Origin: Methylobacter sp.
GTDB lineage: Bacteria > Pseudomonadota > Gammaproteobacteria > Methylococcales > Methylomonadaceae
Length of the DNA: 64,000 nucleotides
Direction: 5' to 3'
Assembly: GCA_030653175.1 (NCBI GenBank)
Contig: JAURZV010000079.1
Location: 62,001-126,000 of the forward strand
The position numbers and the translations under genes were made by a program. Position 1 is the stretch's first letter. Every line of letters starts with the position of its first letter. The notes under the pieces were generated by a model, which worked only from the letters and a program-made list of their open reading frames with translations, did no database searches and had not been told where the DNA came from. This document shows positions 1-64,000 of the stretch, one piece after another.

Positions 1-259
1 CAACCAATGGGCCGCCTTCGTGTCCACGCAAGACGCCTGTAGAAAAAGACCAGGCCGGTTGCAGAGTTTTTACGTTAGTAGCGTTGATTTCACTTAGTTT
101 ACTGTAACGAGTACCTGCGTAATCACCACCCCAAGTCGCCCAGTTGGCTGGGTTTTGGGTGAGTTTTTCAAGATCGCTGTTAGCAGTTGAAACTGCTGGT
201 GCAGCTAATAAAGCAGCCACACTGGAAGCAAGCAGCCAACTTTTCAAAGGCTTCTTCAT
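1..259 (-). CDS. xoxF: XoxF-type PQQ-dependent methanol dehydrogenase (5' end only)
   Basis: Encodes the first 86 residues of a quinoprotein alcohol dehydrogenase; the rest lies left of the window. The start is ATG at 257-259, preceded by AGGAG about 8 nt upstream. Residues 1-26 are a Sec signal peptide ([12 protein letters not shown]... ending AVSTA), so the enzyme is periplasmic. The mature start [20 protein letters not shown] and the later [14 protein letters not shown] match lanthanide-dependent XoxF better than calcium-dependent MxaF, whose N-terminus differs. XoxF oxidises methanol to formaldehyde or formate and passes electrons to a c-type cytochrome. The lanthanide-binding Asp that defines XoxF lies outside the window, so the XoxF versus MxaF call rests on N-terminal similarity only. 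Confidence 0.85.
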
Positions 260-276
260 ATTATATTTCTCCTGGT

Positions 277-327
277 ATTCTGTTAATTTGACAGAATAGT
301 GATTATGTTTTTATGACTAATATTAGT
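277..327. promoter_or_regulatory. Inverted repeats in the xoxF leader
   Basis: Two palindromes lie directly upstream of xoxF. ATTCTGT-7 nt-ACAGAAT is at 277-297 and the perfect 12-bp palindrome ACTAATATTAGT is at 316-327. They could be operator sites or an mRNA hairpin near the ribosome binding site. A regulatory role is inferred from position only. Confidence 0.3.
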
Positions 328-666
328 TTTAGGGTGGTTTTCATGCTCCATGGATACAGGAAATTTTCACTCTAGGGGCCTAAATTTAATGATTTTGCCC
401 CAAAAGTCAAATTTTATAGGCTTTGGTGTAAAACGATTTCCTGTAACGTTTTGATAAAACACAGGGTGTCCGGTAATTGTTTCTGTATTACTCTACCTCC
501 TGCATCCATACAAGTCGTTGTGAGGGTACTCGACAGATAAAATTATTTTTAACCGCAAAGTTACGCAGAGTTTTCTTAGCGTTACTTTGCGATAAACTTT
601 GCGCTCCTTTGCGGTAATAGTTTTTGCTCATGCATAAGAGCAATTATTTTTACGTTATCGCTTTAA
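328..666. other. Intergenic region between xoxF and lpxH
   Basis: No convincing gene. It presumably carries the xoxF promoter on the minus strand. At 552-616 it contains alternating motifs of the type ACCGCAAAG / CTTTGCG (a dispersed non-coding repeat). At 495-518 there is a copy of the phrase CTACCTCCTGCATCC followed by ACAAGTCGT, which recurs near 35155 and 39910. Confidence 0.5.
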
Positions 667-1392
667 TTAAAGGGCTTCAATTTGATAACCATTGCTGTTC
701 CAGCATAATACTTCGGCTGTATTCTTGCTCCATGCGGCAAGTACAAAACGCTGGGCGGTTTGGCCGTCTATTTTAAAGTTATGTATGGCAGGGCGGTGTG
801 TATGTCCATGGATCAAGCGCAAGCAGCGTCGTTCACGCATAATGTTAACTACCGTGTCCTGGTTAACATCCATAATGTCCTGGGATTTTCTGCGTTTGTG
901 GAAATAACTGCGGATACGATACCAACGCGCTGCGAGTAAGCGCAAAAATAAGGGTTTGGACAGCACGGCTTGTTGCCATTCCGGAGTATGCGATTTGGTG
1001 CGGAATGCCTGATAGGGCCGGTCATCGGTACACAGTAAATCGCCGTGTGTGAGCAACGTCGGTGTGCCGTGCAAATCGATGACAGCGTACTCATCGATAA
1101 GCGTAACGCCGGTATCCTCGGAAAATTTTTTGCCCAGCAGAAAATCGCGGTTGCCTTGCTGTAAATAAACCGGTGTACCCGAATCAGTCAGTTGCTTAAG
1201 CTGCTTTCGGATTTTATTATTAGGTGGGGTAGGATCATCGTCGCCTATCCAGGCATCAAAAAGATCGCCCAGTATATAAACGGCGGCGGCTTTGGGTGCC
1301 CTGTCGCTCAGGAATGAAAGAAACCGACGGGTGATTTCAGGTTTTTCCAGGGAAATATGCAGGTCTGAGATAAACAGGATTTCTTGGTTCAT
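667..1392 (-). CDS. lpxH: UDP-2,3-diacylglucosamine diphosphatase LpxH
   Basis: Lipid A biosynthesis: hydrolyses UDP-2,3-diacylglucosamine to lipid X and UMP at the inner face of the cytoplasmic membrane. The metallophosphatase signature is complete: SDLHIS, GDLFDAWIGDD, GNRDFL, LTHGD and GHTHRP supply the dinuclear Mn-binding Asp, Asn and His residues. The frame is open back to 1455, but the extra 21 residues are unlike the family. The ATG at 1392 (MNQEILFISD) gives 241 aa, close to the 240 aa of the E. coli enzyme, so it is preferred. Neither start has a strong ribosome binding site. The gene appears to be monocistronic. Confidence 0.93.
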   Translation of the reverse strand: MNQEILFISDLHISLEKPEITRRFLSFLSDRAPKAAAVYILGDLFDAWIGDDDPTPPNNKIRKQLKQLTDSGTPVYLQQGNRDFLLGKKFSEDTGVTLIDEYAVIDLHGTPTLLTHGDLLCTDDRPYQAFRTKSHTPEWQQAVLSKPLFLRLLAARWYRIRSYFHKRRKSQDIMDVNQDTVVNIMRERRCLRLIHGHTHRPAIHNFKIDGQTAQRFVLAAWSKNTAEVLCWNSNGYQIEAL

Positions 1393-1512
1393 AATAGAGA
1401 CAAGTCTAAGATTCAAAGCGGATTTTGGTAACTTCTCATTATCCACAGACGACATGTGGAATAATTCGGTTAAGCGCGGAAGCTGATAATCAGGCTATTA
1501 AAAGTTTTTTAC

Positions 1513-1568
1513 TCACCACGAAGACACGAAGGACACGAAGAAATAAAACTTCGTGTCCTTCGTGGTGA
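1513..1568. repeat. CACGAAG-type palindromic repeat (copy 1)
   Basis: A left arm with iterated CACGAAG (1514-1540) and a right arm CTTCGTGTCCTTCGTGGTG (1549-1567) form a long hairpin between the 5' side of lpxH and the 3' end of the cyclophilin gene. The same family recurs at 9781-9847, 47422-47477 and 48502-48746. It may also act as a transcription terminator or mRNA stabiliser. Confidence 0.8.
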
Positions 1569-1637
1569 AAATATTTTAAGTTTTTTTAACCGATTTTTTT
1601 GTAGATTTACCTGTTATTGAAGTTACGTACCTTGAAC

Positions 1638-2219
1638 CTATTTTATAACTTCGGCTTTTTCGACGATGATGTCGGTTTTAGGCACGTCCTGATGTCCACC
1701 GCGGTTGCCGGTGGGTTGTTTAGCCATGGCATCGACAACATCCATGCCTTCAATGACTTCACCAAATACGGCGTAACCCCAGCCGCTTGGCGTTGGGCTG
1801 GTATGATTCAGCGAGGCGTTATCCTTATAATTAATGAAAAACTGGGCTGTTGCCGAATCGGGCACGTTGGTGCGCGCCATGGCTATCGAACCGCGTTTGT
1901 TTGGCAAGCCGTTATCGGCTTCGTTTTTGATAGGGTCATGAACCGATTTTTGATTAAAGTCAGTATCAAAGCCGCCGCCTTGCGCCATAAATCCGGGGAT
2001 TACGCGATGGAAAATGGTGTTGCTGTAAAAGCCTTCATTAACGTAAGTCAAAAAATTTGTCGATGAAATAGGCGCTTTTTCAGGATTCAGCTGAATAATA
2101 ATTTCACCCAGAGACGTTGTTAATTTAACTTTTGATGGTGTATCAGACATTTTGTTTTCCGTTGCAAATGAGAGTGTTGTGGTTAAAAGCAGCATCATGG
2201 AGAAAATGAAAGCACGCAT
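1638..2219 (-). CDS. ppiA: Periplasmic peptidyl-prolyl cis-trans isomerase (cyclophilin)
   Basis: A cyclophilin-type PPIase that assists folding of proline-containing proteins. Residues 1-19 (MRAFIFSMMLLLTTTLSFA) are a signal peptide, indicating periplasmic location. The cyclophilin core follows, with FHRVIPGFMAQGG (catalytic Arg in FHR), GSIAMART, SATAQFFIN and YAVFGEVIEGMDVVD. An AAGGA motif precedes the ATG at 2219. A start at the Met of MSDTPSKVK would give a cytoplasmic PpiB-like protein, but the signal peptide and ribosome binding site favour the longer form. cysS is divergently transcribed next door. Confidence 0.9.
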   Translation of the reverse strand: MRAFIFSMMLLLTTTLSFATENKMSDTPSKVKLTTSLGEIIIQLNPEKAPISSTNFLTYVNEGFYSNTIFHRVIPGFMAQGGGFDTDFNQKSVHDPIKNEADNGLPNKRGSIAMARTNVPDSATAQFFINYKDNASLNHTSPTPSGWGYAVFGEVIEGMDVVDAMAKQPTGNRGGHQDVPKTDIIVEKAEVIK

Positions 2220-2372
2220 TGTTTTTCCTTATAGAGTGATGCAAAGAATAAATTTTAAGTGTTTTTGTCTTGAAAGAGAAGCATGTGCTTGGTAGATTGT
2301 ACAGTTTTGTTTAACCTGCTGCCTCGACTTATCGGCAATGGAAAATGTTGCCTAACTGAATTATTTAATGAC

Positions 2373-3758
2373 ATGTTGAAAATATATAACACCCTGACCC
2401 GAAAAAAAGAACCGTTTCAGCCGCGTGTAGCGGGTAAAGTCGGCATGTATGTGTGCGGCATGACGGTTTATGATTACTGTCATATCGGGCATGCGCGGGT
2501 CATGGTGGTGTTTGATACGGTTGCGCGTTATTTTCGCCATCAGGGTTATGAGCTGACCTATGTGCGCAATATTACCGATATTGATGACAAAATCATTCAG
2601 CGCGCTATCGAAAACGGCGAAGACTACGGCAAATTGACTAAGCGGTTTATTGACGCGATGCACGAGGATGAGCGGGCGCTGGCTGTTTTACCGCCCGACC
2701 TTGAGCCGAGGGCGACTCAGTCCATCGCCGATATTATTACAATGATTAAAACTCTGGTGGACAAAGACCTCGCTTATGTCGGCAGCAATGGCGATGTATT
2801 CTATGCGGTGACCCAGTTTAAAGATTACGGCCGCTTATCGGGCAAAAACCTGGACGATTTACAGGCCGGTGAGCGGGTTGATATCGATCTTGCAAAACGC
2901 AATCCGATGGATTTTGTGTTATGGAAGATGGCTAAAGCCAATGAGCCGGCATGGGATTCGCCATGGGGCTTGGGGCGTCCCGGCTGGCATATCGAGTGTT
3001 CGGCCATGTCTACCTGTTGTTTGGGGAATCATTTCGACATACATGGCGGCGGCATGGATTTGCAGTTTCCGCATCATGAAAATGAGATTGCCCAGTCGGA
3101 AGGCGCAACCGGCGAGAAATTTGTCAATGTATGGATGCACAACGGCTTTGTGCGCGTTGACGATGAGAAAATGTCCAAGTCGTTGGGTAATTTCTTTACC
3201 GTGCGTGAAGTATTGAAAAAGTATAGGCCGGAAGTAATCCGCTTTTTTATTCTTTCCAGCCATTACCGCAGCCCGCTGAATTATTCCGATGAGCAGCTCA
3301 ATGACGCAAAAGCGGCTTTAACGCGACTATATATCGCCTTGCGAGGCGTGGAAACTATAGCCGATGTAGCGATCGAGGAAGCTTATAAAACCCGTTTCGA
3401 GCAGGCGATGGATGATGATTTTAATACGCCGGTCGCACTGTCAGTGTTATTTGATTTGGCCAGAGATCTGAATAAAGCCAAAGAAAACGATCAGCAGAAA
3501 GCTTGCGCGTTGGCGGCTACGCTGAAATATTTAAGTGATTTGCTCGGAATATTGCAGGATGATTCTGATGCTTTTCTTAAAGGTAGCGGGGAAGCTGTAG
3601 TTGGGGAAGAACCAATCGAGCAACAAATCCAGGCGCGCCAGGAAGCAAAAAAAGCCAAAAACTGGGCTTTAGCCGATAACATCCGTAACGATCTGAAAGA
3701 CCAAGGCGTGATTCTGGAAGACTCACCCGACGGCACAACCAGCTGGCGACGCGAATAG
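2373..3758 (+). CDS. cysS: Cysteinyl-tRNA synthetase
   Basis: Class I aminoacyl-tRNA synthetase that charges tRNA-Cys. The N-terminal [17 protein letters not shown] contains a zinc-ligand Cys and the HIGH signature, and KMSKS appears later (MSKSLGNFF). Further zinc ligands are visible in WHIECSAM and FPHHENE. The C-terminal part holds the anticodon-binding region. The frame is open from 2283, but the ATG at 2373 ([12 protein letters not shown]) gives 461 aa, the length of the E. coli enzyme, and matches the conserved N-terminus. A cysteine-rich 30-residue extension from the earlier start would be atypical. Confidence 0.96.
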
Positions 3759-3764
3759 ATTCAT

Positions 3765-3867
3765 CTCGTTCCCACGCGCTGCGTGGGAATGAAGTCAAGG
3801 CGCGCTGCGCCGCGAGTCACGATCAACGTCTTGCGTATATGGGACGCAGCGCGTGGGAACGAGATAA
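3765..3867. repeat. Inverted repeat of the CTCGTTCCCACGC family
   Basis: CTCGTTCCCACGCGCTGCG near 3767 is mirrored by CGCAGCGCGTGGGAACGAG near 3846-3864. Both arms also hold shorter palindromes (GCGCGCTGCGCC). Related arms occur near 21781 and 52947. It is a dispersed non-coding repeat, probably of transposon origin, sitting just downstream of cysS, where it could also work as a terminator. Confidence 0.75.
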
Positions 3868-3940
3868 AAAAGCTATTCCGTGTGCTGCCAGTGACTTACA
3901 AACCAAATGATAAAACTCAAGCAAATAAACCAAGGTTCTA

Positions 3941-4633
3941 ATGGCCGATCATAACAAACCGCCATCCAACGATTTGGCAAAAAAATCGTTAAATTTAATC
4001 AGCGGTTTCCTGTCAAAAAAAATCCGCACCGTTTATTACAGCGCCAGAGAATCCATTGGAGAGCATAAGCGCGATATAGTCGTTGCTCATATTGAGCAGG
4101 CCTGCGTGGGTTTGCAGGAAACCAGGGATGAGTTTGAAGATGCGCTGGAGCGGTTTAAGACCCTGGTCTGCGTAAATGAAACAGCACTGGATCATAAATA
4201 CAACCTGCTCAACAGGCAGTATCAGTTTTGCTGTTCTAAATCCGATGCGGTAAGCGACAGAATCAGGGCGATTGAAGAGGTTAGTGAGGCGCTGTTTGTA
4301 GAATGGGAAAACGAGCTCAGTGAGTACACTAACCGTAACTTGCGCGCCCACAGTAAGCAGCAGCTAAAAGTAGCCAGACAAAATTACGCCCGGCTTATGA
4401 GGTCTATGCAAAAAGCCGAAGCGAAAATCCAGCCGGTACTGGCGGCATTTAAAGATCAGGTGCTATATCTTAAGCACAATCTTAATGCTCAAGCTATCGC
4501 GGCATTAAGACATGAGTTTATTGAGATAGGCATTGATATTTCCCAGCTTATCCGTGCGATGGAACAGACGATCGCTGAGGCAAGTCAATTTGTTGCAGTA
4601 TTAACCGATCAAAAAGCCTTGCCCAGCCGGTAA
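3941..4633 (+). CDS. DUF2959 family protein
   Basis: A 230-aa, highly charged, largely alpha-helical protein without a clear signal peptide or membrane span. The central and C-terminal stretches match my recollection of the DUF2959 family: YYSARESIGEHKRDIVV, LFVEWENELSEYTN, YARLMRSMQKAEAKIQPVL and LYLKHNLNAQAIAAL. The function of the family is unknown; heptad-like patterns suggest coiled coils. The gene converges on the lipoprotein gene, whose stop lies only a few bases beyond its own. Confidence 0.8.
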   Translation: MADHNKPPSNDLAKKSLNLISGFLSKKIRTVYYSARESIGEHKRDIVVAHIEQACVGLQETRDEFEDALERFKTLVCVNETALDHKYNLLNRQYQFCCSKSDAVSDRIRAIEEVSEALFVEWENELSEYTNRNLRAHSKQQLKVARQNYARLMRSMQKAEAKIQPVLAAFKDQVLYLKHNLNAQAIAALRHEFIEIGIDISQLIRAMEQTIAEASQFVAVLTDQKALPSR

Positions 4634-4635
4634 CG

Positions 4636-5064
4636 TTAGAGCTTGTACAAAACTTCGTTGGCTTTGTCTTTCGGATCTTCGTTATTTTTATTTTTACGGT
4701 TATCCTGATCGATTCTTTCCTTGCCGAATTTAGCTATCATTTCATCCCAGCTTGAATATTTTTCATAACCTGCAAAGCCGGAATTTTTCCGTTGTTGATA
4801 AAGTTCTTTGCCCAATGCAATGATTTCTTCGGGTTTTTTGCCGTCAACAGTGTTAAGAAATTCCTTTTCATCTTTAATGGAATCGCGAAGCGTCCAGAAA
4901 GAAACTTCAAATTCAATACGAGCATCGGGAGGTAAACGGTTTTTTAATGCCTTTACTGATCTATAGGCAGTACGGGTATTATGACCGTTAATTTGTTGCC
5001 CCTTACCGCACGCAATTAAAGAAGTGCAGAAGAGAATGAGCAGAAGAATAGGTATTTTCTTCAT
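4636..5064 (-). CDS. Small lipoprotein, DUF6694-like
   Basis: A 142-aa putative lipoprotein. Residues 1-19 form a lipoprotein signal ending in the lipobox LIAC, so Cys19 would be acylated. The rest is soluble and charged, with WTLRDSIKDEKEFLNTVDGK, PEEIIALGKELYQQRKNSGF and a Lys/Asn-rich tail. The pattern resembles DUF6694-family lipoproteins, whose role is unknown. GAGGT lies 7-8 nt before the ATG at 5064. The gene is convergent with the DUF2959 gene and divergent from the GTPase pair. Confidence 0.7.
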   Translation of the reverse strand: MKKIPILLLILFCTSLIACGKGQQINGHNTRTAYRSVKALKNRLPPDARIEFEVSFWTLRDSIKDEKEFLNTVDGKKPEEIIALGKELYQQRKNSGFAGYEKYSSWDEMIAKFGKERIDQDNRKNKNNEDPKDKANEVLYKL

Positions 5065-5193
5065 AAAGATAACCTCAGGTTTAAGTAGGGACGCATGTCA
5101 TGCTATTTACATGGATTGCGATTGTGATTATATAACGCCGGATCGCCAAACAAAGTAAAATAGTCAGTCATTATAATCCTGAGCTAGCTTTTT

Positions 5194-6939
5194 ATGCTGG
5201 AATTTATCCAATTATTAAAACAACGTTACCGGGCGGTTTTTGGCGACCTGCCGGATCGCCCCTACAGCAACGAGGGTGTCAAAACAAACTATCAACAGCG
5301 GATCGATCAGCTTATTTTGGCGGAAGCCTTCATACGCAAGGGGCAGCTGATTGAGGCGTCGCAGGAGCCGTTGCTGCACATGGCTGTGGTGGGGCCGACT
5401 CAGGCCGGAAAAAGCTCGCTGGTCAACGTATTATTAGATAGTAATGTTGCCGGAGTCAGTCCCTTGGCCGGTTATACCATTCATCCCCAAGGTTTTTGCA
5501 ACGGCGTAAGTCTTGCCGACTGTACCGGCCTGCAGCGTTACTTCGGCCGATTTCAACAATTGCAACAAACGCAGCTAAGCAAAGACCGGCACGATTGCTA
5601 TTCGCTAACCGAAAACGCAACCGATTCAAAGCTTTTGCCGCATGGCGTTTTATGGGACACGCCCGATTTCGATTCGATAGACTCAGCTACTTACCGTGAA
5701 GGCGTCATCAGGGCGATTGCGTTGGCGGATATAGTGATCCTGGTGGTCAGCAAGGAAAAGTATGCCGATCAATCGGTCTGGGACATCATGGCCGCTATTG
5801 AAGAACTGCATCAGCCGACCATTATTTGCCTGAATAAACTGATTGAAGGTTCGGAGTCGATCATTATCCAGTCATTAAAAGAAAAGTGGCGGCAAGCCAG
5901 AACCGATGAATTCCCCGAGGTCGTTTCGCTGTATTACCAAAAACCGGGAGGGCTGCCTATGTGGCCCGAGTCCAGTCAGCAGCTGCTTAATCAATTGGCA
6001 AGTAAAGTACATTTAGACAAACACGCGCGATTTGAACAGGAGTTATTGAAACGACACTGGCAAACTTGGCTGGAACCGGTTTTTGCCGAACATCAGGCGT
6101 TAAACGATTGGAATGAATTAGTCGATCTGATGATCAAGCAGGCGATGGAAAGCTATCAGCGCGATTACCTGAATCATCCGCATCATTACGAAACCTTTCA
6201 GCTTGCGATGACCGAATTGCTGAATTTAATGGAAATACCCGGGTTAGCCCGTATTCTGGCCGGTACTCGTCAAGTATTGACCTGGCCGGTCAGGCAGATC
6301 ATGAAACTGGGACGAAAAAGACCACATATTGCGGACAGCAGTTACGAAATAGCCCTATTAAATCAAATAGCCGAACATACGCTGATTCAACTGGCGGACA
6401 AACTGCTGGATAAGGACGACCAAAACCAGTGGTGGCGGCAACTAAACAGCGTGTTGCGCAGCCAGCGGCAGGACGCGTTACAGGATTTTTCTCAGGCTGC
6501 AAAAAATTATCATCTTTCTTTTCAGCAGGATGTGGAAAGCGCCGCGCATCGTTTGTATTACAAGCTGCAAGAACAGCCGATGGTCTTAAACAGTTTGCGG
6601 GCAACCCGGGCGACTGCCGATGCCGCCGTTATTGCAATCAGCTTCTATATGGGCGGCATAGGACTGCATGATCTGGTTATCGCTCCGGCGATGCTGACCG
6701 TTACTTCGCTGTTGGCTGAAAGTGCAGTCGGCGGCTATATGCACAAAGTGGAAGCCGAGTTAAAACAAAACCAATTCAATACCGTAAAACAGGCGTTATT
6801 TGTCGATAGTTTGCGCAAAAAACTCTTGCAGTTGCCTGAGCAATTATCGATGACGACTTATTTTAATATATCTCCTGACCAGCTGCGTGCGGCAGAGCTT
6901 CAACTCACAGAAAAGCGCCATGGCTTACGATTACTCTAG
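5194..6939 (+). CDS. Dynamin-like / ribosome-binding-type GTPase (first of pair)
   Basis: A 581-aa P-loop GTPase. G1 is GPTQAGKSS (residues 67-75), G3 is DTPDFDS (about 155-161) and G4 is LNKL (about 212). A long helical C-terminal half follows, with a hydrophobic glycine-rich stretch around ISFYMGGIGLHDLVIAPAM that could contact membrane. The architecture is that of bacterial dynamin-like or YcjX/EngA-like GTPases rather than a translation factor. The 3' end overlaps the next GTPase gene by 20 nt, so the two are probably co-translated and may form a heteromer. The precise role is unknown. Confidence 0.75.
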   Translation: MLEFIQLLKQRYRAVFGDLPDRPYSNEGVKTNYQQRIDQLILAEAFIRKGQLIEASQEPLLHMAVVGPTQAGKSSLVNVLLDSNVAGVSPLAGYTIHPQGFCNGVSLADCTGLQRYFGRFQQLQQTQLSKDRHDCYSLTENATDSKLLPHGVLWDTPDFDSIDSATYREGVIRAIALADIVILVVSKEKYADQSVWDIMAAIEELHQPTIICLNKLIEGSESIIIQSLKEKWRQARTDEFPEVVSLYYQKPGGLPMWPESSQQLLNQLASKVHLDKHARFEQELLKRHWQTWLEPVFAEHQALNDWNELVDLMIKQAMESYQRDYLNHPHHYETFQLAMTELLNLMEIPGLARILAGTRQVLTWPVRQIMKLGRKRPHIADSSYEIALLNQIAEHTLIQLADKLLDKDDQNQWWRQLNSVLRSQRQDALQDFSQAAKNYHLSFQQDVESAAHRLYYKLQEQPMVLNSLRATRATADAAVIAISFYMGGIGLHDLVIAPAMLTVTSLLAESAVGGYMHKVEAELKQNQFNTVKQALFVDSLRKKLLQLPEQLSMTTYFNISPDQLRAAELQLTEKRHGLRLL

Positions 6940-8542
6940 TTTGGTACAAACAACGAAACGCTGGGCCAAGCAGGCGCTGGCAGCAGGCTGGATCAATACC
7001 GACGCCGCGCAGCATTTAATAGATGTTAATGCCAGATCGCCCGAAACCCTGTTTAACCATAACGGCTCCAGACCGCTGATTGTGGCCTTCATGGGTGGCA
7101 CCGGCGTAGGCAAAAGTTCCTTGCTCAACCGTCTGGCGGGCAAAGCCATCGCCAGAGCCGGAGTCGAGCGGCCCACTTCGCGGGAGGTCACGCTATATCA
7201 TCACCATAGCGTTGCGATAAAGCATTTGCCCGAACAGCTGCCGCTGGCGCAAATCAAAACCGCCGAGCATGACAACGAGTCCAGGAAACATGTCATCTGG
7301 ATCGACATGCCGGATTTCGACAGCACCGAGCAAAGCAACAAACACCAAGTGCTGGAATGGCTGCCGCATATCGACGTGCTGATTTATGTAGTCAGCCCCG
7401 AACGCTACCGGGATGAAAAAGCCTGGCGTTTACTGCTCGCAGAAGGTGGCAGACATGCGTGGCTGTTTGTCCTGAACCAATGGGACAGAGGCCTGACAGA
7501 GCAGTATGAAGATTTCAAACAGCAACTGCACAAAGCCGGATTTGCCGATCCGGTCATCTTCAAGACCGCCTGCGCCGAAGGCCTGCAAGCCGATGAGTTT
7601 GCCGCATTGGAATCGACGATTAGCTCGTTGGCAACTGAGCATATCGTTGCGCAACTGGAGCAACGAAGCTCCCGGATTAAGAAAGACGAGTTAAAGCAAA
7701 ACCTGCAAAACACTGGCCGGTTATTGGGTTCCAGAGCGGCTTTTCAACAACTGCCGGAGCTGTGGCAAGATCAATGGCAGCGGTCAACCCAGGTGCTGCA
7801 ACAGGGTTTTGCATGGCCTATCCAGCAGTTGGCGCGGCACTATGCCGACCACGCGGCCGACTTATTAAGCAATCCTGCCGCTGGCAAATATGCGGCAACC
7901 GGCGCTAAATTAAACCTATGGGATGACTGGGCCGAAGCACGTTTCGACGACGCGCTGGATGAATTTGTCAGCAATGCCGACCAGCTGGGCATTCCGGTGA
8001 GTCCGCTTAAAAAACAGTTGTCCGCGCTACGCGACAAAGCCCCCAAAATCGTCCAGGCGCAAAGCGAACTGGCAGCCAGACAAGCCTTGGCGAACCCCGG
8101 CAATGCCTTGCATCGCGGCTTTTTAAAGTCCATGCGCCTATGTGAAATCATCCTACCGCTTGCCGCCATTTGCTGGGTCGGCTATCAGGTTTTTATCGGT
8201 TATTACACCAGCAACATGTCCGAAGTAGCTTATTTGGGCGTGGATTTTGCGATACATAGCAGCCTGTTAATCGCCATCACCTGGCTGACGCCTTTTTTCA
8301 TCTTGAAAAAATTAAAGCCGTCGTTGGAAAAAAGCGCCTTAAGGGGATTGAACAAGGGCTTAAACAACGCGATCAACATGATCGATGGCGAAGTGTTGCT
8401 GGTGATAGAAAACATCGTCAATCAGCATGCCGAGCAGATCAAACAGCTAGATGGGATTATTGAACTGTGCGGTGTTGCAGATGCAGACCAACAATCGTCA
8501 ATAGACAGCAATAGCCCCTTGGCTAGGATGCTGATTGATTAG
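6920..8542 (+). CDS. Membrane-anchored dynamin-like GTPase (second of pair)
   Basis: A 540-aa GTPase paralogous in layout to its upstream neighbour. G1 is GGTGVGKSSLLN, G3 is DMPDFDSTE and G4 is LNQWDRG, replacing the usual NKxD. The C-terminal part has two probable membrane helices (around ILPLAAICWVGYQVFIGYY and LLIAITWLTPFFIL), then an amphipathic tail. The ATG at 6920 (MAYDYSS) is preferred over the frame opening at 6887 because it gives the usual short overlap with the preceding gene. This is probably a two-component membrane-associated GTPase system. The substrate is unknown. Confidence 0.75.
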   Translation: MAYDYSSLVQTTKRWAKQALAAGWINTDAAQHLIDVNARSPETLFNHNGSRPLIVAFMGGTGVGKSSLLNRLAGKAIARAGVERPTSREVTLYHHHSVAIKHLPEQLPLAQIKTAEHDNESRKHVIWIDMPDFDSTEQSNKHQVLEWLPHIDVLIYVVSPERYRDEKAWRLLLAEGGRHAWLFVLNQWDRGLTEQYEDFKQQLHKAGFADPVIFKTACAEGLQADEFAALESTISSLATEHIVAQLEQRSSRIKKDELKQNLQNTGRLLGSRAAFQQLPELWQDQWQRSTQVLQQGFAWPIQQLARHYADHAADLLSNPAAGKYAATGAKLNLWDDWAEARFDDALDEFVSNADQLGIPVSPLKKQLSALRDKAPKIVQAQSELAARQALANPGNALHRGFLKSMRLCEIILPLAAICWVGYQVFIGYYTSNMSEVAYLGVDFAIHSSLLIAITWLTPFFILKKLKPSLEKSALRGLNKGLNNAINMIDGEVLLVIENIVNQHAEQIKQLDGIIELCGVADADQQSSIDSNSPLARMLID

Positions 8543-8839
8543 CACAAGCTCCTTCTCGTCGTCATCCCGGCAGGGAATGCCGGGATCCAGGAGCCATGGA
8601 TGGCAACGCTCGTACTCGCAGAATGTTTATTATCTACTTTTCACATCCCTGTGTTCTGGATTCCGGCACAAATCTGTCTGGAACAGATTGGCATTAACCC
8701 GTAGGGCGTTAGGCAGGATAGCCTGACGTGAATTCCTGCCGGAATGACGAACCTAGAGGCTATCGTGCAGACACTTAGGTGCAACAACGAGGACTGCCAA
8801 CTATCCTCAACCCCCATAAACACTACCCCCAAAAAATAA
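8543..8839. repeat. Intergenic REP-like region upstream of ssrA
   Basis: No gene seen. It contains palindromes of the CATCCCGG...CCGGGATCC type at 8562-8590, TTCCTGCCGGAATGACG near 8731-8751, and TCACATCCCTGTGTTCTGG near 8639-8660. The last is the reverse complement of a block near 21843-21870, so it belongs to a dispersed family. Confidence 0.6.
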
Positions 8840-8868
8840 TTGTACAATTTTTAGTCAATTCATATAAT
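8840..8868 (+). promoter_or_regulatory. Sigma70-type promoter of ssrA
   Basis: TTGTAC (8840-8845) and a perfect TATAAT (8863-8868) are separated by exactly 17 bp. This places transcription initiation a few bases before, or at, the mature 5' end of tmRNA at 8880. Seen directly in the sequence. Confidence 0.85.
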
Positions 8869-8879
8869 ATATACATCAC

Positions 8880-9271
8880 GGGGGCGACATGGCTTCGACG
8901 TGGGTAGCGAAACCTTAAGTGCATGCCGAGGACAGTACACCTCGTAAAATCTACTGAAACTAAAGTATTCGCAAATGACGAAAACTACTCAATGGCTTTA
9001 GCTGCTTAAACACAGCACCATTCCTCTGACCATCTGTGCTTATGCGGGTGGAGTTTTTAGTACCTTTTAGGTATGAGAGGCGCTCAGAGGTCATCTACAT
9101 AAGATCGCGCTGAAATCTGTCCGGTGTGGATGCGCTAAAACCTTACGGAATCGCTGGTGATTTTCTTGGCCCGACGGGTAGTCACTAGCTAAATCAAAAG
9201 AGCGGGATAAGCATGTAGACCTTGTGGCGGAGTACTTGCGGACGGGGGTTCAATTCCCCCCGCCTCCACCA
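8880..9271 (+). ncRNA. ssrA: Transfer-messenger RNA (tmRNA)
   Basis: Rescues stalled ribosomes. The 5' end GGGGGCG pairs with CGCCTCC at 9261-9267 to form the acceptor stem, followed by ACCA at 9268-9271. The T-arm signature GGTTCAATTCC is at 9247-9257. The tag reading frame at 8971-9009 starts with the GCA resume codon and encodes ANDENYSMALAA followed by TAA; the ALAA end is the usual proteolysis signal. Length is about 392 nt, as in one-piece gammaproteobacterial tmRNAs. A strong promoter precedes it and a terminator follows. ssrA is a frequent integration site, but no integrase gene or direct repeat of its 3' end was seen here. Confidence 0.97.
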
Positions 9272-9304
9272 AATAACGATTTAACAAGATTCAAAGAAGT
9301 ACAG

Positions 9305-9338
9305 AAACCCGCAAGTCGCAAGGCTTAGCGGGTTTTTT
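9305..9338 (+). terminator. Rho-independent terminator of ssrA
   Basis: The stem AACCCGC (9306-9312) pairs with GCGGGTT (9328-9334). An inner stem AAGTC/GGCTT closes a GCAA tetraloop, and a run of T follows. Confidence 0.9.
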
Positions 9339-9339
9339 A

Positions 9340-9905
9340 TTGTCCAGCGAAGTGCGGTACATACAATGAAATCTACCATCAAATGATGGTAGTTATACTG
9401 GTAGGCAGTTTACCAGCAACGTACTTATAGAGACCGAAGTTGACAAAGCGACATAATAAACTATAGGTTAGATAGCTGCCTTAACAACTAGGCGGGTTAA
9501 TAAACCTAAAAAATCAGTTGGATTTGTTATTCTCCCGCTACCGCAAGGGCGACCTGCCGGTCGCCCCCTACCATGCTCACACCATTCGGGTGAATTATTT
9601 TAGGAGGTAATATCAAGGCTTAACTCATACAACTCAAGTGCTTCAGCTCATGGCGCTTTGTTCAACCGATTTTTTTAGGATAAACGATAGTGGTGCGCAT
9701 CATGAACATAGATTGGTTGGCAGACGGGATGCCGGATACTAAATATGCTTCTGACGTTGCTTAATCAAATCAGGACTCCATAACACCACGAAGACACGAA
9801 GTTCACGAAGAAAAAGCTAAAGTAAAACTTCGTGTCTTCGTGGTTAATTAATTTTTTATTGATTGAACATACTTGATGCCTTTGGAGCCGACATCAGTCA
9901 CCCCA
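9340..9905. other. Intergenic region between ssrA and malQ
   Basis: No gene recognised. It holds a short palindrome GGGCGACCTGCCGGTCGCCC near 9548-9567 and, at 9781-9847, a long CACGAAG-type hairpin described separately. Nothing resembling an integrase or an att repeat was seen. Confidence 0.5.
9781..9847. repeat. CACGAAG-type palindromic repeat (copy 2)
   Basis: The left arm at 9781-9803 and right arm at 9827-9847 (AACTTCGTGTCTTCGTGGTT) form a long hairpin just downstream of the malQ stop. It is the same family as the copies at 1513, 47422 and 48502. Confidence 0.8.
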
Positions 9906-11375
9906 TTATTTACGATTAAACAATCCAACCAGATACGCGAATCTGACCGACCGTTCATGTGACAATTGATTCCACTGAAAGCGCCACTTCCAGTTGCCCA
10001 CCGTCGTACCAGGGGTATTCATTCGATGCTCAGAACCCAGCTCCAAAATATCCTGCATGGGAATTACCGCAAGATTTGCAACCGATGCCAATGCAGCATG
10101 AATTAGCGCACAATGCAATGGCATTGCCGGATTGCCAAGATAATTGTAAATGTAATTTTTCTCGTCATTGCTAATACCCTGCAACCAACCTAAAGTCGTG
10201 TCATTGTCATGAGTCCCGGTATAAACAACGCAGTTTTTTTCATAATTGTCAGGTAAATAAGGATTATCAGGGCCGCTACCAAATGCAAACTGCAAAATCT
10301 TCATGCCGGGTAAATCAAACTCATCTCTTAACGCCTCAACTTCAGGCGTAATAATACCCAAATCTTCAGCAACCAATGGAATCGACCCATGCTCTGCTTT
10401 TATTGCATTCAGTAATGCCTTGCCTGGCGCCTTAACCCATAACCCATTAATTGCGGTGTCTTCATTTGCCGGTATCTCCCAAGCCGCTTCAAGCCCCCGA
10501 AAATGATCGATCCGAATAATATCAAACATCTCAAGCTGAGTTTTCATCCTTTCAACCCACCAATGAAATCCGGTTTTCTTCAGGTAATTCCAGTTATAGT
10601 GCGGATTGCCCCAGCGCTGGCCTGTTTCAGAAAAATAATCAGGCGGCACACCCGTCACGACTGACATCTCTCCTGATTCATCGAGTTTAAAAACATCGCG
10701 ATGAGCCCAGACATCCGAGCTGTCATAAGACACAAAGATAGGGATATCCCCAAACAAAAACACACCATGCCGGTTGGCATAAGCCTTTAATTCCAGCCAT
10801 TGCTGAAAAAACACATATTGCTCAAATTTAATACATTCAATTTGTGTTTTTAACCGGCGACGCGCCTCTTTTATTGCTTTTGCATCCCTTTCCTTAAAAT
10901 GCTCAGGCCATTGATTCCAACATTGTTGATTAAACTCAACTCTAAGGGCCATAAACAAAGCAAAATCATCAAGCCAAAATGCTTTTTCCTGACAAAAATG
11001 CGCAAAATCATCCTTACCCTGTTGTTCTGCGCGCTCCAAAAAACCGTAACAGGCCTTTGTTACCAGACACCTAACAGCGCAGTCGCCGGCACATTCTTCG
11101 CATTTTTCAGAGCGCTGCAGCCAACCTTTCTTCACTAACCAATCGATATTAATTAATTCCGGATTACCGGCATGAGCAGACAAACACTGATAAGGCGAAC
11201 CATCCGCATGGGTCATGCCTAAAGGCAAAACTTGCCATACGCTAACCCCGGAATCATGCAGAAATTTTATAAAATTATAAGCTTCCTGCCCTAAATCGCC
11301 CTGCCTACCCGCACCCGGTAACGATGTGATATGCAACAAAATACCGGCTCGACGTTTATTTAAGATGTCATTCAC
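9906..11375 (-). CDS. malQ: 4-alpha-glucanotransferase (amylomaltase)
   Basis: GH77 disproportionating enzyme that transfers maltodextrin segments and recycles short glucans from glycogen breakdown. The 489-aa length fits the short form. Catalytic motifs are present: IIRIDHFRG (nucleophile Asp), VAEDLG (acid/base Glu) and YTGTHDNDT (stabilising Asp). The N-terminal RRAGILLHITSLPG is typical. The start at 11373-11375 is GTG (encoding MNDILNKRR). The gene is last in a probable minus-strand run glgC, GH57 amylase, malQ, though about 160 nt separate it from the amylase gene. Confidence 0.95.
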   Translation of the reverse strand: MNDILNKRRAGILLHITSLPGAGRQGDLGQEAYNFIKFLHDSGVSVWQVLPLGMTHADGSPYQCLSAHAGNPELINIDWLVKKGWLQRSEKCEECAGDCAVRCLVTKACYGFLERAEQQGKDDFAHFCQEKAFWLDDFALFMALRVEFNQQCWNQWPEHFKERDAKAIKEARRRLKTQIECIKFEQYVFFQQWLELKAYANRHGVFLFGDIPIFVSYDSSDVWAHRDVFKLDESGEMSVVTGVPPDYFSETGQRWGNPHYNWNYLKKTGFHWWVERMKTQLEMFDIIRIDHFRGLEAAWEIPANEDTAINGLWVKAPGKALLNAIKAEHGSIPLVAEDLGIITPEVEALRDEFDLPGMKILQFAFGSGPDNPYLPDNYEKNCVVYTGTHDNDTTLGWLQGISNDEKNYIYNYLGNPAMPLHCALIHAALASVANLAVIPMQDILELGSEHRMNTPGTTVGNWKWRFQWNQLSHERSVRFAYLVGLFNRK

Positions 11376-11536
11376 ACTTAGTGGTCTCTCGTTTATGTTT
11401 TCAGTTGTTGGTTTTTAGGACTGATAAACCACGTCCATTTTGAAAATCGTAGGGGCAACCCTTGTGGTTGCCCTGTTTTCTATGAACATTCGTTATGAAG
11501 AAAGGGCGGGCACAAGACCAGCCCCCCTACCATCAA

Positions 11537-13231
11537 TTATGTAAGTTCGACGCCTGGGCGCATTGCGCCGCCCATAGCCGGAGTACCGGATCCCTGCGTA
11601 AATGACATCGCCAGATAAGCGGGCGGCTCTTCACCCAGCAATCTATACAAATTAGCCAAATTAAGCCGGAATTGTTTTTCAAAGTTACTGACCGCTTCCC
11701 CTGGATTATAATCGCCAAACCACCAAAACCAGTCAGAACCTTCACAGACGGCCAGCTGAAACTCAGCCTGTTGCACTTGTTTATCCGTTAATCTGCCCGC
11801 CGAAATCACCTTGTCAAATGTCCATTTGGCATCGCCCAGCATGTCCCAACCGCGATTCTTGTCCGCATCGCCTATCCAGGTCGAGAACGTACCGTAAACC
11901 CAACTGCCCGCAACCATTTTCGCCAGTGGTTTAATCTCAACCTTACTTTGCAAACATTCCGAAAAAGTAGTTAATTCAATATTTGGATGACCGGCCAGCC
12001 GTTGATACAAGGCATTGAGAAAGTAGTAGCCATTAGCAGGGAAATATTCCCATGCATTCTCCCCATCCATGATTATTGAAACCACTTTGTCACCGGACTC
12101 ATGTATAGCAATATTTTCGAGATGATGAATCAAATCGCCGACAGCATCATCGGCATGCCATTTTGAATATTCAAAACCGATAAGGTCGGATAGACCGTCA
12201 TCGCGAAAAAAACAGGCTATATCGGTTTTCTGAAGCTTAAAAGGATGATGAATTCCTGATTTTTTATCGTTTTCAGGAAGATTCAAACTATTATGCAGCA
12301 CAGAACCGCCACTTGCGGTCCAGTCAAAACCAAAATCACCCAATATTTTTAATGTCTGATCACTAACACCGCCTTCCGAAGGCCAGCATCCTTTAGGTTT
12401 AAAACCAAATAATCGCTTAAAGGTCTGCACACCCTTCTCAAGGTGCCACAAAACGCGCTCTTCTCCGCCCGGATAGGTATCCAGCTCCGGCAAAGGAGCA
12501 TCAGGCATAGCCTCATGGGTAGACTTCAAATCCAGCAAAAGCGGCATGATAGGATGGGCGTAAGGCGTCACAGAAAGCTCAACCTGCCCTTTTCTGGCTA
12601 ATGCCTTATATCGACAGATAATACTGCTCAGCTGCTCGGCAATAACCTCTATAATTTCAATCCTGTCGTGCAGCGTATAGCCGGAGCCTTTTTCTATCAG
12701 ACGTTTTATTCGGCTATCTGTTAACTTTATTGTTTCTCCCATCCAAATCAGATGATACCAAGCCAGAACATCACTGATAAATTGAGAATTGACATAAGTT
12801 AATGAATCATAATGGTGTTCAAGCCAATCGGCCATCTCAATCAATCTTTTGAAAGTCGGGTAACGGTTTATTTGTCTTTCCCTGTTCGCTCGCATACAGT
12901 CTTTGACTAATCTCATGCGTTCTTCAGGATCCGCCGGGATACTGGGATCAACCAGTGCCGCCAATAAAGGATCGGTGATCGAAATGCGATCATGCAAATA
13001 GCCGTTGACTTGCCTGGCATATTCCTCAATTTGTTCCAAAAGTATAGGCGCAAAATTCACTACCGCCTTGGCCTGCGGTACTGCTTCCAGATGCGCCACC
13101 ATATCTACATAGTCCTTAATAACATGCAGATACGTCCATGGCAGCTTAAATTCTCCTGATTGTAAATCTCTATATTCCGGCTGATGCATGTGCCAGCACA
13201 AGACTAACTTCAATTTTCTTTTATCTGACAT
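11537..13231 (-). CDS. GH57 alpha-amylase family glycoside hydrolase
   Basis: A 564-aa cytoplasmic retaining hydrolase of the GH57 (COG1449) type, acting on alpha-1,4-glucans. Motifs include the N-terminal [21 protein letters not shown] with the candidate nucleophile Glu, and [12 protein letters not shown] with the candidate acid/base Asp. No signal peptide, so its substrate is intracellular glycogen or maltodextrin. The start codon lies inside the 3' end of glgC (11-nt overlap), suggesting translational coupling. Amylase, alpha-glucanotransferase and related specificities cannot be separated from sequence alone. Confidence 0.88.
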
Positions 13232-14501
13232 AATGTCTTTTTTGCCCCAGCATATCCGGTGTAACCAAAACGACTCCGCCAGGACTTACATGAAATTTCT
13301 TTTCATCTTCCGCTCTATTTTCACCAATCACAGTGCCTTCCGGAATTTCACAGCCTTTTTCTATAATCGCCTTGGTAATACGACAATGGCGACCGATATT
13401 AACTTCCGGCAAAACGATAGTATCTTGTAAAGTCGTGTACGAATTAACGCGGACATTGGAGAATAATAAAGAATGCCTGACTTTTGCTCCGGAAATCACA
13501 CAGCCGCCTGAAACCATGGAGTCAACTGCCAGACCTCGTCTTTTGTCGCTATCAAAAACAAACTTGGCCGGAGGCGTTTGCGCCTGATAAGTCCATATAG
13601 GCCAGGTTTTATCGTATAAATTCAAATCCGGTTTTACGCCAATCAATTCCATATTGGCAGACCAGTACGCATCAATGGTACCTACATCGCGCCAGTAACT
13701 TTGTTCCCCGCTTTGTAAATCCAAAAAAGGATAAGCATTGACTATATATTTATCGATAACGGCGGGAATAATATCTTTGCCGAAATCACGGGTTGAGCCT
13801 TTGGTATCGGCATCTTTAAGCAATTGTTCAAACAGAAAACCGGCATTAAAAATATAAATACCCATGGACGCCAATGCAGTGTCGGTTCTGCCCGGCATAA
13901 GGGGGGGGTGCTCAGGCTTTTCCACAAAAGCCCTGACCCGCCGATTGTTGTCAACATCCATGACGCCAAAAGCCGTTGCATCCAGCAGCGAGACCTCTAT
14001 ACAGCCTATCGTTAAATCGGCATTTTTTTCAACATGATCGGCAAGCATGGCGCCGTAATCCATTTTATAAATATGATCGCCGGCCAGCACTAAAATATGT
14101 TCGGGATTGCGACTGCGCAAAATATCAATATTCTGGAAAATGGCGTCAGCGGTTCCTTCATACCAGGAATTCTCATCATGCCGTTGTTGCGCGGGCATCA
14201 AGTCGACATATTCACCAAATTCACCGCGCAAAAACCCCCAGCCCTGCTGAATATGCCTGATCAGTGAATCCGACTTGTATTGGGTCAATACGCCTATCTT
14301 GCGTATGCCGGAATTCATGCAGTTCGACAGCGGAAAATCAATGATCCGAAACTTGCCACCGAAGGGCACAGCCGGCTTGGCGCGCCAATCGGTCATATTC
14401 ATTAACCGTGAACCGCGACCGCCGGCCAATATTAACGCAATGGTATTGCGGGTTAAGTGACTGATATTATGATCATGCTTTTGCTTACTTGACGCTGACA
14501 T
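13221..14501 (-). CDS. glgC: Glucose-1-phosphate adenylyltransferase
   Basis: First committed step of glycogen synthesis: ATP + glucose-1-phosphate to ADP-glucose + PPi. 426 aa. The nucleotide-binding loop is [11 protein letters not shown], followed by [29 protein letters not shown] and FVEKPEHPP (sugar-phosphate site). The C-terminal left-handed beta-helix region includes [18 protein letters not shown] lies before the ATG at 14501. It is divergently transcribed from glgB across a 91-bp spacer and overlaps the downstream GH57 gene. Confidence 0.97.
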
Positions 14502-14592
14502 TTTTCATCTCCATGTGGAATAGACTGACAACTCTTGATGTGTTTGGTAACATTCACCTAACTATTATTCCACTACGCCGAGGCTATTCATA

Positions 14593-16767
14593 GTGAAAAA
14601 GCAATCTATAAACGTACTTGATTCTGATGCTATAAAAATCATGGAAGCCAGACATCATGATCCTTTTTCAGTTTTAGGTCGCCATCTCAAGAACAATCAC
14701 ATTCAGGTTAAGGTGTATCTGCCTTATGCAGAAACAGTGTGCTTTAGTCACAACGGCGCTGTTTTAAACCGGCTACCCGATACGGACTTTTTCGAATATA
14801 ACGCCGAACATGAACAATTGCCAGAACATTATCGATTGTCCTGGATCGATAAGGACGGTTACAGCCACGAAAACCATGACCCGTATGATTTTGGCACTCA
14901 ATTGCCGGAGTTCGACCAGCATTTATTCGGCGAAGGCAAACACTGGCACATTTACCAAAAACTGGGCGGACATCTGCACAACGCAGATGGTATTGACGGG
15001 GTTCTATTTACGGTCTGGGCGCCCAACGCCGGACGGGTCAGCGTGGTGGGCGATTTTAATCGTTGGGACGGACGCTGCAACCCAATGCGCAGCTTGGGCG
15101 GCAGCGGCATCTGGGAGCTGTTCATGCCGGATTTGCAAGTCGGTTGTTACTATAAATTCGAGATATTAAACCGCAATACCAACGAGGTTCTGTTAAAAAC
15201 CGACCCTTATGGTCAACAGTTTGAGTTTCGTCCCAATACCTCGTCCATCGTGATCCATGAAAACAGCTATGTTTGGGAAGATCGGCAATGGATGGACGAG
15301 CGTGTCCGCCACAATTGGCTGCATGAACCTATGTCCATCTACGAGGTTCATCTGGGTTCCTGGCGACGCGATCATCTGGGCAATTTCCTCAATTATCGTG
15401 AACTGGCCGTGCAGCTGGTCGACTATGTCAAGGAGATGGGCTTTACCCATATTGAATTATTGCCGGTGACCGAGCACCCGCTGGATGCCTCCTGGGGTTA
15501 TCAAACCACCGGTTATTTTGCCCCGACCAGTCGTCACGGCACACCGGATGATTTTCGCTATTTTGTCGACATCTGCCATCAAAACGGTATCGGCGTGATT
15601 CTGGACTGGGTGCCCGCGCATTTCCCCAAAGACAGCTTTGCGCTGGCCCGCTTTGACGGCAGCGCGCTTTACGAACACGAAGACCCGCGCAAGGGCGAAC
15701 ACCGCGATTGGGGCACATTAATCTATAACTTCGGCCGCAATGAAGTTAAAAACTTTTTGCTGTCCAGCGCCATTTTCTGGCTGGAGGAATTTCATCTTGA
15801 CGGCTTGCGGGTCGATGCCGTGGCCTCGATGCTGTACCTGGATTATTCCCGCGATGATAATGACTGGATTCCCAATATGTATGGGGGCAACGAAAACCTG
15901 GAAGCGATAGATTTTCTGAGAGAACTGAATACCGTCACCCATGACCAGCACCCCGGCACCGTGATGATGGCTGAAGAATCCACATCCTGGCCGCAGGTGA
16001 CCCGTCCGACCTGGACCGGCGGATTGGGTTTTTCGATGAAATGGAATATGGGCTGGATGCATGACACGCTGGCTTACATGAGCCAGGAGCCGATACACCG
16101 CAAATATCATCATGACCAACTCACTTTCGGTATGCTCTATGCCTTCACCGAAAACTTCTGCCTGCCTTTTTCCCACGATGAAGTGGTGCACGGCAAAGGC
16201 TCTCTGGTCAGCAAAATGCCGGGGGATGAATGGCAGCGTTTCGCCAATCTTCGGCTGCTGTACACCTTGATGTACACCTATCCCGGCAAAAAACTGCTGT
16301 TTATGGGCTGTGAATTCGGGCAAGGCACCGAATGGAATTTCAACAAAGAATTGGACTGGTATGTGCTGGACTACCCGCATCACAAGGGCGTGCAATCGTT
16401 GGTAAAAGACCTGAACCGGCTTTATAAAAAACACCCGGCCTTATACCAGCATGATTTCGATCATCAGGGTTTTGACTGGATCGATTGCCATGATGTGCAG
16501 CAATCCATCATCAGTTATCGGCGCAAGACCGAGCATGAAGACTTGATTGTCGTGCTCAACTTTACACCGGTAGCTCGTGAGCAATACCGAATCGGCGTGC
16601 CCATGGCAGGCACTTATACGGAAATATTCAATTCCGACTCCGGTTACTACGACGGCAGCAATGTCGGCAACGGTGCGGCATTGTCGGAACCGACAGCGTG
16701 GATGAATCAGCCTCACTCTATCAGCCTGACTTTACCGCCCCTGGGGGCCGTGATTTTGAAACTATAG
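14593..16767 (+). CDS. glgB: 1,4-alpha-glucan branching enzyme (GH13)
   Basis: Makes alpha-1,6 branches in glycogen. 724 aa, with an N-terminal N1 region ([11 protein letters not shown]), a CBM48 module ([18 protein letters not shown]) and the GH13 barrel: [20 protein letters not shown] (nucleophile Asp), [10 protein letters not shown] (acid/base Glu) and [12 protein letters not shown] (stabilising His-Asp). The C-terminal beta domain ends [12 protein letters not shown] second, unrelated GH57-type branching enzyme is encoded at 23904. Divergent from glgC, so both may share control elements in 14502-14592. Confidence 0.97.
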
Positions 16768-16815
16768 GCCGTTAAATTAAGCTAAACTTCGCATCATTTG
16801 ATAAGGAGAGTTTCG

Positions 16816-17022
16816 ATGTCAATCGCCGAACAAATTTATGAGGTCGCCAAACCGTTACCGGAATCTTTGGCGCTGGAAGCCCTGCATTTTATTGAATACC
16901 TGAGCTGTAAAAATGCAGATCGTGCAGAGATGTCCGACCTAACACGCGCACAAGAAATTGTAATGAAACACATTTGGGATAACCAGGATGATGAGGTTTG
17001 GAACGATGTTAAAAAGCTCTGA
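16816..17022 (+). CDS. Antitoxin-like protein (DUF2281 type) of a MazF-like pair
   Basis: A 68-aa acidic protein with AEQIYEVAKPLPESLALEALHFIEYL, a pattern common in small antitoxin-like DUF2281 proteins, then a polar tail. AAGGAG lies 7 nt before the ATG at 16816, which decides the start over an in-frame opening at 16798. It overlaps the MazF-like gene by 17 nt, as expected for a toxin-antitoxin pair. It presumably neutralises the toxin and binds their promoter. Because the toxin is frameshifted, the antitoxin may now be free of selection. Confidence 0.7.
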   Translation: MSIAEQIYEVAKPLPESLALEALHFIEYLSCKNADRAEMSDLTRAQEIVMKHIWDNQDDEVWNDVKKL

Positions 17023-17343
17023 CATCGTCCAAATTCCATTTCCATTTTCCGACCTGACTTACCAAAAGCGTCGCCCAGTGTTGTTACTGACTACCCCGGA
17101 TGCTTTTGGTGATTTCCTTGCTGCGGCTATTACCTCTCAGGCAGGCCACGATGATGCCGTTTTGCTACAAGACGATGACATTGTTGACGGCCGGTTGCCA
17201 AAAATAAGCTGGATACGTGCTACAAGGCTGTTTTCCCTGAACCGTGACACTGTCATCGTTACGCTGGGTGCCTCAAACCGGCAGCGTTCGAGCGTATCCA
17301 CAAGGAAATCTGTGTGAGACTTGGTTGTAAACCTTGCAAGTAA
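17006..17343 (+). pseudogene. MazF/PemK-like toxin with C-terminal frameshift
   Basis: The frame starting MLKSSDIVQIPFPF encodes the MazF/PemK core (PFPFSDLTYQKRRPVLLL, then DGRLPKISWIRATRLFSLN). MazF toxins are sequence-specific mRNA interferases. Around 17270 the expected reading is lost: the current frame ends at 17317 with an abnormal tail (SNRQRSSVSTRKSV). The +2 frame instead reads KPAAFERIHKEICVRLGC and stops at 17341-17343, the usual family C-terminus. A single-base deletion near CTGGGTGCCTC explains this (an extra T would restore LGCLKPAAF). The toxin is probably inactive or altered; a sequencing error is possible. Confidence 0.75.
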
Positions 17344-17432
17344 ACATCTATTCATAAAGCAGTTACGCAGAGGTACGCACAGCGTACATAGCTCATCTGC
17401 TGAATAATTACCCGCTGATAAAAATCAACACC

Positions 17433-18866
17433 ATGAAAAAAATACTTTTTGTCACCAGTGAAGCCCATCCCCTGATTAAAACCGGAGGCTTGGCTGATGT
17501 TTCCGGCAGTTTGCCCAAGGCGTTATCGGAATTGGGTGAAGATGTGCGCATTATCATGCCCAATTATCAGGCTATCAAAACGACCGAAGAAGTTCGCTAC
17601 CTAAGCACAGTCTATGTAAATAATTACGCTGTGAATATCCTGGAAACCCGATTGCCGGGCACCGGCGTAATCGTGTTGCTGGTAGATTGCCCTGATTTTT
17701 TTAATTTTCCGGGCAATCCCTACGTTGATGAACACGGCAAGCCTTGGGCGAACAGCGCTGAACGTTTTGCCCTCTTTTGCCGCGTCACGGTAGAAGTTGC
17801 GATGAACCGGAGCTGGTTGGATTGGAAACCCGACATCGTTCACTGCAACGATTGGCAAAGCGGGCTGGTACCTGCGCTGCTGTCACTGGAATACAGCCGC
17901 CCGGCTATTGTTTTCACCATACATAACATGGCTTATCAGGGAGTATTCCCAAGCGCGACTTACCTTTCTTTAAACTTGCCCGGCCAACTTTGGAATCCGA
18001 ACGGCATAGAGTTTCATGACATGCTGTCATTCCTTAAAGGCGGCCTGATCTATTCCGATCGTATCACCACCGTAAGCCCGACCTATGCCAAGGAAATTCA
18101 AACCGCCGAGTTCGGCTATGGTCTGGAAGGTTTGTTAAGTCACCGAAAAGACTTCCTGAGCGGCATTATCAACGGCATCGATACCGACCACTGGAATCCG
18201 GAAACCGACACCAACATCAGCCAAACGTTTAATCGCTTTACGATACACAAAAAACTGCTTAATAAAGCAGCGCTACAGGAACAATTATCCCTGCCCGTTG
18301 ATAAAAACATTCCCGTGTTCGGGCTTATCAGTCGTTTGGTAGAACAAAAAGGCATTGATTTGATACTGGAATGTCTCCCCGAGATGCTGACCCACCCGCT
18401 GCAATTTGTACTGCTCGGCAGCGGTAACAAAGGTTTTGAACAGCGCTTGCACAATTTTGCCGAAAGCCACCCCGATAAAATATCGATCACCATTGGTTAT
18501 GACGAAACGCTGGCGCATCTGATTGAAGCGGGGGCAGATATTTTCCTGATGCCATCGCGCTTTGAACCCTGCGGTTTAAACCAGATATACAGTCAACGCT
18601 ACGGCACCATCCCCGTTGTCAGAAAAACCGGCGGACTGGCTGATACCGTCGTCGACACCGTCCCGGAAACACTGAACAATAATACTGCAACGGGACTTGT
18701 TTTCAATGAAGCGAGTCCCGGCGCGTTAATGGAAGCCATTAAACGCTCGCTTATCTTATACAGTCACCCTAAAACCTGGAAACAGCTACAAACCAACGGC
18801 ATGCAAAAAGACTACTCATGGAGCAAAAGCGCCAAACAATATATGACCTTGTACAGTCATCTGTAG
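17433..18866 (+). CDS. glgA: Glycogen synthase (ADP-glucose type)
   Basis: GT5 enzyme that elongates alpha-1,4-glucan from ADP-glucose. 477 aa, the usual bacterial length. The N-terminal KTGGLADVSGSLPKAL carries the ADP-glucose-binding Lys. HCNDWQSGLVPALL, TIHNMAYQG and NGIDTDHWNP follow. The C-terminal Rossmann domain has ISRLVEQKGIDL and the catalytic region SRFEPCGLNQIYSQRYGTIP with a KTGGLADTV loop. The gene lies after the toxin-antitoxin pair, about 90 nt downstream, and is followed by a palindromic repeat element and a hairpin terminator. Confidence 0.96.
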   Translation: MKKILFVTSEAHPLIKTGGLADVSGSLPKALSELGEDVRIIMPNYQAIKTTEEVRYLSTVYVNNYAVNILETRLPGTGVIVLLVDCPDFFNFPGNPYVDEHGKPWANSAERFALFCRVTVEVAMNRSWLDWKPDIVHCNDWQSGLVPALLSLEYSRPAIVFTIHNMAYQGVFPSATYLSLNLPGQLWNPNGIEFHDMLSFLKGGLIYSDRITTVSPTYAKEIQTAEFGYGLEGLLSHRKDFLSGIINGIDTDHWNPETDTNISQTFNRFTIHKKLLNKAALQEQLSLPVDKNIPVFGLISRLVEQKGIDLILECLPEMLTHPLQFVLLGSGNKGFEQRLHNFAESHPDKISITIGYDETLAHLIEAGADIFLMPSRFEPCGLNQIYSQRYGTIPVVRKTGGLADTVVDTVPETLNNNTATGLVFNEASPGALMEAIKRSLILYSHPKTWKQLQTNGMQKDYSWSKSAKQYMTLYSHL

Positions 18867-18878
18867 TTGGTCCGGTGA

Positions 18879-19076
18879 GCGGGTAGGATGGGTATGACTG
18901 CATTCACCACATCCATGTGGATTATGCAGGAGGTAGAGCACCAAAAGTAGGCGCTTTAGGCGACGCATGGAGCAGTTACCGAGAGGCGCTAGCCGAAACC
19001 CATCATAACGAATCGCCGACACGATGGGTTTTACTTCGTGCTTTACAAGTCGCGTTGCTCTACCCATCCTACCCGC
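18879..19076. repeat. 198-bp palindromic element with 16-bp perfect terminal inverted repeats
   Basis: The ends GCGGGTAGGATGGGTA (18879-18894) and TACCCATCCTACCCGC (19061-19076) are perfect inverted copies. Inside are AACCCATC/GATGGGTT arms and a block reading AGGTAGAGCACCAAAAGTAG and onward, which is repeated in reverse orientation near 35123-35163. No coding capacity. It resembles a MITE; no clear target duplication was found at the ends. Confidence 0.8.
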
Positions 19077-19133
19077 TGTAGCGATAATTATCCCATACCC
19101 TTACCGTCAACTTAGACATAAACCCACGAAAAA

Positions 19134-19166
19134 AAACCAAGGCTTGTAACCTTACGGCCTTGGTTT
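19134..19166. terminator. Hairpin terminator between glgA and the deacetylase gene
   Basis: The stem AAACCAAGGC (19134-19143) and GCCTTGGTTT (19157-19166) encloses a 13-nt loop. The T-rich end gives a plausible terminator for glgA on the plus strand. Confidence 0.6.
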
Positions 19167-19224
19167 GTCCGGTTAAGCTACACTAACCCGATCTACTCCC
19201 TTGCAAGATTAGCAAACACATCAA

Positions 19225-19995
19225 ATGACATTTAAATCAACCCGCAACAGCTTCATCATCGCCGTCAGCGTTATTGGTTTGTTACACACGTTTTTTGGAA
19301 TCAGCCTAGGGTGGCTGGTATTGCCAAGCACAGTTTATCTGGCATTAATCATTTACGGTTCGGCAATCATTCAATCCAATTTTCACACCCACGCCTATTG
19401 CCATGCGAATATTTCAGAAAAAGAAATTGCCCTGTCGTTTGACGATGGACCCAACCGGGAATACACTCCACAGGTGCTGTCAATATTAGCGCAGCACAAT
19501 GCTCCGGCAACTTTTTTTGTCATCGGAAAAAACATTCCGGGCAATGAAAGCATTTTGAAACAAATAGATACAGACGGACATAGTATTGGCAACCACAGCC
19601 ACACGCATTCTTTTTATGTGGATTTTAAAAGCTTGCAAGGCTTTAAGAATGAACTAAACCAGACCACGGAGAGTGTTTTCAAAGTCATTGGCAAACGCAT
19701 GAAATTATTCCGGCCGCCCTATGGAGTGACCACACCCAATCTTGCAAAAGCCTCAAATAGTTTGAATTACAGCATCATCGGCTGGAACATCCGCTCGTTC
19801 GATACAACCGCAGACACCGTACAAATCATAACCCGACGCGTACAAGCACAAATAAAACCGGGCGCTATTATTCTGTTTCATGATACTTCGGATAAAACCA
19901 TTCAAGTGTTAAAACAAACGCTTAATTTTGCGAAAGAAAATGGCTATAAAATAGTCAGCGTGGAGCGGCTTTTAAAGATTAAGGCCTACGAATAA
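19225..19995 (+). CDS. Membrane-anchored polysaccharide deacetylase
   Basis: A 256-aa protein with a long hydrophobic N-terminus (about residues 10-50, one or two membrane helices) followed by a NodB homology domain: LSFDDGPNREYT (catalytic base and metal Asp), ATFFVIGKN, HSIGNHSHTH (metal His residues), LFRPPYG and ILFHDT. It is a CE4-type de-N-acetylase of envelope or extracellular amino-sugar polymers. All metal-binding residues are present, so it is probably active. It has no obvious glycogen role, since glycogen is not acetylated; its place in the cluster may be incidental. Confidence 0.88.
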   Translation: MTFKSTRNSFIIAVSVIGLLHTFFGISLGWLVLPSTVYLALIIYGSAIIQSNFHTHAYCHANISEKEIALSFDDGPNREYTPQVLSILAQHNAPATFFVIGKNIPGNESILKQIDTDGHSIGNHSHTHSFYVDFKSLQGFKNELNQTTESVFKVIGKRMKLFRPPYGVTTPNLAKASNSLNYSIIGWNIRSFDTTADTVQIITRRVQAQIKPGAIILFHDTSDKTIQVLKQTLNFAKENGYKIVSVERLLKIKAYE

Positions 19996-20067
19996 CTGAA
20001 TGGTGAGGGATGATATGTATTCATCACTCACTTGGTACAACTCGGTAGTGCCATAGATTATGGTTAA

Positions 20068-20111
20068 TTTTTTGCGCCTAACCCAACAGGTGGGGCTTTT
20101 TGGCGCAAAAA
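20068..20111. terminator. Bidirectional terminator between convergent genes
   Basis: TTTTTTGCGCC (20068-20078) is mirrored by GGCGCAAAAA (20102-20111), giving U-runs on both strands between the deacetylase (plus) and PLD (minus) genes. Confidence 0.7.
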
Positions 20112-20139
20112 CTCTCCCAACAGCCAAGGGCAAACCGGT

Positions 20140-21732
20140 TCAATAATACACCCTGAACGATCGCTGTATTTGCTCAAACTCATACAGATAAGGCTTTGCC
20201 ACTTCGTAATTGGCGGCCACTACCAGTAGATCATGGGAAAAAACCGAGGTGTTGTACCAGTTGAAACTGCCTTCTATGACGATGTAGTCGTCGATAATGC
20301 AATATTTGGAATGAATCGGGGAATACGGCACCGGATGATCGTCCTGTCCGTAAACCAGGCCCACCCCAATACCGGCATGCTTTAACCGATCCACTGTCGG
20401 CAGCAACGGGCGGGCCAGTTCTTCCGCCATCGGTCGTTCTACCCCTATACGCCCCTGTCTGGCCAGATGTCCGTTAAGCAGGATATGGACATTGACGCCC
20501 CGGTTCTTGGCATTTATCAGCGCGTTGACCACGCTGTCATGATGATCCCCCAACAAATCGCCAATCAAAAATAATGACACTTTAATCGAATATCTGGCGC
20601 GGTTAATTTCGGCCAATATGGCATGATGGGGGCGGTAGGGCTTGCCGTTAAGCATGGTGTGCCGACCAAAGGTGTAGAGCAGGTTGAAATGGCTCAACGG
20701 GTCGATGCCGTATTTCTGGTTGACGCCGCCCCGCTGACTTTGAAAGATGTTATCCAGCAGTCGGCAAATGCCTTTGGAATGAAAGGTCATCCCCGATTCC
20801 CAATTAGCCCACCAGCGATCGAAGGTGATATTGAATGAACCCAGTATGCTGTCCTCATCATTAAAAATGATAAATTTGGTGTGCATATCCGGCTCCACTT
20901 CGATCAGATGATGCTTGGGACTGCAAAACACGCCGATCAATTCAATTCGGGAACGCTTTAACCGCGCATAGTTTTGGCTGTTGGTCAGGGTCATTTTTCG
21001 CCAATCCACGATGCACTGAACCAAAACCCCTTGATCGCCGGCGCTTAGCAAATGGGTAGTGAAATCATGGTCGTCAATGCAATCCACGCTGACTTTTATG
21101 GTACATAAGCGCTCAGGATTTTCGTGCTTGCAGCGGATAACCTTGTCGATAAGGTCGTGAATATAACGTTTGGGATGATAAGGATGGTACTGCTGTCCCT
21201 TGGTGAATTTGGGCACCAGCTGCAATGCTTCGAAATGATGGTTATACCAATCCACATCGCTCTGCAATTCACCGGCATTCAGCTCATAGGTCCGATAGTT
21301 GTTGGCCGTTGCCCAATCTCCGGTAATTTTTCGGTGCTGCGGCAGGTCTCCCTGAAGTTGATGCCAGTCCATAAAGATATATTCGTTCCGGGAGGCAATG
21401 GAGTGCTCATCCAGATGCACAATAAAAGCGAACTTGACGCAGTTGATCTGGCCGAAGTTGCTGGAAAACGGGTGTATGTAAAAATCCCGCGTACAGCGCT
21501 TGTGGCGATCCCACTGAATGTCATAGGCATCGGTATCGACAATATAGGTTTCGCAGACCGCGTCGCGGTAGACTTTTAGGATAACCTTTACATTAGCCTG
21601 AACGCCGAAAAACACATCAAAATCTATTTTTCCCCAGCGGATATAGAATTTGTCATTAAAGTCGTTCACTCTTTGAAAAGAGCCGCCCAGGTTTCCATGA
21701 GTCGGCGAGGCATAGTGTTCAGCTATCTGCAT
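20140..21732 (-). CDS. Phospholipase D-superfamily protein with two HKD motifs
   Basis: A 530-aa soluble protein without a signal peptide. The C-terminal two thirds hold two PLD motifs: HTKFIIFNDEDSILGSFN (about 284-300), in which the usual Asp after HxK is Asn, and a complete HSKYCIIDDYIVIEGSFN (about 470-490). The N-terminal about 180 residues (GGSFQRVNDFNDKFYIRWG, YIHPFSSNFGQ) are unassigned and may be a beta-sandwich. PLD-family members act on phosphodiesters in lipids or nucleic acids. GGAG precedes the ATG at 21732. It lies downstream of the EEP-CBM gene on the same strand and shares the glycogen-cluster setting. The substrate is unknown. Confidence 0.8.
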   Translation of the reverse strand: MQIAEHYASPTHGNLGGSFQRVNDFNDKFYIRWGKIDFDVFFGVQANVKVILKVYRDAVCETYIVDTDAYDIQWDRHKRCTRDFYIHPFSSNFGQINCVKFAFIVHLDEHSIASRNEYIFMDWHQLQGDLPQHRKITGDWATANNYRTYELNAGELQSDVDWYNHHFEALQLVPKFTKGQQYHPYHPKRYIHDLIDKVIRCKHENPERLCTIKVSVDCIDDHDFTTHLLSAGDQGVLVQCIVDWRKMTLTNSQNYARLKRSRIELIGVFCSPKHHLIEVEPDMHTKFIIFNDEDSILGSFNITFDRWWANWESGMTFHSKGICRLLDNIFQSQRGGVNQKYGIDPLSHFNLLYTFGRHTMLNGKPYRPHHAILAEINRARYSIKVSLFLIGDLLGDHHDSVVNALINAKNRGVNVHILLNGHLARQGRIGVERPMAEELARPLLPTVDRLKHAGIGVGLVYGQDDHPVPYSPIHSKYCIIDDYIVIEGSFNWYNTSVFSHDLLVVAANYEVAKPYLYEFEQIQRSFRVYY

Positions 21733-22131
21733 AAGTTTATCTCCATGATAAAGGTGAAGCCTTGTACCTTACAATTTTGTCTCGTTCCCACGCGCTACGC
21801 TCGTCGTTATACGCAAGTATTTCCAAGCACGTCATTCCGGATTGCCGGAATCCAGAGCACAGGGATGTGAAACTTCGCGTTGCTCAAGTATCTGTAGAGC
21901 CGCCAAGTTACCGTCCATGCAGGTATGACGACTCTTGGGCAGCGTTGTGTATACAGATGAGCGCTACGTGGGAACGCATTAGTGGGCGCGCTGCGTCCTG
22001 AGTTTGAAAGGTATTATATACAATCGCTGTTCGCGGCGTAGCGCGCCTTGAACAGCGATTGCAGGAGTGCAGGCTTCGCCTGCTGTGCAAGCAAAGCTTG
22101 CACTCCTGCCTTTCGCCTTGCATCTTTCACC
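21733..22131. repeat. Composite repeat region between the PLD and EEP genes
   Basis: No gene. It contains CTCGTTCCCACGCGCT near 21780, CATTCCGGATTGCCGGAATCC near 21830-21850, CAATCGCTGTTCGCGGCG...AACAGCGATTG arms near 22021-22062, and GCAGGCTTCGCCTGC followed by GCAAGCAAAGCTTGC near 22069-22100. Each of these families has other copies in the window (8562, 26420-26505, 52806-52855). The length and hairpins may uncouple transcription of the two flanking genes. Confidence 0.65.
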
Positions 22132-23640
22132 TTAAACCTTTGGCTCAAAAGTCATAAAATAACCGCAATGATCGGAAACCCTTCCATAATCCCGCTCGGT
22201 AAACAAAACCGTCGCTGACGTGACCTGCAGCTCGCTGGTTTTATTCAAGAAAATATAATCGATACGATAATCATCGCTCAGATAATCTTGCCAGTAAGGA
22301 TCGTTAACTCTGAAGATTTTTTCAAACACGCCCTGCGAATTAGCCGCTAAATACTGGTCGTCATATTGGTGTCCATTGACCACCAGATGATACCCCATTG
22401 ATCCGGCGGCAATATTAAAATCGCCGCACAACAGGGTGGCGTTGACATGCGACGACTGTTTAGCTTCGGCCCACTCGCACAATCGTTGGAATTGCCCAGC
22501 GAATCCGTCTTCCCACCAGCTTAAATGTGCCGAAAAAACATTAACCCGCCCCATATAAGGCACTTTGATTTGAGCCATGACCACTTTTCGGGAGTGAATA
22601 CTGTGGACATCATTGCTGGCCGACACATACTTGGCGTCCTGTTTAATCAGCGGATATTTGCTTAAAATGGCCACGCCTTCGCGATACTTGTCAAAACCCA
22701 GATGCGACCAGTCGGTGTGGATATGATAGGGCGTAGCGAGGCGATCATTAATTATTTTGGCGGAATTGGACTCCCAGTCCCCTGCCCCGTCATTCCAAAG
22801 TTCTGCCACTTCCTGAAGACAAACAACGTCAACATTCAGTTCGTTAATCGCCTTGGCTATTTGGGAGAACTTATAATCCTGCTCATCTTCCTGATAACAA
22901 TGCAGATTAAGAATCAAAACTTTTAGCGGCTCGCGGCTAAGCGAGTAATTTTTGCCGTAGTTATTGTCCCAAAAAATCTGACCGTTGCGTTCGACGGAGA
23001 TGCTGTATTGCAAGCGGAACGCCTGACCGATCCTAAGCCAGCCTTTCCAGATTGCAACGCCGTACTGATTGGGGTTTCTGGCATTGCTGAGCGCCACTTT
23101 GTCCCAGTAGTTTCTTTTGAAATGGCAAGAGGTTTTATGAGTATGCCGCCAGTTATCCGTCGTCCAGTGTACCGTCACCTTGTCGGCATCGTTAAACTTG
23201 TCCACTGCTACCGTGATCGGAACGTTTTTTTGTCCGTCATCCAGCTTGTTTGCAAAGTCGATGTTCAAAACAGGGACATCGCAAGCCAACTTGATGCCTG
23301 AATCGGCCTGACTGGAATAATTTAAGCCCTGATTGTTATCCCAGTACTCGGCAGTAGAAGTCTGGCAGCACAATCCGAACCGGATATTGCCGGGTAACGA
23401 TTTATCCGGGGTGAGCTGAAAATGTATCCGGGCCTGCCAGTACTCCTTATCGTGTTCCAACTTGCTGTGATAGCTTGCAGGCAGGGTTTTCCATACGCCG
23501 TCTTCACCCGACCAAACCACATCAATCCGTTTGTCGTAACTGACGCTTTCCACCTGCATAAAAAAACTCAGCGTTTGCTGAGCGCCCGCTTTTTTTCGGG
23601 TAATCACATTTTCAACATACAGCAGTTGGATTTTGTTCAT
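22132..23640 (-). CDS. EEP-family phosphoesterase with two N-terminal CBM21-like modules
   Basis: A 502-aa protein without a signal peptide. Two similar beta-sandwich repeats come first (about 15-120 and 125-230), each ending in the starch/glycogen-binding signature EYWDNNQGLNYS or FWDNNYGKNYS, as in CBM21-type modules. The C-terminal 265 residues are an endonuclease/exonuclease/phosphatase domain with VCLQEV (metal Glu), FSAHLSWW (His), LCGDFNIAAG, YRIDYIFL and VSDHCGYF, so the catalytic set is complete. The EEP fold covers nucleases, sphingomyelinases and sugar- or inositol-phosphate phosphatases. The CBMs suggest it is tethered to glycogen and may remove phosphoesters there. GGAGA precedes the ATG at 23640. 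Confidence 0.8.
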   Translation of the reverse strand: MNKIQLLYVENVITRKKAGAQQTLSFFMQVESVSYDKRIDVVWSGEDGVWKTLPASYHSKLEHDKEYWQARIHFQLTPDKSLPGNIRFGLCCQTSTAEYWDNNQGLNYSSQADSGIKLACDVPVLNIDFANKLDDGQKNVPITVAVDKFNDADKVTVHWTTDNWRHTHKTSCHFKRNYWDKVALSNARNPNQYGVAIWKGWLRIGQAFRLQYSISVERNGQIFWDNNYGKNYSLSREPLKVLILNLHCYQEDEQDYKFSQIAKAINELNVDVVCLQEVAELWNDGAGDWESNSAKIINDRLATPYHIHTDWSHLGFDKYREGVAILSKYPLIKQDAKYVSASNDVHSIHSRKVVMAQIKVPYMGRVNVFSAHLSWWEDGFAGQFQRLCEWAEAKQSSHVNATLLCGDFNIAAGSMGYHLVVNGHQYDDQYLAANSQGVFEKIFRVNDPYWQDYLSDDYRIDYIFLNKTSELQVTSATVLFTERDYGRVSDHCGYFMTFEPKV

Positions 23641-23701
23641 CCGTTGTCTCCGTGATTGCTACTCTGAAATACAGGTCAGAAGGAACGATAGCAGATTCGC
23701 C

Positions 23702-23898
23702 GGTTCCCAAGCTCCAGCTTGGAAACCAGGATGTAGGCCGGAATAAGCCCGCCGGGCGACAGCAAGGGTGGGCGTTTCCGGCACTCCTGAGCCTCGGGGG
23801 GATGCCGGAAATGCCTGTCCTGCGCTTTAATGCGCGGACAGGCTTATTCCGGCCTACTTCGCGATGTGTATAACGATGAGAGCTGAAGCTTGGGAACC
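23702..23898. repeat. Nested inverted-repeat element
   Basis: The outer arms GGTTCCCAAGCT (23702-23713) and AGCTTGGGAACC (23887-23898) enclose inner arms TAGGCCGGAATAAGCC (23734-23749) and GGCTTATTCCGGCCTA (23841-23856), both pairs perfect. The left outer arm also forms its own hairpin, CCAAGCT-CC-AGCTTGG. It looks like one palindromic element inserted in another, upstream of the EEP gene and downstream of the GH57 branching enzyme. Confidence 0.8.
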
Positions 23899-23903
23899 AG
23901 TAT

Positions 23904-25532
23904 CTACCCAAGATTATAATCCCGAAAATCAATGTCCGGGAAAATGTTATCCATGATTTCCAAAGCGGTCAGGTAACGCTCATTGATCCTGTTCTTGCGA
24001 ATACTATCGTGTAAATAGTTAAATCGGGCCAGATGATCGGTAATGCGCTTGTTCGCATAATCGACAGTTGTCCCCGATTTCAGGATAAACGGCCAATCGG
24101 AGGCTTGTGCAAGCAAAACCGATCTGGCAGCCTGATTCAAAGCTCGCGTCTGTAACGGAGTAAGCGTTAATCCCCGAACATCCCGCGCCAGTTTCTCCAT
24201 CTCCTGCTCGGCCTTGTGGAGCAGTGGGTAAATCCAGTCATTTGATTCATTTATCCAGTAACCGGAATAACCTTGATCGCCCCAGGTTGATGCGGCGGGC
24301 GTAGCGATCTGAGCCGGCGGCTGCTGTTTTAAATAATCGCCGCAACTGATCAGCTGAACGTCATTGGCGTTTTCGCTTGCCAGCCTCAGTACACATTCCA
24401 GCCAGTGAGTTCCTTCAAACCACCAATGACCGAACAATTCGGCATCGTAAGGCGCTACGATGATCGGCGGTCTGTCCATGGTAGCGCTAAGCCGGTCAAT
24501 TTGATGCTGCCGTTTATCGATAAAATCCTGGGCATGTTCATACGCTTTTGCCAATGCTTTCCTCGGATTATAAATGTCCTTGGGCAGATTCTCGCCGGTC
24601 ACGCGATGATACTTTATCCCGGTATTGATACGGGTTTTCCCGTCGAGAATATAGGGGGCGATATAATCCGGGTCCAGCTCAAAACCGATGTCGCTATAGT
24701 ATTCGCGGTAGTCGAAATCCCCCGGATAGCCTTCCTTTGCGCTCCAGACCTGCTGTGACGACTCGGGATCGCGCGCAAACGCTGCGACACCGTTGCCGCA
24801 AGCGATCGGCGCATAAACGCCATGACGAGGCTGCTGACTTGCGTCCGTAACGCCGTGGGTATCGACAAAAAAATACTCAATCCCGGCATCGGCCAACACT
24901 GTCTCCAGACCGGGATAATAGCCGCATTCAGGCAGCCAAAAACCGGTCGGAGCAGGGCCGAAGTTGGCTTTAAACGCTGCGATACCCGTATTGACCTGAT
25001 TGCGGACTGCGGTTTCGCTGACATTGAGCAACGGCAAAAAACCGTGGGTCGCGGCAGTCGTTATCAATTCAAGTTTGCCGGTGGCCTGGTGCTTTTTAAA
25101 AGCTCCCAATAAATCGCCTTGGTAACGTTCTTGATAAATGTTTAACGCGTTCAGGAAAAAACGGCGATAGAGTCGCGCTAATTTTTGATACTGGGGCTGC
25201 TTGCGGGTTCTGATGATTTCCTTTTCAGCCAATTCCAGCCGACTATGCAGATGTTTCAGATAACGCGTTTGTAGCAAGTCGTCGCGCAACATTGCCATCA
25301 GCGTCGGCGACAATGACAGCGTTAGCCGGTAGTCCACGTTATCGGAGTGTAACCTGTCAAGTACGCCGATCAGCGGCAGATAACATTCGGTCATGGCTTC
25401 AAACAGCCAATTCTCTTCAAAAAAACTGTCATATTCAGGGTGCCGCACATAGGGAAGATGTGCGTGGAGAATAATACTCAGGAATCCTTGCCGGCAGGAA
25501 GCGTGATCAGAACGAGGTAAGCTTTTTGTCAT
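23904..25532 (-). CDS. GH57 1,4-alpha-glucan branching enzyme (DUF1957 type)
   Basis: About 542 aa. The N-terminal GH57 motif is ILHAHLPYVRHPEYDSF, then TTAATHGFLPLL, GFWLPECGYYPG (candidate nucleophile Glu) and VAPYDAELFGHWWFEG (candidate acid/base Asp). The DUF1957-like helical C-terminus ends near NIFPDIDF. This is the pattern of the Thermococcus-type branching enzymes, non-homologous to GlgB. The frame is open to 25580, but the ATG at 25532 lies 5 nt beyond the DUF4912 stop and is the probable start. It forms an operon with the DUF4912 gene, a common pairing. Confidence 0.88.
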   Translation of the reverse strand: MTKSLPRSDHASCRQGFLSIILHAHLPYVRHPEYDSFFEENWLFEAMTECYLPLIGVLDRLHSDNVDYRLTLSLSPTLMAMLRDDLLQTRYLKHLHSRLELAEKEIIRTRKQPQYQKLARLYRRFFLNALNIYQERYQGDLLGAFKKHQATGKLELITTAATHGFLPLLNVSETAVRNQVNTGIAAFKANFGPAPTGFWLPECGYYPGLETVLADAGIEYFFVDTHGVTDASQQPRHGVYAPIACGNGVAAFARDPESSQQVWSAKEGYPGDFDYREYYSDIGFELDPDYIAPYILDGKTRINTGIKYHRVTGENLPKDIYNPRKALAKAYEHAQDFIDKRQHQIDRLSATMDRPPIIVAPYDAELFGHWWFEGTHWLECVLRLASENANDVQLISCGDYLKQQPPAQIATPAASTWGDQGYSGYWINESNDWIYPLLHKAEQEMEKLARDVRGLTLTPLQTRALNQAARSVLLAQASDWPFILKSGTTVDYANKRITDHLARFNYLHDSIRKNRINERYLTALEIMDNIFPDIDFRDYNLG

Positions 25533-25537
25533 CACGC

Positions 25538-26155
25538 TTATTTGCTGATTCCTTGACCTGAGGCGTTTTTGCTCAGGCAATAGGTGGAGTTCTCATGGTC
25601 TTGACGCCACGCCGTCCCTCCATGAGGGGCGTGAATAATGTTCGAGTGCGCAAAAGCGATAAAACTATCATCTGCACAACATTTGCCAATGGCGGCTGAA
25701 TAAGCCGTTTCATTAACCGGGCTGGGCAAGGACACTTGTTGTTGGGTCTTGGGGCTATCAATGGCAACGTCGAACCATGATGCTGTTTCGATAGCCTCTC
25801 TCTCTTCGTCGGGTTGCGAATAAATCCTTAAAGTGAGTTGATCCTTGCGTTCGTTATCAGACGTAGAGATTTCCCGGTTTTCTCCAAGATTCCAATAGGC
25901 GTAAAGGTGTCCGGGATCAACGGGCAAAAGAACCACTTCGGGGATATTGTAAGACGCTTTGGGTGCAAAATCCCGGCCGATTTCCTCGCCTATATCCAAC
26001 AATTCCTTTGGCGAAAGCCTGATTTTTTCAACAAGCTCCGGCATCCAACTTGAAAAACATGGCGTAAAATTTCGACTGATTTCCTGACTTATTTCAAGCA
26101 TTTCTTTCGCCGATAGATTGATTTTGGAATTGTATCCTGAATGCAAAAACGTCAT
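25538..26155 (-). CDS. DUF4912 domain protein
   Basis: About 205 aa. Two similar N-terminal helical repeats (LSAKEMLEISQEISRNFTP and LSPKELLDIGEEIGRDFAP) precede the DUF4912 core, VVLLPVDPGHLYAYWNLGE, and further beta-strand segments ending in AHSNIIHAPHGG. DUF4912 proteins are often encoded beside GH57/DUF1957 branching enzymes; their role is unknown, though an accessory carbohydrate-binding or regulatory function is plausible. The ATG at 26155 is preferred over the GTG immediately before it. Confidence 0.8.
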   Translation of the reverse strand: MTFLHSGYNSKINLSAKEMLEISQEISRNFTPCFSSWMPELVEKIRLSPKELLDIGEEIGRDFAPKASYNIPEVVLLPVDPGHLYAYWNLGENREISTSDNERKDQLTLRIYSQPDEEREAIETASWFDVAIDSPKTQQQVSLPSPVNETAYSAAIGKCCADDSFIAFAHSNIIHAPHGGTAWRQDHENSTYCLSKNASGQGISK

Positions 26156-26158
26156 CAC

Positions 26159-26663
26159 CAGCCTTAAACGTTACGATTACCTTATCTAAAATTCTTCCCT
26201 ACACCTAACTCCACTTTTTTCTTGGGTTATACCTTGAAAAGCAAGCCCATCCAAGTATACGTAGTAAATTCCGCAGGGTCTAGTACTGTATGCCAGCAAT
26301 TCTCATTATGACAATATCAATAAAATCAAAATGATAAAATACATACAGCGTTTTCAAATTCAGTTAATTACTAAAATAACCACTATGCCTATTGAAACTA
26401 TGGTGTGACGGGAGTGCAAGCTTTGCCTACATGGATGTGGGTAAGGGGCGAGAGCAGGAGCGGAAGCTTTGCTTGCCAGTGCAGGCGAAGCCTGCACTCC
26501 AGCGACAATGTTGTTTTATTGCTTTAATGGTGACATAGTCTTTTAATAGTTACTAATCAAAATTGAAACCGCTGTAGTTTTGAGATTCCGTCTTTTTTTT
26601 CCGCGGGCATCGCCGATGGAACTGAAAAAACAAGATTGGAACAAGTTTATGACTGGCTTTTAA
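26159..26663. other. Intergenic region between DUF4912 and the BREX relic
   Basis: No intact gene. AT-rich at 26160-26400, where DUF4912 promoter elements would lie. At 26410-26505 it carries a copy of the GGAGTGCAAGCTTTGC / GCAGGCGAAGCCTGCACTCC repeat family. The 26570-26660 part may be further decayed BREX sequence, but I cannot assign it. Confidence 0.5.
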
Positions 26664-27101
26664 CTCTCAAAAATACAAAAATCCGGGTCACAAGCCAATT
26701 GCATAAGTGCCTGGGGAAAGATTGAGGAACGACTCAATCAAATTTTACCAAAAATAAGTTCCAATGAATTCCTTAATAGTAAAGGTCTCGGTAACGAAAT
26801 CGGCTTCTGGATTTTTGATTCCCCCCCCAGCGGTGGGAAATGGAGAGGGAGAGACACCTGCTTGCCAAAGGCGCATACCCCCGCAGGCATTAAAGAGCCT
26901 ATTCCTGGCAAGCAAGATACCTCCAACACAGATACTCCGAAACCAACTGCACTGCAAAAACTCGTTAAAGTGATTCGTGCCGAAGCACTCAACACCAAAA
27001 CCTATCTGGAAACGGAGGACGAAGTCGACGCCTACCTCGCCAAACTTGGAAAAGAATTATTATTAGCCCTGCATGAAGGTAAAAAAGCCAGAATTCAATA
27101 A
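26664..27101 (+). pseudogene. Fused brxB'-'brxC relic of a BREX locus
   Basis: One open frame without a normal start codon. Its first part (IEERLNQILPKISSNEFLN, SKGLGNEIGFWIFD) resembles the N-terminus of BrxB/DUF1788 proteins. After about 25 unrelated residues (around 26822-26860, a C-run and low-complexity stretch), the second part (KTYLETEDEVDAYLAKLGKE, LLLALHEGKKARIQ) resembles the C-terminal tail of the BREX ATPase BrxC. The intervening remainder of brxB and nearly all of brxC are missing. The assignment is from memory of these families and is strengthened by the pglX relic downstream in the canonical brxB-brxC-pglX order. Confidence 0.6.
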
Positions 27102-27185
27102 ATCCACTCATTATCTCTAAATAATTGCTCTTTCCCCTCTAATAATTAATAATTTGTTGAAGTTTTCAACAATCCAGGAGATGCC

Positions 27186-27419
27186 ATGGCTACCGTGAAT
27201 TTTAGCGTACCAGACGATGTTAAAGATGCCTTTAATGCTGCTTACCAAGGACAAAATAAGAGTGCAGTCATTACCGAACTGATGCGTGAGGCAGTTGAGC
27301 GTGCGCAGCGTAAACAACGCAGTCATGATGCGATTGCGAGAATAGTGGAACGCCGGAAACACGCTCCGGCAATCAGCGATGAAGAACTTCATGCAGCGCG
27401 GGAAGAAGGCCGCCCATGA
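27186..27419 (+). CDS. Ribbon-helix-helix VapB-like antitoxin
   Basis: A 77-aa protein. The N-terminal ATVNFSVPDDVKDAFNAAY with a following amphipathic helix is a ribbon-helix-helix DNA-binding pattern, and the charged C-terminus (ISDEELHAAREEGRP) would wrap the toxin. The ATG at 27186 follows AGGAG about 6 nt upstream. It overlaps the PIN toxin gene by 4 nt (ATGA). The pair lies between the brxC and pglX relics and, unlike them, is intact. Confidence 0.85.
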   Translation: MATVNFSVPDDVKDAFNAAYQGQNKSAVITELMREAVERAQRKQRSHDAIARIVERRKHAPAISDEELHAAREEGRP

Positions 27420-27844
27420 TTTTGGTGGTCGACGCCGGTGTCGCACTCAAATGGTTCTTCCAGAGCAGGGACAATGAACCGGACTGCGACCTGGCATTAG
27501 CCATTCTGTCCGGTGTCGATGATGAGCGCATCCGACTGCTGCAACCGCCGCATTTTATTGCGGAAGTGACTGCGGTACTTGCCCGTGAAAAGCCAGAGGA
27601 AGCACAGAATGACTTGCTTGATTTATTAAGCATCGAAAGCCGTTGCTCCGATGGGCCTGAGATTTATACCTTAGCCATGGATCTTGCCATTCGTTGTCAG
27701 CATCATTTGTTCGACACCTTATATCATGCAGTGGCCTTGAACACCCATGGCGCTAAACTGGTTACCGCTGACCGCCGTTATTACGATAAAGCTTTTGGTT
27801 TTGGCCAGATTGTTTTGTTGACCGACCTCAAGCTCGCGCTTTGA
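27416..27844 (+). CDS. PIN-domain toxin (VapC-like ribonuclease)
   Basis: A 142-aa PIN domain. Acidic active-site residues are visible in VVDAGVALKW (Asp6), PHFIAEVTAVL (Glu), HLFDTLYHAVAL (Asp) and LVTADRRYY (Asp), so the metal-binding quartet is intact. VapC toxins cleave tRNA or rRNA when freed from their antitoxin. Start ATG overlaps the antitoxin stop. It probably persists by addiction while the flanking BREX genes decay. Confidence 0.88.
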   Translation: MILVVDAGVALKWFFQSRDNEPDCDLALAILSGVDDERIRLLQPPHFIAEVTAVLAREKPEEAQNDLLDLLSIESRCSDGPEIYTLAMDLAIRCQHHLFDTLYHAVALNTHGAKLVTADRRYYDKAFGFGQIVLLTDLKLAL

Positions 27845-27868
27845 GACTCTTCACATGGATTACTGTGC

Positions 27869-28560
27869 ATGAACAAAAACAAAAACAAACTCAAAGCCCC
27901 GCAAGCACGTAAAGATTTTATCGCCGCTGTTACCGCTCGGGATCATCGTCTCGGACTGGCGGAAAATAACGATTCTGTAGAGATTGCTCCAGCCAAAAAA
28001 GTGGCGATTTAGTCATTATTGCCGGGAAATCCTGGCCCGCCAAGATTAGCAGCCAAAGGGACAACCGCTCGTATTGAGCAGGATGGTTTGGTTGGCTTAC
28101 ACCTGGTTTAACCGCTTTGCCGCGTTGCGTTACATGGAAATTCACGATTACCTTAACCACGGTTATCGGGTGTTTTCCAGTCGGGAAGGCGGCTTGCCTG
28201 AAATACTAAACGCTGAGCCGGAACCGGCACAAAACCGCGAATTCCCCCGACCTTAATTCACAACAGGTTATAGAGAACTCAAATTGGCCGGTGATCAAGA
28301 GGGCGAACTGTATCGCTTAACACTGATTGCCCAATGTAACGCGCTGTCCAATGTCATGCCTTTTCTGTTTGAGCACATCGATAATGAAACCGAACTGCTA
28401 CTGCCCGACAATTTATTACTGACCGATTCCGTCATAGCCAAGCTGGTGACCAGCCATACCCGAAGAAGACTGGAACCAGGTGGAAATTATCGGCTGCTGC
28501 ATCAGTTTTTATTCAACAATGTCCATTCTCAAAGACCACTACAGTTCGGGTATTTACCGG
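27869..28560 (+). pseudogene. pglX: Frameshifted 5' relic of pglX (BREX-1 adenine methyltransferase)
   Basis: Starts with ATG at 27869 (KAPQARKDFIAAVTARDHRLG, stop at 28010-28012) and continues in other frames: GDLVIIAGKSWPAKI, ARIEQDG, VWLAYTWFNRFAALRYMEIH, HGYRVFSSREGGLPEIL, ELKLAGDQEGELYRLTLIAQ, NALSNVMPFLFEHIDNETEL, LLLPDNLL and PEEDWNQVEIIG. These are successive blocks of the PglX N-terminus, separated by at least four frameshifts (near 28003, 28085, 28250 and 28465). The rest of the gene, including the methyltransferase motifs, is absent: the relic runs into the 3' end of convergent glgX. Clearly non-functional. Confidence 0.85.
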
Positions 28561-30603
28561 GTAAAAATTTTCGCTCACAGGTTTTTGATCTTGCGGAAAC
28601 ACAATATCCCTCGGTGATTTCAGCGACGTGTCCAAAGCCAGACACCATGAACGACCGATAATAACAGGTAGTTCAATGCTGACTTGTTGATCTGACATAT
28701 TCATCACAACATGCAGATCAGGTTCGTTACTTTCAACGCCTGCCAGGGTAAAAGCTAAAACCTTCGCGTCATGATCATCCCATAACGGCTTGTTGATTTC
28801 AGTGCCGTGCCATTGAATCTCGGCTATCCCCCTCCCATTGACGGATTTTCCGGTCAAGAAACGCCGCCGCATGATGGATGGGTGTCTTTTACGCAACGCT
28901 ATCATAAGCTGGACAAAACGCAGCATATCGGCATTTTGATCAGTCATATTCCAATCTATCCAGGACAATTCGTTATCCTGGCAGTAGCAGTTATTATTGC
29001 CGTGCTGGCTGTTTAATAACTCGTCGCCCGCCAATAACATGGGGACGCCATGACTGAGCAGCAACATCGCGAAAACATTTTTCACCTGTTTTCTGCGCAA
29101 CGCCAAAATGCTTGAATCTTCAGTTTCTCCCTCAATGCCGCAATTGAAACTTAAATTATTATTGCAGCCATCCTGATTATATTCACCGTTAGCATAATTA
29201 TGTTTTTCGTTGTAACTGAACAAATCGTACAGGGTAAAGCCGTCGTGACAGGTTACGAAGTTGATGCTGTTAATAGGCAGTCGGCCTTTGTCTTCATACA
29301 GATCGTTACTGCCGCAAAGGCGGGTTGCAAGCTCGTTGACCAGCCCCTTATCGCCGCGCACAAAACGCCGGATAACATCCCGGTATCTGCCGTTCCATTC
29401 GGCCCAGCGATAACCGGGAAAACTGCCGACCTGATACAGTCCTGCCGCGTCCCAAGCCTCGGCAATCAACTTGGTTTTGGCCAGCTGCTCGGAAAGCTCG
29501 ATACCCCAGAGCAAAGGCGGATCTTGCAGCACTTCGCCACCCTCCCCTCGCGCCAACGCGCTGGCCAGATCAAAGCGAAAACCATCGACATGCATTTCCC
29601 TGACCCAGTATTCCAGACAGCTGATAATGAAGTTGGCCACCAAGGGGTGATTGGCGTTTACCGTATTGCCGCAGCCGGTGTAGTCGTGAAGGATGCTCTT
29701 GTCGAACTTGTCATGATGATAAAAAATATCATCCCCTATGCCCCTGAAATTAATGATCGGGCCATCTGCGCCCGCCTCTGCGGTATGGTTGAACACAACG
29801 TCCATAATGACGCCCATGCCTGCCTGATGCAGCGCTTTAACCAGATCGCGAAACTCATTTACATGCGTTCCCTGCTCCGGGGTGACGCAATACCCCGGAT
29901 GCGGACTGAAAAAACTGTGGGTACTGTAACCCCAGTAGTTTTTCAGCCCCAAATCGGCAGTGTGCCCGGGAACATCCTGCTCATCGAAAGCCATTACCGG
30001 CAATAGTTCAACGTGAGTAATACCGAGTGCTTGCAGGTAAGGAATTTTTTCAATCAGTCCGGCAAAAGTACCCGGATTGGTCACTTTTGAAGAGGGATGT
30101 CGCGTAAAACCGCCTACATGCAGTTCGTAAACAATAGCTCTTTCGCTACGAATGCGTAGCGGCACATCGCCTTCCCAATCATAACGGTCGTCAACGACAA
30201 CGCAACGCATGGCGGTAAGCTTATTGTCGCCCGGCATACACGCCGCCTTGCGACTCCAACGTTTATGACTGACCGCACGCACCCAAGGATCAATCAGTTG
30301 CTTGTTCTTATCAAAATGCAATCCCGCTTCACGGACATGATTAGGCCCGTCCATGCGCCACGCATACCATGTGCCGACCGGCAATCCGGTCACATAAACG
30401 TGCCATGAAAAAAAAGTGCGGTTAACTTCTTCCTGTAACACTATGGTTTGAAAGGGTTCATCGCCGTCTGACGTATCAAAAAGCAAAAGTTCAACATGCG
30501 TCGCATAACGACTGAAAATGGAAAAATTAACACCCTTGCTTTTAGCCCTGGAGCCGGAAGGATAAGGATTTCCCGGCTTTAACTGGTATTCTTTTTTGTG
30601 CAT
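28513..30603 (-). CDS. glgX: Glycogen debranching enzyme (isoamylase type)
   Basis: Cleaves alpha-1,6 branches of glycogen or limit dextrin. 696 aa. An N-terminal CBM48-like module (NPYPSGSRAKSKGVNFSIFS, then WYAWRMDGP) precedes a GH13 barrel: VIMDVVFNHTAE, DGFRFDLASALARG (nucleophile Asp), LIAEAWDAAG (acid/base Glu) and FVTCHDGFTLYDL (His-Asp). TreX/GlgX proteins share this layout. GAGGAT precedes the ATG at 30603. The 3' end at 28513 runs into the pglX relic; the C-terminal end VFENGHC is compatible with the family, so the gene seems complete. Confidence 0.95.
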   Translation of the reverse strand: MHKKEYQLKPGNPYPSGSRAKSKGVNFSIFSRYATHVELLLFDTSDGDEPFQTIVLQEEVNRTFFSWHVYVTGLPVGTWYAWRMDGPNHVREAGLHFDKNKQLIDPWVRAVSHKRWSRKAACMPGDNKLTAMRCVVVDDRYDWEGDVPLRIRSERAIVYELHVGGFTRHPSSKVTNPGTFAGLIEKIPYLQALGITHVELLPVMAFDEQDVPGHTADLGLKNYWGYSTHSFFSPHPGYCVTPEQGTHVNEFRDLVKALHQAGMGVIMDVVFNHTAEAGADGPIINFRGIGDDIFYHHDKFDKSILHDYTGCGNTVNANHPLVANFIISCLEYWVREMHVDGFRFDLASALARGEGGEVLQDPPLLWGIELSEQLAKTKLIAEAWDAAGLYQVGSFPGYRWAEWNGRYRDVIRRFVRGDKGLVNELATRLCGSNDLYEDKGRLPINSINFVTCHDGFTLYDLFSYNEKHNYANGEYNQDGCNNNLSFNCGIEGETEDSSILALRRKQVKNVFAMLLLSHGVPMLLAGDELLNSQHGNNNCYCQDNELSWIDWNMTDQNADMLRFVQLMIALRKRHPSIMRRRFLTGKSVNGRGIAEIQWHGTEINKPLWDDHDAKVLAFTLAGVESNEPDLHVVMNMSDQQVSIELPVIIGRSWCLALDTSLKSPRDIVFPQDQKPVSENFYPVNTRTVVVFENGHC

Positions 30604-30849
30604 ATCCTCATCTCACGCTTTGTATTCACAAAGCCTATTAAATAATTTGGGTTGTCTTCAATTGAAAACAGGAACTTATAATGGCTATTATCCAAAGCCA
30701 CCGGCTGCAAGGCAAAGGAATTTAAAACTCACTCATAAATATATTGAAGGCATTACCGATTTTTAACCGTTTAAATTCATATTAAAAAATTAGAGGATAT
30801 GGTTTCCGTCTACCAAAACAAAAAACCAAGGAAGCGGCCGATCAGAACT
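30604..30849. other. Intergenic region between glgX and radA
   Basis: No gene seen. AT-rich; likely holds the glgX promoter. A loose CCTTGGTTTTTTG motif near 30818-30830 on the radA downstream side could be part of a terminator, but I see no strong stem. Confidence 0.4.
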
Positions 30850-32220
30850 TTACAGCTCTGAAAGAATATCCAACGCTTCGGAAAGCGTAGCAACTCCGTG
30901 AATCTCCAAACCCTCAATAGCTTTTTTAGGCACATTGGCCTTGGGAATAACCGCCTTCTTGAAGCCGTGCTTTGCCGCATCATTAAGCCGCGCATGACCA
31001 TTGGCTACCGGCCTGATTTCGCCGCTCAGGCCGATTTCCCCGAAAAAGAACGCATCATGCGGAATCACCTTATCCCTCAGACTGGACACAACACCCACCA
31101 CAATGGCTAAATCGGAACTGGTTTCCGTCACTTTAATACCGCCGACCACATTGGCGTAAATCTCATCGTTCGCGGTAAAAATGCCGCCATGTCGGGACAG
31201 CACGGCAAGCAACATAGCCAGACGATTTTGATCGAAGCCCACCGCCAGTCGCCGCGGATTGCCGTACTGACATTCGGTCACCAGCGCCTGAATTTCCACC
31301 AGCAGAGGCCGCGTTCCCTCCCACAGCACGGTAACCACGCTGCCTGAAGAGGGCTTATCCGGCCTGTTTAGAAACATTGCAGAGGGATTTTTAACTTCTT
31401 TAAGTCCCGTGCTGTCCATCGCGAAAAACCCCAACTCGCCGACGCTGCCGAAACGGTTTTTGTCGGCCCTTAACACCCTGAACCGGGCATCATCGGTGGA
31501 CCCCAGCATCACTTGCGTATCGACAATGTGACTCAAGGTCATCGGCCCCGCCAGCGATTGATCCTTGGTGACATGCCCCACCATAAAAATGGACACATCA
31601 TGCTTTTTGGCATATTGGGTCAAATAACTGGCAGATTCCCTGACTTGGGAAACCGATCCCGGCGCCGATTCCGTGTCTTGGGTATGCATAACCTGAATCG
31701 AGTCGATCACCAGAATTTGCGGTTTGACTTCATCCAATACATCGCAGATTCGTTGCACCGAAGTTTCGGCCAGCATCATGATTTTGTCCGCAGGCAGTTT
31801 GAGTCGATGCGCCCTTTCGGCAATCTGTTGCAGCGACTCCTCGCCGGAAACATAAAGCACACTGACGCCGCGCGCGGCAATATTGGCAATCGCCTGCAAC
31901 AACAGCGTACTCTTGCCCGCTCCAGGCGCTCCGCCGATCAACACCACGCTGCCGCAGACTATCCCGCCGCCTAAAACGCGGTCGAATTCGGAAATTCCGC
32001 TGAAAATCCGCTCCGCTTGGGAAAGATTAACATCCGACAGTAATTTGACCTCGGACCGGCTTCCGGCATAACCAGCCGAGCTTTTATTACGTTCTGCCCC
32101 ACCCAACCTGACTTCCTTGATGGTATTCCATTCGCCGCAACTGGTACATTGCCCGCCCCAGCGGGGAAAATCGGCTCCGCACTGATCGCAGACAAACGCG
32201 GTTTTGCTTTTCTTACTCAT
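30850..32220 (-). CDS. radA: DNA repair protein RadA
   Basis: RecA-related branch-migration helicase (Sms). 456 aa from the ATG at 32220 (MSKKSKTAFVC); an in-frame TTG gives three extra residues and is less likely. The N-terminal C4 zinc finger is CDQCGADFPRWGGQCTSCGEW. Walker A is GGAPGAGKSTLLLQ, the RadA motif DKNRFG follows, and the C-terminal Lon-like domain contains FGEIGLSGEIRPV. Length and domain order match the E. coli protein. Confidence 0.96.
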   Translation of the reverse strand: MSKKSKTAFVCDQCGADFPRWGGQCTSCGEWNTIKEVRLGGAERNKSSAGYAGSRSEVKLLSDVNLSQAERIFSGISEFDRVLGGGIVCGSVVLIGGAPGAGKSTLLLQAIANIAARGVSVLYVSGEESLQQIAERAHRLKLPADKIMMLAETSVQRICDVLDEVKPQILVIDSIQVMHTQDTESAPGSVSQVRESASYLTQYAKKHDVSIFMVGHVTKDQSLAGPMTLSHIVDTQVMLGSTDDARFRVLRADKNRFGSVGELGFFAMDSTGLKEVKNPSAMFLNRPDKPSSGSVVTVLWEGTRPLLVEIQALVTECQYGNPRRLAVGFDQNRLAMLLAVLSRHGGIFTANDEIYANVVGGIKVTETSSDLAIVVGVVSSLRDKVIPHDAFFFGEIGLSGEIRPVANGHARLNDAAKHGFKKAVIPKANVPKKAIEGLEIHGVATLSEALDILSEL

Positions 32221-32229
32221 GTTGATCAA

Positions 32230-32434
32230 AACGCCTTAAAAAATATCGTCAATGGCTAATACTCAGCAGCTAGAAAAATAGAACGCGGATGACACGGATT
32301 TGACTGATAAGCACGGATAAACTAAAGATTATTCATAAAAAATTAGTTACTGATGTTACGTGTTTTTCGTGTTTTTCGTGGACTATGCTTATCCGTCCAA
32401 CCAGCGTCATTCGTGTTCCATATCTGCTAAGTAG
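32230..32434. repeat. Intergenic region with CACGAAAA/CACGGAT-type motifs
   Basis: Contains GACACGGATTTGACTGATAAGCACGGAT near 32290-32320 and ACTGATGTTACGTGTTTTTC at 32350-32369, then TTTCGTGGAC. ACTGATGTTAC also begins the repeat elements at 47395 and 48474, so this is a diverged or partial copy of that family. Confidence 0.5.
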
Positions 32435-32926
32435 TTACAAATTGTCTGGAACTATACACCTTTCCGGCACCAGCAATCGCCGGTATTCAACCGCATCGGG
32501 TTGGCCTTGTAAATACGATGCGCCGGGGTCGATGATAAACCGTGTATCCATCGCAGTGCGCCCCAGCAACATACGAAAACGCATAGTGTCCCGATTGGTC
32601 AGCGTCATTTCGGCCCTTATCACCGACCGCCCCAGAACCAACTGTGTTTCTATCACATACCGGCGCTGTTTGTGTCCGCCGGAATCCGTAACCATCCGAC
32701 GGTCTTTAACCTGTGCATGGCATTCAATCGACACATCGCAATTTTTTTGCAAGGGATGAATCGCAAACATCACCCAGCGTTGACCGTCTTTTCGATAAGG
32801 TTCGATAGTGAATGCATGCAAAGCCGATGACCGAGCCCCGGTATCGATTTTTGCTTTAATCCCAGCCAGCTTGAGTTCCGGCAGCCCCACCCATTCACGC
32901 CAGCCCAACATCGGTTTGTGTATCAT
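32435..32926 (-). CDS. Retropepsin-like zinc protease family protein (PF05618 type)
   Basis: A 163-aa protein with the aspartic-protease-like signature AKIDTGARSSALHA and the later MLLGRTAMDTRFIIDP, both typical of the 'ATP-dependent zinc protease' family often linked to RimK-like ligases. The fold is a single retropepsin-like lobe, so it should act as a dimer. No rimK homologue is encoded nearby in this window. The substrate is unknown; roles in peptide or glutamate-tail processing are suggested for relatives. Confidence 0.8.
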   Translation of the reverse strand: MIHKPMLGWREWVGLPELKLAGIKAKIDTGARSSALHAFTIEPYRKDGQRWVMFAIHPLQKNCDVSIECHAQVKDRRMVTDSGGHKQRRYVIETQLVLGRSVIRAEMTLTNRDTMRFRMLLGRTAMDTRFIIDPGASYLQGQPDAVEYRRLLVPERCIVPDNL

Positions 32927-33050
32927 CTGTGTAAAGCCTTAATCTAAAGTTATACTTTGATCCCAACAACTGCCGGAGCACCTGTAAAATGTGCGCCATT
33001 ATGCTTGAATACAGCAACCGGATAAAAATATTTATCAAAAGGGATAAACC

Positions 33051-34115
33051 ATGTCTGAATCACTGAGTTACGCTTCCGAAAAATCGGGCTTGCCGCCTGG
33101 CTCGCTGGTGCATGTCGGCGAAGTGCATAAACACGAACATAAAATCACCGTCATTGATTACGACAAATCAACGCTAACCCAGCGCACCATCAAGAGTATT
33201 GAAGAACTGCTGCCCTACCAAACCACCGATACAGTCACTTGGGTGATTATCGACGGCCTGAAAGACGTGTCAATTATTGATGCGATCGGCCAGCATTTTG
33301 ATATTCATGCACTGATACTTGAAGATATTCTTAACACCCATCAACGCCCGAAATTCGAGGAATTTGATGATTATTTGTATATCGTTATAAAAGCGCTTTC
33401 CATGGCCGAAGATGAATTTAATGTGGAATATGAACAAATCAGTTTATTACTCTTAAATAAATTTGTTTTCACCTTCAAGGAAAAGCCGGATGCGATATTT
33501 GAGCCCCTCTTCAGTCGACTTAACAACGATAAAAGTCATCTCAGGAATCTTGGCACGGATTATCTTACTTATATCATCATGGATACCATCGTCGATGAGT
33601 ATTTTGCCCTGCAAGATACCTTCGATGAGTTGATTGAAGCCGTTGAAGATGAACTGTTGTCCAATCCCTCGGCGCAAACCCTGAACACCATCCAGAAAAT
33701 CAAGCGTGAATTGATTTTTTTACGCCGAAGCGTATCGCCGTTGCGGGAATTGCTGGCCTCCATTCAGCGTAGCGAATCGCAGCTGCTTAACGAAAAAACC
33801 AAGCGCTATTTCGGCGATGTTTACGATCACGTCATTCGCGTGAGTGAAGCCATGGAATCATACCGGGATTTAATCGCCGGTATGCTGGACATTTACTTAT
33901 CCAGCGTCAGCAACAAAATGAACGAAACCATGAAAGTACTCACCGTGTTTGCGTCCATTTTTATTCCATTAACCTTTATCGCCGGCGTCTACGGCATGAA
34001 TTTCGAGTATATGCCGGAACTAAAATGGAAATGGGGCTACCCGGCATTGTGGGCGGTATTTATCGGCGTATCGGTATTTTTGCTCAGGTTTTTTAAGAAA
34101 AAGAAATGGGTTTAG
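33051..34115 (+). CDS. corA: Magnesium/cobalt transporter CorA
   Basis: A 354-aa CorA-family divalent cation channel. The long cytoplasmic N-terminal domain (EEFDDYLYIVIKAL, KEKPDAIF) leads to the stalk helix and two C-terminal membrane helices, with the signature YGMNFEYMPELKW between them (GMN selectivity loop). It ends in the basic tail RFFKKKKWV. AAGGGAT precedes the ATG at 33051. It would form a homopentamer in the inner membrane. Confidence 0.95.
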   Translation: MSESLSYASEKSGLPPGSLVHVGEVHKHEHKITVIDYDKSTLTQRTIKSIEELLPYQTTDTVTWVIIDGLKDVSIIDAIGQHFDIHALILEDILNTHQRPKFEEFDDYLYIVIKALSMAEDEFNVEYEQISLLLLNKFVFTFKEKPDAIFEPLFSRLNNDKSHLRNLGTDYLTYIIMDTIVDEYFALQDTFDELIEAVEDELLSNPSAQTLNTIQKIKRELIFLRRSVSPLRELLASIQRSESQLLNEKTKRYFGDVYDHVIRVSEAMESYRDLIAGMLDIYLSSVSNKMNETMKVLTVFASIFIPLTFIAGVYGMNFEYMPELKWKWGYPALWAVFIGVSVFLLRFFKKKKWV

Positions 34116-34334
34116 AGTTGCGCATTTTTGCTCACACGAAGACACGAAGGAAAAAAACGCAACTACGCGTACCTTTTTTCAATGTCCAGGAATTTTAAAT
34201 AAAGGTACGCGTAGCGTACCCTTGGCTTAAAGCGCAGTCGGCAACAATTTTCTCGACCGAGGTGGGTTGCAGGTTTACAATCAATGCAAGCCCATTCACG
34301 ATTGCATAAGCCACCAAAGATTGAGACAACCGCC
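34116..34334. repeat. Short repeats between corA and the toxin-antitoxin pair
   Basis: A partial CACGAAG block (ACACGAAGACACGAAGG, 34134-34150) is followed by inverted arms ACGCGTACCTTTTTT (about 34165-34179) and AAAGGTACGCGTAGCGTACC (34202-34221). It may terminate corA. Nothing else recognised. Confidence 0.55.
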
Positions 34335-34583
34335 ATGCAAGTCAATATTCCAGAAGCCCAAAACTGCTTATCCAGCCTGATCATCGCAGCGGAACAAGGC
34401 GAAGAAGTGCTAATTGCCCGCAATGGCCTGCCCATCGCTAAAATTATCAAATATGCGCCCCCTAAAGTCATGCCTCCCGGCGCATGGAAAGGCCGGGTTG
34501 CCTATGCCGACAATTGGGATAGTCCAACAACCAACGCCGAAATCGAACTTCTGTTTACCAGCGACCATGCGCCTGTTGCTTGA
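34335..34583 (+). CDS. Phd/YefM-type antitoxin
   Basis: An 82-aa protein with the Phd-like N-terminus MQVNIPEAQNCLSSLIIAAE, then GEEVLIARNGLPIAKIIKY, a standard antitoxin motif that binds operator DNA as a dimer. The C-terminus (WDSPTTNAEIELLF) would bind the toxin. The internal ATG at 34335 gives the canonical family start, whereas the upstream in-frame ATG at 34284 adds an unrelated 17-residue extension. It overlaps the PIN toxin gene by 17 nt. Confidence 0.85.
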   Translation: MQVNIPEAQNCLSSLIIAAEQGEEVLIARNGLPIAKIIKYAPPKVMPPGAWKGRVAYADNWDSPTTNAEIELLFTSDHAPVA

Positions 34584-34899
34584 CACCTGCATCATTTACA
34601 ACTGGTTGATGGGCGAAATTCGTGACGTTTCCTGCATTGAACGGATTCAGACAGAAGGTGCAATCGTCAGTCCGGTTTCAGTATGGGAAATGGCGATAAA
34701 AAACGGCTTGGGCAAAATGCCATTGCCTTCGGCACAAATCGCCGAAGATATCGAAGCACAAGGTTTTCAATGGCTGAACATTAAAGACCCTTTCGACCGC
34801 TTACTGATTGCGCAAGCAAAATATGAAACCTTGTGTATTACGACTTACGATGCCGTCTTTAAAGATTATCTCGATGATGTTCTTATCGTAAAGAAATAG
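34567..34899 (+). CDS. PIN-domain toxin
   Basis: A 110-aa PIN nuclease. MRLLLDTCIIYNWL has the first Asp, SPVSVWEMAIKNGLGKM the Glu, DPFDRLLIAQA the second Asp and TYDAVFKDY the last Asp, so it is probably active. The sequence type (WEMAIKxxLGK, FDRLL) is the one usually paired with Phd-type antitoxins. The start lies within the antitoxin gene. A much longer in-frame opening at 34414 is only antitoxin DNA read in another frame. Confidence 0.87.
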   Translation: MRLLLDTCIIYNWLMGEIRDVSCIERIQTEGAIVSPVSVWEMAIKNGLGKMPLPSAQIAEDIEAQGFQWLNIKDPFDRLLIAQAKYETLCITTYDAVFKDYLDDVLIVKK

Positions 34900-35235
34900 C
34901 TCTTGCGTTCATCAACGCACCAGCACAAAAAAACGTTTGAAAAACGTCCGAGCATAGATCAGATTCAAGGCACAAGCTTGGTGACTAAGTTGCTTCCCGC
35001 CTCACGAAGCTGGAGCTTCGCATCCTGGGTTCCCCAATCTGGAGATTGGGAACCAGCACAACGGCTGAAGATTATAGTCATCAGAAAAAGCACAATAACT
35101 TCGAGTTCTCGGCAACTGCGCCATGCGTCGCCTAAAGCGCCTACTTTTGGTGCTCTACCTCCTGCATCCTTGTAGTCGTTCATGTCTTCGCGGTAAAAAT
35201 AGTTCGCTAACAAAGCTTCGTATTTTATTCGTCAC
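34900..35235. repeat. Repeat-rich spacer before the truncated atpD copy
   Basis: No gene. GAAGCTGGAGCTTC (35007-35020) and TTCCCCAATCTGGAGATTGGGAA (35030-35052) are hairpins of the same kind as at 23704. The block at 35118-35165 (GCGCCATGCGTCGCCTAAAG and onward) is the reverse complement of part of the TIR element at 18879-19076. The promoter of the original atpD copy could lie in this stretch, but none is evident. Confidence 0.55.
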
Positions 35236-35252
35236 CTTTGGAGTCGCCGCTA

Positions 35253-35730
35253 TTGGAACGTTTGCAGATACCACAGGAACATGGCCAAATTACAGGAACC
35301 ATCGTTGAAGTGCATGGCCCGGTGGTGATTATCGACTGCACCCAGTTGCCGCCATTACGTCAGGCTTTGTGCACCCGTTTCGATCATACCGTTTATCTTT
35401 TCGAAGTTCATCAGCATCTTGATGAGCGACATATCCGGGCTATTATCCGGCACGGCACTGCCGGATTAAGCCGGGGCATGACTGTGTTCGATACCGGCGC
35501 GCCATTGCACGTCCCGGTATCAGAGCAATATTTGGGACGATTACTGAATATATTCGGTGAACCACTGGATGGACAGCCATCTTTGTCTAAAACCGAATTC
35601 CGTAATATTCACTCTAAACCACTGCCGTTATCCGAAGCCATAGGCATCAGCGGCATTTTGGAAACCGGCATTAAAGTCATCGATTTACTATGTCCTTTTG
35701 TTAAAGGCGGCAAAACCGGATTATTCGGTA
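35253..35730 (+). pseudogene. atpD: Truncated 5' copy of atpD (N-ATPase beta subunit)
   Basis: Homologous over its whole length to 45339-45815. It has the same GGAG-9 nt-TTG start context and the same reading ([62 protein letters not shown]). Homology stops after TTATTCGGT at 35730, just before the Walker A loop, so no ATPase can be made. By my alignment about 30 of 430 bases differ from the complete copy but only about 5 of 143 residues, so most changes are synonymous. That implies it diverged as a functional gene before truncation. Confidence 0.92.
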
Positions 35731-36014
35731 GTGGAAACCAATGGGGTTGCAAAATCAATGGAATCACACTGACCCCATTGATTTTCTTGATTTTGCTCGG
35801 TCTAACAAGCAGGTCAAAGGGACGCGCCACCCTTGACGATTTTGAAGTTTTGTTTTTTAGCTCTTTGTACCTATTGTCATAATTAATAACAACCCCCAAA
35901 ATCCACTCAAAGGCATTTTCTTTTTTATGCCTCTATTTTAATGGGTGCGTTTGTGCTTGCAGGAGCTATTCCCAAGTCCTTATAACTACAAAAACATTCA
36001 TATTAATAGCCAGT
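35731..36014. other. Junction sequence at the left end of the island
   Basis: Sequence unrelated to atpD begins at 35731. It contains a perfect inverted repeat AAAATCAATGG (35751-35761) / CCATTGATTTT (35775-35785) and GTCTAACAAGCAGGTCAAAG (35801-35820), which resembles the 5' half of an integron attC site. No gene recognised; the open frame continuing from the atpD relic to 35882 has no family features. Confidence 0.45.
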
Positions 36015-36103
36015 GCCTAACTATCCGCTCAAGCCGAACCTCAACCGTAAGCCACTATATTGTTTAAATTTCAGGCGGCGCTCGCTTTAGCAGATCGTTA
36101 GGC
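36015..36103. repeat. attC-like integron recombination site
   Basis: GCCTAAC (36015-36021, fits RYYYAAC) and GTTAGGC (36097-36103, fits GTTRRRY) are perfectly complementary and 89 bp apart end to end. The adjacent 13 bases also pair imperfectly (TATCCGCTCAAGC versus the complement of GCTTTAGCAGATC), as in attC hairpins. No integron integrase is present in the window. This is a candidate only. Confidence 0.45.
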
Positions 36104-36355
36104 CACATCAAAATCCTATGGCGTTGTGACACGAAAGAACTGCAAAGCAAGTGGAATTACCAGAGCTTCGTTTCAGCTCCTGCTGATGTCGATAGATCGA
36201 AGATCCTACCCGATGTAAAGAGGTCAGCGCTATTACCAAAGCTTTGGCAATCAAGTTGCCACAGGGCTACATCCGACCGACTCCGATTGGCGCTTTGGCG
36301 TAGACTTCAACGGTGACCTGTTCGCCACTTTAATATTAAGTGTGAGGATTTCTTT

Positions 36356-38281
36356 ATGAAAAAAGAGCATGAACGCAAACCGCACAAATTCAACCCCACG
36401 ATCCTTTCACGTTCGGTCATCTCACTTCCGCTGCTAGAGCAGATCGAACAGGAACTCACAGTTTCAAAACGCATAGAACGGGAACACCCGCACATACGCG
36501 ATGCACACAACGTCGCAATCTTTCTGCACCCGGAGTTTTCCGGTGGCCCGAAAGCCGCTTTAGAAGCAGTTCGCAAGATTCTTCCAGAAGCAGCCAGGAA
36601 AGTCGGAGCCAAAATACCGCCAATTGTCGACGATCCCGATCCGACAGTGATCAACGATCACATCGTGCCGGCCTTGATCGAGGGTGCGGTCATCCACCAA
36701 CTCCTCAGGATGATTGCCGGGGGTAGGCTGCCAGCCATTGAACGCATATGGCCGGCGAGATTCGAGGTGATCATCGACATCAATTTGAACTTCACACCGA
36801 TCGATATTGGCGGTGATTCGGAAGTAAAGGCCCCCGAATTCAAATATGCTGATCCGCGCGGGGTTGCCAAAGCGTTGATCAAGAAATATATCGAGAAAGC
36901 AAAGAAGGCCGCTCGGGTGGTCGATTCCGACCAAGGTGTGGATGAGTACAAAACCGAGGTGAGCAACCAATATGTGTTTGCCAGACTTGAGGGCTGCGTC
37001 ATTAAGAAGCTCGTGGAAATTGACCAGCGGGAAGCCGAAAAGTTGGCAAAAAAAGCGGCCACAGCAAAGCCCGAAGTCGTCGAACAAGTCGCTACCAATA
37101 AAGCAATTGACGGAGAACCGGCAGTCGAGACTTCACGTTTCCGAACGATCCACCATATCTGGCCCGACTTTGAGATCCAGAGTTGTATTACCCACTCAAT
37201 CCGCACAGTCAAAGTCGATGCCGCACGAAACTCATTCACCGCCTCCGGCGATGGAGTCACCTGGGCTGTCATGGACTCTGGAATAGACGGCCTGCACCCG
37301 CATTTCATGCTGCACGCAAACATCGACGCCGCCTCATCTTACCACGCGGATTTCACCGATGTGCCGGGTGGGGCGCGACCTTTACAGGACGATTTTGGGC
37401 ACGGCACCCATGTCGCCGGGATCATTGCAGGCGAGCAGTCGGTGGAAAAAGGCTCAGACTCGACAAAGATGCTTGCTGTTTGGCACGAACTTGAGAACGG
37501 AAAAAAAGTCACCCACCACGAGTGGCTGGAATCCATCAGTGGCATGGCTCCCAAGTGCAAGCTCGTGAGTCTTAAGGTGCTCGATGAATTCGGTATCGGG
37601 AAAGCGAGTAACGTCATCGCGGCGATTGCACACGTGCAGTCGCTCAACGGACACGGGCGCGACCTCAAGATCCACGGCGTCAATCTCAGCCTTGGGCACA
37701 CGTTCGATCCGAAGTGGTTTGCCTGCGGCCACAGTCCGCTATGCACAGAGGTCAACCGCCTCGTCAAATCCGGCGTCGTCGTCGTGGTCGCCGCAGGCAA
37801 TACCGGTTACGGCACGCTGCAAACGAAAGAAGGCATTAGCGACACTTGTCTCAACCTGACTATCAACGACCCTGGAAATGCCGAATACGCGATCACGGTT
37901 GGTTCAACCCATCGCGACATGCCGCACATGTATGGTGTCTCCTACTTCTCTTCCAAAGGACCGACGGGCGACGGTCGCTGCAAGCCAGACCTCCTCGCGC
38001 CCGGCGAAAAGATTATATCCTGCGCCGTGCCGAACAGCACTCTGGTACAGCGCGAAACCGACAACAGCGAATGCTCCTACTTTGAGAACAGCGGCACTAG
38101 CATGGCCGCGCCGCACGTCAGCGGCGCAGTCGCCGCGTTCCTCTCTATCCGGGGCGAATTCATAGGAGAAGCCGAAAAAGTCAAACAAATCTTTACCTCC
38201 ACGGCGACTGACCTCGGCCGCGACCGCTATTTTCAGGGCGCAGGGCTAGTGGATCTCATGCGCGCTATTCAGTCCATCTGA
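36356..38281 (+). CDS. Cytoplasmic subtilase (S8) with a large N-terminal domain
   Basis: A 641-aa protein without a signal peptide. The catalytic domain begins near residue 295: WAVMDSGIDGLHP (Asp), DDFGHGTHVAGIIAGE (His), VVAAGNTGYG (oxyanion Asn region) and ENSGTSMAAPHVSGAV (Ser), so the triad is complete. The first 290 residues are unassigned: Lys/Glu-rich, with REHPHIRDAHNVAIFLHPEF and FEVIIDINLNFTPIDI. GAGG precedes the ATG at 36356. It is followed after 32 nt by an alpha/beta hydrolase gene, so the two form an operon. Both look richer in G+C than their neighbours, suggesting transfer. An intracellular protease-plus-hydrolase module with a defence or toxin role is conceivable but unproven. 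Confidence 0.85.
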   Translation: MKKEHERKPHKFNPTILSRSVISLPLLEQIEQELTVSKRIEREHPHIRDAHNVAIFLHPEFSGGPKAALEAVRKILPEAARKVGAKIPPIVDDPDPTVINDHIVPALIEGAVIHQLLRMIAGGRLPAIERIWPARFEVIIDINLNFTPIDIGGDSEVKAPEFKYADPRGVAKALIKKYIEKAKKAARVVDSDQGVDEYKTEVSNQYVFARLEGCVIKKLVEIDQREAEKLAKKAATAKPEVVEQVATNKAIDGEPAVETSRFRTIHHIWPDFEIQSCITHSIRTVKVDAARNSFTASGDGVTWAVMDSGIDGLHPHFMLHANIDAASSYHADFTDVPGGARPLQDDFGHGTHVAGIIAGEQSVEKGSDSTKMLAVWHELENGKKVTHHEWLESISGMAPKCKLVSLKVLDEFGIGKASNVIAAIAHVQSLNGHGRDLKIHGVNLSLGHTFDPKWFACGHSPLCTEVNRLVKSGVVVVVAAGNTGYGTLQTKEGISDTCLNLTINDPGNAEYAITVGSTHRDMPHMYGVSYFSSKGPTGDGRCKPDLLAPGEKIISCAVPNSTLVQRETDNSECSYFENSGTSMAAPHVSGAVAAFLSIRGEFIGEAEKVKQIFTSTATDLGRDRYFQGAGLVDLMRAIQSI

Positions 38282-38313
38282 TTTTCCCTATATCCACAAA
38301 CCGGAGACTTACA

Positions 38314-39642
38314 ATGAGCAACAATATCAAAGGCATTCCCTACAGCATTGCTGAATTTGACAAAGAGGGCAACCCCCTCATCCAGCCGACCGTCCCAGCA
38401 GGAACCACCGATCTTATCGTCGCCTCCCATGGCTGGAACAACGACCGCAACGACGCGGAGTTACTCTACACCAAACTTTTTGGGAACTTCGCCGATGTCA
38501 CCGCAAGCGATCCCGCAATAAAGCAACGCAAACTTGCCATCATCGGCGTCATTTGGCCGTCGAAGAAGTTCGACGAGTTTATGACGCAGCCAGTCAGCAA
38601 CAAAAAAGCCGGAGGCGCTGCGTCCTCCGGTGTCGTGGACAAAGCGGCATCGGAAGCCGAGATGCACGCCGCCATCGACCTCGCCGCTCCGCTCTTCGAC
38701 GACGCTGGCGATGACGAACGCATCGCCGCGCTCCATAAGCTCGTCCCGAAGCTAGAGGACGATATCGACGCGCAACTAGAGTTCGTGGAAAAGCTTCGTG
38801 GCCTGCTCGATCCTAACGGCTCCCAGGCGGACCAGCAAAGCAAGGATGACGGCTCCGCGGTTTTTTTTCGAGCCCAGGGGGATGTCGTCTTTAGCCGCGC
38901 CGCCGCGCCATCCGACGCAACGCCCGTGGCCCCGGCAACGAAGAGCGACGGCCCGGACGAGAGCGTGGGCCGCGCGGCCGGGATCGGTAACTTCTTCTCT
39001 AGCGCGGCACATGCCGTCAGCAATCTTCTTAATCTCACCACCTATTTTGAGATGAAACAGCGCGCCGGAAACGTGGGTAAAATCGGTCTTGCCCCCCTCC
39101 TCGACAAGCTCGCGAATCAGGTCGAGCGAATTCATCTTGCCGGACACAGCTTTGGCGCGCGCGTGGTGACGGCTGCGGCAGCGAATTCCACGACCAATAA
39201 GCTCCACACTTTGACGCTGTTGCAGGCGGCTTTTTCGCACAATGGCTTCTCGCAGAAACGGAACGGCTTTTTCCGCTCCGTGGTGAAGAATAAGCGCATC
39301 TCGGGGCCGACCTTTGTCACCTACACTAAGAACGACAGAGCAGTCAGCATCGCCTATCCCGCCGCATCACGCATCAGCCGCGACAATGCCTCTGGCTTTG
39401 GTGACGCCGACGACGAATTCGGCGGCCTCGGCAGCAACGGCGCTCAGCAGATGGAAGAGGGCGAAGTCTTCCCCGATACCAGGAAGCTGCTGCCGATCGG
39501 CCAGCCCTACCATTGGCAGCTGGGCAAGTTTCACAATCTTGAAAGCAGCGAATTCATCATTGATCCTGATGGCGGCGACGCACATGGCTGGGTTTTCGTC
39601 CCTCAAGTTGCTTGGGCGCTCAGCCGCGCCATCGTGTCGTAG
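38314..39642 (+). CDS. Alpha/beta-hydrolase-fold protein paired with the subtilase
   Basis: 442 aa, no signal peptide. DLIVASHGWNNDRNDAE supplies the oxyanion-hole HGW motif and HLAGHSFGARVVTAAA the nucleophile elbow (Ser in GHSFG). Late His residues are in FHNLESSEF and DAHGWVFVP. A long Ala/Asp-rich insertion (about residues 105-225) separates the oxyanion strand from the elbow and has no recognisable domain. GGAG precedes the ATG at 38314, 32 nt after the subtilase stop. It may be a lipase, esterase or effector activated by the protease; no function can be assigned from sequence. Confidence 0.72.
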   Translation: MSNNIKGIPYSIAEFDKEGNPLIQPTVPAGTTDLIVASHGWNNDRNDAELLYTKLFGNFADVTASDPAIKQRKLAIIGVIWPSKKFDEFMTQPVSNKKAGGAASSGVVDKAASEAEMHAAIDLAAPLFDDAGDDERIAALHKLVPKLEDDIDAQLEFVEKLRGLLDPNGSQADQQSKDDGSAVFFRAQGDVVFSRAAAPSDATPVAPATKSDGPDESVGRAAGIGNFFSSAAHAVSNLLNLTTYFEMKQRAGNVGKIGLAPLLDKLANQVERIHLAGHSFGARVVTAAAANSTTNKLHTLTLLQAAFSHNGFSQKRNGFFRSVVKNKRISGPTFVTYTKNDRAVSIAYPAASRISRDNASGFGDADDEFGGLGSNGAQQMEEGEVFPDTRKLLPIGQPYHWQLGKFHNLESSEFIIDPDGGDAHGWVFVPQVAWALSRAIVS

Positions 39643-39945
39643 AGATAAGTCTAGATTAACCCGCATAAAATGATTTTGCGCCGGCAGGACAATAGCGGAC
39701 AGGTCACGGTTTTTTATATAGTAGCCGAAGCTGGTAAAGCGACATTTGAAATGCCCTCACCCTAGCCCTCTCCCGAGGGGCATAGCTATCTACACAAGTA
39801 CCTGCCCCTTCTCCCTTGAGGGAGAAGGTTGGGATGAGGGGGATATAAGTGGTTGTTTTTATTCTCCTCTCCCCAACCCTCTCGGCAACTGCTCCTGCGT
39901 TGCTCACCTCCTGCATCCTTGCAAGTCGTCCAACAGGAGAGGGAG
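39643..39945. repeat. Repeat block that truncates the C1 peptidase gene
   Basis: Non-coding direct and inverted repeats of the CCCTCACCCTAGCCCTCTCCC / GGGAGAAGGTTGGGATGAGG kind (39754-39840), then TCTCGGCAACTGC...CTCACCTCCTGCATCC (39880-39918), which also occurs near 495 and 35118-35165. No gene. Confidence 0.6.
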
Positions 39946-39949
39946 CTAG

Positions 39950-40015
39950 GTAATCCCTGATATCAGGAAGATCTCGCAACCAACCCAAGCCATAATTTTC
40001 TTGCATTGCGCTCAT
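39950..40015 (-). pseudogene. 5' stump of a C1A (papain-like) cysteine peptidase gene
   Basis: The minus-strand frame from ATG 40015 reads SAMQENYGLGWLRDLPDIRDY. This resembles the N-terminal prosequence pattern of bacterial C1A peptidases (YGLGW-x-DLPD-x-RDY). The similarity stops at about 39950, where the repeat block begins, so the mature enzyme is gone. It lies downstream of the DUF1353 gene in the same direction. Confidence 0.55.
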
Positions 40016-40097
40016 ATTCCTATCTCCAATCACGCTATTGAACTACTTTTTTTAAGGCTGACAGATCAAGAAACCATCATAGTGAATCACCAGACAT

Positions 40098-40574
40098 TTA
40101 CGCCGCTACCAGCTTCCTGCCTCGCGTCTTGCGGATTCGTTTTGCTGCACGCCGGAAAATCCCACCGAAGCAACGTACCGCAAAATAATAGAGTTTGCTT
40201 AATACAAAATCGGACTCCTGCATGAGCCTAAGGAAACAGAGATCAGCCTCCTTGCGGCTCAATGGCAAACCGTCGTCCAGAAACTGATATAAGGCGTCAT
40301 GTACAAGCGAGGCATAGTAAGTTTTTGGCCGCTTTGTCCGCTCGTGAACAACGCCGTCCGGGACACCAAAAACCAAATCGAGTAAGCAAAACTTCGGGGT
40401 ACATCCATCCCATGCATAATCCTTTAAGACTTTAATCTCGCCGTTTTGCCGAATTTCCAAACGCTTAACCCCGGCTTTGTCATAAAAATCGGCATCTTCT
40501 GGAATAGCCAACCCGGATGACCAGAAATAATCCTGCTCGATGACAAAAAGCCATTTAACCTTAAACTTGCACAT
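40098..40574 (-). CDS. DUF1353 family protein
   Basis: 158 aa from the ATG at 40574 (MCKFKVKWLFV), which follows a strong GGAGGG; the open frame reaches 40604. The DUF1353 pattern is present: an N-terminal beta region (AWDGCTPKFC), ASLVHDALYQFL and LSRKEADLCFLRLMQESD, ending in an aromatic then basic tail (YYFAVRCFGG, RIRKTRGRK). The family is often phage- or island-borne and has a conserved His-Asp; its biochemical role is unknown. Confidence 0.8.
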   Translation of the reverse strand: MCKFKVKWLFVIEQDYFWSSGLAIPEDADFYDKAGVKRLEIRQNGEIKVLKDYAWDGCTPKFCLLDLVFGVPDGVVHERTKRPKTYYASLVHDALYQFLDDGLPLSRKEADLCFLRLMQESDFVLSKLYYFAVRCFGGIFRRAAKRIRKTRGRKLVAA

Positions 40575-40620
40575 AGCCCACCCTCCCTCTTGATTAATTG
40601 GCAATCTACCTTACGTATAC

Positions 40621-41319
40621 TTAGTTCATCCCTGTCGAGACATAGTTCAATTGAACCGAATCGATTATTTCGGACAAATCCCTGAGCCTTTTATCCACTG
40701 CGACAGTAAGTTCCCGGAGGTCTACTTGAAGGATTAAATGTGCCCGTGAATCCACTCTACCCTGCAAGGGTAAATCCAGAATTTTGGCCAACGCCTGGAT
40801 TAGCCTTGCAAAGCTGTCACCGGCTTTACCTGCGAGTATTTTTTCGACCGTTTCATATTCGGAACTGCCTGACCGGAAAGTAACGTCAATCCCCTTGACC
40901 TCAGGTGCACCAACAGACTTGGATTCGCCAGCCCTTGCCCTTAACTGGACATCTGTAATAGCTTCGCGTTTACGAAGCTTGGTTACCGACTCGTCCACTA
41001 GCTTATCGACATCAACGGCCAATAGTATCCAGCCACCGCTTAATATCTGTTTTACCTTTAACGGGATTCCGACTTTGCCTGATAGAAGACTGGCAACTGG
41101 CGCCAAGATTTCCATATCCGGTGGGCTTGATTGGATGGCACGAGACAGCAACTGATTTGACTCAGTTTCATTTCTAAACTTAACCATGACTTCGCCTGGA
41201 ACAAATTGGGCATTTTTCCCATCTGCATAAACCATATCAGGCATTAAAAAGTTGAACAGAACCAGCACACTGACAATCAGGACAGTACTCTTCGATGCAT
41301 TTATAACGGAAATCATCAT
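40621..41319 (-). CDS. Secreted subtilase-propeptide-like protein
   Basis: 232 aa. An N-terminal hydrophobic segment (STVLIVSVLVLFNFLMPDM) ending near VYA is a signal peptide. The mature start NAQFVPGEVMVKFRNETES closely parallels the propeptide start of the subtilase two genes upstream (AEFVPGEIIVKMKPTL). VDESVTKLRKREAITDVQLR also resembles the propeptide pattern VEKLKQRPDVEYAQ. No catalytic domain follows. It may be a free-standing propeptide-like inhibitor or chaperone of the subtilase. The start codon overlaps the exosortase stop by 4 nt (ATGA), so it is co-translated with it. Confidence 0.65.
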   Translation of the reverse strand: MMISVINASKSTVLIVSVLVLFNFLMPDMVYADGKNAQFVPGEVMVKFRNETESNQLLSRAIQSSPPDMEILAPVASLLSGKVGIPLKVKQILSGGWILLAVDVDKLVDESVTKLRKREAITDVQLRARAGESKSVGAPEVKGIDVTFRSGSSEYETVEKILAGKAGDSFARLIQALAKILDLPLQGRVDSRAHLILQVDLRELTVAVDKRLRDLSEIIDSVQLNYVSTGMN

Positions 41320-41864
41320 AGCTGTTCACTACCTATCATCCGGTCAGTATCCCTTTCTGTTTTAGCGCTCTGGCGATTATTCGACCAGTCTATCCAACCC
41401 AGCCAGAGGGCAATAAAAGATATCGCCAGCAGCCCTTCCCAAAGCACCTCATGAGCGAATCCAAATGCGCCGGGGAAGCTGATGCCTATGTAAAAAAGAT
41501 TCATGAGGCGCAAGTAGTTCACCGCCAACAAGGCAGGCACACCAATCGCCACTCCCACCCACTTGTTGCCTAGCGTTCCTGGATAGGCGAATACGCAAGC
41601 AATAAAAGTAACCGCCGGCAAAATTCCCGTGCAGGTATATGCAATCTCGTAAGCAAAACCACCGGAGTGAGTTAAGACCGCCCCATCCCGCAACGCATCG
41701 ATGCCAATCTGGCGCATCAGCGTGCAGGTGATGGATGCTGTCCATTCCGCGAGAGGCGCCAGGAAAGTACCCAGCACCTCGTCACGGTAGACCAGGAAAA
41801 CGACGCCTCCATAGATCAACATGATCACAGCGAAACGAAGGTTTAGCCGCTTCAGCGCCGACAT
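41316..41864 (-). CDS. xrtH: Exosortase H-like transpeptidase
   Basis: A 182-aa polytopic membrane protein with about five helices. The exosortase/archaeosortase active-site residues are visible: Cys in AYTCTGILPA, Arg in VNYLRLMNLFYIG and His in GFAHEVLWEG. Small exosortases of this length are typical of XrtH, which cleaves proteins with IPTL/VPDL-type CTERM signals. The gene lies 16 nt after a subtilase gene whose C-terminus is VPDLSWTG, a membrane helix and RSR, making that protein the obvious substrate. Confidence 0.85.
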   Translation of the reverse strand: MSALKRLNLRFAVIMLIYGGVVFLVYRDEVLGTFLAPLAEWTASITCTLMRQIGIDALRDGAVLTHSGGFAYEIAYTCTGILPAVTFIACVFAYPGTLGNKWVGVAIGVPALLAVNYLRLMNLFYIGISFPGAFGFAHEVLWEGLLAISFIALWLGWIDWSNNRQSAKTERDTDRMIGSEQL

Positions 41865-41880
41865 TGGATAGCCTTCAATC

Positions 41881-43695
41881 TTACAATGACACCGTTCTGC
41901 TGCGGACTAACCCGATACCTATAATACCGATCAAGAGCGTGGTGAGTCCTGTCCATGATAGATCCGGCACCTTAAAGGTTTTTTGAGTCTTTTTGCCATC
42001 TGCCTCGGCAGTGATAACGGCTTGTCCCGGACCATTAGCGCTAACGGTAGCTTCTGCCTGACCTTGAGTATTGGTTCCGGCAGAGCCTGGAGAGACTGAG
42101 GCCACGCTGGTATTGTCAGAGCTGAACTGGACAGTTTTTCCCGCTTGCGGCGTACCGTTCATGTTCACCGACGCACGAGCTTTGCCCGTTTCCCCAAGCG
42201 CATAGCTGGACTTATCAGGATCAAATGCCAGACTCACATCAATGCCTGGAATTGGAGGAGACGTGCCATTTTTACGCACGGCGCTCAGCAGACCCGCTCC
42301 GCAAGGTTTGGGGCATTCCGTTGAGTTCCTTGGTCGAGCCGACGCCTGGAGTTCTGTTAGCAACTTGCTGGGAGTCAAAGTTGCGTCTGTCGCCAGCCAC
42401 AAAGCTGCAACACCGGCTACGTGAGGCGCCGCCATGGACGTGCCATTGTAATAAGCATAGGCATTTCCGACCGCACAGTTACTCTGATTATCACTGCCTA
42501 CGGTACTTAAAATCCCGTCCGCCGGTATGGAGCAACCCTTGTGCAATCCGCCGGGCGCCATGATTTCAACCGTATTGCCGAAATTTGAAAAGGAAGTCAG
42601 CCGGCCTTTTGGATCGCCGGCTGCGACGGCAATCACGTTATTGCATCCCGCCGGCAGATACCCTGCCGCATCTTTTCCATCATTTCCTGCAGCGACAACC
42701 ACAGTGACGCCTTTTGCCACGGCATCATTGATTGCCGACTGAAGCGCGGGAGATTGTGAACAAGGCTGAGCCCCTCCAAGGCTCATATTGATGACCTTAG
42801 CCGGCGTTGAGTTGGTTGGAGCGCCCGGCACGCTGAGGCCCGCGGCCCAACGGATACCGTCGTTGATATCCGACGTCGAGCCCCCGCACTTGCCCAGAAC
42901 CCGTACCGCCTGCACCTTTACACTCCAGTTGATGCCGGCAACGCCCAGGTTGTTGTTGGTCTTGCCGGCACCAATCGTCCCCGCGACATGACTGCCATGC
43001 CAGCTGTTGGGTTGCGGCTGGGGAGGTTGACCAAAACCGCACTCGCCCTGCGCCATAGCATCACCGGGATCGCTGGGGTCATTATCACGACCGCTGCCAT
43101 CGTTGGCACGGGAAGCATCGCTGATCATGTCGTAGCCGGAGACCAAGTTGGGCGATCCCGCAATGTCTTCATGATTGGGCAGAATACCGGTATCAATTAC
43201 CGATACCACTACGTTTTGACTGCCCGTACCGGTATCCCATGCTTTAGGTAAATCGATGCCCCCTAATGATTCTCCGGCTCCCGAACCGTTATTGAAATAG
43301 TGCCACTGCTTTGGATAGAGCGGGTCGTTCGGGGTCTTCATGATATGAAGGATGTAGTTCGGTTGCGCATATTCGACATCCGGCCGTTGTTTAAGCTTTT
43401 CAACGGTTTCCAACGTACGATCTTTCGCCTCGGTCGCTGAAAGCGCCCCCATGATCGAAGGTTGAATATGGTAAATAATTTCACCACCTGAGGTAAGTTT
43501 GTCTTCCCGCTGGATGCCCAGGGTAGACAAGTCTGTCGCCTGTATACTTAGCGTAGGCTTCATTTTGACTATAATCTCTCCCGGCACAAACTCGGCCTTG
43601 CCCCCCGTGTAAGCCCCCTCCAGAGATTGAGCCGGAAAGGAATAAACCGCTAAATTAACCATAGCAATTAAGCTTAGATATTTAAACTTATTCAT
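41881..43695 (-). CDS. Secreted subtilase (S8) with Ig-like domain and CTERM sorting signal
   Basis: 604 aa. Order: signal peptide; propeptide (FVPGEIIVKMKPTL to VEYAQPNYIL, about residues 35-120); catalytic domain with VVSVIDTGILPNHED (Asp), SWHGSHVAGTIGA (His) and YNGTSMAAPHVAGVAAL (Ser); a Big/Ig-like domain (SYALGETGKARASV to VITAEADG); and a C-terminal tripartite signal VPDLSWTG, hydrophobic helix, RSR. This is the CTERM pattern of exosortase substrates, here next to its exosortase. GGAG lies 8 nt before the ATG at 43695, favouring it over 43707. It is first of a three-gene operon and should end up at the cell surface. Confidence 0.92.
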   Translation of the reverse strand: MNKFKYLSLIAMVNLAVYSFPAQSLEGAYTGGKAEFVPGEIIVKMKPTLSIQATDLSTLGIQREDKLTSGGEIIYHIQPSIMGALSATEAKDRTLETVEKLKQRPDVEYAQPNYILHIMKTPNDPLYPKQWHYFNNGSGAGESLGGIDLPKAWDTGTGSQNVVVSVIDTGILPNHEDIAGSPNLVSGYDMISDASRANDGSGRDNDPSDPGDAMAQGECGFGQPPQPQPNSWHGSHVAGTIGAGKTNNNLGVAGINWSVKVQAVRVLGKCGGSTSDINDGIRWAAGLSVPGAPTNSTPAKVINMSLGGAQPCSQSPALQSAINDAVAKGVTVVVAAGNDGKDAAGYLPAGCNNVIAVAAGDPKGRLTSFSNFGNTVEIMAPGGLHKGCSIPADGILSTVGSDNQSNCAVGNAYAYYNGTSMAAPHVAGVAALWLATDATLTPSKLLTELQASARPRNSTECPKPCGAGLLSAVRKNGTSPPIPGIDVSLAFDPDKSSYALGETGKARASVNMNGTPQAGKTVQFSSDNTSVASVSPGSAGTNTQGQAEATVSANGPGQAVITAEADGKKTQKTFKVPDLSWTGLTTLLIGIIGIGLVRSRTVSL

Positions 43696-43857
43696 GATTT
43701 TCTCCATAACTTGTGGTTATTTTTGGGCGGCAGGCATAAAAGCAACCTTGTACCTGCTTTTACACTTAAGTTTTTACAGCTGGATTCAAATTGCCGTATT
43801 TCAAAAGCTAATATTATTTGTTTTTGTGAAAAAAATAGCTACTCGTACAAATACCTA
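43696..43857. promoter_or_regulatory. Upstream region of the subtilase-exosortase operon
   Basis: Non-coding and AT-rich between the subtilase start and the transposase relic. The operon promoter must lie here on the minus strand, but I could not single out convincing -35/-10 boxes. Confidence 0.3.
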
Positions 43858-44136
43858 GGTTCTGTTGACGTTTCACCAGTCATATAGAATTCATCATTTT
43901 GGCAGGCATGAACAGAATAGAATTAAGTGATGAAGAGTGGGTGGGTGCGTCTATTAGCAAAGTTAAAGAAGTTGCCTGTGATTCATATCGGAATGCCAGA
44001 TACTTGCAGGCAATTTATTGGCGCATCCTTATGGATATTACGTTCGGGGGCGCAGTGGCGAGTGCTGCCGCCAACGTATGGTAAATGGAATAGCGTCTTC
44101 AAGCGGTTTTCGCGTTGGTGCATGAATGGCGCATGA
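43858..44136 (+). pseudogene. IS5-type transposase relic
   Basis: Start ATG 43908 (NRIELSDEEWV); a frameshift near 43944 then moves the reading to WVRLLAKLKKLPVIHIGMPD and LWILRSGAQWRVLPPTYGKW, followed by NSVFKRFSRWCMNG. This is the N-terminal, helix-turn-helix part of an IS5-group transposase (small two-frame type). It ends abruptly at about 44133, so the DDE domain is missing. GGTTCTGTTGACGTTTCACC (43858-43877) could be the left terminal repeat. The right end was not found. Non-functional. Confidence 0.8.
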
Positions 44137-44364
44137 GGGCAACTGCGCCCAAGCCGGACGGGGCATGTTGCCCCGTCCGAAACGTTTGGAGTTGGTTAAG
44201 AGTAGCTATGCACTCAGACATTGCATAAACGTTTGGAACGGGGTTGCAAACCCCCTCCCGCCTATTGTGTAAAATGCCTATGCCGGCTTGAGCGCCCGGC
44301 TGCCTGAGCTGTTCAGTCACGGTTTTTACTTGAGGGGCGCGAAAATTAAGGGCTACATTGATAC
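44137..44364. other. Unassigned spacer with strong hairpins
   Basis: No gene recognised. GGACGGGGCA-TGT-TGCCCCGTCC (44157-44179) is a perfect 10-bp stem with a 3-nt loop, and GGGGTTGCAAACCCC (44238-44252) is another short palindrome. AAACGTTTGG occurs twice (near 44181 and 44227). A minus-strand open frame across this stretch shows no family features. Confidence 0.5.
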
Positions 44365-44822
44365 TCATTCCCCGACCTCCCGGTAGCCACCCTTTGCCGG
44401 GCCGATACGCTTTATTCGACTCTGGGCTTGCAGGCTTTTTAAATTTCGTTCAATAGTACGCGTACTTACCTCTGCGAGCTTTGACAGCTCATCAATGGTG
44501 ATATTGGGGTTGGCCTGGATAAATCGCACTATTTTCTCCGACATTTTCTCCGACACTTTTTCCGAACCTGTTACTGGTTCGGTGTTGCTGATTGTAGAGC
44601 GATAAAACTCCCAGTCAACAAAGTCGCCGCGTTCCTGAATCTTCGGCTCAGGGCCGGCCACCCGCTTCCCGGCACATTGCTTTAATTCGGCCAATGCCGC
44701 TACCCCACTGTTCAATATAGCCCAGTTCTTTGAACACTCTGGCCAAGACACGGTTGCGGATTTCGGAACGGCCTTGTTGCAGGTCAGTCTGAGTCAGGCC
44801 ATTGGGTAGACCACCGGGATCA
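44365..44822 (-). pseudogene. C-terminal relic of a RecG-like (AlbA_2/COG2865) protein
   Basis: The minus strand reads GGLPNGLTQTDLQQGRSEIR, then NRVLARVFKELGYIEQWGSG and IGRIKAMCREAG. It then changes frame near 44660 to PEPKIQERGDFVDWEFYR, VSEKMSEKIVRFI and a winged-helix tail (ITIDELSKLAEVSTRTIERN), and stops at 44365. These are the conserved C-terminal blocks of RecG-like ATP-binding proteins commonly encoded inside type I restriction loci. The N-terminal half is missing: at 44815-44822 the sequence passes directly into the hsdM relic. Confidence 0.78.
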
Positions 44823-45240
44823 TGGCTGCCAGCTTCCAGGTGGTCGGGTTGCTTTCCTGACCATAAACAGAGATATGCTTTTTCTGCTCGGCAGGGTTGT
44901 CGTGCTTTTCTTTGGCGTGTTCGTCAATGAACTTTTCGCTTTCGATTTCATCCAGCGCGTTATCGACCAGCCAGGAGATCGAACGCAGTTTTACGTCTTC
45001 ACCTTGCTCATTTTGCCAAATGACCGAATCTATCGGTAAAGCTGCCGTGCCTTTTAATGTGCTCCAGCGAGCCGCCTTGGGCACCCAAAAGACGTTCTTT
45101 TCCTGGTAGTACTCCAGTAATTCAAGCTCGTCATTGATGGCTTGCCGGTAGTCTTGGTCGGAATCGTAATCCTCACGCGGCATGAAGTAGATGTTGTCGT
45201 CGTTGTCTTGCTGAAACAGCGCTTCCAACTCGTTCTGGCA
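44815..45240 (-). pseudogene. hsdM: hsdM relic (type I restriction-modification methyltransferase)
   Basis: Minus-strand blocks include QNELEALFQQDNDDN, YYQEKNVFWVPKAARWSTLK, VDNALDEIESE and ISVYGQESNPTTWKLAAM. YQEKNVFWVPKAARW is the N-terminal region, and YGQESNPTTWKLA lies close to the SAM-binding region of HsdM. Roughly 90-100 residues that normally separate them are absent, and everything after LAAM is replaced by the RecG-like relic. The upstream part before 45240 is in other frames and degraded. Clearly inactive. Confidence 0.78.
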
Positions 45241-45332
45241 TTGCCGCTATCTCTGAACCATGCGAATTGGTTGCTATGCACGCGTATTTTAAGTAAATTC
45301 CTATCAAGACCCGTTTCGATACTTTGGAGTAG

Positions 45333-46729
<1,397 letters not shown>

Positions 46730-46730
<1 letters not shown>

Positions 46731-47140
46731 TGAATCCGTTCGTGCTGAACCTGTTTGATGCAAGCCATGAACAACGCATCGCCGGTGTCACCTCCTTTGT
46801 CGGCGAGGACGCTTCGGGCAGCTTCGGCATTCAAGCTAATCATGCTCGCTTTATGACCACCCTGATTTTCGGTCTGGCGCGTTTTCGTCTGGAGACAGAA
46901 GATTGGCAATATCTGGCTCTGCCGGGAGCGGTTGTTTATTTCAACAATAACGAGTTGTCGATCAGCACCCGGCATTTTTTAATCGATACCGACCTTGAGC
47001 GGATCAGCACCTTATTGGAACAGCAATTGATCACCGAGGAAGAAAATCTGCGTGCAACCCGAGAGAGCCTGCACCGAATGGAACAGGCCATGCTAAAACG
47101 CATGTTGATGCTTAAACGTAAAACCAATTGGTCGTCATGA
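46730..47140 (+). CDS. atpC: N-ATPase epsilon subunit
   Basis: 136 aa. The N-terminal beta-sandwich (VLNLFDASHEQRIAGVTSFV, then GSFGIQANHARFMTTL) and C-terminal helical hairpin (ENLRATRESLHRMEQAMLKR) fit the epsilon subunit, which couples rotor to catalytic head. The ATG at 46730 overlaps the atpD stop by one base (TAATG), showing translational coupling. The frame is open 33 nt further upstream, but the overlap and the family N-terminus support the internal start. Confidence 0.9.
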
Positions 47141-47397
47141 ATAATCGACAACAACTCAAAAAGAAAATTGACAGTCAGGTCAAACGTATCAAAAAAGCGG
47201 ATCATGATCCTCGCCCGAACCTGCCATCAATCGGCACACTGGGCTTGGTGATGGTATTGCCTATTATCGGCGGCGTTTATTTAGGCCACTGGCTGGACGA
47301 TAGGGTGGAAGGTTATTCGACGCACTGGACACTCAGTTTATTGTTTGCAGGGTTGGTGATTGGGATTTTTAATGTGTATTTTTTGATTAAAGACTGA
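47137..47397 (+). CDS. atpQ: N-ATPase AtpQ (AtpI-like assembly protein)
   Basis: 86 aa. A basic N-terminus (NNRQQLKKKIDSQVKRIKKA) is followed by two membrane helices (LGLVMVLPIIGGVYLGHWL and WTLSLLFAGLVIGIFNVYFL). This matches AtpQ/ATPase_gene1 proteins, thought to help assemble the c-ring. The ATG overlaps the atpC stop (ATGA). In canonical N-ATPase operons atpR follows, but here a palindromic repeat intervenes and atpB comes next. Confidence 0.85.
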   Translation: MNNRQQLKKKIDSQVKRIKKADHDPRPNLPSIGTLGLVMVLPIIGGVYLGHWLDDRVEGYSTHWTLSLLFAGLVIGIFNVYFLIKD

Positions 47398-47515
47398 TGT
47401 TACTCAATAGCTAATAAATTTTCACCACGAAGACACGAACGACTGCATGAATGCAATCGTTCGTGTCTTCGTGGTGATTTTATGTTACTTACGTAACGTC
47501 AATTAAAGATTAAAG
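47394..47515. repeat. CACGAAG palindromic element between atpQ and atpB
   Basis: A perfect 21-bp stem: the arm at 47422-47442 begins TCACCACGAAGACACGAA and its exact complement is at 47457-47477, with an inner TGCAT-GA-ATGCA stem. It is flanked by ACTGATGTTAC (47394-47404) and GTAACGTCAATTA (47494-47506), which look like imperfect terminal repeats. It occupies the place where atpR is expected. Such a hairpin in an operon can set relative expression of up- and downstream genes. Confidence 0.8.
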
Positions 47516-47532
47516 ATAAATCAGGCTAAATC

Positions 47533-48198
47533 ATGGAAAACGAATTTACTTTTGCTCTAGGCCCGGTGGTAATAAGCACATCAATCATCACCACTTGGGG
47601 CATCATGCTGGTGATTACGGTAATAGCCTGGCTTTCAACCCGACATTTGGACATGTTGCCGGGTAAGTTGCAGACCACCGTTGAAAGCATTGTGGTGGCT
47701 ATCGATAAGACCATCGTCACTGTCGCACCGGAACACGGACGACAAATCATGCCTTTTATTGCGTCCCTTTGGCTGTTTCTGATCATTGCCAATCTGGTCG
47801 GTTTAATACCGGGTTTGCATTCGCCCACCCGTGATCTTTCAGTGACCTCGGCACTGGCGACACTGGTGTTCTTCTCGGTGCACTGGTTTGGCATAAAAAC
47901 CCAGGGCTTGAAAAACTATCTGCGCCATTACCTGAGCCCCAATCCGATTTTGCTGCCTTTTCACATTATCAGCGAATTTACCCGCACACTGGCGCTGGCT
48001 ATCCGATTATTCGGCAACATGATGAGCCTGGAAATGGCGGCAGTGCTGATATTGCTGGTGGCAGGATTTCTCGCGCCGATTCCGATTTTAATGCTGCATA
48101 TCATTGAAGCGCTGGTACAAGCCTATATCTTCGGCATGCTCGCGCTGATCTATGTGGCCGGAGCCATACAATCCCAACAACTTAATTCACCGGAGTAA
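47533..48198 (+). CDS. atpB: N-ATPase subunit a
   Basis: A 221-aa integral membrane protein with about five or six helices. It carries the essential Arg in LALAIRLFGNMMSLEMAAV and the following QAYIFGMLALIYVAGA helix. The N-terminal part FALGPVVISTSIITTWGIM is typical. Together with the c-ring it forms the ion path. It starts 135 nt after atpQ, separated by the palindromic element. Confidence 0.93.
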   Translation: MENEFTFALGPVVISTSIITTWGIMLVITVIAWLSTRHLDMLPGKLQTTVESIVVAIDKTIVTVAPEHGRQIMPFIASLWLFLIIANLVGLIPGLHSPTRDLSVTSALATLVFFSVHWFGIKTQGLKNYLRHYLSPNPILLPFHIISEFTRTLALAIRLFGNMMSLEMAAVLILLVAGFLAPIPILMLHIIEALVQAYIFGMLALIYVAGAIQSQQLNSPE

Positions 48199-48201
48199 CT
48201 T

Positions 48202-48468
48202 ATGTCTGACATAGCCTCGATTGTCCTTGGATCCAGCATCGCCGCTATTATCGGCATCGCGCTGGGGGTGATGCTCCCGGCCCTGGCCATGGGCAAAGCC
48301 ATCGGCAGCGCCTTGGAAGCCTTATCGCGGCAACCGGAATCGGAACAGTCGATTATGCGCACCTTGTTTATCGGCTTGGCCATGATCGAATCGCTGGCTA
48401 TCTATTGTCTGGTTATTATTTTGATTGTGCTGTTTCGGAATCCGTTGCTTGAATATATCCTTAAATGA
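48202..48468 (+). CDS. atpE: N-ATPase subunit c
   Basis: An 88-aa two-helix rotor-ring subunit. The polar loop is SRQPES and the ion-binding carboxylate is the Glu in LAMIESLAIYCLV. Aligned to the Ilyobacter Na+ type, the second-helix pair Glu-Ser is present. The first-helix Gln is replaced (PALAMGKAIG, with Met at the Gln position), and the Thr after Glu-Ser is Leu. The Na+ site is therefore incomplete, and H+ translocation is at least as likely. It starts 3 nt after atpB. Confidence 0.93.
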   Translation: MSDIASIVLGSSIAAIIGIALGVMLPALAMGKAIGSALEALSRQPESEQSIMRTLFIGLAMIESLAIYCLVIILIVLFRNPLLEYILK

Positions 48469-48784
48469 CTGATGTTACACACGGCCAATGGGAAGGTGTT
48501 ATCCACGAAAAACACGAAAGACACGAAAAAAAATGAACGGGGTATTGGCACAGAGAAAAATGTTATCAGGCGGGACTTGACACCAAAGCAAGCTTTGGAC
48601 TCCAGAAAATTTGGATGCAGGAGTTCAAAGCTTGCTTTGAAACTTAAGATGCTAAACAACGCGTTTTGCGACGTGTTGGGGCGAACGTCAGATAGATAGA
48701 GTGAGCAGTTACTTTGCTATACAGCTTTTTCGTGCTTTTCGTGGACAATGCATAACATTAGTTAAATAATCCGAAGGTACAAGC
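48469..48784. repeat. Repeat element between atpE and atpF
   Basis: A 316-bp non-coding spacer inside the operon. It begins ACTGATGTTAC (48474-48484, at the atpE stop) and has iterated CACGAAA blocks (48504-48530). The mirrored arm TTTTTCGTGCTTTTCGTGGA is at 48726-48745, with TAACATTAG near 48752. An inner AAGCAAGCTTTGGACTCC / GGAGTTCAAAGCTTGCTT palindrome lies at 48589-48640. It is the same family as the element after atpQ but with extra internal sequence. The open frame across it is not a gene. Confidence 0.75.
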
Positions 48785-49534
48785 ATGGAATTCAACCTAT
48801 CCACCTTTGTTCTTGAAATCATCAATTTCCTGATTCTGATCTGGATTTTGCAGCGGCTTTTTTATAAGCCCTTGCTGGAAGTGATTGCCAGGCGTAAGCA
48901 GTTTATCGACCAATCGCTTAGCGATGCAAAAAACCTGCAACAGCAGGCGGAACAACAACGCAGCCTTTATGAAAATCGGCAAAAGCTGTGGGAGCAAGAA
49001 AAACAGGCCGCTATCACCACCCTGCACCGGCAGCTCGAAGCCGAAAGAAAAGCGCACTTGGACAAGCTGAATGCCGATCTTGAGCAAGAACGGCAAAAAG
49101 CAAACGTGTTGCTGTCGAAACAGCAACGGGAGTTACAACAACAAGCCGAAAAACAGGCCTTGCGAAATGGCGCCAAATTTGCCGGAATGCTGTTGCATCA
49201 ATCTGCCGGCCCCGAATTGGAAGCCCGCTTATTTGCCCTGCTGATGGACAACCTGATGACCTTGCCGGAAGCCTGCAAGCTATGCCTGACCACGCTGGGA
49301 ACTAAAAAATCAGTGCCTGTCAAAATAACCAGCGCCTATCCATTACCCGTTGAAATGCGCCAACAACTGGAACAAAAGCTGGGAACGTTAATCAACAGTC
49401 AAATCAATTTTCAATATCATCAGGATAAAGCGCTGATCGCCGGTCTGCATATGGACATCGGCGCTTGGGTGCTAAACGCCAACCTGCAACACGAACTGAC
49501 CGGTTTTGCCGAGTTTGCCCATGAATCAGAATAA
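48785..49534 (+). CDS. atpF: N-ATPase b subunit with delta-like C-terminus
   Basis: 249 aa. One N-terminal membrane helix ([18 protein letters not shown]) leads to a long charged coiled coil rich in Gln, Glu and Arg (about residues 40-130). The C-terminal domain ([20 protein letters not shown], then [19 protein letters not shown]) resembles the delta/OSCP C-terminal region. This fused b-delta layout is usual for N-ATPases, which lack a separate atpH, and none is seen here. It overlaps atpA by 14 nt. Confidence 0.9.
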
Positions 49535-51062
49535 TACAGTGCTTCCGGCGCTACAAGGTGGAAATTCAGTCAGCGCCGCGCCGATGGCGCGGGACAGCTT
49601 GCTGGACAAACAGGCCGACTGGCTGGCTAACTATCAGCCGGGGCTGCGTATTATCGAACAGGGCACGGTAGTTTCGATCGGTGACGGCATCAGCTGGATC
49701 AAAGGCCTGCCGTCCGCGGCTATCGAAGACCTCCTGGTTTTTGCCGACGGCAGCCGGGGCATGGTCTTCGACCTTAACCGCGACCGAATCGGCGCAATTT
49801 TACTGTATGAAACCGAAGCCCTGACGGCAGGCACCACGGTTCATCTTTCCCGGCATTCGCTCAGCATACCTGTCGGCAGCGAATTTTTAGGCCGGGTTAT
49901 CGACCCATTAGGAGCACCGCTGGACGGAATAGCGCCACCATCCCAGACAGGGCGGGAAAATATGGAAAAAGGCTCGCCCGCCATTATCGCCCGTGATTTT
50001 GTCCATAAGCCGCTGTATACCGGCATAAAAATTATCGATACCCTGATTCCGATAGGCAAAGGGCAGCGGCAATTGATTGTCGGCGATGAAGGGCTGGGCA
50101 GAACCTCAATCGCCATCGACACCGTCATTAATCAAAAAGGCAAAAATGTACTGTGCATCTACGTGCTGATCGGCCAGAAACGCTCCGCCGTGGTCAGCAC
50201 TATAGAAACCTTGAAGAATCACGGTGCGCTGGATTACACCGTGTGCGTGGTCGCCGAAGCCAGCGCCCTGCCCGGCTTACAATATATCGCCCCGTTTGCC
50301 GGTTGTGCGCTGGCCGAATACTGGATGGCGCAAGGCCGGGATACTCTAATTATTTATGATGACTTGTCTACCCATGCCAGAACGTATCGGGAACTGTCTT
50401 TATTGCTGCGAAGACCGCCGGGCCGCGAAGCCTATCCTGGCGACATTTTCTTTGTCCATTCGCGCCTGCTGGAACGCTCGACCTGTTTGAATGCCGAAAA
50501 CGGCGGCGGCAGCATGACTGCCTTGCCGATCATCGAAACCAAACAGGGGGAAATTGCCGCCTATATTCCGACCAACCTGATTTCCATTACCGACGGGCAA
50601 ATTTACCTGGATAACGACCTGTTCGTGTCGGGATTTCGCCCTGCTATCGACATTACCCGCTCGGTATCGCGGATAGGCGGCAAGGCGCAGGACATGAGCA
50701 TCCGCGATCAAGCCGGGCAAATGAAACTGGATTACCTGCAATTTCTGGAGCTGGAAGCTTTCACCCGTTTCGGTCAGCGTATGGAAGCGTCAATGGAAGC
50801 GCGAATCAATCGGGGTCGGCTGCTGCGGGAAATCTTAAAACAGGATCGGCTGGTTCCGCACAGCAACCTTTTTCAACTGGCCTGGCTAACCGCGTTTAAT
50901 ACAGGGCTATTTAACCAGGCAGTTCCTGAAGACATTCCAAAGATGCTGATTAGCATTGATGAGGGCATTAAAACCACGACGCTGACTTTGGAAAGCAGCC
51001 CTGAACAATGGCAGTTAACCGTCGGAGAATGGCTTAACATCAACCCCGCACAACCGTCATGA
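49521..51062 (+). CDS. atpA: N-ATPase alpha subunit
   Basis: 513 aa from the ATG at 49521 (MNQNNTVLP), which overlaps the atpF end. Non-catalytic hexamer subunit: N-terminal beta-barrel ([18 protein letters not shown]), [10 protein letters not shown]-like segment ([10 protein letters not shown]), [20 protein letters not shown] and later [14 protein letters not shown]. The nucleotide loop reads GDEGLGRTS, so the invariant Walker A Lys is Arg. Alpha subunits do not hydrolyse ATP, so the enzyme could still work, but nucleotide binding to the non-catalytic sites may be weakened. Confidence 0.93.
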
Positions 51063-51883
51063 GCCTAAGCCGCGAACTGCAACTGCACATCACCCAGCTG
51101 AAGGAGATACGCAGCATTTTAAATTCAATGAAAATCCTGGCTTTCATGGAAACTCATAAATTGCAGCGTTTTAAAACCATGCAGGGTCAGGCCGTGGCTA
51201 ATATCGAACGCGCAGCGCTGGATTTTCTGGATTTTTATCCAGGCTCGGCAGCATCAGATCATAACGCCGCGCATATCGGTATTTTGCTGGGTGCGGAACG
51301 CGGTTTTTGCGGCGATTTTAACGAAAGCCTGATTAATGCCGTCGCAGCTAAAGCTTATACCGGCATTATTGCGATCGGCAGCCGACTTTGTAACCGGCTG
51401 GAGGACATTACCACCGAAGTCATCGCGACACTCGAAGGTGCAAATGTCGCCGAAGAAGTACCTGCGATCATTCACCGCCTGATTGATACCATCAGTGCAT
51501 TACACGGCGAATCTACTCCTACATTACAGCTGACCGTTGTTTATCACGATAACGCGTCCAATCAAATCAGCCATCGACAGGTGTTTCCCCCTTTTACTCA
51601 ACCAAATGAGAGAACCTTTCATTATAGCAACCCGCCGGTACTCAACCTGGAACCCGGCGAGTTTTTTGCAGACTTGATCGATCATTATTTATTTGCGGTA
51701 TTGCATGAAATTTTTTATATCTCGCTGATGGCCGAAAACAATAGCCGCCTGCAACATCTGGATGGCGCGGTAAATCACCTGGATGATGAAACCGTAAAGC
51801 TGCAAAGAAAATCCCAGATTTATCGCCAGGAGGAAATTACCGAAGAGATTGAAGTCATATTGTTAAATGCGGAGAATTTGTAG
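51059..51883 (+). CDS. atpG: N-ATPase gamma subunit
   Basis: 274 aa. The central rotor shaft has an N-terminal helix [20 protein letters not shown], a Rossmann-like middle ([20 protein letters not shown]) and a C-terminal helix ([20 protein letters not shown]) that pairs with the first. The ATG overlaps the atpA stop by 4 nt. It is last gene of the operon; a palindromic MITE lies about 125 nt downstream. Confidence 0.9.
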
Positions 51884-51999
51884 GAGTGCCAATACAGTGA
51901 AGCGCATCAATATCAACTTGGATGAGTAAATCTCATCTTCATCCCATCAGCTATGTGATGGATTTCGCTACGCTCACCCATCCGACATAAACACCCATA
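51884..51999. other. Spacer after the N-ATPase operon
   Basis: Short non-coding stretch with a weak palindrome (CATCCCATCAGCTATGTGATGG near 51933-51954), possibly part of the operon's terminator region. No gene. Confidence 0.4.
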
Positions 52000-52007
52000 A
52001 AAAACGT

Positions 52008-52195
52008 CCTGATTAGCAAGATGCTTCAGCCAGAGACAAAATATTCGACATACCAACAAGCCAGCTCCAAAAAATACGCCCCGTAGAGACGCGATTTATC
52101 GCGTCTGCTATCCAGTTCGATCAAAAGGGCAACGATTAGAGACGCGATAAATCGCGTCTCTACGGCTGACCGGCTGAAGCATCTTGCTAATCATG
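52008..52195. mobile_element. 188-bp MITE-like element with 8-bp target duplication
   Basis: The arms at 52010-52031 (starting TGATTAGCAAGATGCTTCAG) and 52172-52193 are perfect 22-bp inverted repeats. Immediately outside are direct repeats AAAAACGT (52000-52007 and 52196-52203), a likely target-site duplication. Inside, GTAGAGACGCGATTTATCGC (52083-52102) is mirrored by GCGATAAATCGCGTCTCTAC (52144-52163). No coding capacity, so it would depend on a transposase elsewhere. Confidence 0.88.
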
Positions 52196-52286
52196 AAAAA
52201 CGTTGTCTTCATAGTGAAATAAACTGATAATAGTTTCGTATCGCTATCTTTTTTCAGTCAACTTTCTTTTTCACGAGCGTGCAGCA

Positions 52287-52577
52287 ATGAACATGAAAAG
52301 CATCTTAACTTACCTGGCCGTATTAACTTTGTCATTTAATGTTTTCGCTGTTGAAGTTCAGGAAGAGCCTAAGATTACTACGCCGGACAAAATAGCGCTG
52401 AATCAGGAAAATTCACCGGATACTCCTTTAGCTGCCTATATCGTTAACAGCCATACGATTCCTCAAGCTTCAGCCGAGAAACCCAGTGAATTTATAACTG
52501 CTCTCAGCGTGTATTTAATCGTCATTGTTTATTCAATTTACGGAATTAAAGCTAACTCAAGAAATGTCGGAAACTGA
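52287..52577 (+). CDS. Small exported membrane protein, unknown function
   Basis: 96 aa. The N-terminal signal peptide (SILTYLAVLTLSFNVFA, cleavage near FAVEV) is followed by a polar Glu/Pro/Thr-rich stretch and a C-terminal membrane helix (FITALSVYLIVIVYSIYGI) with a short tail. I do not recognise a family. A perfect terminator follows at 52630, supporting a real transcription unit. Confidence 0.65.
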   Translation: MNMKSILTYLAVLTLSFNVFAVEVQEEPKITTPDKIALNQENSPDTPLAAYIVNSHTIPQASAEKPSEFITALSVYLIVIVYSIYGIKANSRNVGN

Positions 52578-52629
52578 ATATTGATACATGTAGTTGATAC
52601 GACCAAAACATAGCTATTTACAGGGGTTG

Positions 52630-52663
52630 ACCTTCATCGTTTGTAAACGATGAAGGTTTTTTT
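52630..52663 (+). terminator. Rho-independent terminator
   Basis: A perfect 13-bp stem ACCTTCATCGTTT / AAACGATGAAGGT with a GT loop, then TTTTTT at 52658-52663. It terminates the small membrane protein gene. Confidence 0.93.
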
Positions 52664-52990
52664 AGCCCCACAATTTCATTACTCCCCCATTCCAGCGCTC
52701 ATCTTTATACACAAGTGCTTGTGGGACTCCGGCAAGGATACACGAGCCGTCTCCGCTCAGGTGCAAGCCTATGTCCATCCATATTGAAGACGGCTTTATT
52801 GCAACGGGAGTGCAAGCTTTGCTTGCGCTTGCAGGCGAAGCCTGCACTCCTGCTATCAGCAACCGCCTGGACAACAGCCTTGCGGGCACCCAAACTGGAG
52901 ATTTGGGTGTCCGCAGAAGATGCGTATAACGATGAGCACTCCAGCGTGGGAACGACAATCGCCCCGCATCAATGCAACATCTTTACTACG
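52664..52990. repeat. Repeat region between the small gene and the CBS gene
   Basis: No gene. At 52805-52850 there is a copy of the GGAGTGCAAGCTTTGC...GCAGGCGAAGCCTGCACTCC family. CCAAACTGGAGATTTGG is near 52892 and a GCGTGGGAACGA arm is at 52945-52956. These families have other copies near 22070, 26420 and 35030. Confidence 0.6.
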
Positions 52991-53449
52991 TTAATAAGCT
53001 CTTGTTTTAGCCTCTCGCTCCTGCTCGCGCGGAGCGACCTTGGCTAATTCAGTCATCTCCTCGGCCAGAAGATCGAGAATGTCGTCTGCCGACACAATGC
53101 CTACCAGCCCTCCCTCCTGATTAACCACGGGGATACGGCGGATGCCCTTGGTGCGCATCAGCCGAATCGTTTCAAACACACCTTCTTTTTCCTGCACACT
53201 GACCAGCTGCGGCCCCATGATGTCACCTACGCTAAACTCAGTGATATCCAGAGATTGGGCAATAATTTCAATGACTATATCGCGGTCTGTAATAATGCCG
53301 ACCGGCATCCGCTTTCCGTCAACTTCATCAACGACCACCAGATCGCCGACATGGTATTCACGCATCAGTTGCGCTGCTTCCGGTAGACTCATTTCTCTGG
53401 TCGCGAACACCACTTCGCGATTGCAAAATTCACTAATAGACATCGTCAT
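52991..53449 (-). CDS. Two-CBS-domain protein
   Basis: 152 aa consisting of a CBS pair: MREYHVGDLVVVDEVDGKRM, PVGIITDRDIVIEI (CBS1) and RLMRTKGIRRIPVVNQEGGL, VGIVSADDILDLLAEEM (CBS2), with a charged C-terminal tail. Such stand-alone Bateman modules bind adenine nucleotides and regulate partner enzymes; no partner is evident here. A GAGGAT precedes the ATG at 53449, with an alternative ATG two codons later. Confidence 0.9.
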   Translation of the reverse strand: MTMSISEFCNREVVFATREMSLPEAAQLMREYHVGDLVVVDEVDGKRMPVGIITDRDIVIEIIAQSLDITEFSVGDIMGPQLVSVQEKEGVFETIRLMRTKGIRRIPVVNQEGGLVGIVSADDILDLLAEEMTELAKVAPREQEREAKTRAY

Positions 53450-53614
53450 ATCCTCTGCTTAGTCAAGGTAGAAGTGCTGCCGAGTAGTGTGGCATCCGGG
53501 ATATTCGTGCCACGCCTCCCTCACTCCGAATTACATTACACTTTGCTAATTACCAAGACATTCTATTCTAAAAATCACGCCATCATAATCATATAAAGAA
53601 AATAATAACTCCAA
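53450..53614. other. Spacer upstream of the CBS gene
   Basis: Non-coding; should carry the CBS-gene promoter on the minus strand. No clear boxes or repeats identified. Confidence 0.35.
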
Positions 53615-53701
53615 TCATGTGTCTTTTTCCCGATCGGTTACTACGGTATAGACGACATAAATGGCATAGATTACGGTTAAAATATAAATTATTGCTGACA
53701 T
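53615..53701 (-). CDS. Possible 28-residue single-pass membrane peptide
   Basis: Minus-strand ATG 53701 to TGA 53615. The peptide is MSAIIYILTVIYAIYVVYTV followed by VTDREKDT: one hydrophobic helix then a charged tail, like known bacterial small membrane proteins. The ribosome binding site is weak (GGTAAATAG). Supported only by its composition and position in an otherwise empty 360-bp gap. It may be chance. Confidence 0.3.
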   Translation of the reverse strand: MSAIIYILTVIYAIYVVYTVVTDREKDT

Positions 53702-53815
53702 AACTATTTACCACGCTAAATTAATTTTTTTGTTATTTTGTCTAAGTGCCGGTTTAACCGAGCTTTTAGACAACCCGTACAGCTTTATTGAGAATATACC
53801 ACAATGATCCAGATG

Positions 53816-55786
53816 CTATCTATCGGCATCGAAAACAAACGGTGGCAAGGGGCAATGCAAGGTTGCGCATATTGCTCTCAGCAATTCCGCTTCATGAGAG
53901 GTAACTTTGCCGTCATGGGATATTGTCAACACCAACGCGGAAACCAGGGCTTGTTTGTCTAGCATCTGTAGTCCGTCCAGCTGATTTAACGCAGTATCTG
54001 TGGCAGATATCCAATCCTGGGGTGGCGTATAATCTGGCCATTGCCCCGTATCTACCAGCATTTTTATACGTTGCTCATAGCGCCCCAAGCATTCCATCCC
54101 TTTTTGGTAGGCTGCGCCGGTTTCGGTATGGCCTTGTTTTGCCATTACGGAAAATAACGCGCCGACAGCTTCCGGCAACTGGGTCAAACGCAGATTGTCA
54201 TGTCGGCGTTGCGGGTGAGCGGCATCATTCAGGTGAGTTTTTAAAACGCGGGACAAGGCGAACTCAAACGTATCTACAACACCATCAACCTCAATCAACC
54301 GTTGTACCAAGTCGGCTAAGCGTTCAAGCTGCTCCAGCGGCCGGTTTTTAATGAGGGGGAAAGCGATTTGTAATAAAGGCAGGCGAAACGCTGTGTCTAG
54401 TTTTTGTATTTCCAGATGCAAAGCTTCCGCGGCCATTGCTGTCGTTCCGCCTGATTGTTGGGCAATAAAATCTAATTGCGTTCGACGCACGGCTTCGTTT
54501 GCATCAAGCAGCAGCGCCAACACTAACGGCAAGGCATCAGAGCCGGAATGGGCGGCGCGATAAAGATTTTCGGGTATCGACTGGCGCAGGCTTGAAGCAA
54601 ACTGTATATGCTCTTCAGCAGGCAGGCCTATCGTTTCTGTCACAGCATCCGGCGTTACGGCGAAATATTGCGGCGCAAAACCCGTAGTCGATAAGCTTTC
54701 ATCGGCGACTTCCGGGCCGCTTTGCGATTGCTCAGGCATTGCTTCAGCAAGCCGGTCTATTTCAGACTCATCAAAATTCGGCTCCAATGCCTTGATACGC
54801 TGAATCAAAGGCGGATGTGTGGCCAGCAATGAGCTGAATGATGCGCCGGATGCAAACAGCATGTGACTGACTTCTTCGGCATCCACTGTCCGTAGTTCAG
54901 AGCCTTGCTGAGTGGCGGCTATTTTTTTTAACGCGTCCGCAATGCCTTGGGTCTGACGGGTAAATTGTACCGCTGAGGCATCGGCCAGAAATTCACGTTG
55001 CCGGGATACCGCCGCTTTGATCAGCTGACCGAAAAAAACGCCGATATAGCCGATCAAAAACAGCCCTAAACCGGCCAGATAAATGGCGGCTGTACTGTCG
55101 CGGCGGGAATTATCGGAACGGATAGTGCCGTAGCGGGCGCTGTTCAAAACGGCCCTACCGATCAGGCCGATAACCAGAATGCCGAACAAAAGGCCCATCA
55201 GCCGTGTGCTTAAGCGCATATCGCCGTTGAGGATATGACTGAATTCATGGCCGATTACGCCTTGCAACTCGTCTCTGGAAAGCGTTTCCAGCATACCGCG
55301 AGTAACCGTCACGGCCGCGTCTCCGGTGGTAAATCCTGCCGCAAAAGCGTTAATGCCGGATTCTTGTTCCAGTACGTAAATTTCCGGCATCGGAATACCG
55401 GAAGCAATCGCCATTTCTTCAACGACGTTATACAAACGGCGGCGTAGCGGATCCTTACTCTCGGCGGTAATCAGCGTGCCGCCAAGACTGCGCGCGACTT
55501 TTCCGCCGCCCGAGCTCAAGGACGCAATTTTATAAAGACTGGACAGGCTGATAAAGCCGACAGTGGACAGTGAAATGCCCGCCACCAACGACAGGTTATT
55601 GATGATCCAGTTGAAATCGGGCAGTGTCGCAGTGACCGTCTCATCACCCGAATTAATGATCAGCGCCGCTATCACCAGGTTGACCGCCGCGACGATCGCA
55701 ATCACGGCCAGCATGAACATCAGAATCAGGGAACGGGTCTTGCGGCGGGCATCATCCTGGCTTTGAAAGAAATTCATCTTCTTCAC
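53816..55786 (-). CDS. M48-family membrane metalloprotease
   Basis: 656 aa. Two N-terminal membrane helices (LILMFMLAVIAIVAAVNLVI and LSLVAGISLSTVGFISL) precede an HtpX-like M48 domain with the zinc motif GVIGHEFSHILNGD and a downstream EFLADASAVQF providing the third ligand. Two further helices lie between them. The C-terminal about 300 residues are a soluble helical extension not found in HtpX. The start at 55784-55786 is GTG. It lies 9 nt downstream of lemA on the same strand, a common LemA-M48 pairing in envelope quality control. Confidence 0.9.
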   Translation of the reverse strand: MKKMNFFQSQDDARRKTRSLILMFMLAVIAIVAAVNLVIAALIINSGDETVTATLPDFNWIINNLSLVAGISLSTVGFISLSSLYKIASLSSGGGKVARSLGGTLITAESKDPLRRRLYNVVEEMAIASGIPMPEIYVLEQESGINAFAAGFTTGDAAVTVTRGMLETLSRDELQGVIGHEFSHILNGDMRLSTRLMGLLFGILVIGLIGRAVLNSARYGTIRSDNSRRDSTAAIYLAGLGLFLIGYIGVFFGQLIKAAVSRQREFLADASAVQFTRQTQGIADALKKIAATQQGSELRTVDAEEVSHMLFASGASFSSLLATHPPLIQRIKALEPNFDESEIDRLAEAMPEQSQSGPEVADESLSTTGFAPQYFAVTPDAVTETIGLPAEEHIQFASSLRQSIPENLYRAAHSGSDALPLVLALLLDANEAVRRTQLDFIAQQSGGTTAMAAEALHLEIQKLDTAFRLPLLQIAFPLIKNRPLEQLERLADLVQRLIEVDGVVDTFEFALSRVLKTHLNDAAHPQRRHDNLRLTQLPEAVGALFSVMAKQGHTETGAAYQKGMECLGRYEQRIKMLVDTGQWPDYTPPQDWISATDTALNQLDGLQMLDKQALVSALVLTISHDGKVTSHEAELLRAICATLHCPLPPFVFDADR

Positions 55787-55795
55787 CCAAGGAGG

Positions 55796-56386
55796 TTAAG
55801 TAAAAGAAACTTTCGGTATCTGGCGTTTTTCCGGCGCTTCTATTTCCAGATGTTCGGCAGGATTAAAATTAAACATGCCGGCCAGGATATTGTTGGGGAA
55901 ATTCTCCCGGCCGTTGTTGTAAGTCATGACCGCATCATTAAAGGCCTGCCGGGCAAAAGCGACTTTATTTTCGGTAGATGCCAGCTCTTCCTGAAACTGC
56001 ATCATATTCTGATTGGCTTTGAGATCGGGATAGGCTTCGGCCAAGGCAAACATTTTGCCCAGACTACCCTGAAGCGTAGCCTCAGCGCTTGCCAACTGCC
56101 TGATCGCTTCGGGATCGGAAGGATTTGCCCCGGCAGCCTTAAGCCCGGTTACCGCGGCATTTCGCGCGCTGATAACGGCATCCAGCGTTTCCTTCTCGTG
56201 TTTCATATAACCCTTAACGGCTTCAACCAGATTGGGTATCAGGTCGTAACGCCGGGTCAATTGAACATCTATCTGGGAGAAGGCATTTTTAACGCCGTTG
56301 CGCAAGTTGACGAGCCTGTTGTAAATGCTGATAAAAAACAACGCAACAACGATGATGAAACCGATTAACGCGAGTAATATAGGCAT
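55796..56386 (-). CDS. lemA: LemA family protein
   Basis: 196 aa. An N-terminal membrane helix (LLALIGFIIVVALFFIS) precedes the LemA signature IYNRLVNLRNGVKNAFSQID, VQLTRRYDLIPNLVEAVKGY and later FQEELASTENKVAFARQAFN. A GGAGATATTGTC lead places the start at ATG 56386 rather than 56425. Encoded immediately before the M48 protease gene, so they are probably co-expressed. Its molecular role is uncertain. Confidence 0.93.
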   Translation of the reverse strand: MPILLALIGFIIVVALFFISIYNRLVNLRNGVKNAFSQIDVQLTRRYDLIPNLVEAVKGYMKHEKETLDAVISARNAAVTGLKAAGANPSDPEAIRQLASAEATLQGSLGKMFALAEAYPDLKANQNMMQFQEELASTENKVAFARQAFNDAVMTYNNGRENFPNNILAGMFNFNPAEHLEIEAPEKRQIPKVSFT

Positions 56387-56475
56387 GACAATATCTCCAC
56401 AAAATACCAAGAGTGTTCTAATCATACAAGAGCGATTACTATCTGTCCCTTGTTATTACCACCTATTTATAACTT

Positions 56476-57228
56476 ATGCCCGCCGACAATCGCCTGAAAA
56501 TCATGTTGGCAATAATTGCTTCAGCAATTATCGCTATTTTCAGCATCGACCCCATTGCCCAGGATCCTGCTTATCATAACTTCGCCGACCAGCGTCGCAT
56601 CTTCGACATAGCCAATTTTTTTAATGTGCTGTCCAGTTTACCGTTGATCATTATCGGCGCCATGGGAATCAGGTTGCTCGTGTTACATAAGGCAACCGGT
56701 GGATTGGCCGAATTACAGGCGATGTATTTGGCGTTTTTTGTCGGGGTATTTTTAACCGGCTTCGGTTCTGCGTACTATCATTACCAGCCTGGCAATCAAA
56801 CCCTGCTATGGGATCGCCTGCCGATGACGATAGTCTTCACGGCCCTGTTCAGCGCTATTGTTGGGGAATATATTTCAACTCGGCTGGCATGGAAATTCTT
56901 TATCCCGTTGCTGATATTGGGCATTGCTTCCGTGATTTACTGGTATGCGACAGAACTGAACGGCCACGGCGATTTGCGCGCTTACGTGCTGGTGCAATTC
57001 TTACCGGTTTTGCTGATACCGCTGATCCTGTGGCTGTTTGACTCAAAGTTGGATAACGACAAGTATATTTGGGGCATCATCGGCGTTTATACGGCATCGA
57101 AACTTATGGAATTGTTCGATGTCGAGCTTTACAGCATTGTTGGTTTGCTCAGCGGGCACTCGCTAAAACACTTGGTCGCCGCGTTCGGGACGTTGATTTT
57201 TTATTGGTCACTGCGGGAGCGCCGTTGA
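56476..57228 (+). CDS. Ceramidase-family (CREST) membrane protein
   Basis: 250 aa with about seven membrane helices. Motifs typical of the alkaline ceramidase / CREST superfamily are present: GSAYYHYQPGNQTLLWDRLP (His, Asp) and GHSLKHLVAAFG (two His), which would hold a catalytic zinc. Bacterial members are of unknown substrate. Convergent with the next gene across a bidirectional terminator. Confidence 0.82.
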   Translation: MPADNRLKIMLAIIASAIIAIFSIDPIAQDPAYHNFADQRRIFDIANFFNVLSSLPLIIIGAMGIRLLVLHKATGGLAELQAMYLAFFVGVFLTGFGSAYYHYQPGNQTLLWDRLPMTIVFTALFSAIVGEYISTRLAWKFFIPLLILGIASVIYWYATELNGHGDLRAYVLVQFLPVLLIPLILWLFDSKLDNDKYIWGIIGVYTASKLMELFDVELYSIVGLLSGHSLKHLVAAFGTLIFYWSLRERR

Positions 57229-57263
57229 TCTCAAAAAAGAGCGCTGCAAAAAGCAACAGGCAC

Positions 57264-57299
57264 AAAAAAAGGCGTGTCGATTTCGACACGCCTTTTTTT
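57264..57299. terminator. Bidirectional terminator
   Basis: GGCGTGTCGA (57271-57280) and TCGACACGCC (57283-57292) form a perfect 10-bp stem with a TT loop, preceded by seven A and followed by seven T. It serves both convergent genes. Confidence 0.93.
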
Positions 57300-57320
57300 G
57301 AATGCGAATAATCGAGAAAA

Positions 57321-57647
57321 CTAAGCTTTTATCGCATCGGCAATTTCATTAAACGCTTCAACTCTGGTTTTACCTGTCTTAATCAGGTCAACTCCCGCAT
57401 CGACCACCATTTTACACAGCCCTGGTGTTTTATAGACCATCAAACCCAAATAACCAACAACAGGGATGGCGATAAAGGCCGCAATAAAACCGTTAATCCC
57501 AACAACTCCCATCAGTTTTATAAGCAATACAACGGCATCCAAAGGTAATAAAACCATGGCGCCAAAATAGACTATTACCATGAATACGGACACCACAAAA
57601 ACTACAAACTGAAGTAGCCTGACCAACGCAACGTTAACTTTTTTCAT
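57321..57647 (-). CDS. Small membrane protein, unknown function
   Basis: 108 aa. Two strongly hydrophobic segments (VVFVVSVFMVIVYFGAMVLL and FIAAFIAIPVVGYLGLMVY) are followed by an amphipathic C-terminal helix (MVVDAGVDLIKTGKTRVEAF). I do not recognise a family. GAAAG precedes the ATG at 57647. Single gene between a terminator and the rhomboid gene's own terminator. Confidence 0.65.
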   Translation of the reverse strand: MKKVNVALVRLLQFVVFVVSVFMVIVYFGAMVLLPLDAVVLLIKLMGVVGINGFIAAFIAIPVVGYLGLMVYKTPGLCKMVVDAGVDLIKTGKTRVEAFNEIADAIKA

Positions 57648-57727
57648 ATTACTTTCAATTTCCCGATAGAATTTAAGGGGTCTTTTTAGTCAGAAAATGA
57701 CTCCCGACCCTAGTGTGTTGTCAATAA

Positions 57728-57747
57728 AACCGCTTTTTGAAGCGGCA
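57728..57747 (-). terminator. Terminator of the rhomboid gene
   Basis: On the minus strand CCGCTTC-AA-AAAGCGG (57730-57745) forms a hairpin followed by TTTTATT, about 20 nt after the rhomboid stop. Confidence 0.65.
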
Positions 57748-57765
57748 AATTATACCTTAACACCG

Positions 57766-58458
57766 TCAAAATAATTCATTTTTTTCGGCTTGGTCTTCTT
57801 TACGAAGAAACAACCGATATAAAACAGAGCCGGCAATAAAGCCGCCTACATGAGCCCACCAGGCCATATCGACAGCGCCCCCCCCAAATAGCATTGCTGT
57901 TGTCGCACTGTGTAATTGAATCAAAACCCACAAACCTAAAAAAGCAATCGCCGGGACATGAATGACGATGGGTAAAAACAATATAGGAACCCACACCACA
58001 ACGCGTTCAAGCGGATATAGAAAAAAATAAGCCGCCAATACGCCGGCTATGGCGCCTGATGCGCCGACAACGGGAATAGCAAGGTTGGGATCGAAAAGCC
58101 ATTGCAAAAAAGTAGCCAAAAGGCCGCACGTTAAATAAAAAATCAAAAAGGATAGTCGGCCCATTCTATCCTCTACATTATCGCCGAATATCCATAAAAA
58201 CCACATGTTCATGATCAGGTGCAACCAGTTTCCGTGCAGAAACAGGCTGGTCAAAAAAGACAAATAGCCATCGAAAGGCAATCCATAATACGGATTGGTA
58301 TAGCGAATAGGCACCATGCCGTAAAGATTAATAAGCCGGTAACTTAACTGATCGGGCATCAATTTCATCGTCACAAAAACAACAATACAAATCGCCATTA
58401 TCCCCCATGTGACTAAAGGCCTTGAATGGCAGGGTGCTGTGTCTCTAATTGGTATCAT
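57766..58458 (-). CDS. Rhomboid intramembrane serine protease
   Basis: 230 aa from the ATG at 58458 (MIPIRDTAPCHSRP), the usual rhomboid N-terminus; the frame opens at 58485. Six membrane helices, including HLIMNMWFLWIFGDNVED, the catalytic Ser in VVGASGAIAGVLAAY and the catalytic His in AWWAHVGGFIAGS. The catalytic dyad is complete. Substrate unknown. Confidence 0.92.
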   Translation of the reverse strand: MIPIRDTAPCHSRPLVTWGIMAICIVVFVTMKLMPDQLSYRLINLYGMVPIRYTNPYYGLPFDGYLSFLTSLFLHGNWLHLIMNMWFLWIFGDNVEDRMGRLSFLIFYLTCGLLATFLQWLFDPNLAIPVVGASGAIAGVLAAYFFLYPLERVVVWVPILFLPIVIHVPAIAFLGLWVLIQLHSATTAMLFGGGAVDMAWWAHVGGFIAGSVLYRLFLRKEDQAEKNELF

Positions 58459-58639
58459 CGTTCTTCCTGATCTATATAGACGCAAGGACGTTATCCCTGC
58501 TTTTAACCTAGCTTAAAAGCTAAAAAACCGATTTGCAATGAATAGTTATTTAATCATAACCCTGACCGCAAAAAGTCTATAATACACGCAAAGATTGATT
58601 CCTATCATCCTTGCATTTTAGCAACCCACTTAAAGATTC

Positions 58640-59974
58640 ATGCATCCTAATTCAATAGACAACACTCCATCATTTTCAGGCCTATCGCTTGATGAACAAT
58701 TGCTGTCAGCAGTTAAAAAGCTTGGTTTTGAGCAGCCTACACCCGTGCAACTACAGTCGATTCCACTTGCTCTGGAACACAAAGACCTGCTGGTCAGCGC
58801 CGAAACAGGCAGCGGAAAAACCGCTGCATTCTTGCTGCCTACACTGCATCATCTGTTAACCCTGCCCTCCGGAAAATCCGGTGTGCGGGCTTTGATACTG
58901 ACTCCGACCCGAGAATTGGCTCAGCAGGTTTTCAAGCACTGCCAACAATTGACCGAATTTACCGACCTGAAAACAGGCCTGATTACCGGAGGCGATGATT
59001 TTAGGCTACAGCAAAATATGCTCCGCAGAAACACGGAAATTGTTATTGCGACTCCAGGCAGAGTATTAGAGCTGATGGAGCAAGAGATTCCGAATTTTAG
59101 CAATCTGGAAGTGTTGATACTGGATGAAGCCGACCGCATGCTGGATATGGGTTTTAGCGAAGACGTACTGACTATCGCCAATAGCTGCAACGCACAACGA
59201 CAAACCCTGCTGTTTTCAGCCACCTTGACCCATTTCGGCGTTATCAAAATGGCTGACAAGGTGCTGAAAAATCATGAAGTCGTTGCCTTAAATACGCTGC
59301 ATGACGGACATCGCAACATCGAGCAGCAAATTGTGCTGGCCGACGACAATGATCATAAGCTAAAACTGCTGACTTGGCTGTTGCAAAATGAAACCTATGA
59401 CAAGGCGCTGGTCTTTACCAACAGCAGGATTCAGGCAGACGCTCTTCGCGGACCGCTACGCGGACAAAAACTCCGTGTCGGTGTACTGCATGGAGAAATG
59501 GATCAAAAAGATCGCAACCGGATGATGGAATTATTCCGCGAAGGCGAAGTCAAAATCATGCTTGCTACCGACCTTGCCGCTCGTGGACTGGACATCAAAG
59601 GCATCAATCTGGTCATTAATTTTGATGTGCCGAGAAACGGCATAAATTATATACACCGCATAGGCCGGACAGGACGGGTCGATGAACTGGGCCTGACCAT
59701 TGCACTGGTAAAACACACCGAATGGAACTTAATGTCCGGTATTGAGCGCTTTTTGAAACAGAAATTCAAACACCGTAATATCAAAGAACTGGAGGGCAAG
59801 TATAAAGGCCCCAAAAAACTTAAAGCGTCCGGAAAAGCAACAGGCGGCAAAAAGAAAATAGAACCTAAAAAAGCGGCTGTCGAAAAAGTCAAAATACGTG
59901 ACCGAGACAAGAAGAATGTCGGCAAAAGGCGTGTGCCGACCAATAAGCCGGATATAGAAGTAAATCAGCCATAA
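58640..59974 (+). CDS. DEAD-box ATP-dependent RNA helicase
   Basis: 444 aa. The Q-motif (GFEQPTPVQLQSIPLAL), motif I AETGSGKTAAF, Ia PTRELAQ, II LDEADRMLDMGF, III SATL, IV-V (LVFTNSR, TDLAARGLDI) and VI HRIGRTGR are all present. The C-terminal tail is Lys/Arg-rich (KKLKASGKATGGKKKIEPKK), like SrmB/RhlE-type ribosome-assembly helicases. I cannot decide between those names. A strong bidirectional terminator follows the stop. Confidence 0.93.
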   Translation: MHPNSIDNTPSFSGLSLDEQLLSAVKKLGFEQPTPVQLQSIPLALEHKDLLVSAETGSGKTAAFLLPTLHHLLTLPSGKSGVRALILTPTRELAQQVFKHCQQLTEFTDLKTGLITGGDDFRLQQNMLRRNTEIVIATPGRVLELMEQEIPNFSNLEVLILDEADRMLDMGFSEDVLTIANSCNAQRQTLLFSATLTHFGVIKMADKVLKNHEVVALNTLHDGHRNIEQQIVLADDNDHKLKLLTWLLQNETYDKALVFTNSRIQADALRGPLRGQKLRVGVLHGEMDQKDRNRMMELFREGEVKIMLATDLAARGLDIKGINLVINFDVPRNGINYIHRIGRTGRVDELGLTIALVKHTEWNLMSGIERFLKQKFKHRNIKELEGKYKGPKKLKASGKATGGKKKIEPKKAAVEKVKIRDRDKKNVGKRRVPTNKPDIEVNQP

Positions 59975-60022
59975 AAAAAAGGCCCCATTCGCAATCTACT
60001 GTTGCGAATGGGGCCTTTTTTG
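59975..60022. terminator. Bidirectional terminator after the helicase gene
   Basis: GGCCCCATTCGCAA (59981-59994) pairs with TTGCGAATGGGGCC (60002-60015); an A-run lies before it and a T-run after it. Confidence 0.93.
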
Positions 60023-60047
60023 TTTTTGACAACCGGATCTTAATGTA

Positions 60048-60437
60048 TTAGGAAAGTTTGCCTACGACTTGTTTGACCAAGTTATCCGGCTTAAAGGGTT
60101 TTACAATATAGGACGTTATTCCCGCCATAATGGCTTCTTTTACCTTGTCTCCTTCAGATGAAGATGTCAGCATTATCCAGGGTGGGGTTTCTAATTTAGC
60201 ATCGCCTTTTACAGCCTTAAACAAATCAAGCCCGCTCATTCCCGGCATGTTCCAGTCGCATACCACGATATTAATCTTTACCTTCCTCATCATTAACATT
60301 GCTTCCTCCCCACCCGGCGCATCAAAAACATGGGTAAATCCGGCCTCTCGCAGAATAGCTTTGGTTAGTGTCCGCATTGAGGCTGCATCGTCTACAATCA
60401 GAATTTTTTTCTGTAGCAATTCTTGTGATATTTCCAT
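60048..60437 (-). CDS. CheY-like single-domain response regulator
   Basis: 129 aa, receiver domain only. The acidic pair is VDDAAS, the phosphoacceptor Asp is in VCDWNMPGMSG, the Thr/Ser switch in IMLTSSSEGD and the Lys in IVKPFKP, so it is competent for phosphorylation. No output domain, so it acts by protein interaction, as CheY does. No cognate kinase gene is adjacent. Confidence 0.92.
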   Translation of the reverse strand: MEISQELLQKKILIVDDAASMRTLTKAILREAGFTHVFDAPGGEEAMLMMRKVKINIVVCDWNMPGMSGLDLFKAVKGDAKLETPPWIMLTSSSEGDKVKEAIMAGITSYIVKPFKPDNLVKQVVGKLS

Positions 60438-60547
60438 TCTTGTTCCAAATTACACTTATTATGAGCACTGCAGTACTTAATTAAAGCATTTTACAAGAAC
60501 TCAAGGTGCCCGACAAATAGAATGTAAAAATAATGTTAAGTAGTTCA

Positions 60548-60763
60548 CTATTTACGAAAAAAAAGATTCACAATCAGCGTTAAGATGATACTGACAATAA
60601 GCATGGAGGCAATCGGGATAAACACAAACCGCCGCTCTCCCTCAATACGTATATCGCCGGGCAACCTGCCAAACCAGCTAATCAACCAGGGCGCATAACT
60701 AACAACAAGTCCGATAACCACCAAAATAACGCCAATCGCCGTCAATAACTTTCCGAGTGTCAT
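60548..60763 (-). CDS. DUF2905 family membrane protein
   Basis: 71 aa with two helices (LLTAIGVILVVIGLVVSYAP and FVFIPIASMLIVSIILTLIV) flanking WFGRLPGDIRIEGERR, the DUF2905 hallmark. Function unknown. It has its own promoter region shared with the divergent flavoprotein gene (60764-60909). Confidence 0.88.
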   Translation of the reverse strand: MTLGKLLTAIGVILVVIGLVVSYAPWLISWFGRLPGDIRIEGERRFVFIPIASMLIVSIILTLIVNLFFRK

Positions 60764-60909
60764 TTGCAGCCCTCACTTCAACGTAAATTCACAATCATTA
60801 TGCTCAGCTGACAAGAAAAGCCCCATTAAGGTAAAATAATAAGCATTATTTTACACTGCCGCCAGCAAAACAGTCGGTTCTGTAACAGGAACCTATCGGA
60901 ATACATTAC

Positions 60910-62508
60910 ATGTTGAGAATTACTGAACTTAAACTCCCCCTCGATCACCCGGAAAACATGCTCAAAACCGCCATACTTGATCGACTTGGCATCAGCACAG
61001 AAGAGCTCATCACTTATACAATATTCCGGCAAGGTTTTGACGCACGAAAACGCAATGCGATCTTGCTTGTTTACACCGTTGATATTGAAACCACAAATGA
61101 ACAGACGATCCTTAATCGCTTGCAAGACGACCCGCACATCTCTTTAACGCCGGACAGCACTTATCGTTTTGTAACCCAGGCGCCAAAAGATCCGGCGCAA
61201 CGCCCCGTCATCATCGGCACCGGGCCTTGCGGGCTGTTTGCCGGGTTGATTCTGGCGCAAATGGGCTTTCGGCCGATCATTCTGGAACGGGGAAAAGAGG
61301 TGCGGGAACGCACCAAAGACACTTTCGGCCTTTGGCGCAAAGGCCTGTTTAACCCTGAGTCCAATGTGCAGTTTGGCGAAGGCGGCGCCGGTACTTTTTC
61401 CGATGGCAAGCTGCACACCCAAATCAAGGATCCGAATCACTACGGACGCAAAGTACTCACTGAGTTTGTCAAAGCCGGTGCGCCGCCTGAAATTCTCCAG
61501 GTCAGTAAGCCTCATATCGGTACATTCAGACTGGTAACCGTAGTGGAGCAGATACGCGCCGCTATCGAATCATTAGGCGGCGAAATCCGTTTCCAAAGCA
61601 GGGTTGACGACATCATCATTGATGACGGACAGGTTCGCGGCGTGACCCTCGCCGGCGGTGAAACCATTAACACTAATCATGTGTTGCTGGCGGTCGGACA
61701 TAGTGCGCGCGACACCTTTAAAATGCTCTATGATCGAGGCGTTTATATTGAAGCCAAGCCTTTTTCCATCGGCTTTCGCATAGAACATCCGCAGTCATTG
61801 ATCGACACATGCCGGTTTGGCAGCAATGCCGGTCATCCGTTACTGGGCGCTGCCGATTACAAGCTGGTGCATCATTGTAGCAACGGACGCTCTGTGTACA
61901 GCTTTTGCATGTGTCCCGGCGGCGCCGTGGTGGCCGCCACCTCTGAGGCAGGGCATGTAGTCACCAACGGCATGAGCCAATACTCGCGCAACGAGCGTAA
62001 TGCCAACAGCGGCATTGTCGTCGGCATTACGCCTGACGATTATCCCGGCCATCCGTTGGCAGGCATCGACTTTCAACGCCGCCTGGAAGCGGGTGCCTTT
62101 AAATTGGGCGGGGAAACCTATGAGGCACCGGGGCAACTGGTTGGCGATTTTCTCGCCCAACGCCCCTCTTCGGCACTGGGGACGGTACAGCCCTCTTATA
62201 CACCGGGCGTTCATTTATGCGATCTCAGCTCGGCTTTGCCGGATTACGCGATAGCTGCGATACGCGAAGCCATCCCCGCTTTTGATAAAAAGATAAAGGG
62301 CTTTGCCATGAAGGATGCGGTATTGACGGGTGTCGAAACCCGCACCTCATCGCCTATTCGTATCAAACGCAACGAGCATTACCAAAGCATGAATATCAAA
62401 GGGCTATATCCGGCAGGAGAAGGGGCGGGCTATGCAGGCGGGATTCTTTCTGCGGCGGTGGATGGCATCAAAGTTGCCGAGGCATTGGCTTTGGATATGA
62501 ACCAATAA
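60910..62508 (+). CDS. FAD-dependent oxidoreductase (COG2509 family)
   Basis: 532 aa. An N-terminal about 90-residue ferredoxin-like domain (ELKLPLDHPENMLKTAILDR) precedes the FAD-binding dinucleotide fold VIIGTGPCGLFAGLILAQMG, then ILERGKEVRERTKDTF and the family signature NVQFGEGGAGTFSDGKLHT. The C-terminus VETRTSSPIRIKR and LYPAGEGAGYAGGILSAAVD closes the flavin site. Members are predicted dehydrogenases of unknown substrate; cytoplasmic. Confidence 0.88.
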   Translation: MLRITELKLPLDHPENMLKTAILDRLGISTEELITYTIFRQGFDARKRNAILLVYTVDIETTNEQTILNRLQDDPHISLTPDSTYRFVTQAPKDPAQRPVIIGTGPCGLFAGLILAQMGFRPIILERGKEVRERTKDTFGLWRKGLFNPESNVQFGEGGAGTFSDGKLHTQIKDPNHYGRKVLTEFVKAGAPPEILQVSKPHIGTFRLVTVVEQIRAAIESLGGEIRFQSRVDDIIIDDGQVRGVTLAGGETINTNHVLLAVGHSARDTFKMLYDRGVYIEAKPFSIGFRIEHPQSLIDTCRFGSNAGHPLLGAADYKLVHHCSNGRSVYSFCMCPGGAVVAATSEAGHVVTNGMSQYSRNERNANSGIVVGITPDDYPGHPLAGIDFQRRLEAGAFKLGGETYEAPGQLVGDFLAQRPSSALGTVQPSYTPGVHLCDLSSALPDYAIAAIREAIPAFDKKIKGFAMKDAVLTGVETRTSSPIRIKRNEHYQSMNIKGLYPAGEGAGYAGGILSAAVDGIKVAEALALDMNQ

Positions 62509-62583
62509 ACATTGTCATAAAGATACGCAGGAGGCACTTTAGACGAAGTCTCTCCTGCAATCGAAGTTACCCTAACCCTTAGC

Positions 62584-62937
62584 TCATTTCGAGCGCTTGG
62601 TGGTATTGAATACAAACGATGCAACAACACCGCGGTTGTCAAATTTAATAACCAGATCTTCGGTACTGCCGTCACTAAACAAACTGTAATAGTAGTTTCC
62701 GTAAGTCCATGTTTTCATGCCATTATCAAGACCGGTTCTCCAGGGAGCCCCAAACGTGGTATAGATGTCATTCTGGGTGGTTTCCCCTATCTTAATGGTT
62801 GAAACCTGACCTGCCGGGAACTCATGACCAACCGTAGCGCATCCTGAAGTCAACAGGAACATCATCACAACCAAGCCGCCTAAAGTTTTCCGTAGCAACC
62901 CTGCAAAGTGTGCTGAACCAAAAAAATCAATTTTCAT
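62584..62937 (-). CDS. SmpA/OmlA-like outer-membrane lipoprotein
   Basis: 117 aa. The signal ends in the lipobox LTSGC (Cys33), giving an acylated protein. The mature part (STIKIGETTQNDIYTTFGAP, WTYGNYYYSLFSDGSTEDLV, IKFDNRGVVASFVF) has the BamE/OmlA fold pattern. It is probably a stand-alone relative rather than BamE itself, because the BamE hallmark residues are not clear. Confidence 0.8.
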   Translation of the reverse strand: MKIDFFGSAHFAGLLRKTLGGLVVMMFLLTSGCATVGHEFPAGQVSTIKIGETTQNDIYTTFGAPWRTGLDNGMKTWTYGNYYYSLFSDGSTEDLVIKFDNRGVVASFVFNTTKRSK

Positions 62938-62982
62938 ATTTACTCCTCATCCAGTTAAAAGCTATTGTGATATTTAATTAAA

Positions 62983-64000
62983 TTATTGCTTCGCCTTTCT
63001 CAACCAATGCTCAAAAAACTGGCTTTCAGGCAATGGCTTGCTGAAATAATAGCCCTGATAGCAAAGGCATCCATTTTGTTTTAAAAACTCCAGCTCCATT
63101 TTCGATTCAACACCTTCCGCAACAACACCCAGATTCATATGCCGGGCTATCGCAATAATGGTACCCACAAAAACAGCATCGTCTTCATTTTTAGTAATAT
63201 CCTCAACAAAGGATTTATCAATTTTTAACTGATCCACCGGCAAATGTTTTAGATAGCTCAACGAGGAATATCCCGTGCCAAAATCATCTATTGAAAAGGT
63301 ATAGCCCAATTTTTTCAATTGCTTGATTTTATCGATAGCGGCATCGACATCATTCATCAACAGCCCTTCGGTAAATTCCAGCATGATTCTTGACGGACTT
63401 ATCTGGTACTGCTTAACAAGCCTGCCAAGTATGCCCATAAAATCATCATGATAGAACTGCCTCGGACTGATATTAATCGCCAAATGCGGCAAATGTACCT
63501 GCTGCTTATCCCACTGCCTAAGATGAATAAATGACTGCTCAAGCACCCATGTACCCACCGCCTGAATCAAACCGCATTCTTCCGCAATAGGAATAAACTT
63601 ATCGGGCGGAATAAAATCTTTTTTCGGGTGATTCCAGCGAATAAGGGCTTCTGCTCCCATAAGATTGCCGTAATAATCAACTTGCGGCTGATAATACAAG
63701 GACAGCTGATTTTCATCCAGAGCCTGCCGCAGTTCTTTTTCGATCAGCATTCTTTCCATAACAGCTTCCTGCATACTGTGCTGAAAAAACTGCAACATAT
63801 TACGACCGCTTTCTTTAGCGCGATACATTGCCGTACCGGCCTGTTTAAGCAAATCGTCAGGCATGCCGAAGTGCTCCGAGAACATGGCAATACCGATACT
63901 GGAAGAAATATACAATTTGTGGTTCATTACCGAATAAACCTGGCAAATAGCCTGTTGCAGTTTTTCCGCAATATGCCGGGCTTCATTGCATGCCGGTTCT
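62983..64000 (-). CDS. GGDEF-EAL cyclic-di-GMP protein (C-terminal part)
   Basis: The frame is open past the right edge of the window, so only the end is seen. The first visible residues (EPACNEARHIAEKLQQAICQ, then SSSIGIAMFSEH and AMYRAKESGRN) are the C-terminal part of a GGDEF domain. A complete EAL domain follows: LSLYYQPQVDYYGNLMGAEA with the AEALIRW motif, LEFTEGLLM, IDDFGTGYSSLSYLKHLPVD, and VVAEGVESKMELEFLKQNGC with YYFSKPLP. Metal ligands of the phosphodiesterase are present, so c-di-GMP hydrolysis is likely. Sensor domains would be encoded further right. Confidence 0.93.
   Translation of the reverse strand, partial: EPACNEARHIAEKLQQAICQVYSVMNHKLYISSSIGIAMFSEHFGMPDDLLKQAGTAMYRAKESGRNMLQFFQHSMQEAVMERMLIEKELRQALDENQLSLYYQPQVDYYGNLMGAEALIRWNHPKKDFIPPDKFIPIAEECGLIQAVGTWVLEQSFIHLRQWDKQQVHLPHLAINISPRQFYHDDFMGILGRLVKQYQISPSRIMLEFTEGLLMNDVDAAIDKIKQLKKLGYTFSIDDFGTGYSSLSYLKHLPVDQLKIDKSFVEDITKNEDDAVFVGTIIAIARHMNLGVVAEGVESKMELEFLKQNGCLCYQGYYFSKPLPESQFFEHWLRKAKQ

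Follow-up and report, generated by a model that had tools for sequence, protein, structure and literature searches.

According to the abstract of PMC12834914, no glycogen phosphatase other than laforin is known. It joins a glucan-binding module to a phosphatase (as far as described in PMC12834914 and PMC13011383), namely a CBM20 to a Cys-dependent dual-specificity phosphatase with the Cx5R motif (PMC12834914). The presence of phosphate on the glycogen of organisms devoid of laforin, including bacteria, is presented as a matter of speculation in the accessible part of PMC13011383. A phosphatase of the endonuclease/exonuclease/phosphatase (EEP) family, MapP of E. faecalis, is encoded downstream of malT and acts on a disaccharide phosphate, according to the available text of PMC3737437. 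CBM21 modules occur in the PPP1R3 glycogen-targeting subunits and in Rhizopus glucoamylase, and in E. coli the EEP gene ybhP adjoins clsB, which encodes a cardiolipin synthase of the PLD superfamily.

The locus analyzed here lies in a 64,000-nucleotide stretch of Methylobacter sp. DNA (hereafter, the window; contig JAURZV010000079.1, positions 62,001 to 126,000) and encodes a protein, CBM21-EEP, in which two CBM21 modules precede an EEP domain. In comparison with the PPP1R3 subunits, the CBM21 of this protein is bacterial, duplicated, and in cis with the phosphatase domain, whereas PP1 dephosphorylates proteins. The relevant features of the window are as follows.

11537..13231, minus strand: GH57 family protein (Pfam)
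13221..14501, minus strand: ADP-glucose pyrophosphorylase GlgC (Pfam)
14593..16767, plus strand: GlgB branching enzyme, GH13 (Pfam)
17433..18866, plus strand: glycogen synthase GlgA (Pfam)
20140..21732, minus strand: PLD-superfamily partner, 530 aa, next downstream of CBM21-EEP on the same strand
22132..23640, minus strand: CBM21-CBM21-EEP gene, open reading frame of 502 aa with an ATG start
22144..22926, minus strand: EEP catalytic domain (PF03372), residues 239-499, placed in the MapP clade
22939..23229, minus strand: CBM21 module 2, about residues 138-234
23314..23619, minus strand: CBM21 module 1, about residues 8-109
23904..25580, minus strand: GH57 protein with a branching-enzyme C-terminal domain, directly upstream of CBM21-EEP (Pfam)
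25538..26158, minus strand: DUF4912 protein, overlapping the called start of the preceding GH57 gene (Pfam)
28513..30603, minus strand: GlgX-type debranching enzyme (Pfam)

The initial annotation had described two CBM21-like modules joined to a complete EEP domain, without a signal peptide and inside a glycogen cluster, and this description was borne out. Scanned separately, modules 1 and 2 reached 37.6 and 41.4 bits, above the Pfam CBM_21 (PF03370) cut-off of 28.9 bits; over the whole 502-aa protein, CBM_21 reached 68.1 bits in two stretches and Exo_endo_phos 71.4 bits. The AlphaFold2 model, built from an alignment of 53 sequences, was confident (mean pLDDT 88.8, pTM 0.85); its N-terminal modules are all-beta, and its C-terminal half is alpha/beta. 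The fold and HMM check proposed for the N-terminal repeats gave CBM21 by Pfam and by profile and all-beta folds in the model. No hydrophobic signal peptide was visible in the N-terminus when it was read by eye, and no membrane segment was evident, again by eye.

The CBM21 assignment comes from sequence profiles, the top 50 Foldseek matches being EEP structures. In searches with a profile built from 53 homologues, the CBM21 of Rhizopus glucoamylase was matched by module 1 (2djm, E 4e-7) and those of PPP1R3B and PPP1R3C by module 2 (E 3e-8 and 1.5e-7, respectively), and the two modules matched each other by hhalign (E 3.4e-7). Both CBM_21 (at E 0.001, at least one hit per protein) and Exo_endo_phos were matched in 53/53 homologues scanned. 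The sugar-site residues of the PTG CBM21, taken from the available text of PMC9582199, were mapped by hand, by eye on motifs for module 1 and from the HMMER alignment for module 2. The PTG-type sites I and II are largely kept in module 1 (K37 in 53/53 homologues, W50 in 52/53, W100 in 50/53, N102 in 51/53, and N107 in 53/53), where position 32 is N in 49/53 homologues and S in the window protein. Module 2 retains four of the seven site I residues (W164 in 53/53, W224 in 50/53, N226 in 46/53, and N231 in 49/53), with substitutions at the positions of PTG R187, Y196, and C235, and its site II is not conserved. From the family, the fold, and these conserved sugar-site residues, we infer that both modules would anchor the protein to glycogen chains.

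In the EEP domain, eleven active-site positions are invariant in 53/53 homologues (N245, H247, E277, H313, R351, H372, D407, N409, D461, D490, and H491), the role of each being assigned after the EEP family. They include the intact set N, E, D-x-N, D, and D-H (N245, E277, D407, N409, D461, D490, and H491). The solved EEP structure of Leptotrichia buccalis (3TEB), which consists of an EEP domain only and is absent from our EEP tree, was both the top Foldseek match to the model (E 8e-20, TM 0.81 over the target) and the best solved sequence match (4e-23, and 2.6e-31 for the EEP domain by profile). A Bacteroides mannosyl-6-phosphatase, according to the title of 4c1r, was also among the EEP fold matches, so this fold may already include a polysaccharide 6-phosphatase.

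The position of the domain within the family was analyzed in a tree of 48 EEP sequences, in which the outgroups were mostly profile-matched sequences, several of them long-branched, and from which 8 of 29 further EEP stretches from the class or the window's own genome were omitted because of their length or the lack of a single frame. A clade with a support of 98/90 gathered 24 sequences, comprising 11 CBM21-EEPs, 5 standalone methanotroph EEPs, the EEP of locus L112, and 7 MapP or PTS-linked EEPs, against the 24 other EEPs; the E. coli YbhP, Rhizobium, and Peptoclostridium EEPs fell outside. Within this clade, the nearest relatives of the CBM21-EEPs are the standalone methanotroph EEPs (93/82) and not MapP. 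Since the MapPs and their PTS-linked kin form a separate branch, CBM21-EEP is, on this tree, best regarded as clade kin of MapP and not as its orthologue. The five standalone methanotroph EEPs, its direct sister group, have no constant neighbour and no known substrate, and the EEP of L112 (44% identity), which also comes from the class, has a GMC oxidoreductase gene beside it instead of a sugar PTS.

Several residues occur in at least 90% of CBM21-EEPs and at least 80% of MapPs but in fewer than 30% of the remaining EEPs, among them L244, E251, K257, N292, G315, Y319, E321, S370, W375, F380, G416, Y417, D428, W450, F480, and G493. Of these, E251, K257, Y319, E321, W375, Y417, and W450 are invariant in 53/53 CBM21-EEPs, and the standalone methanotroph EEPs lack E251, K257, Y319, S370, and G416 entirely or almost entirely. 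The placement of the EEP domain in the MapP clade and the residues that it has in common with MapP suggest a glycogen-tethered sugar phosphatase.

When plasmids were searched with the EEP domain alone, a query blind to fusions, the nearest annotated relatives were small EEP proteins from lactic acid bacteria, among others. The E. faecalis EEP annotated as 'maltose 6'-phosphate phosphatase' showed 29.0% identity, within the 28-31% found for MapP and its PTS-linked kin. The E. faecalis gene annotated as mapP lies in an operon with GH65, beta-phosphoglucomutase (pgmB), aldose epimerase, and maltose PTS IIBC genes. A PTS IIBC gene stood beside all six in-clade EEPs (E. faecalis, E. faecium, Lactococcus, Leclercia, Cetobacterium, and Priestia) among the nine plasmid regions fetched, and no PTS context was found for the other three (E. 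coli YbhP, Peptoclostridium, and Rhizobium), all outside the clade. One gammaproteobacterial EEP relative is flanked by a GH77/phosphorylase pair on one side and by a PTS EIICB gene on the other. CBM21-EEP and MapP are alike in their clade, invariant catalytic set, clade residues, and alpha-glucoside context. However, at 29% identity, MapP is devoid of carbohydrate-binding modules and acts on a PTS-derived disaccharide, and the annotated features of the six PTS-linked plasmid regions, for which the gene table is incomplete, include no PLD gene. Moreover, CBM21-EEP is not beside a maltose PTS or a maltose phosphorylase or glucosidase, the nine window neighbours scanned with Pfam being glycogen, PLD, deacetylase, and DUF4912 proteins.

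The initial annotation had overlooked the PLD gene at 20140-21732, as well as the association with a GH57 branching enzyme. The PLD protein has an all-beta N-terminal domain (about residues 1-150) followed by two PLD halves, and both PLDc_2 and PLDc exceed their Pfam cut-offs. Its second motif is canonical (H474/K476/D481), and its first has H284 and K286 with N291 at the Asp position, both being invariant in 40/40 members. The model, built from 40 sequences, was of moderate quality (pLDDT 73.3), with low confidence around the first HKD motif, and its fold matches include phospholipases, phosphatidylserine (PS) synthase, and PPK1 chains. For the N-terminal domain, no PDB sequence match was found up to E 10; its identity as an extra carbohydrate-binding module was rejected, as hhalign gave no match to either CBM21 module. 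The family libraries searched give no specific name to this PLD family.

A scan of genome contigs yielded 267 confirmed relatives of CBM21-EEP, and neighbourhood counts were made on the best 80 of these 267. The PLD gene was adjacent downstream on the same strand at 69 of the 80 loci. Seven of the remaining 11 end at most 347 bases downstream, and two of these show the first 66 residues of the PLD protein. In the last four (L164, L167, L181, and L200), the PLD gene is absent locally and is found elsewhere in the genome, at full length in three and as a 111-residue piece in one. No third conserved partner was constant among the listed or scanned neighbours of the displaced copies. The PLD gene followed the EEP gene on a single strand in 20/20 neighbourhoods fetched first, which we picked among the 29 genomes matched at full length, and there the PLD protein is more conserved than CBM21-EEP (76-98% vs 58-95%). 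Among 61 related genomes, full-length PLD was found in 28 and full-length CBM21-EEP in 29, and all 28 coincide; in one genome (G002), the EEP gene is close to the end of a contig and the PLD search gave no match, another (G014) has a PLD fragment without the EEP, and a third (G035) has only a partial PLD match of 26 bits. This near-strict genomic co-occurrence implies that the two proteins would share a substrate or a process.

Glycogen genes were present within the fetched stretch at 59 of the best 80 of 267 loci, and this was the outcome of the neighbourhood survey that the initial annotation had called for. They were absent from 21, of which 14 had enough upstream DNA to judge, and the neighbours scanned at loci without glycogen genes look unrelated. 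When the window was added to the 80 loci, the pair followed the GH57 branching enzyme in 35/81 rows and GlgA in 20/81, the rest consisting of 5 other glycogen arrangements, 14 rows without glycogen genes, and 7 that were not classifiable. The fewest changes among these four arrangement states amounted to 13 on a quick tree in which 37/78 inner branches are weakly supported, and the branches with good support require fewer changes, with a minimum of two for the GlgA arrangement and of five for the GH57 arrangement. Given this variety across loci and tree, the link to glycogen genes is present in more than one arrangement.

At the genome level, in counts that ignore kinship, the GH57 branching enzyme was found in 28/29 genomes with CBM21-EEP vs 6/32 without. 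Within the window's own family, and again ignoring kinship, the figures were 28/29 vs 1/8, three of these eight genomes being less than 90% complete. The presence of glgA was rejected as a link since it discriminates little, being over the cut-off in 48/61 relatives, that is, in 27/29 genomes with CBM21-EEP (the two misses being 72% and 70% complete) and in 21/32 without it. CBM21-EEP is thus not needed by all glycogen makers.

Taken together, on balance, CBM21-EEP is probably a cytosolic, glycogen-bound phosphatase of the MapP clade that acts on the polymer, with the PLD protein as the second half of a two-enzyme unit. Its metal-dependent EEP domain would hydrolyze phosphate esters carried by the glucosyl residues of glycogen, C6 being the likeliest position. 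The PLD protein may open phosphodiesters or otherwise expose the monoester that the EEP domain would then remove, which is the weakest step of the proposal. The likely benefit would be a glycogen that stays workable for branching and debranching enzymes, because glucan phosphate lowers the affinity of branching enzymes proportionally, a bacterial enzyme included, according to the available text of PMC13011383. The broader proposal, a glycogen-phosphate system that would have arisen independently of laforin and in which a CBM21-tethered phosphatase of the MapP type and a PLD diesterase would both be required to clear mono- and diesters, is tentative, and we give it less than an even chance. As to the source of the phosphate, an error of glycogen synthase has been proposed in mammals. 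No plant-type glucan dikinase was found in the genome, and a glucan dikinase was rejected as a partner, as the single PPDK_N protein has an open frame of 811 aa, the length of PEP synthase, and presumably is one.

The initial annotation had considered a glycogen-tethered phosphatase analogous to laforin. This reading is supported in part. Neither of the two outcomes named there as refuting it, N-terminal repeats without a CBM-like fold and homologues mostly away from glycogen genes, was observed, and the MapP clade and residues also speak for it; against it, the nearest sister EEPs lack a known substrate, and the PLD partner had been missed. Furthermore, the binding module is a CBM21 and not a CBM20, and, as an EEP takes the place of the dual-specificity phosphatase fold, CBM21-EEP is not a member of the laforin family and would be laforin-like in its proposed role only.

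The kinship with MapP is also compatible with a soluble substrate. The EEP domain would then act on phospho-malto-oligosaccharides or small sugar phosphates released by turnover, and the CBM21 modules would merely park it at the granule. The disaccharide phosphate on which MapP, of the same clade, works (available text of PMC3737437) agrees with this, but the occurrence of CBM_21 in 53/53 homologues suggests an action directed at the polymer, and no PTS family was found among the nine neighbours scanned in the window or in two sets of ten neighbouring proteins elsewhere. We therefore consider this explanation unlikely, while leaving it some weight beside the phosphatase acting on polymeric glycogen.

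The other reading of the initial annotation, a nuclease or a lipid phosphoesterase docked on granules, is weakened in both its forms by the placement in the MapP clade, away from YbhP and the nuclease-like EEPs sampled. Nucleases exist in both the EEP and the PLD superfamilies, so the two proteins could form a glycogen-docked nuclease pair for repair, RNA turnover, or defence, and the PLD protein does match NucT and DISARM DrmC weakly, below the cut-off, and has weak DrmC matches in PADLOC. However, the EEP domain groups apart from the other sampled EEPs, YbhP included, keeps the MapP-type residues, and has no PADLOC family match, and the pair is linked to glycogen genes and to the GH57 branching enzyme, all of which makes a nuclease pair improbable. 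Exonuclease III or a general nuclease was rejected as an identity of the EEP, as the NCBIfam matches to exoDNase III, MnuA, and ExeM fall far under their cut-offs and the tree places it elsewhere; a defence system was likewise rejected on the PADLOC results.

Distinctly improbable, too, is a lipid-phosphate pair resembling YbhP-ClsB, in which the PLD protein would make or cleave a phospholipid, the EEP domain would remove a phosphate, and glycogen would serve as a platform. The two systems are alike in having an EEP gene beside a PLD gene, the Rhizobium EEP is also near a PLD, and phospholipases and PS synthase figure among the PLD fold matches. Nevertheless, YbhP lies outside the MapP/CBM21-EEP clade, lacks a carbohydrate-binding module, and belongs to a lipid context, and there is no evident lipid rationale for CBM21 targeting and a glycogen context, nor a membrane segment evident by reading.

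Finally, the PLD protein might be a phosphotransferase resembling polyphosphate kinase that adds phosphate to glycogen for the EEP domain to remove. PP_kinase_C was matched in 39/40 PLD members (best 1.8e-6; the window protein scores 20.6 bits, under the cut-off of 25.8 bits), PPK1 chains are among the fold matches, Asn replaces Asp in the first HKD motif in 40/40, the genome has yielded no plant-type dikinase, and two homologues come from records of Accumulibacter, a group that cycles polyphosphate and glycogen. This reading is nonetheless very improbable, since PPK and PLD have a common fold, such that the match may be superfamily background, and the model has low confidence around the first motif.

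Returning to the phosphatase acting on glycogen, the architecture of CBM21-EEP lies within known superfamilies and was described in none of the open-licence papers listed by our searches. Neither MapP, nor laforin, nor a dikinase is named in the available portion of PMC11046441, which reviews the alpha-glucan enzymes of prokaryotes. The function predicted from the sequence, that of a glycogen phosphatase, is so far known from laforin. If the prediction is true, bacteria would have in CBM21-EEP an equivalent of the human protein behind Lafora disease, a convergent second answer to the task that goes wrong in this disease, and a role would be gained for a PLD family left without a specific name in the libraries searched. 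If the two-enzyme reading is true, covalent glycogen phosphate would be a real and managed feature in bacteria. The conservation of the gene in cultivable methanotrophs such as Methylobacter makes the speculation on bacterial glycogen phosphate directly testable. A scan for promoters and terminators was uninformative (7 vs 9.2 expected and 9 vs 7.6 expected).

The fusion itself had been called unusual in the initial annotation, and its conservation speaks against a chance occurrence. Full-length homologues (58-95% identity) were found in 29/61 related genomes, the window's own included, and matches to the EEP region only in three more. Among 369 genomes spread evenly over the class, only the window's own had a full-length match and 27 others had EEP-only matches; CBM21 was found in 1/398 genomes spread evenly over the phylum, again the window's own. 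Phage or plasmid cargo was rejected, as no close relative was found on viral contigs with the single protein as a query and, of the 62 plasmid records that matched the full-length query, 0 had one place covering 80% of CBM21-EEP. Judged by record title, the best 80 of 267 relatives belong mostly to Methylobacter, Methylovulum, Methylomonas, Methyloglobulus, and other Methylococcales, and also include two Accumulibacter records and one from Rhodoferax, which are bins where mis-binning is possible. The match runs from residue 1 to residue 498 or beyond at all 80 loci but L179, which a contig end truncates at residue 471.

The pairing of an EEP gene with a PLD-superfamily gene recurs, since two further pairs fall outside the clade that contains the MapP/PTS-linked and CBM21-fused EEPs: at ybhP-clsB of E. 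coli, an EEP gene adjoins a PLD gene (L129, 3974-5973), and on a Rhizobium plasmid, the EEP and PLD genes lie on the same strand with one gene between them (L132, 2415-5720). The CBM21-EEP/PLD pair is also contained in two Accumulibacter records and one Rhodoferax record (L204, L211, and L212). These records cluster together with support, in a region of the methanotroph tree that is itself poorly resolved. Their pair may have been acquired by transfer or, alternatively, may reflect mis-binning.

In two other CBM21-EEP homologues (L027 and L049), a stretch of the second CBM21 module, corresponding to about residues 172-198 of the whole protein, was divergent. The frame stays open in both, and the divergence is possibly due to a local frame change.

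Several related methanotroph genomes encode an additional EEP of the same clade without a CBM (L114-L118; 34-39% identity), and no constant neighbour was common to these five loci. Stretches encoding mapP-like EEPs were also found in phage-labelled records from a phage collection (OR846874, OR848227, OR846610, PQ520241, and MT836669), and are possibly host DNA.

The following small ORFs within the glycogen cluster, whose translations were read by eye, and palindromic repeats were observed:

16988-17317, + strand, small ORF, PemK/MazF-type-like
22061-22109, REP-like palindromic repeat, inside the 399-nt EEP-PLD intergenic gap
about 26411-26500, REP-like palindromic repeat, upstream of the DUF4912 gene
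27416-27844, + strand, small ORF, PIN-type-domain-like

The two translations read like PemK/MazF-type and PIN-type domains, respectively. The arms of the REP-like repeats are 20-23 nt long, with a complementarity of 87-100%.
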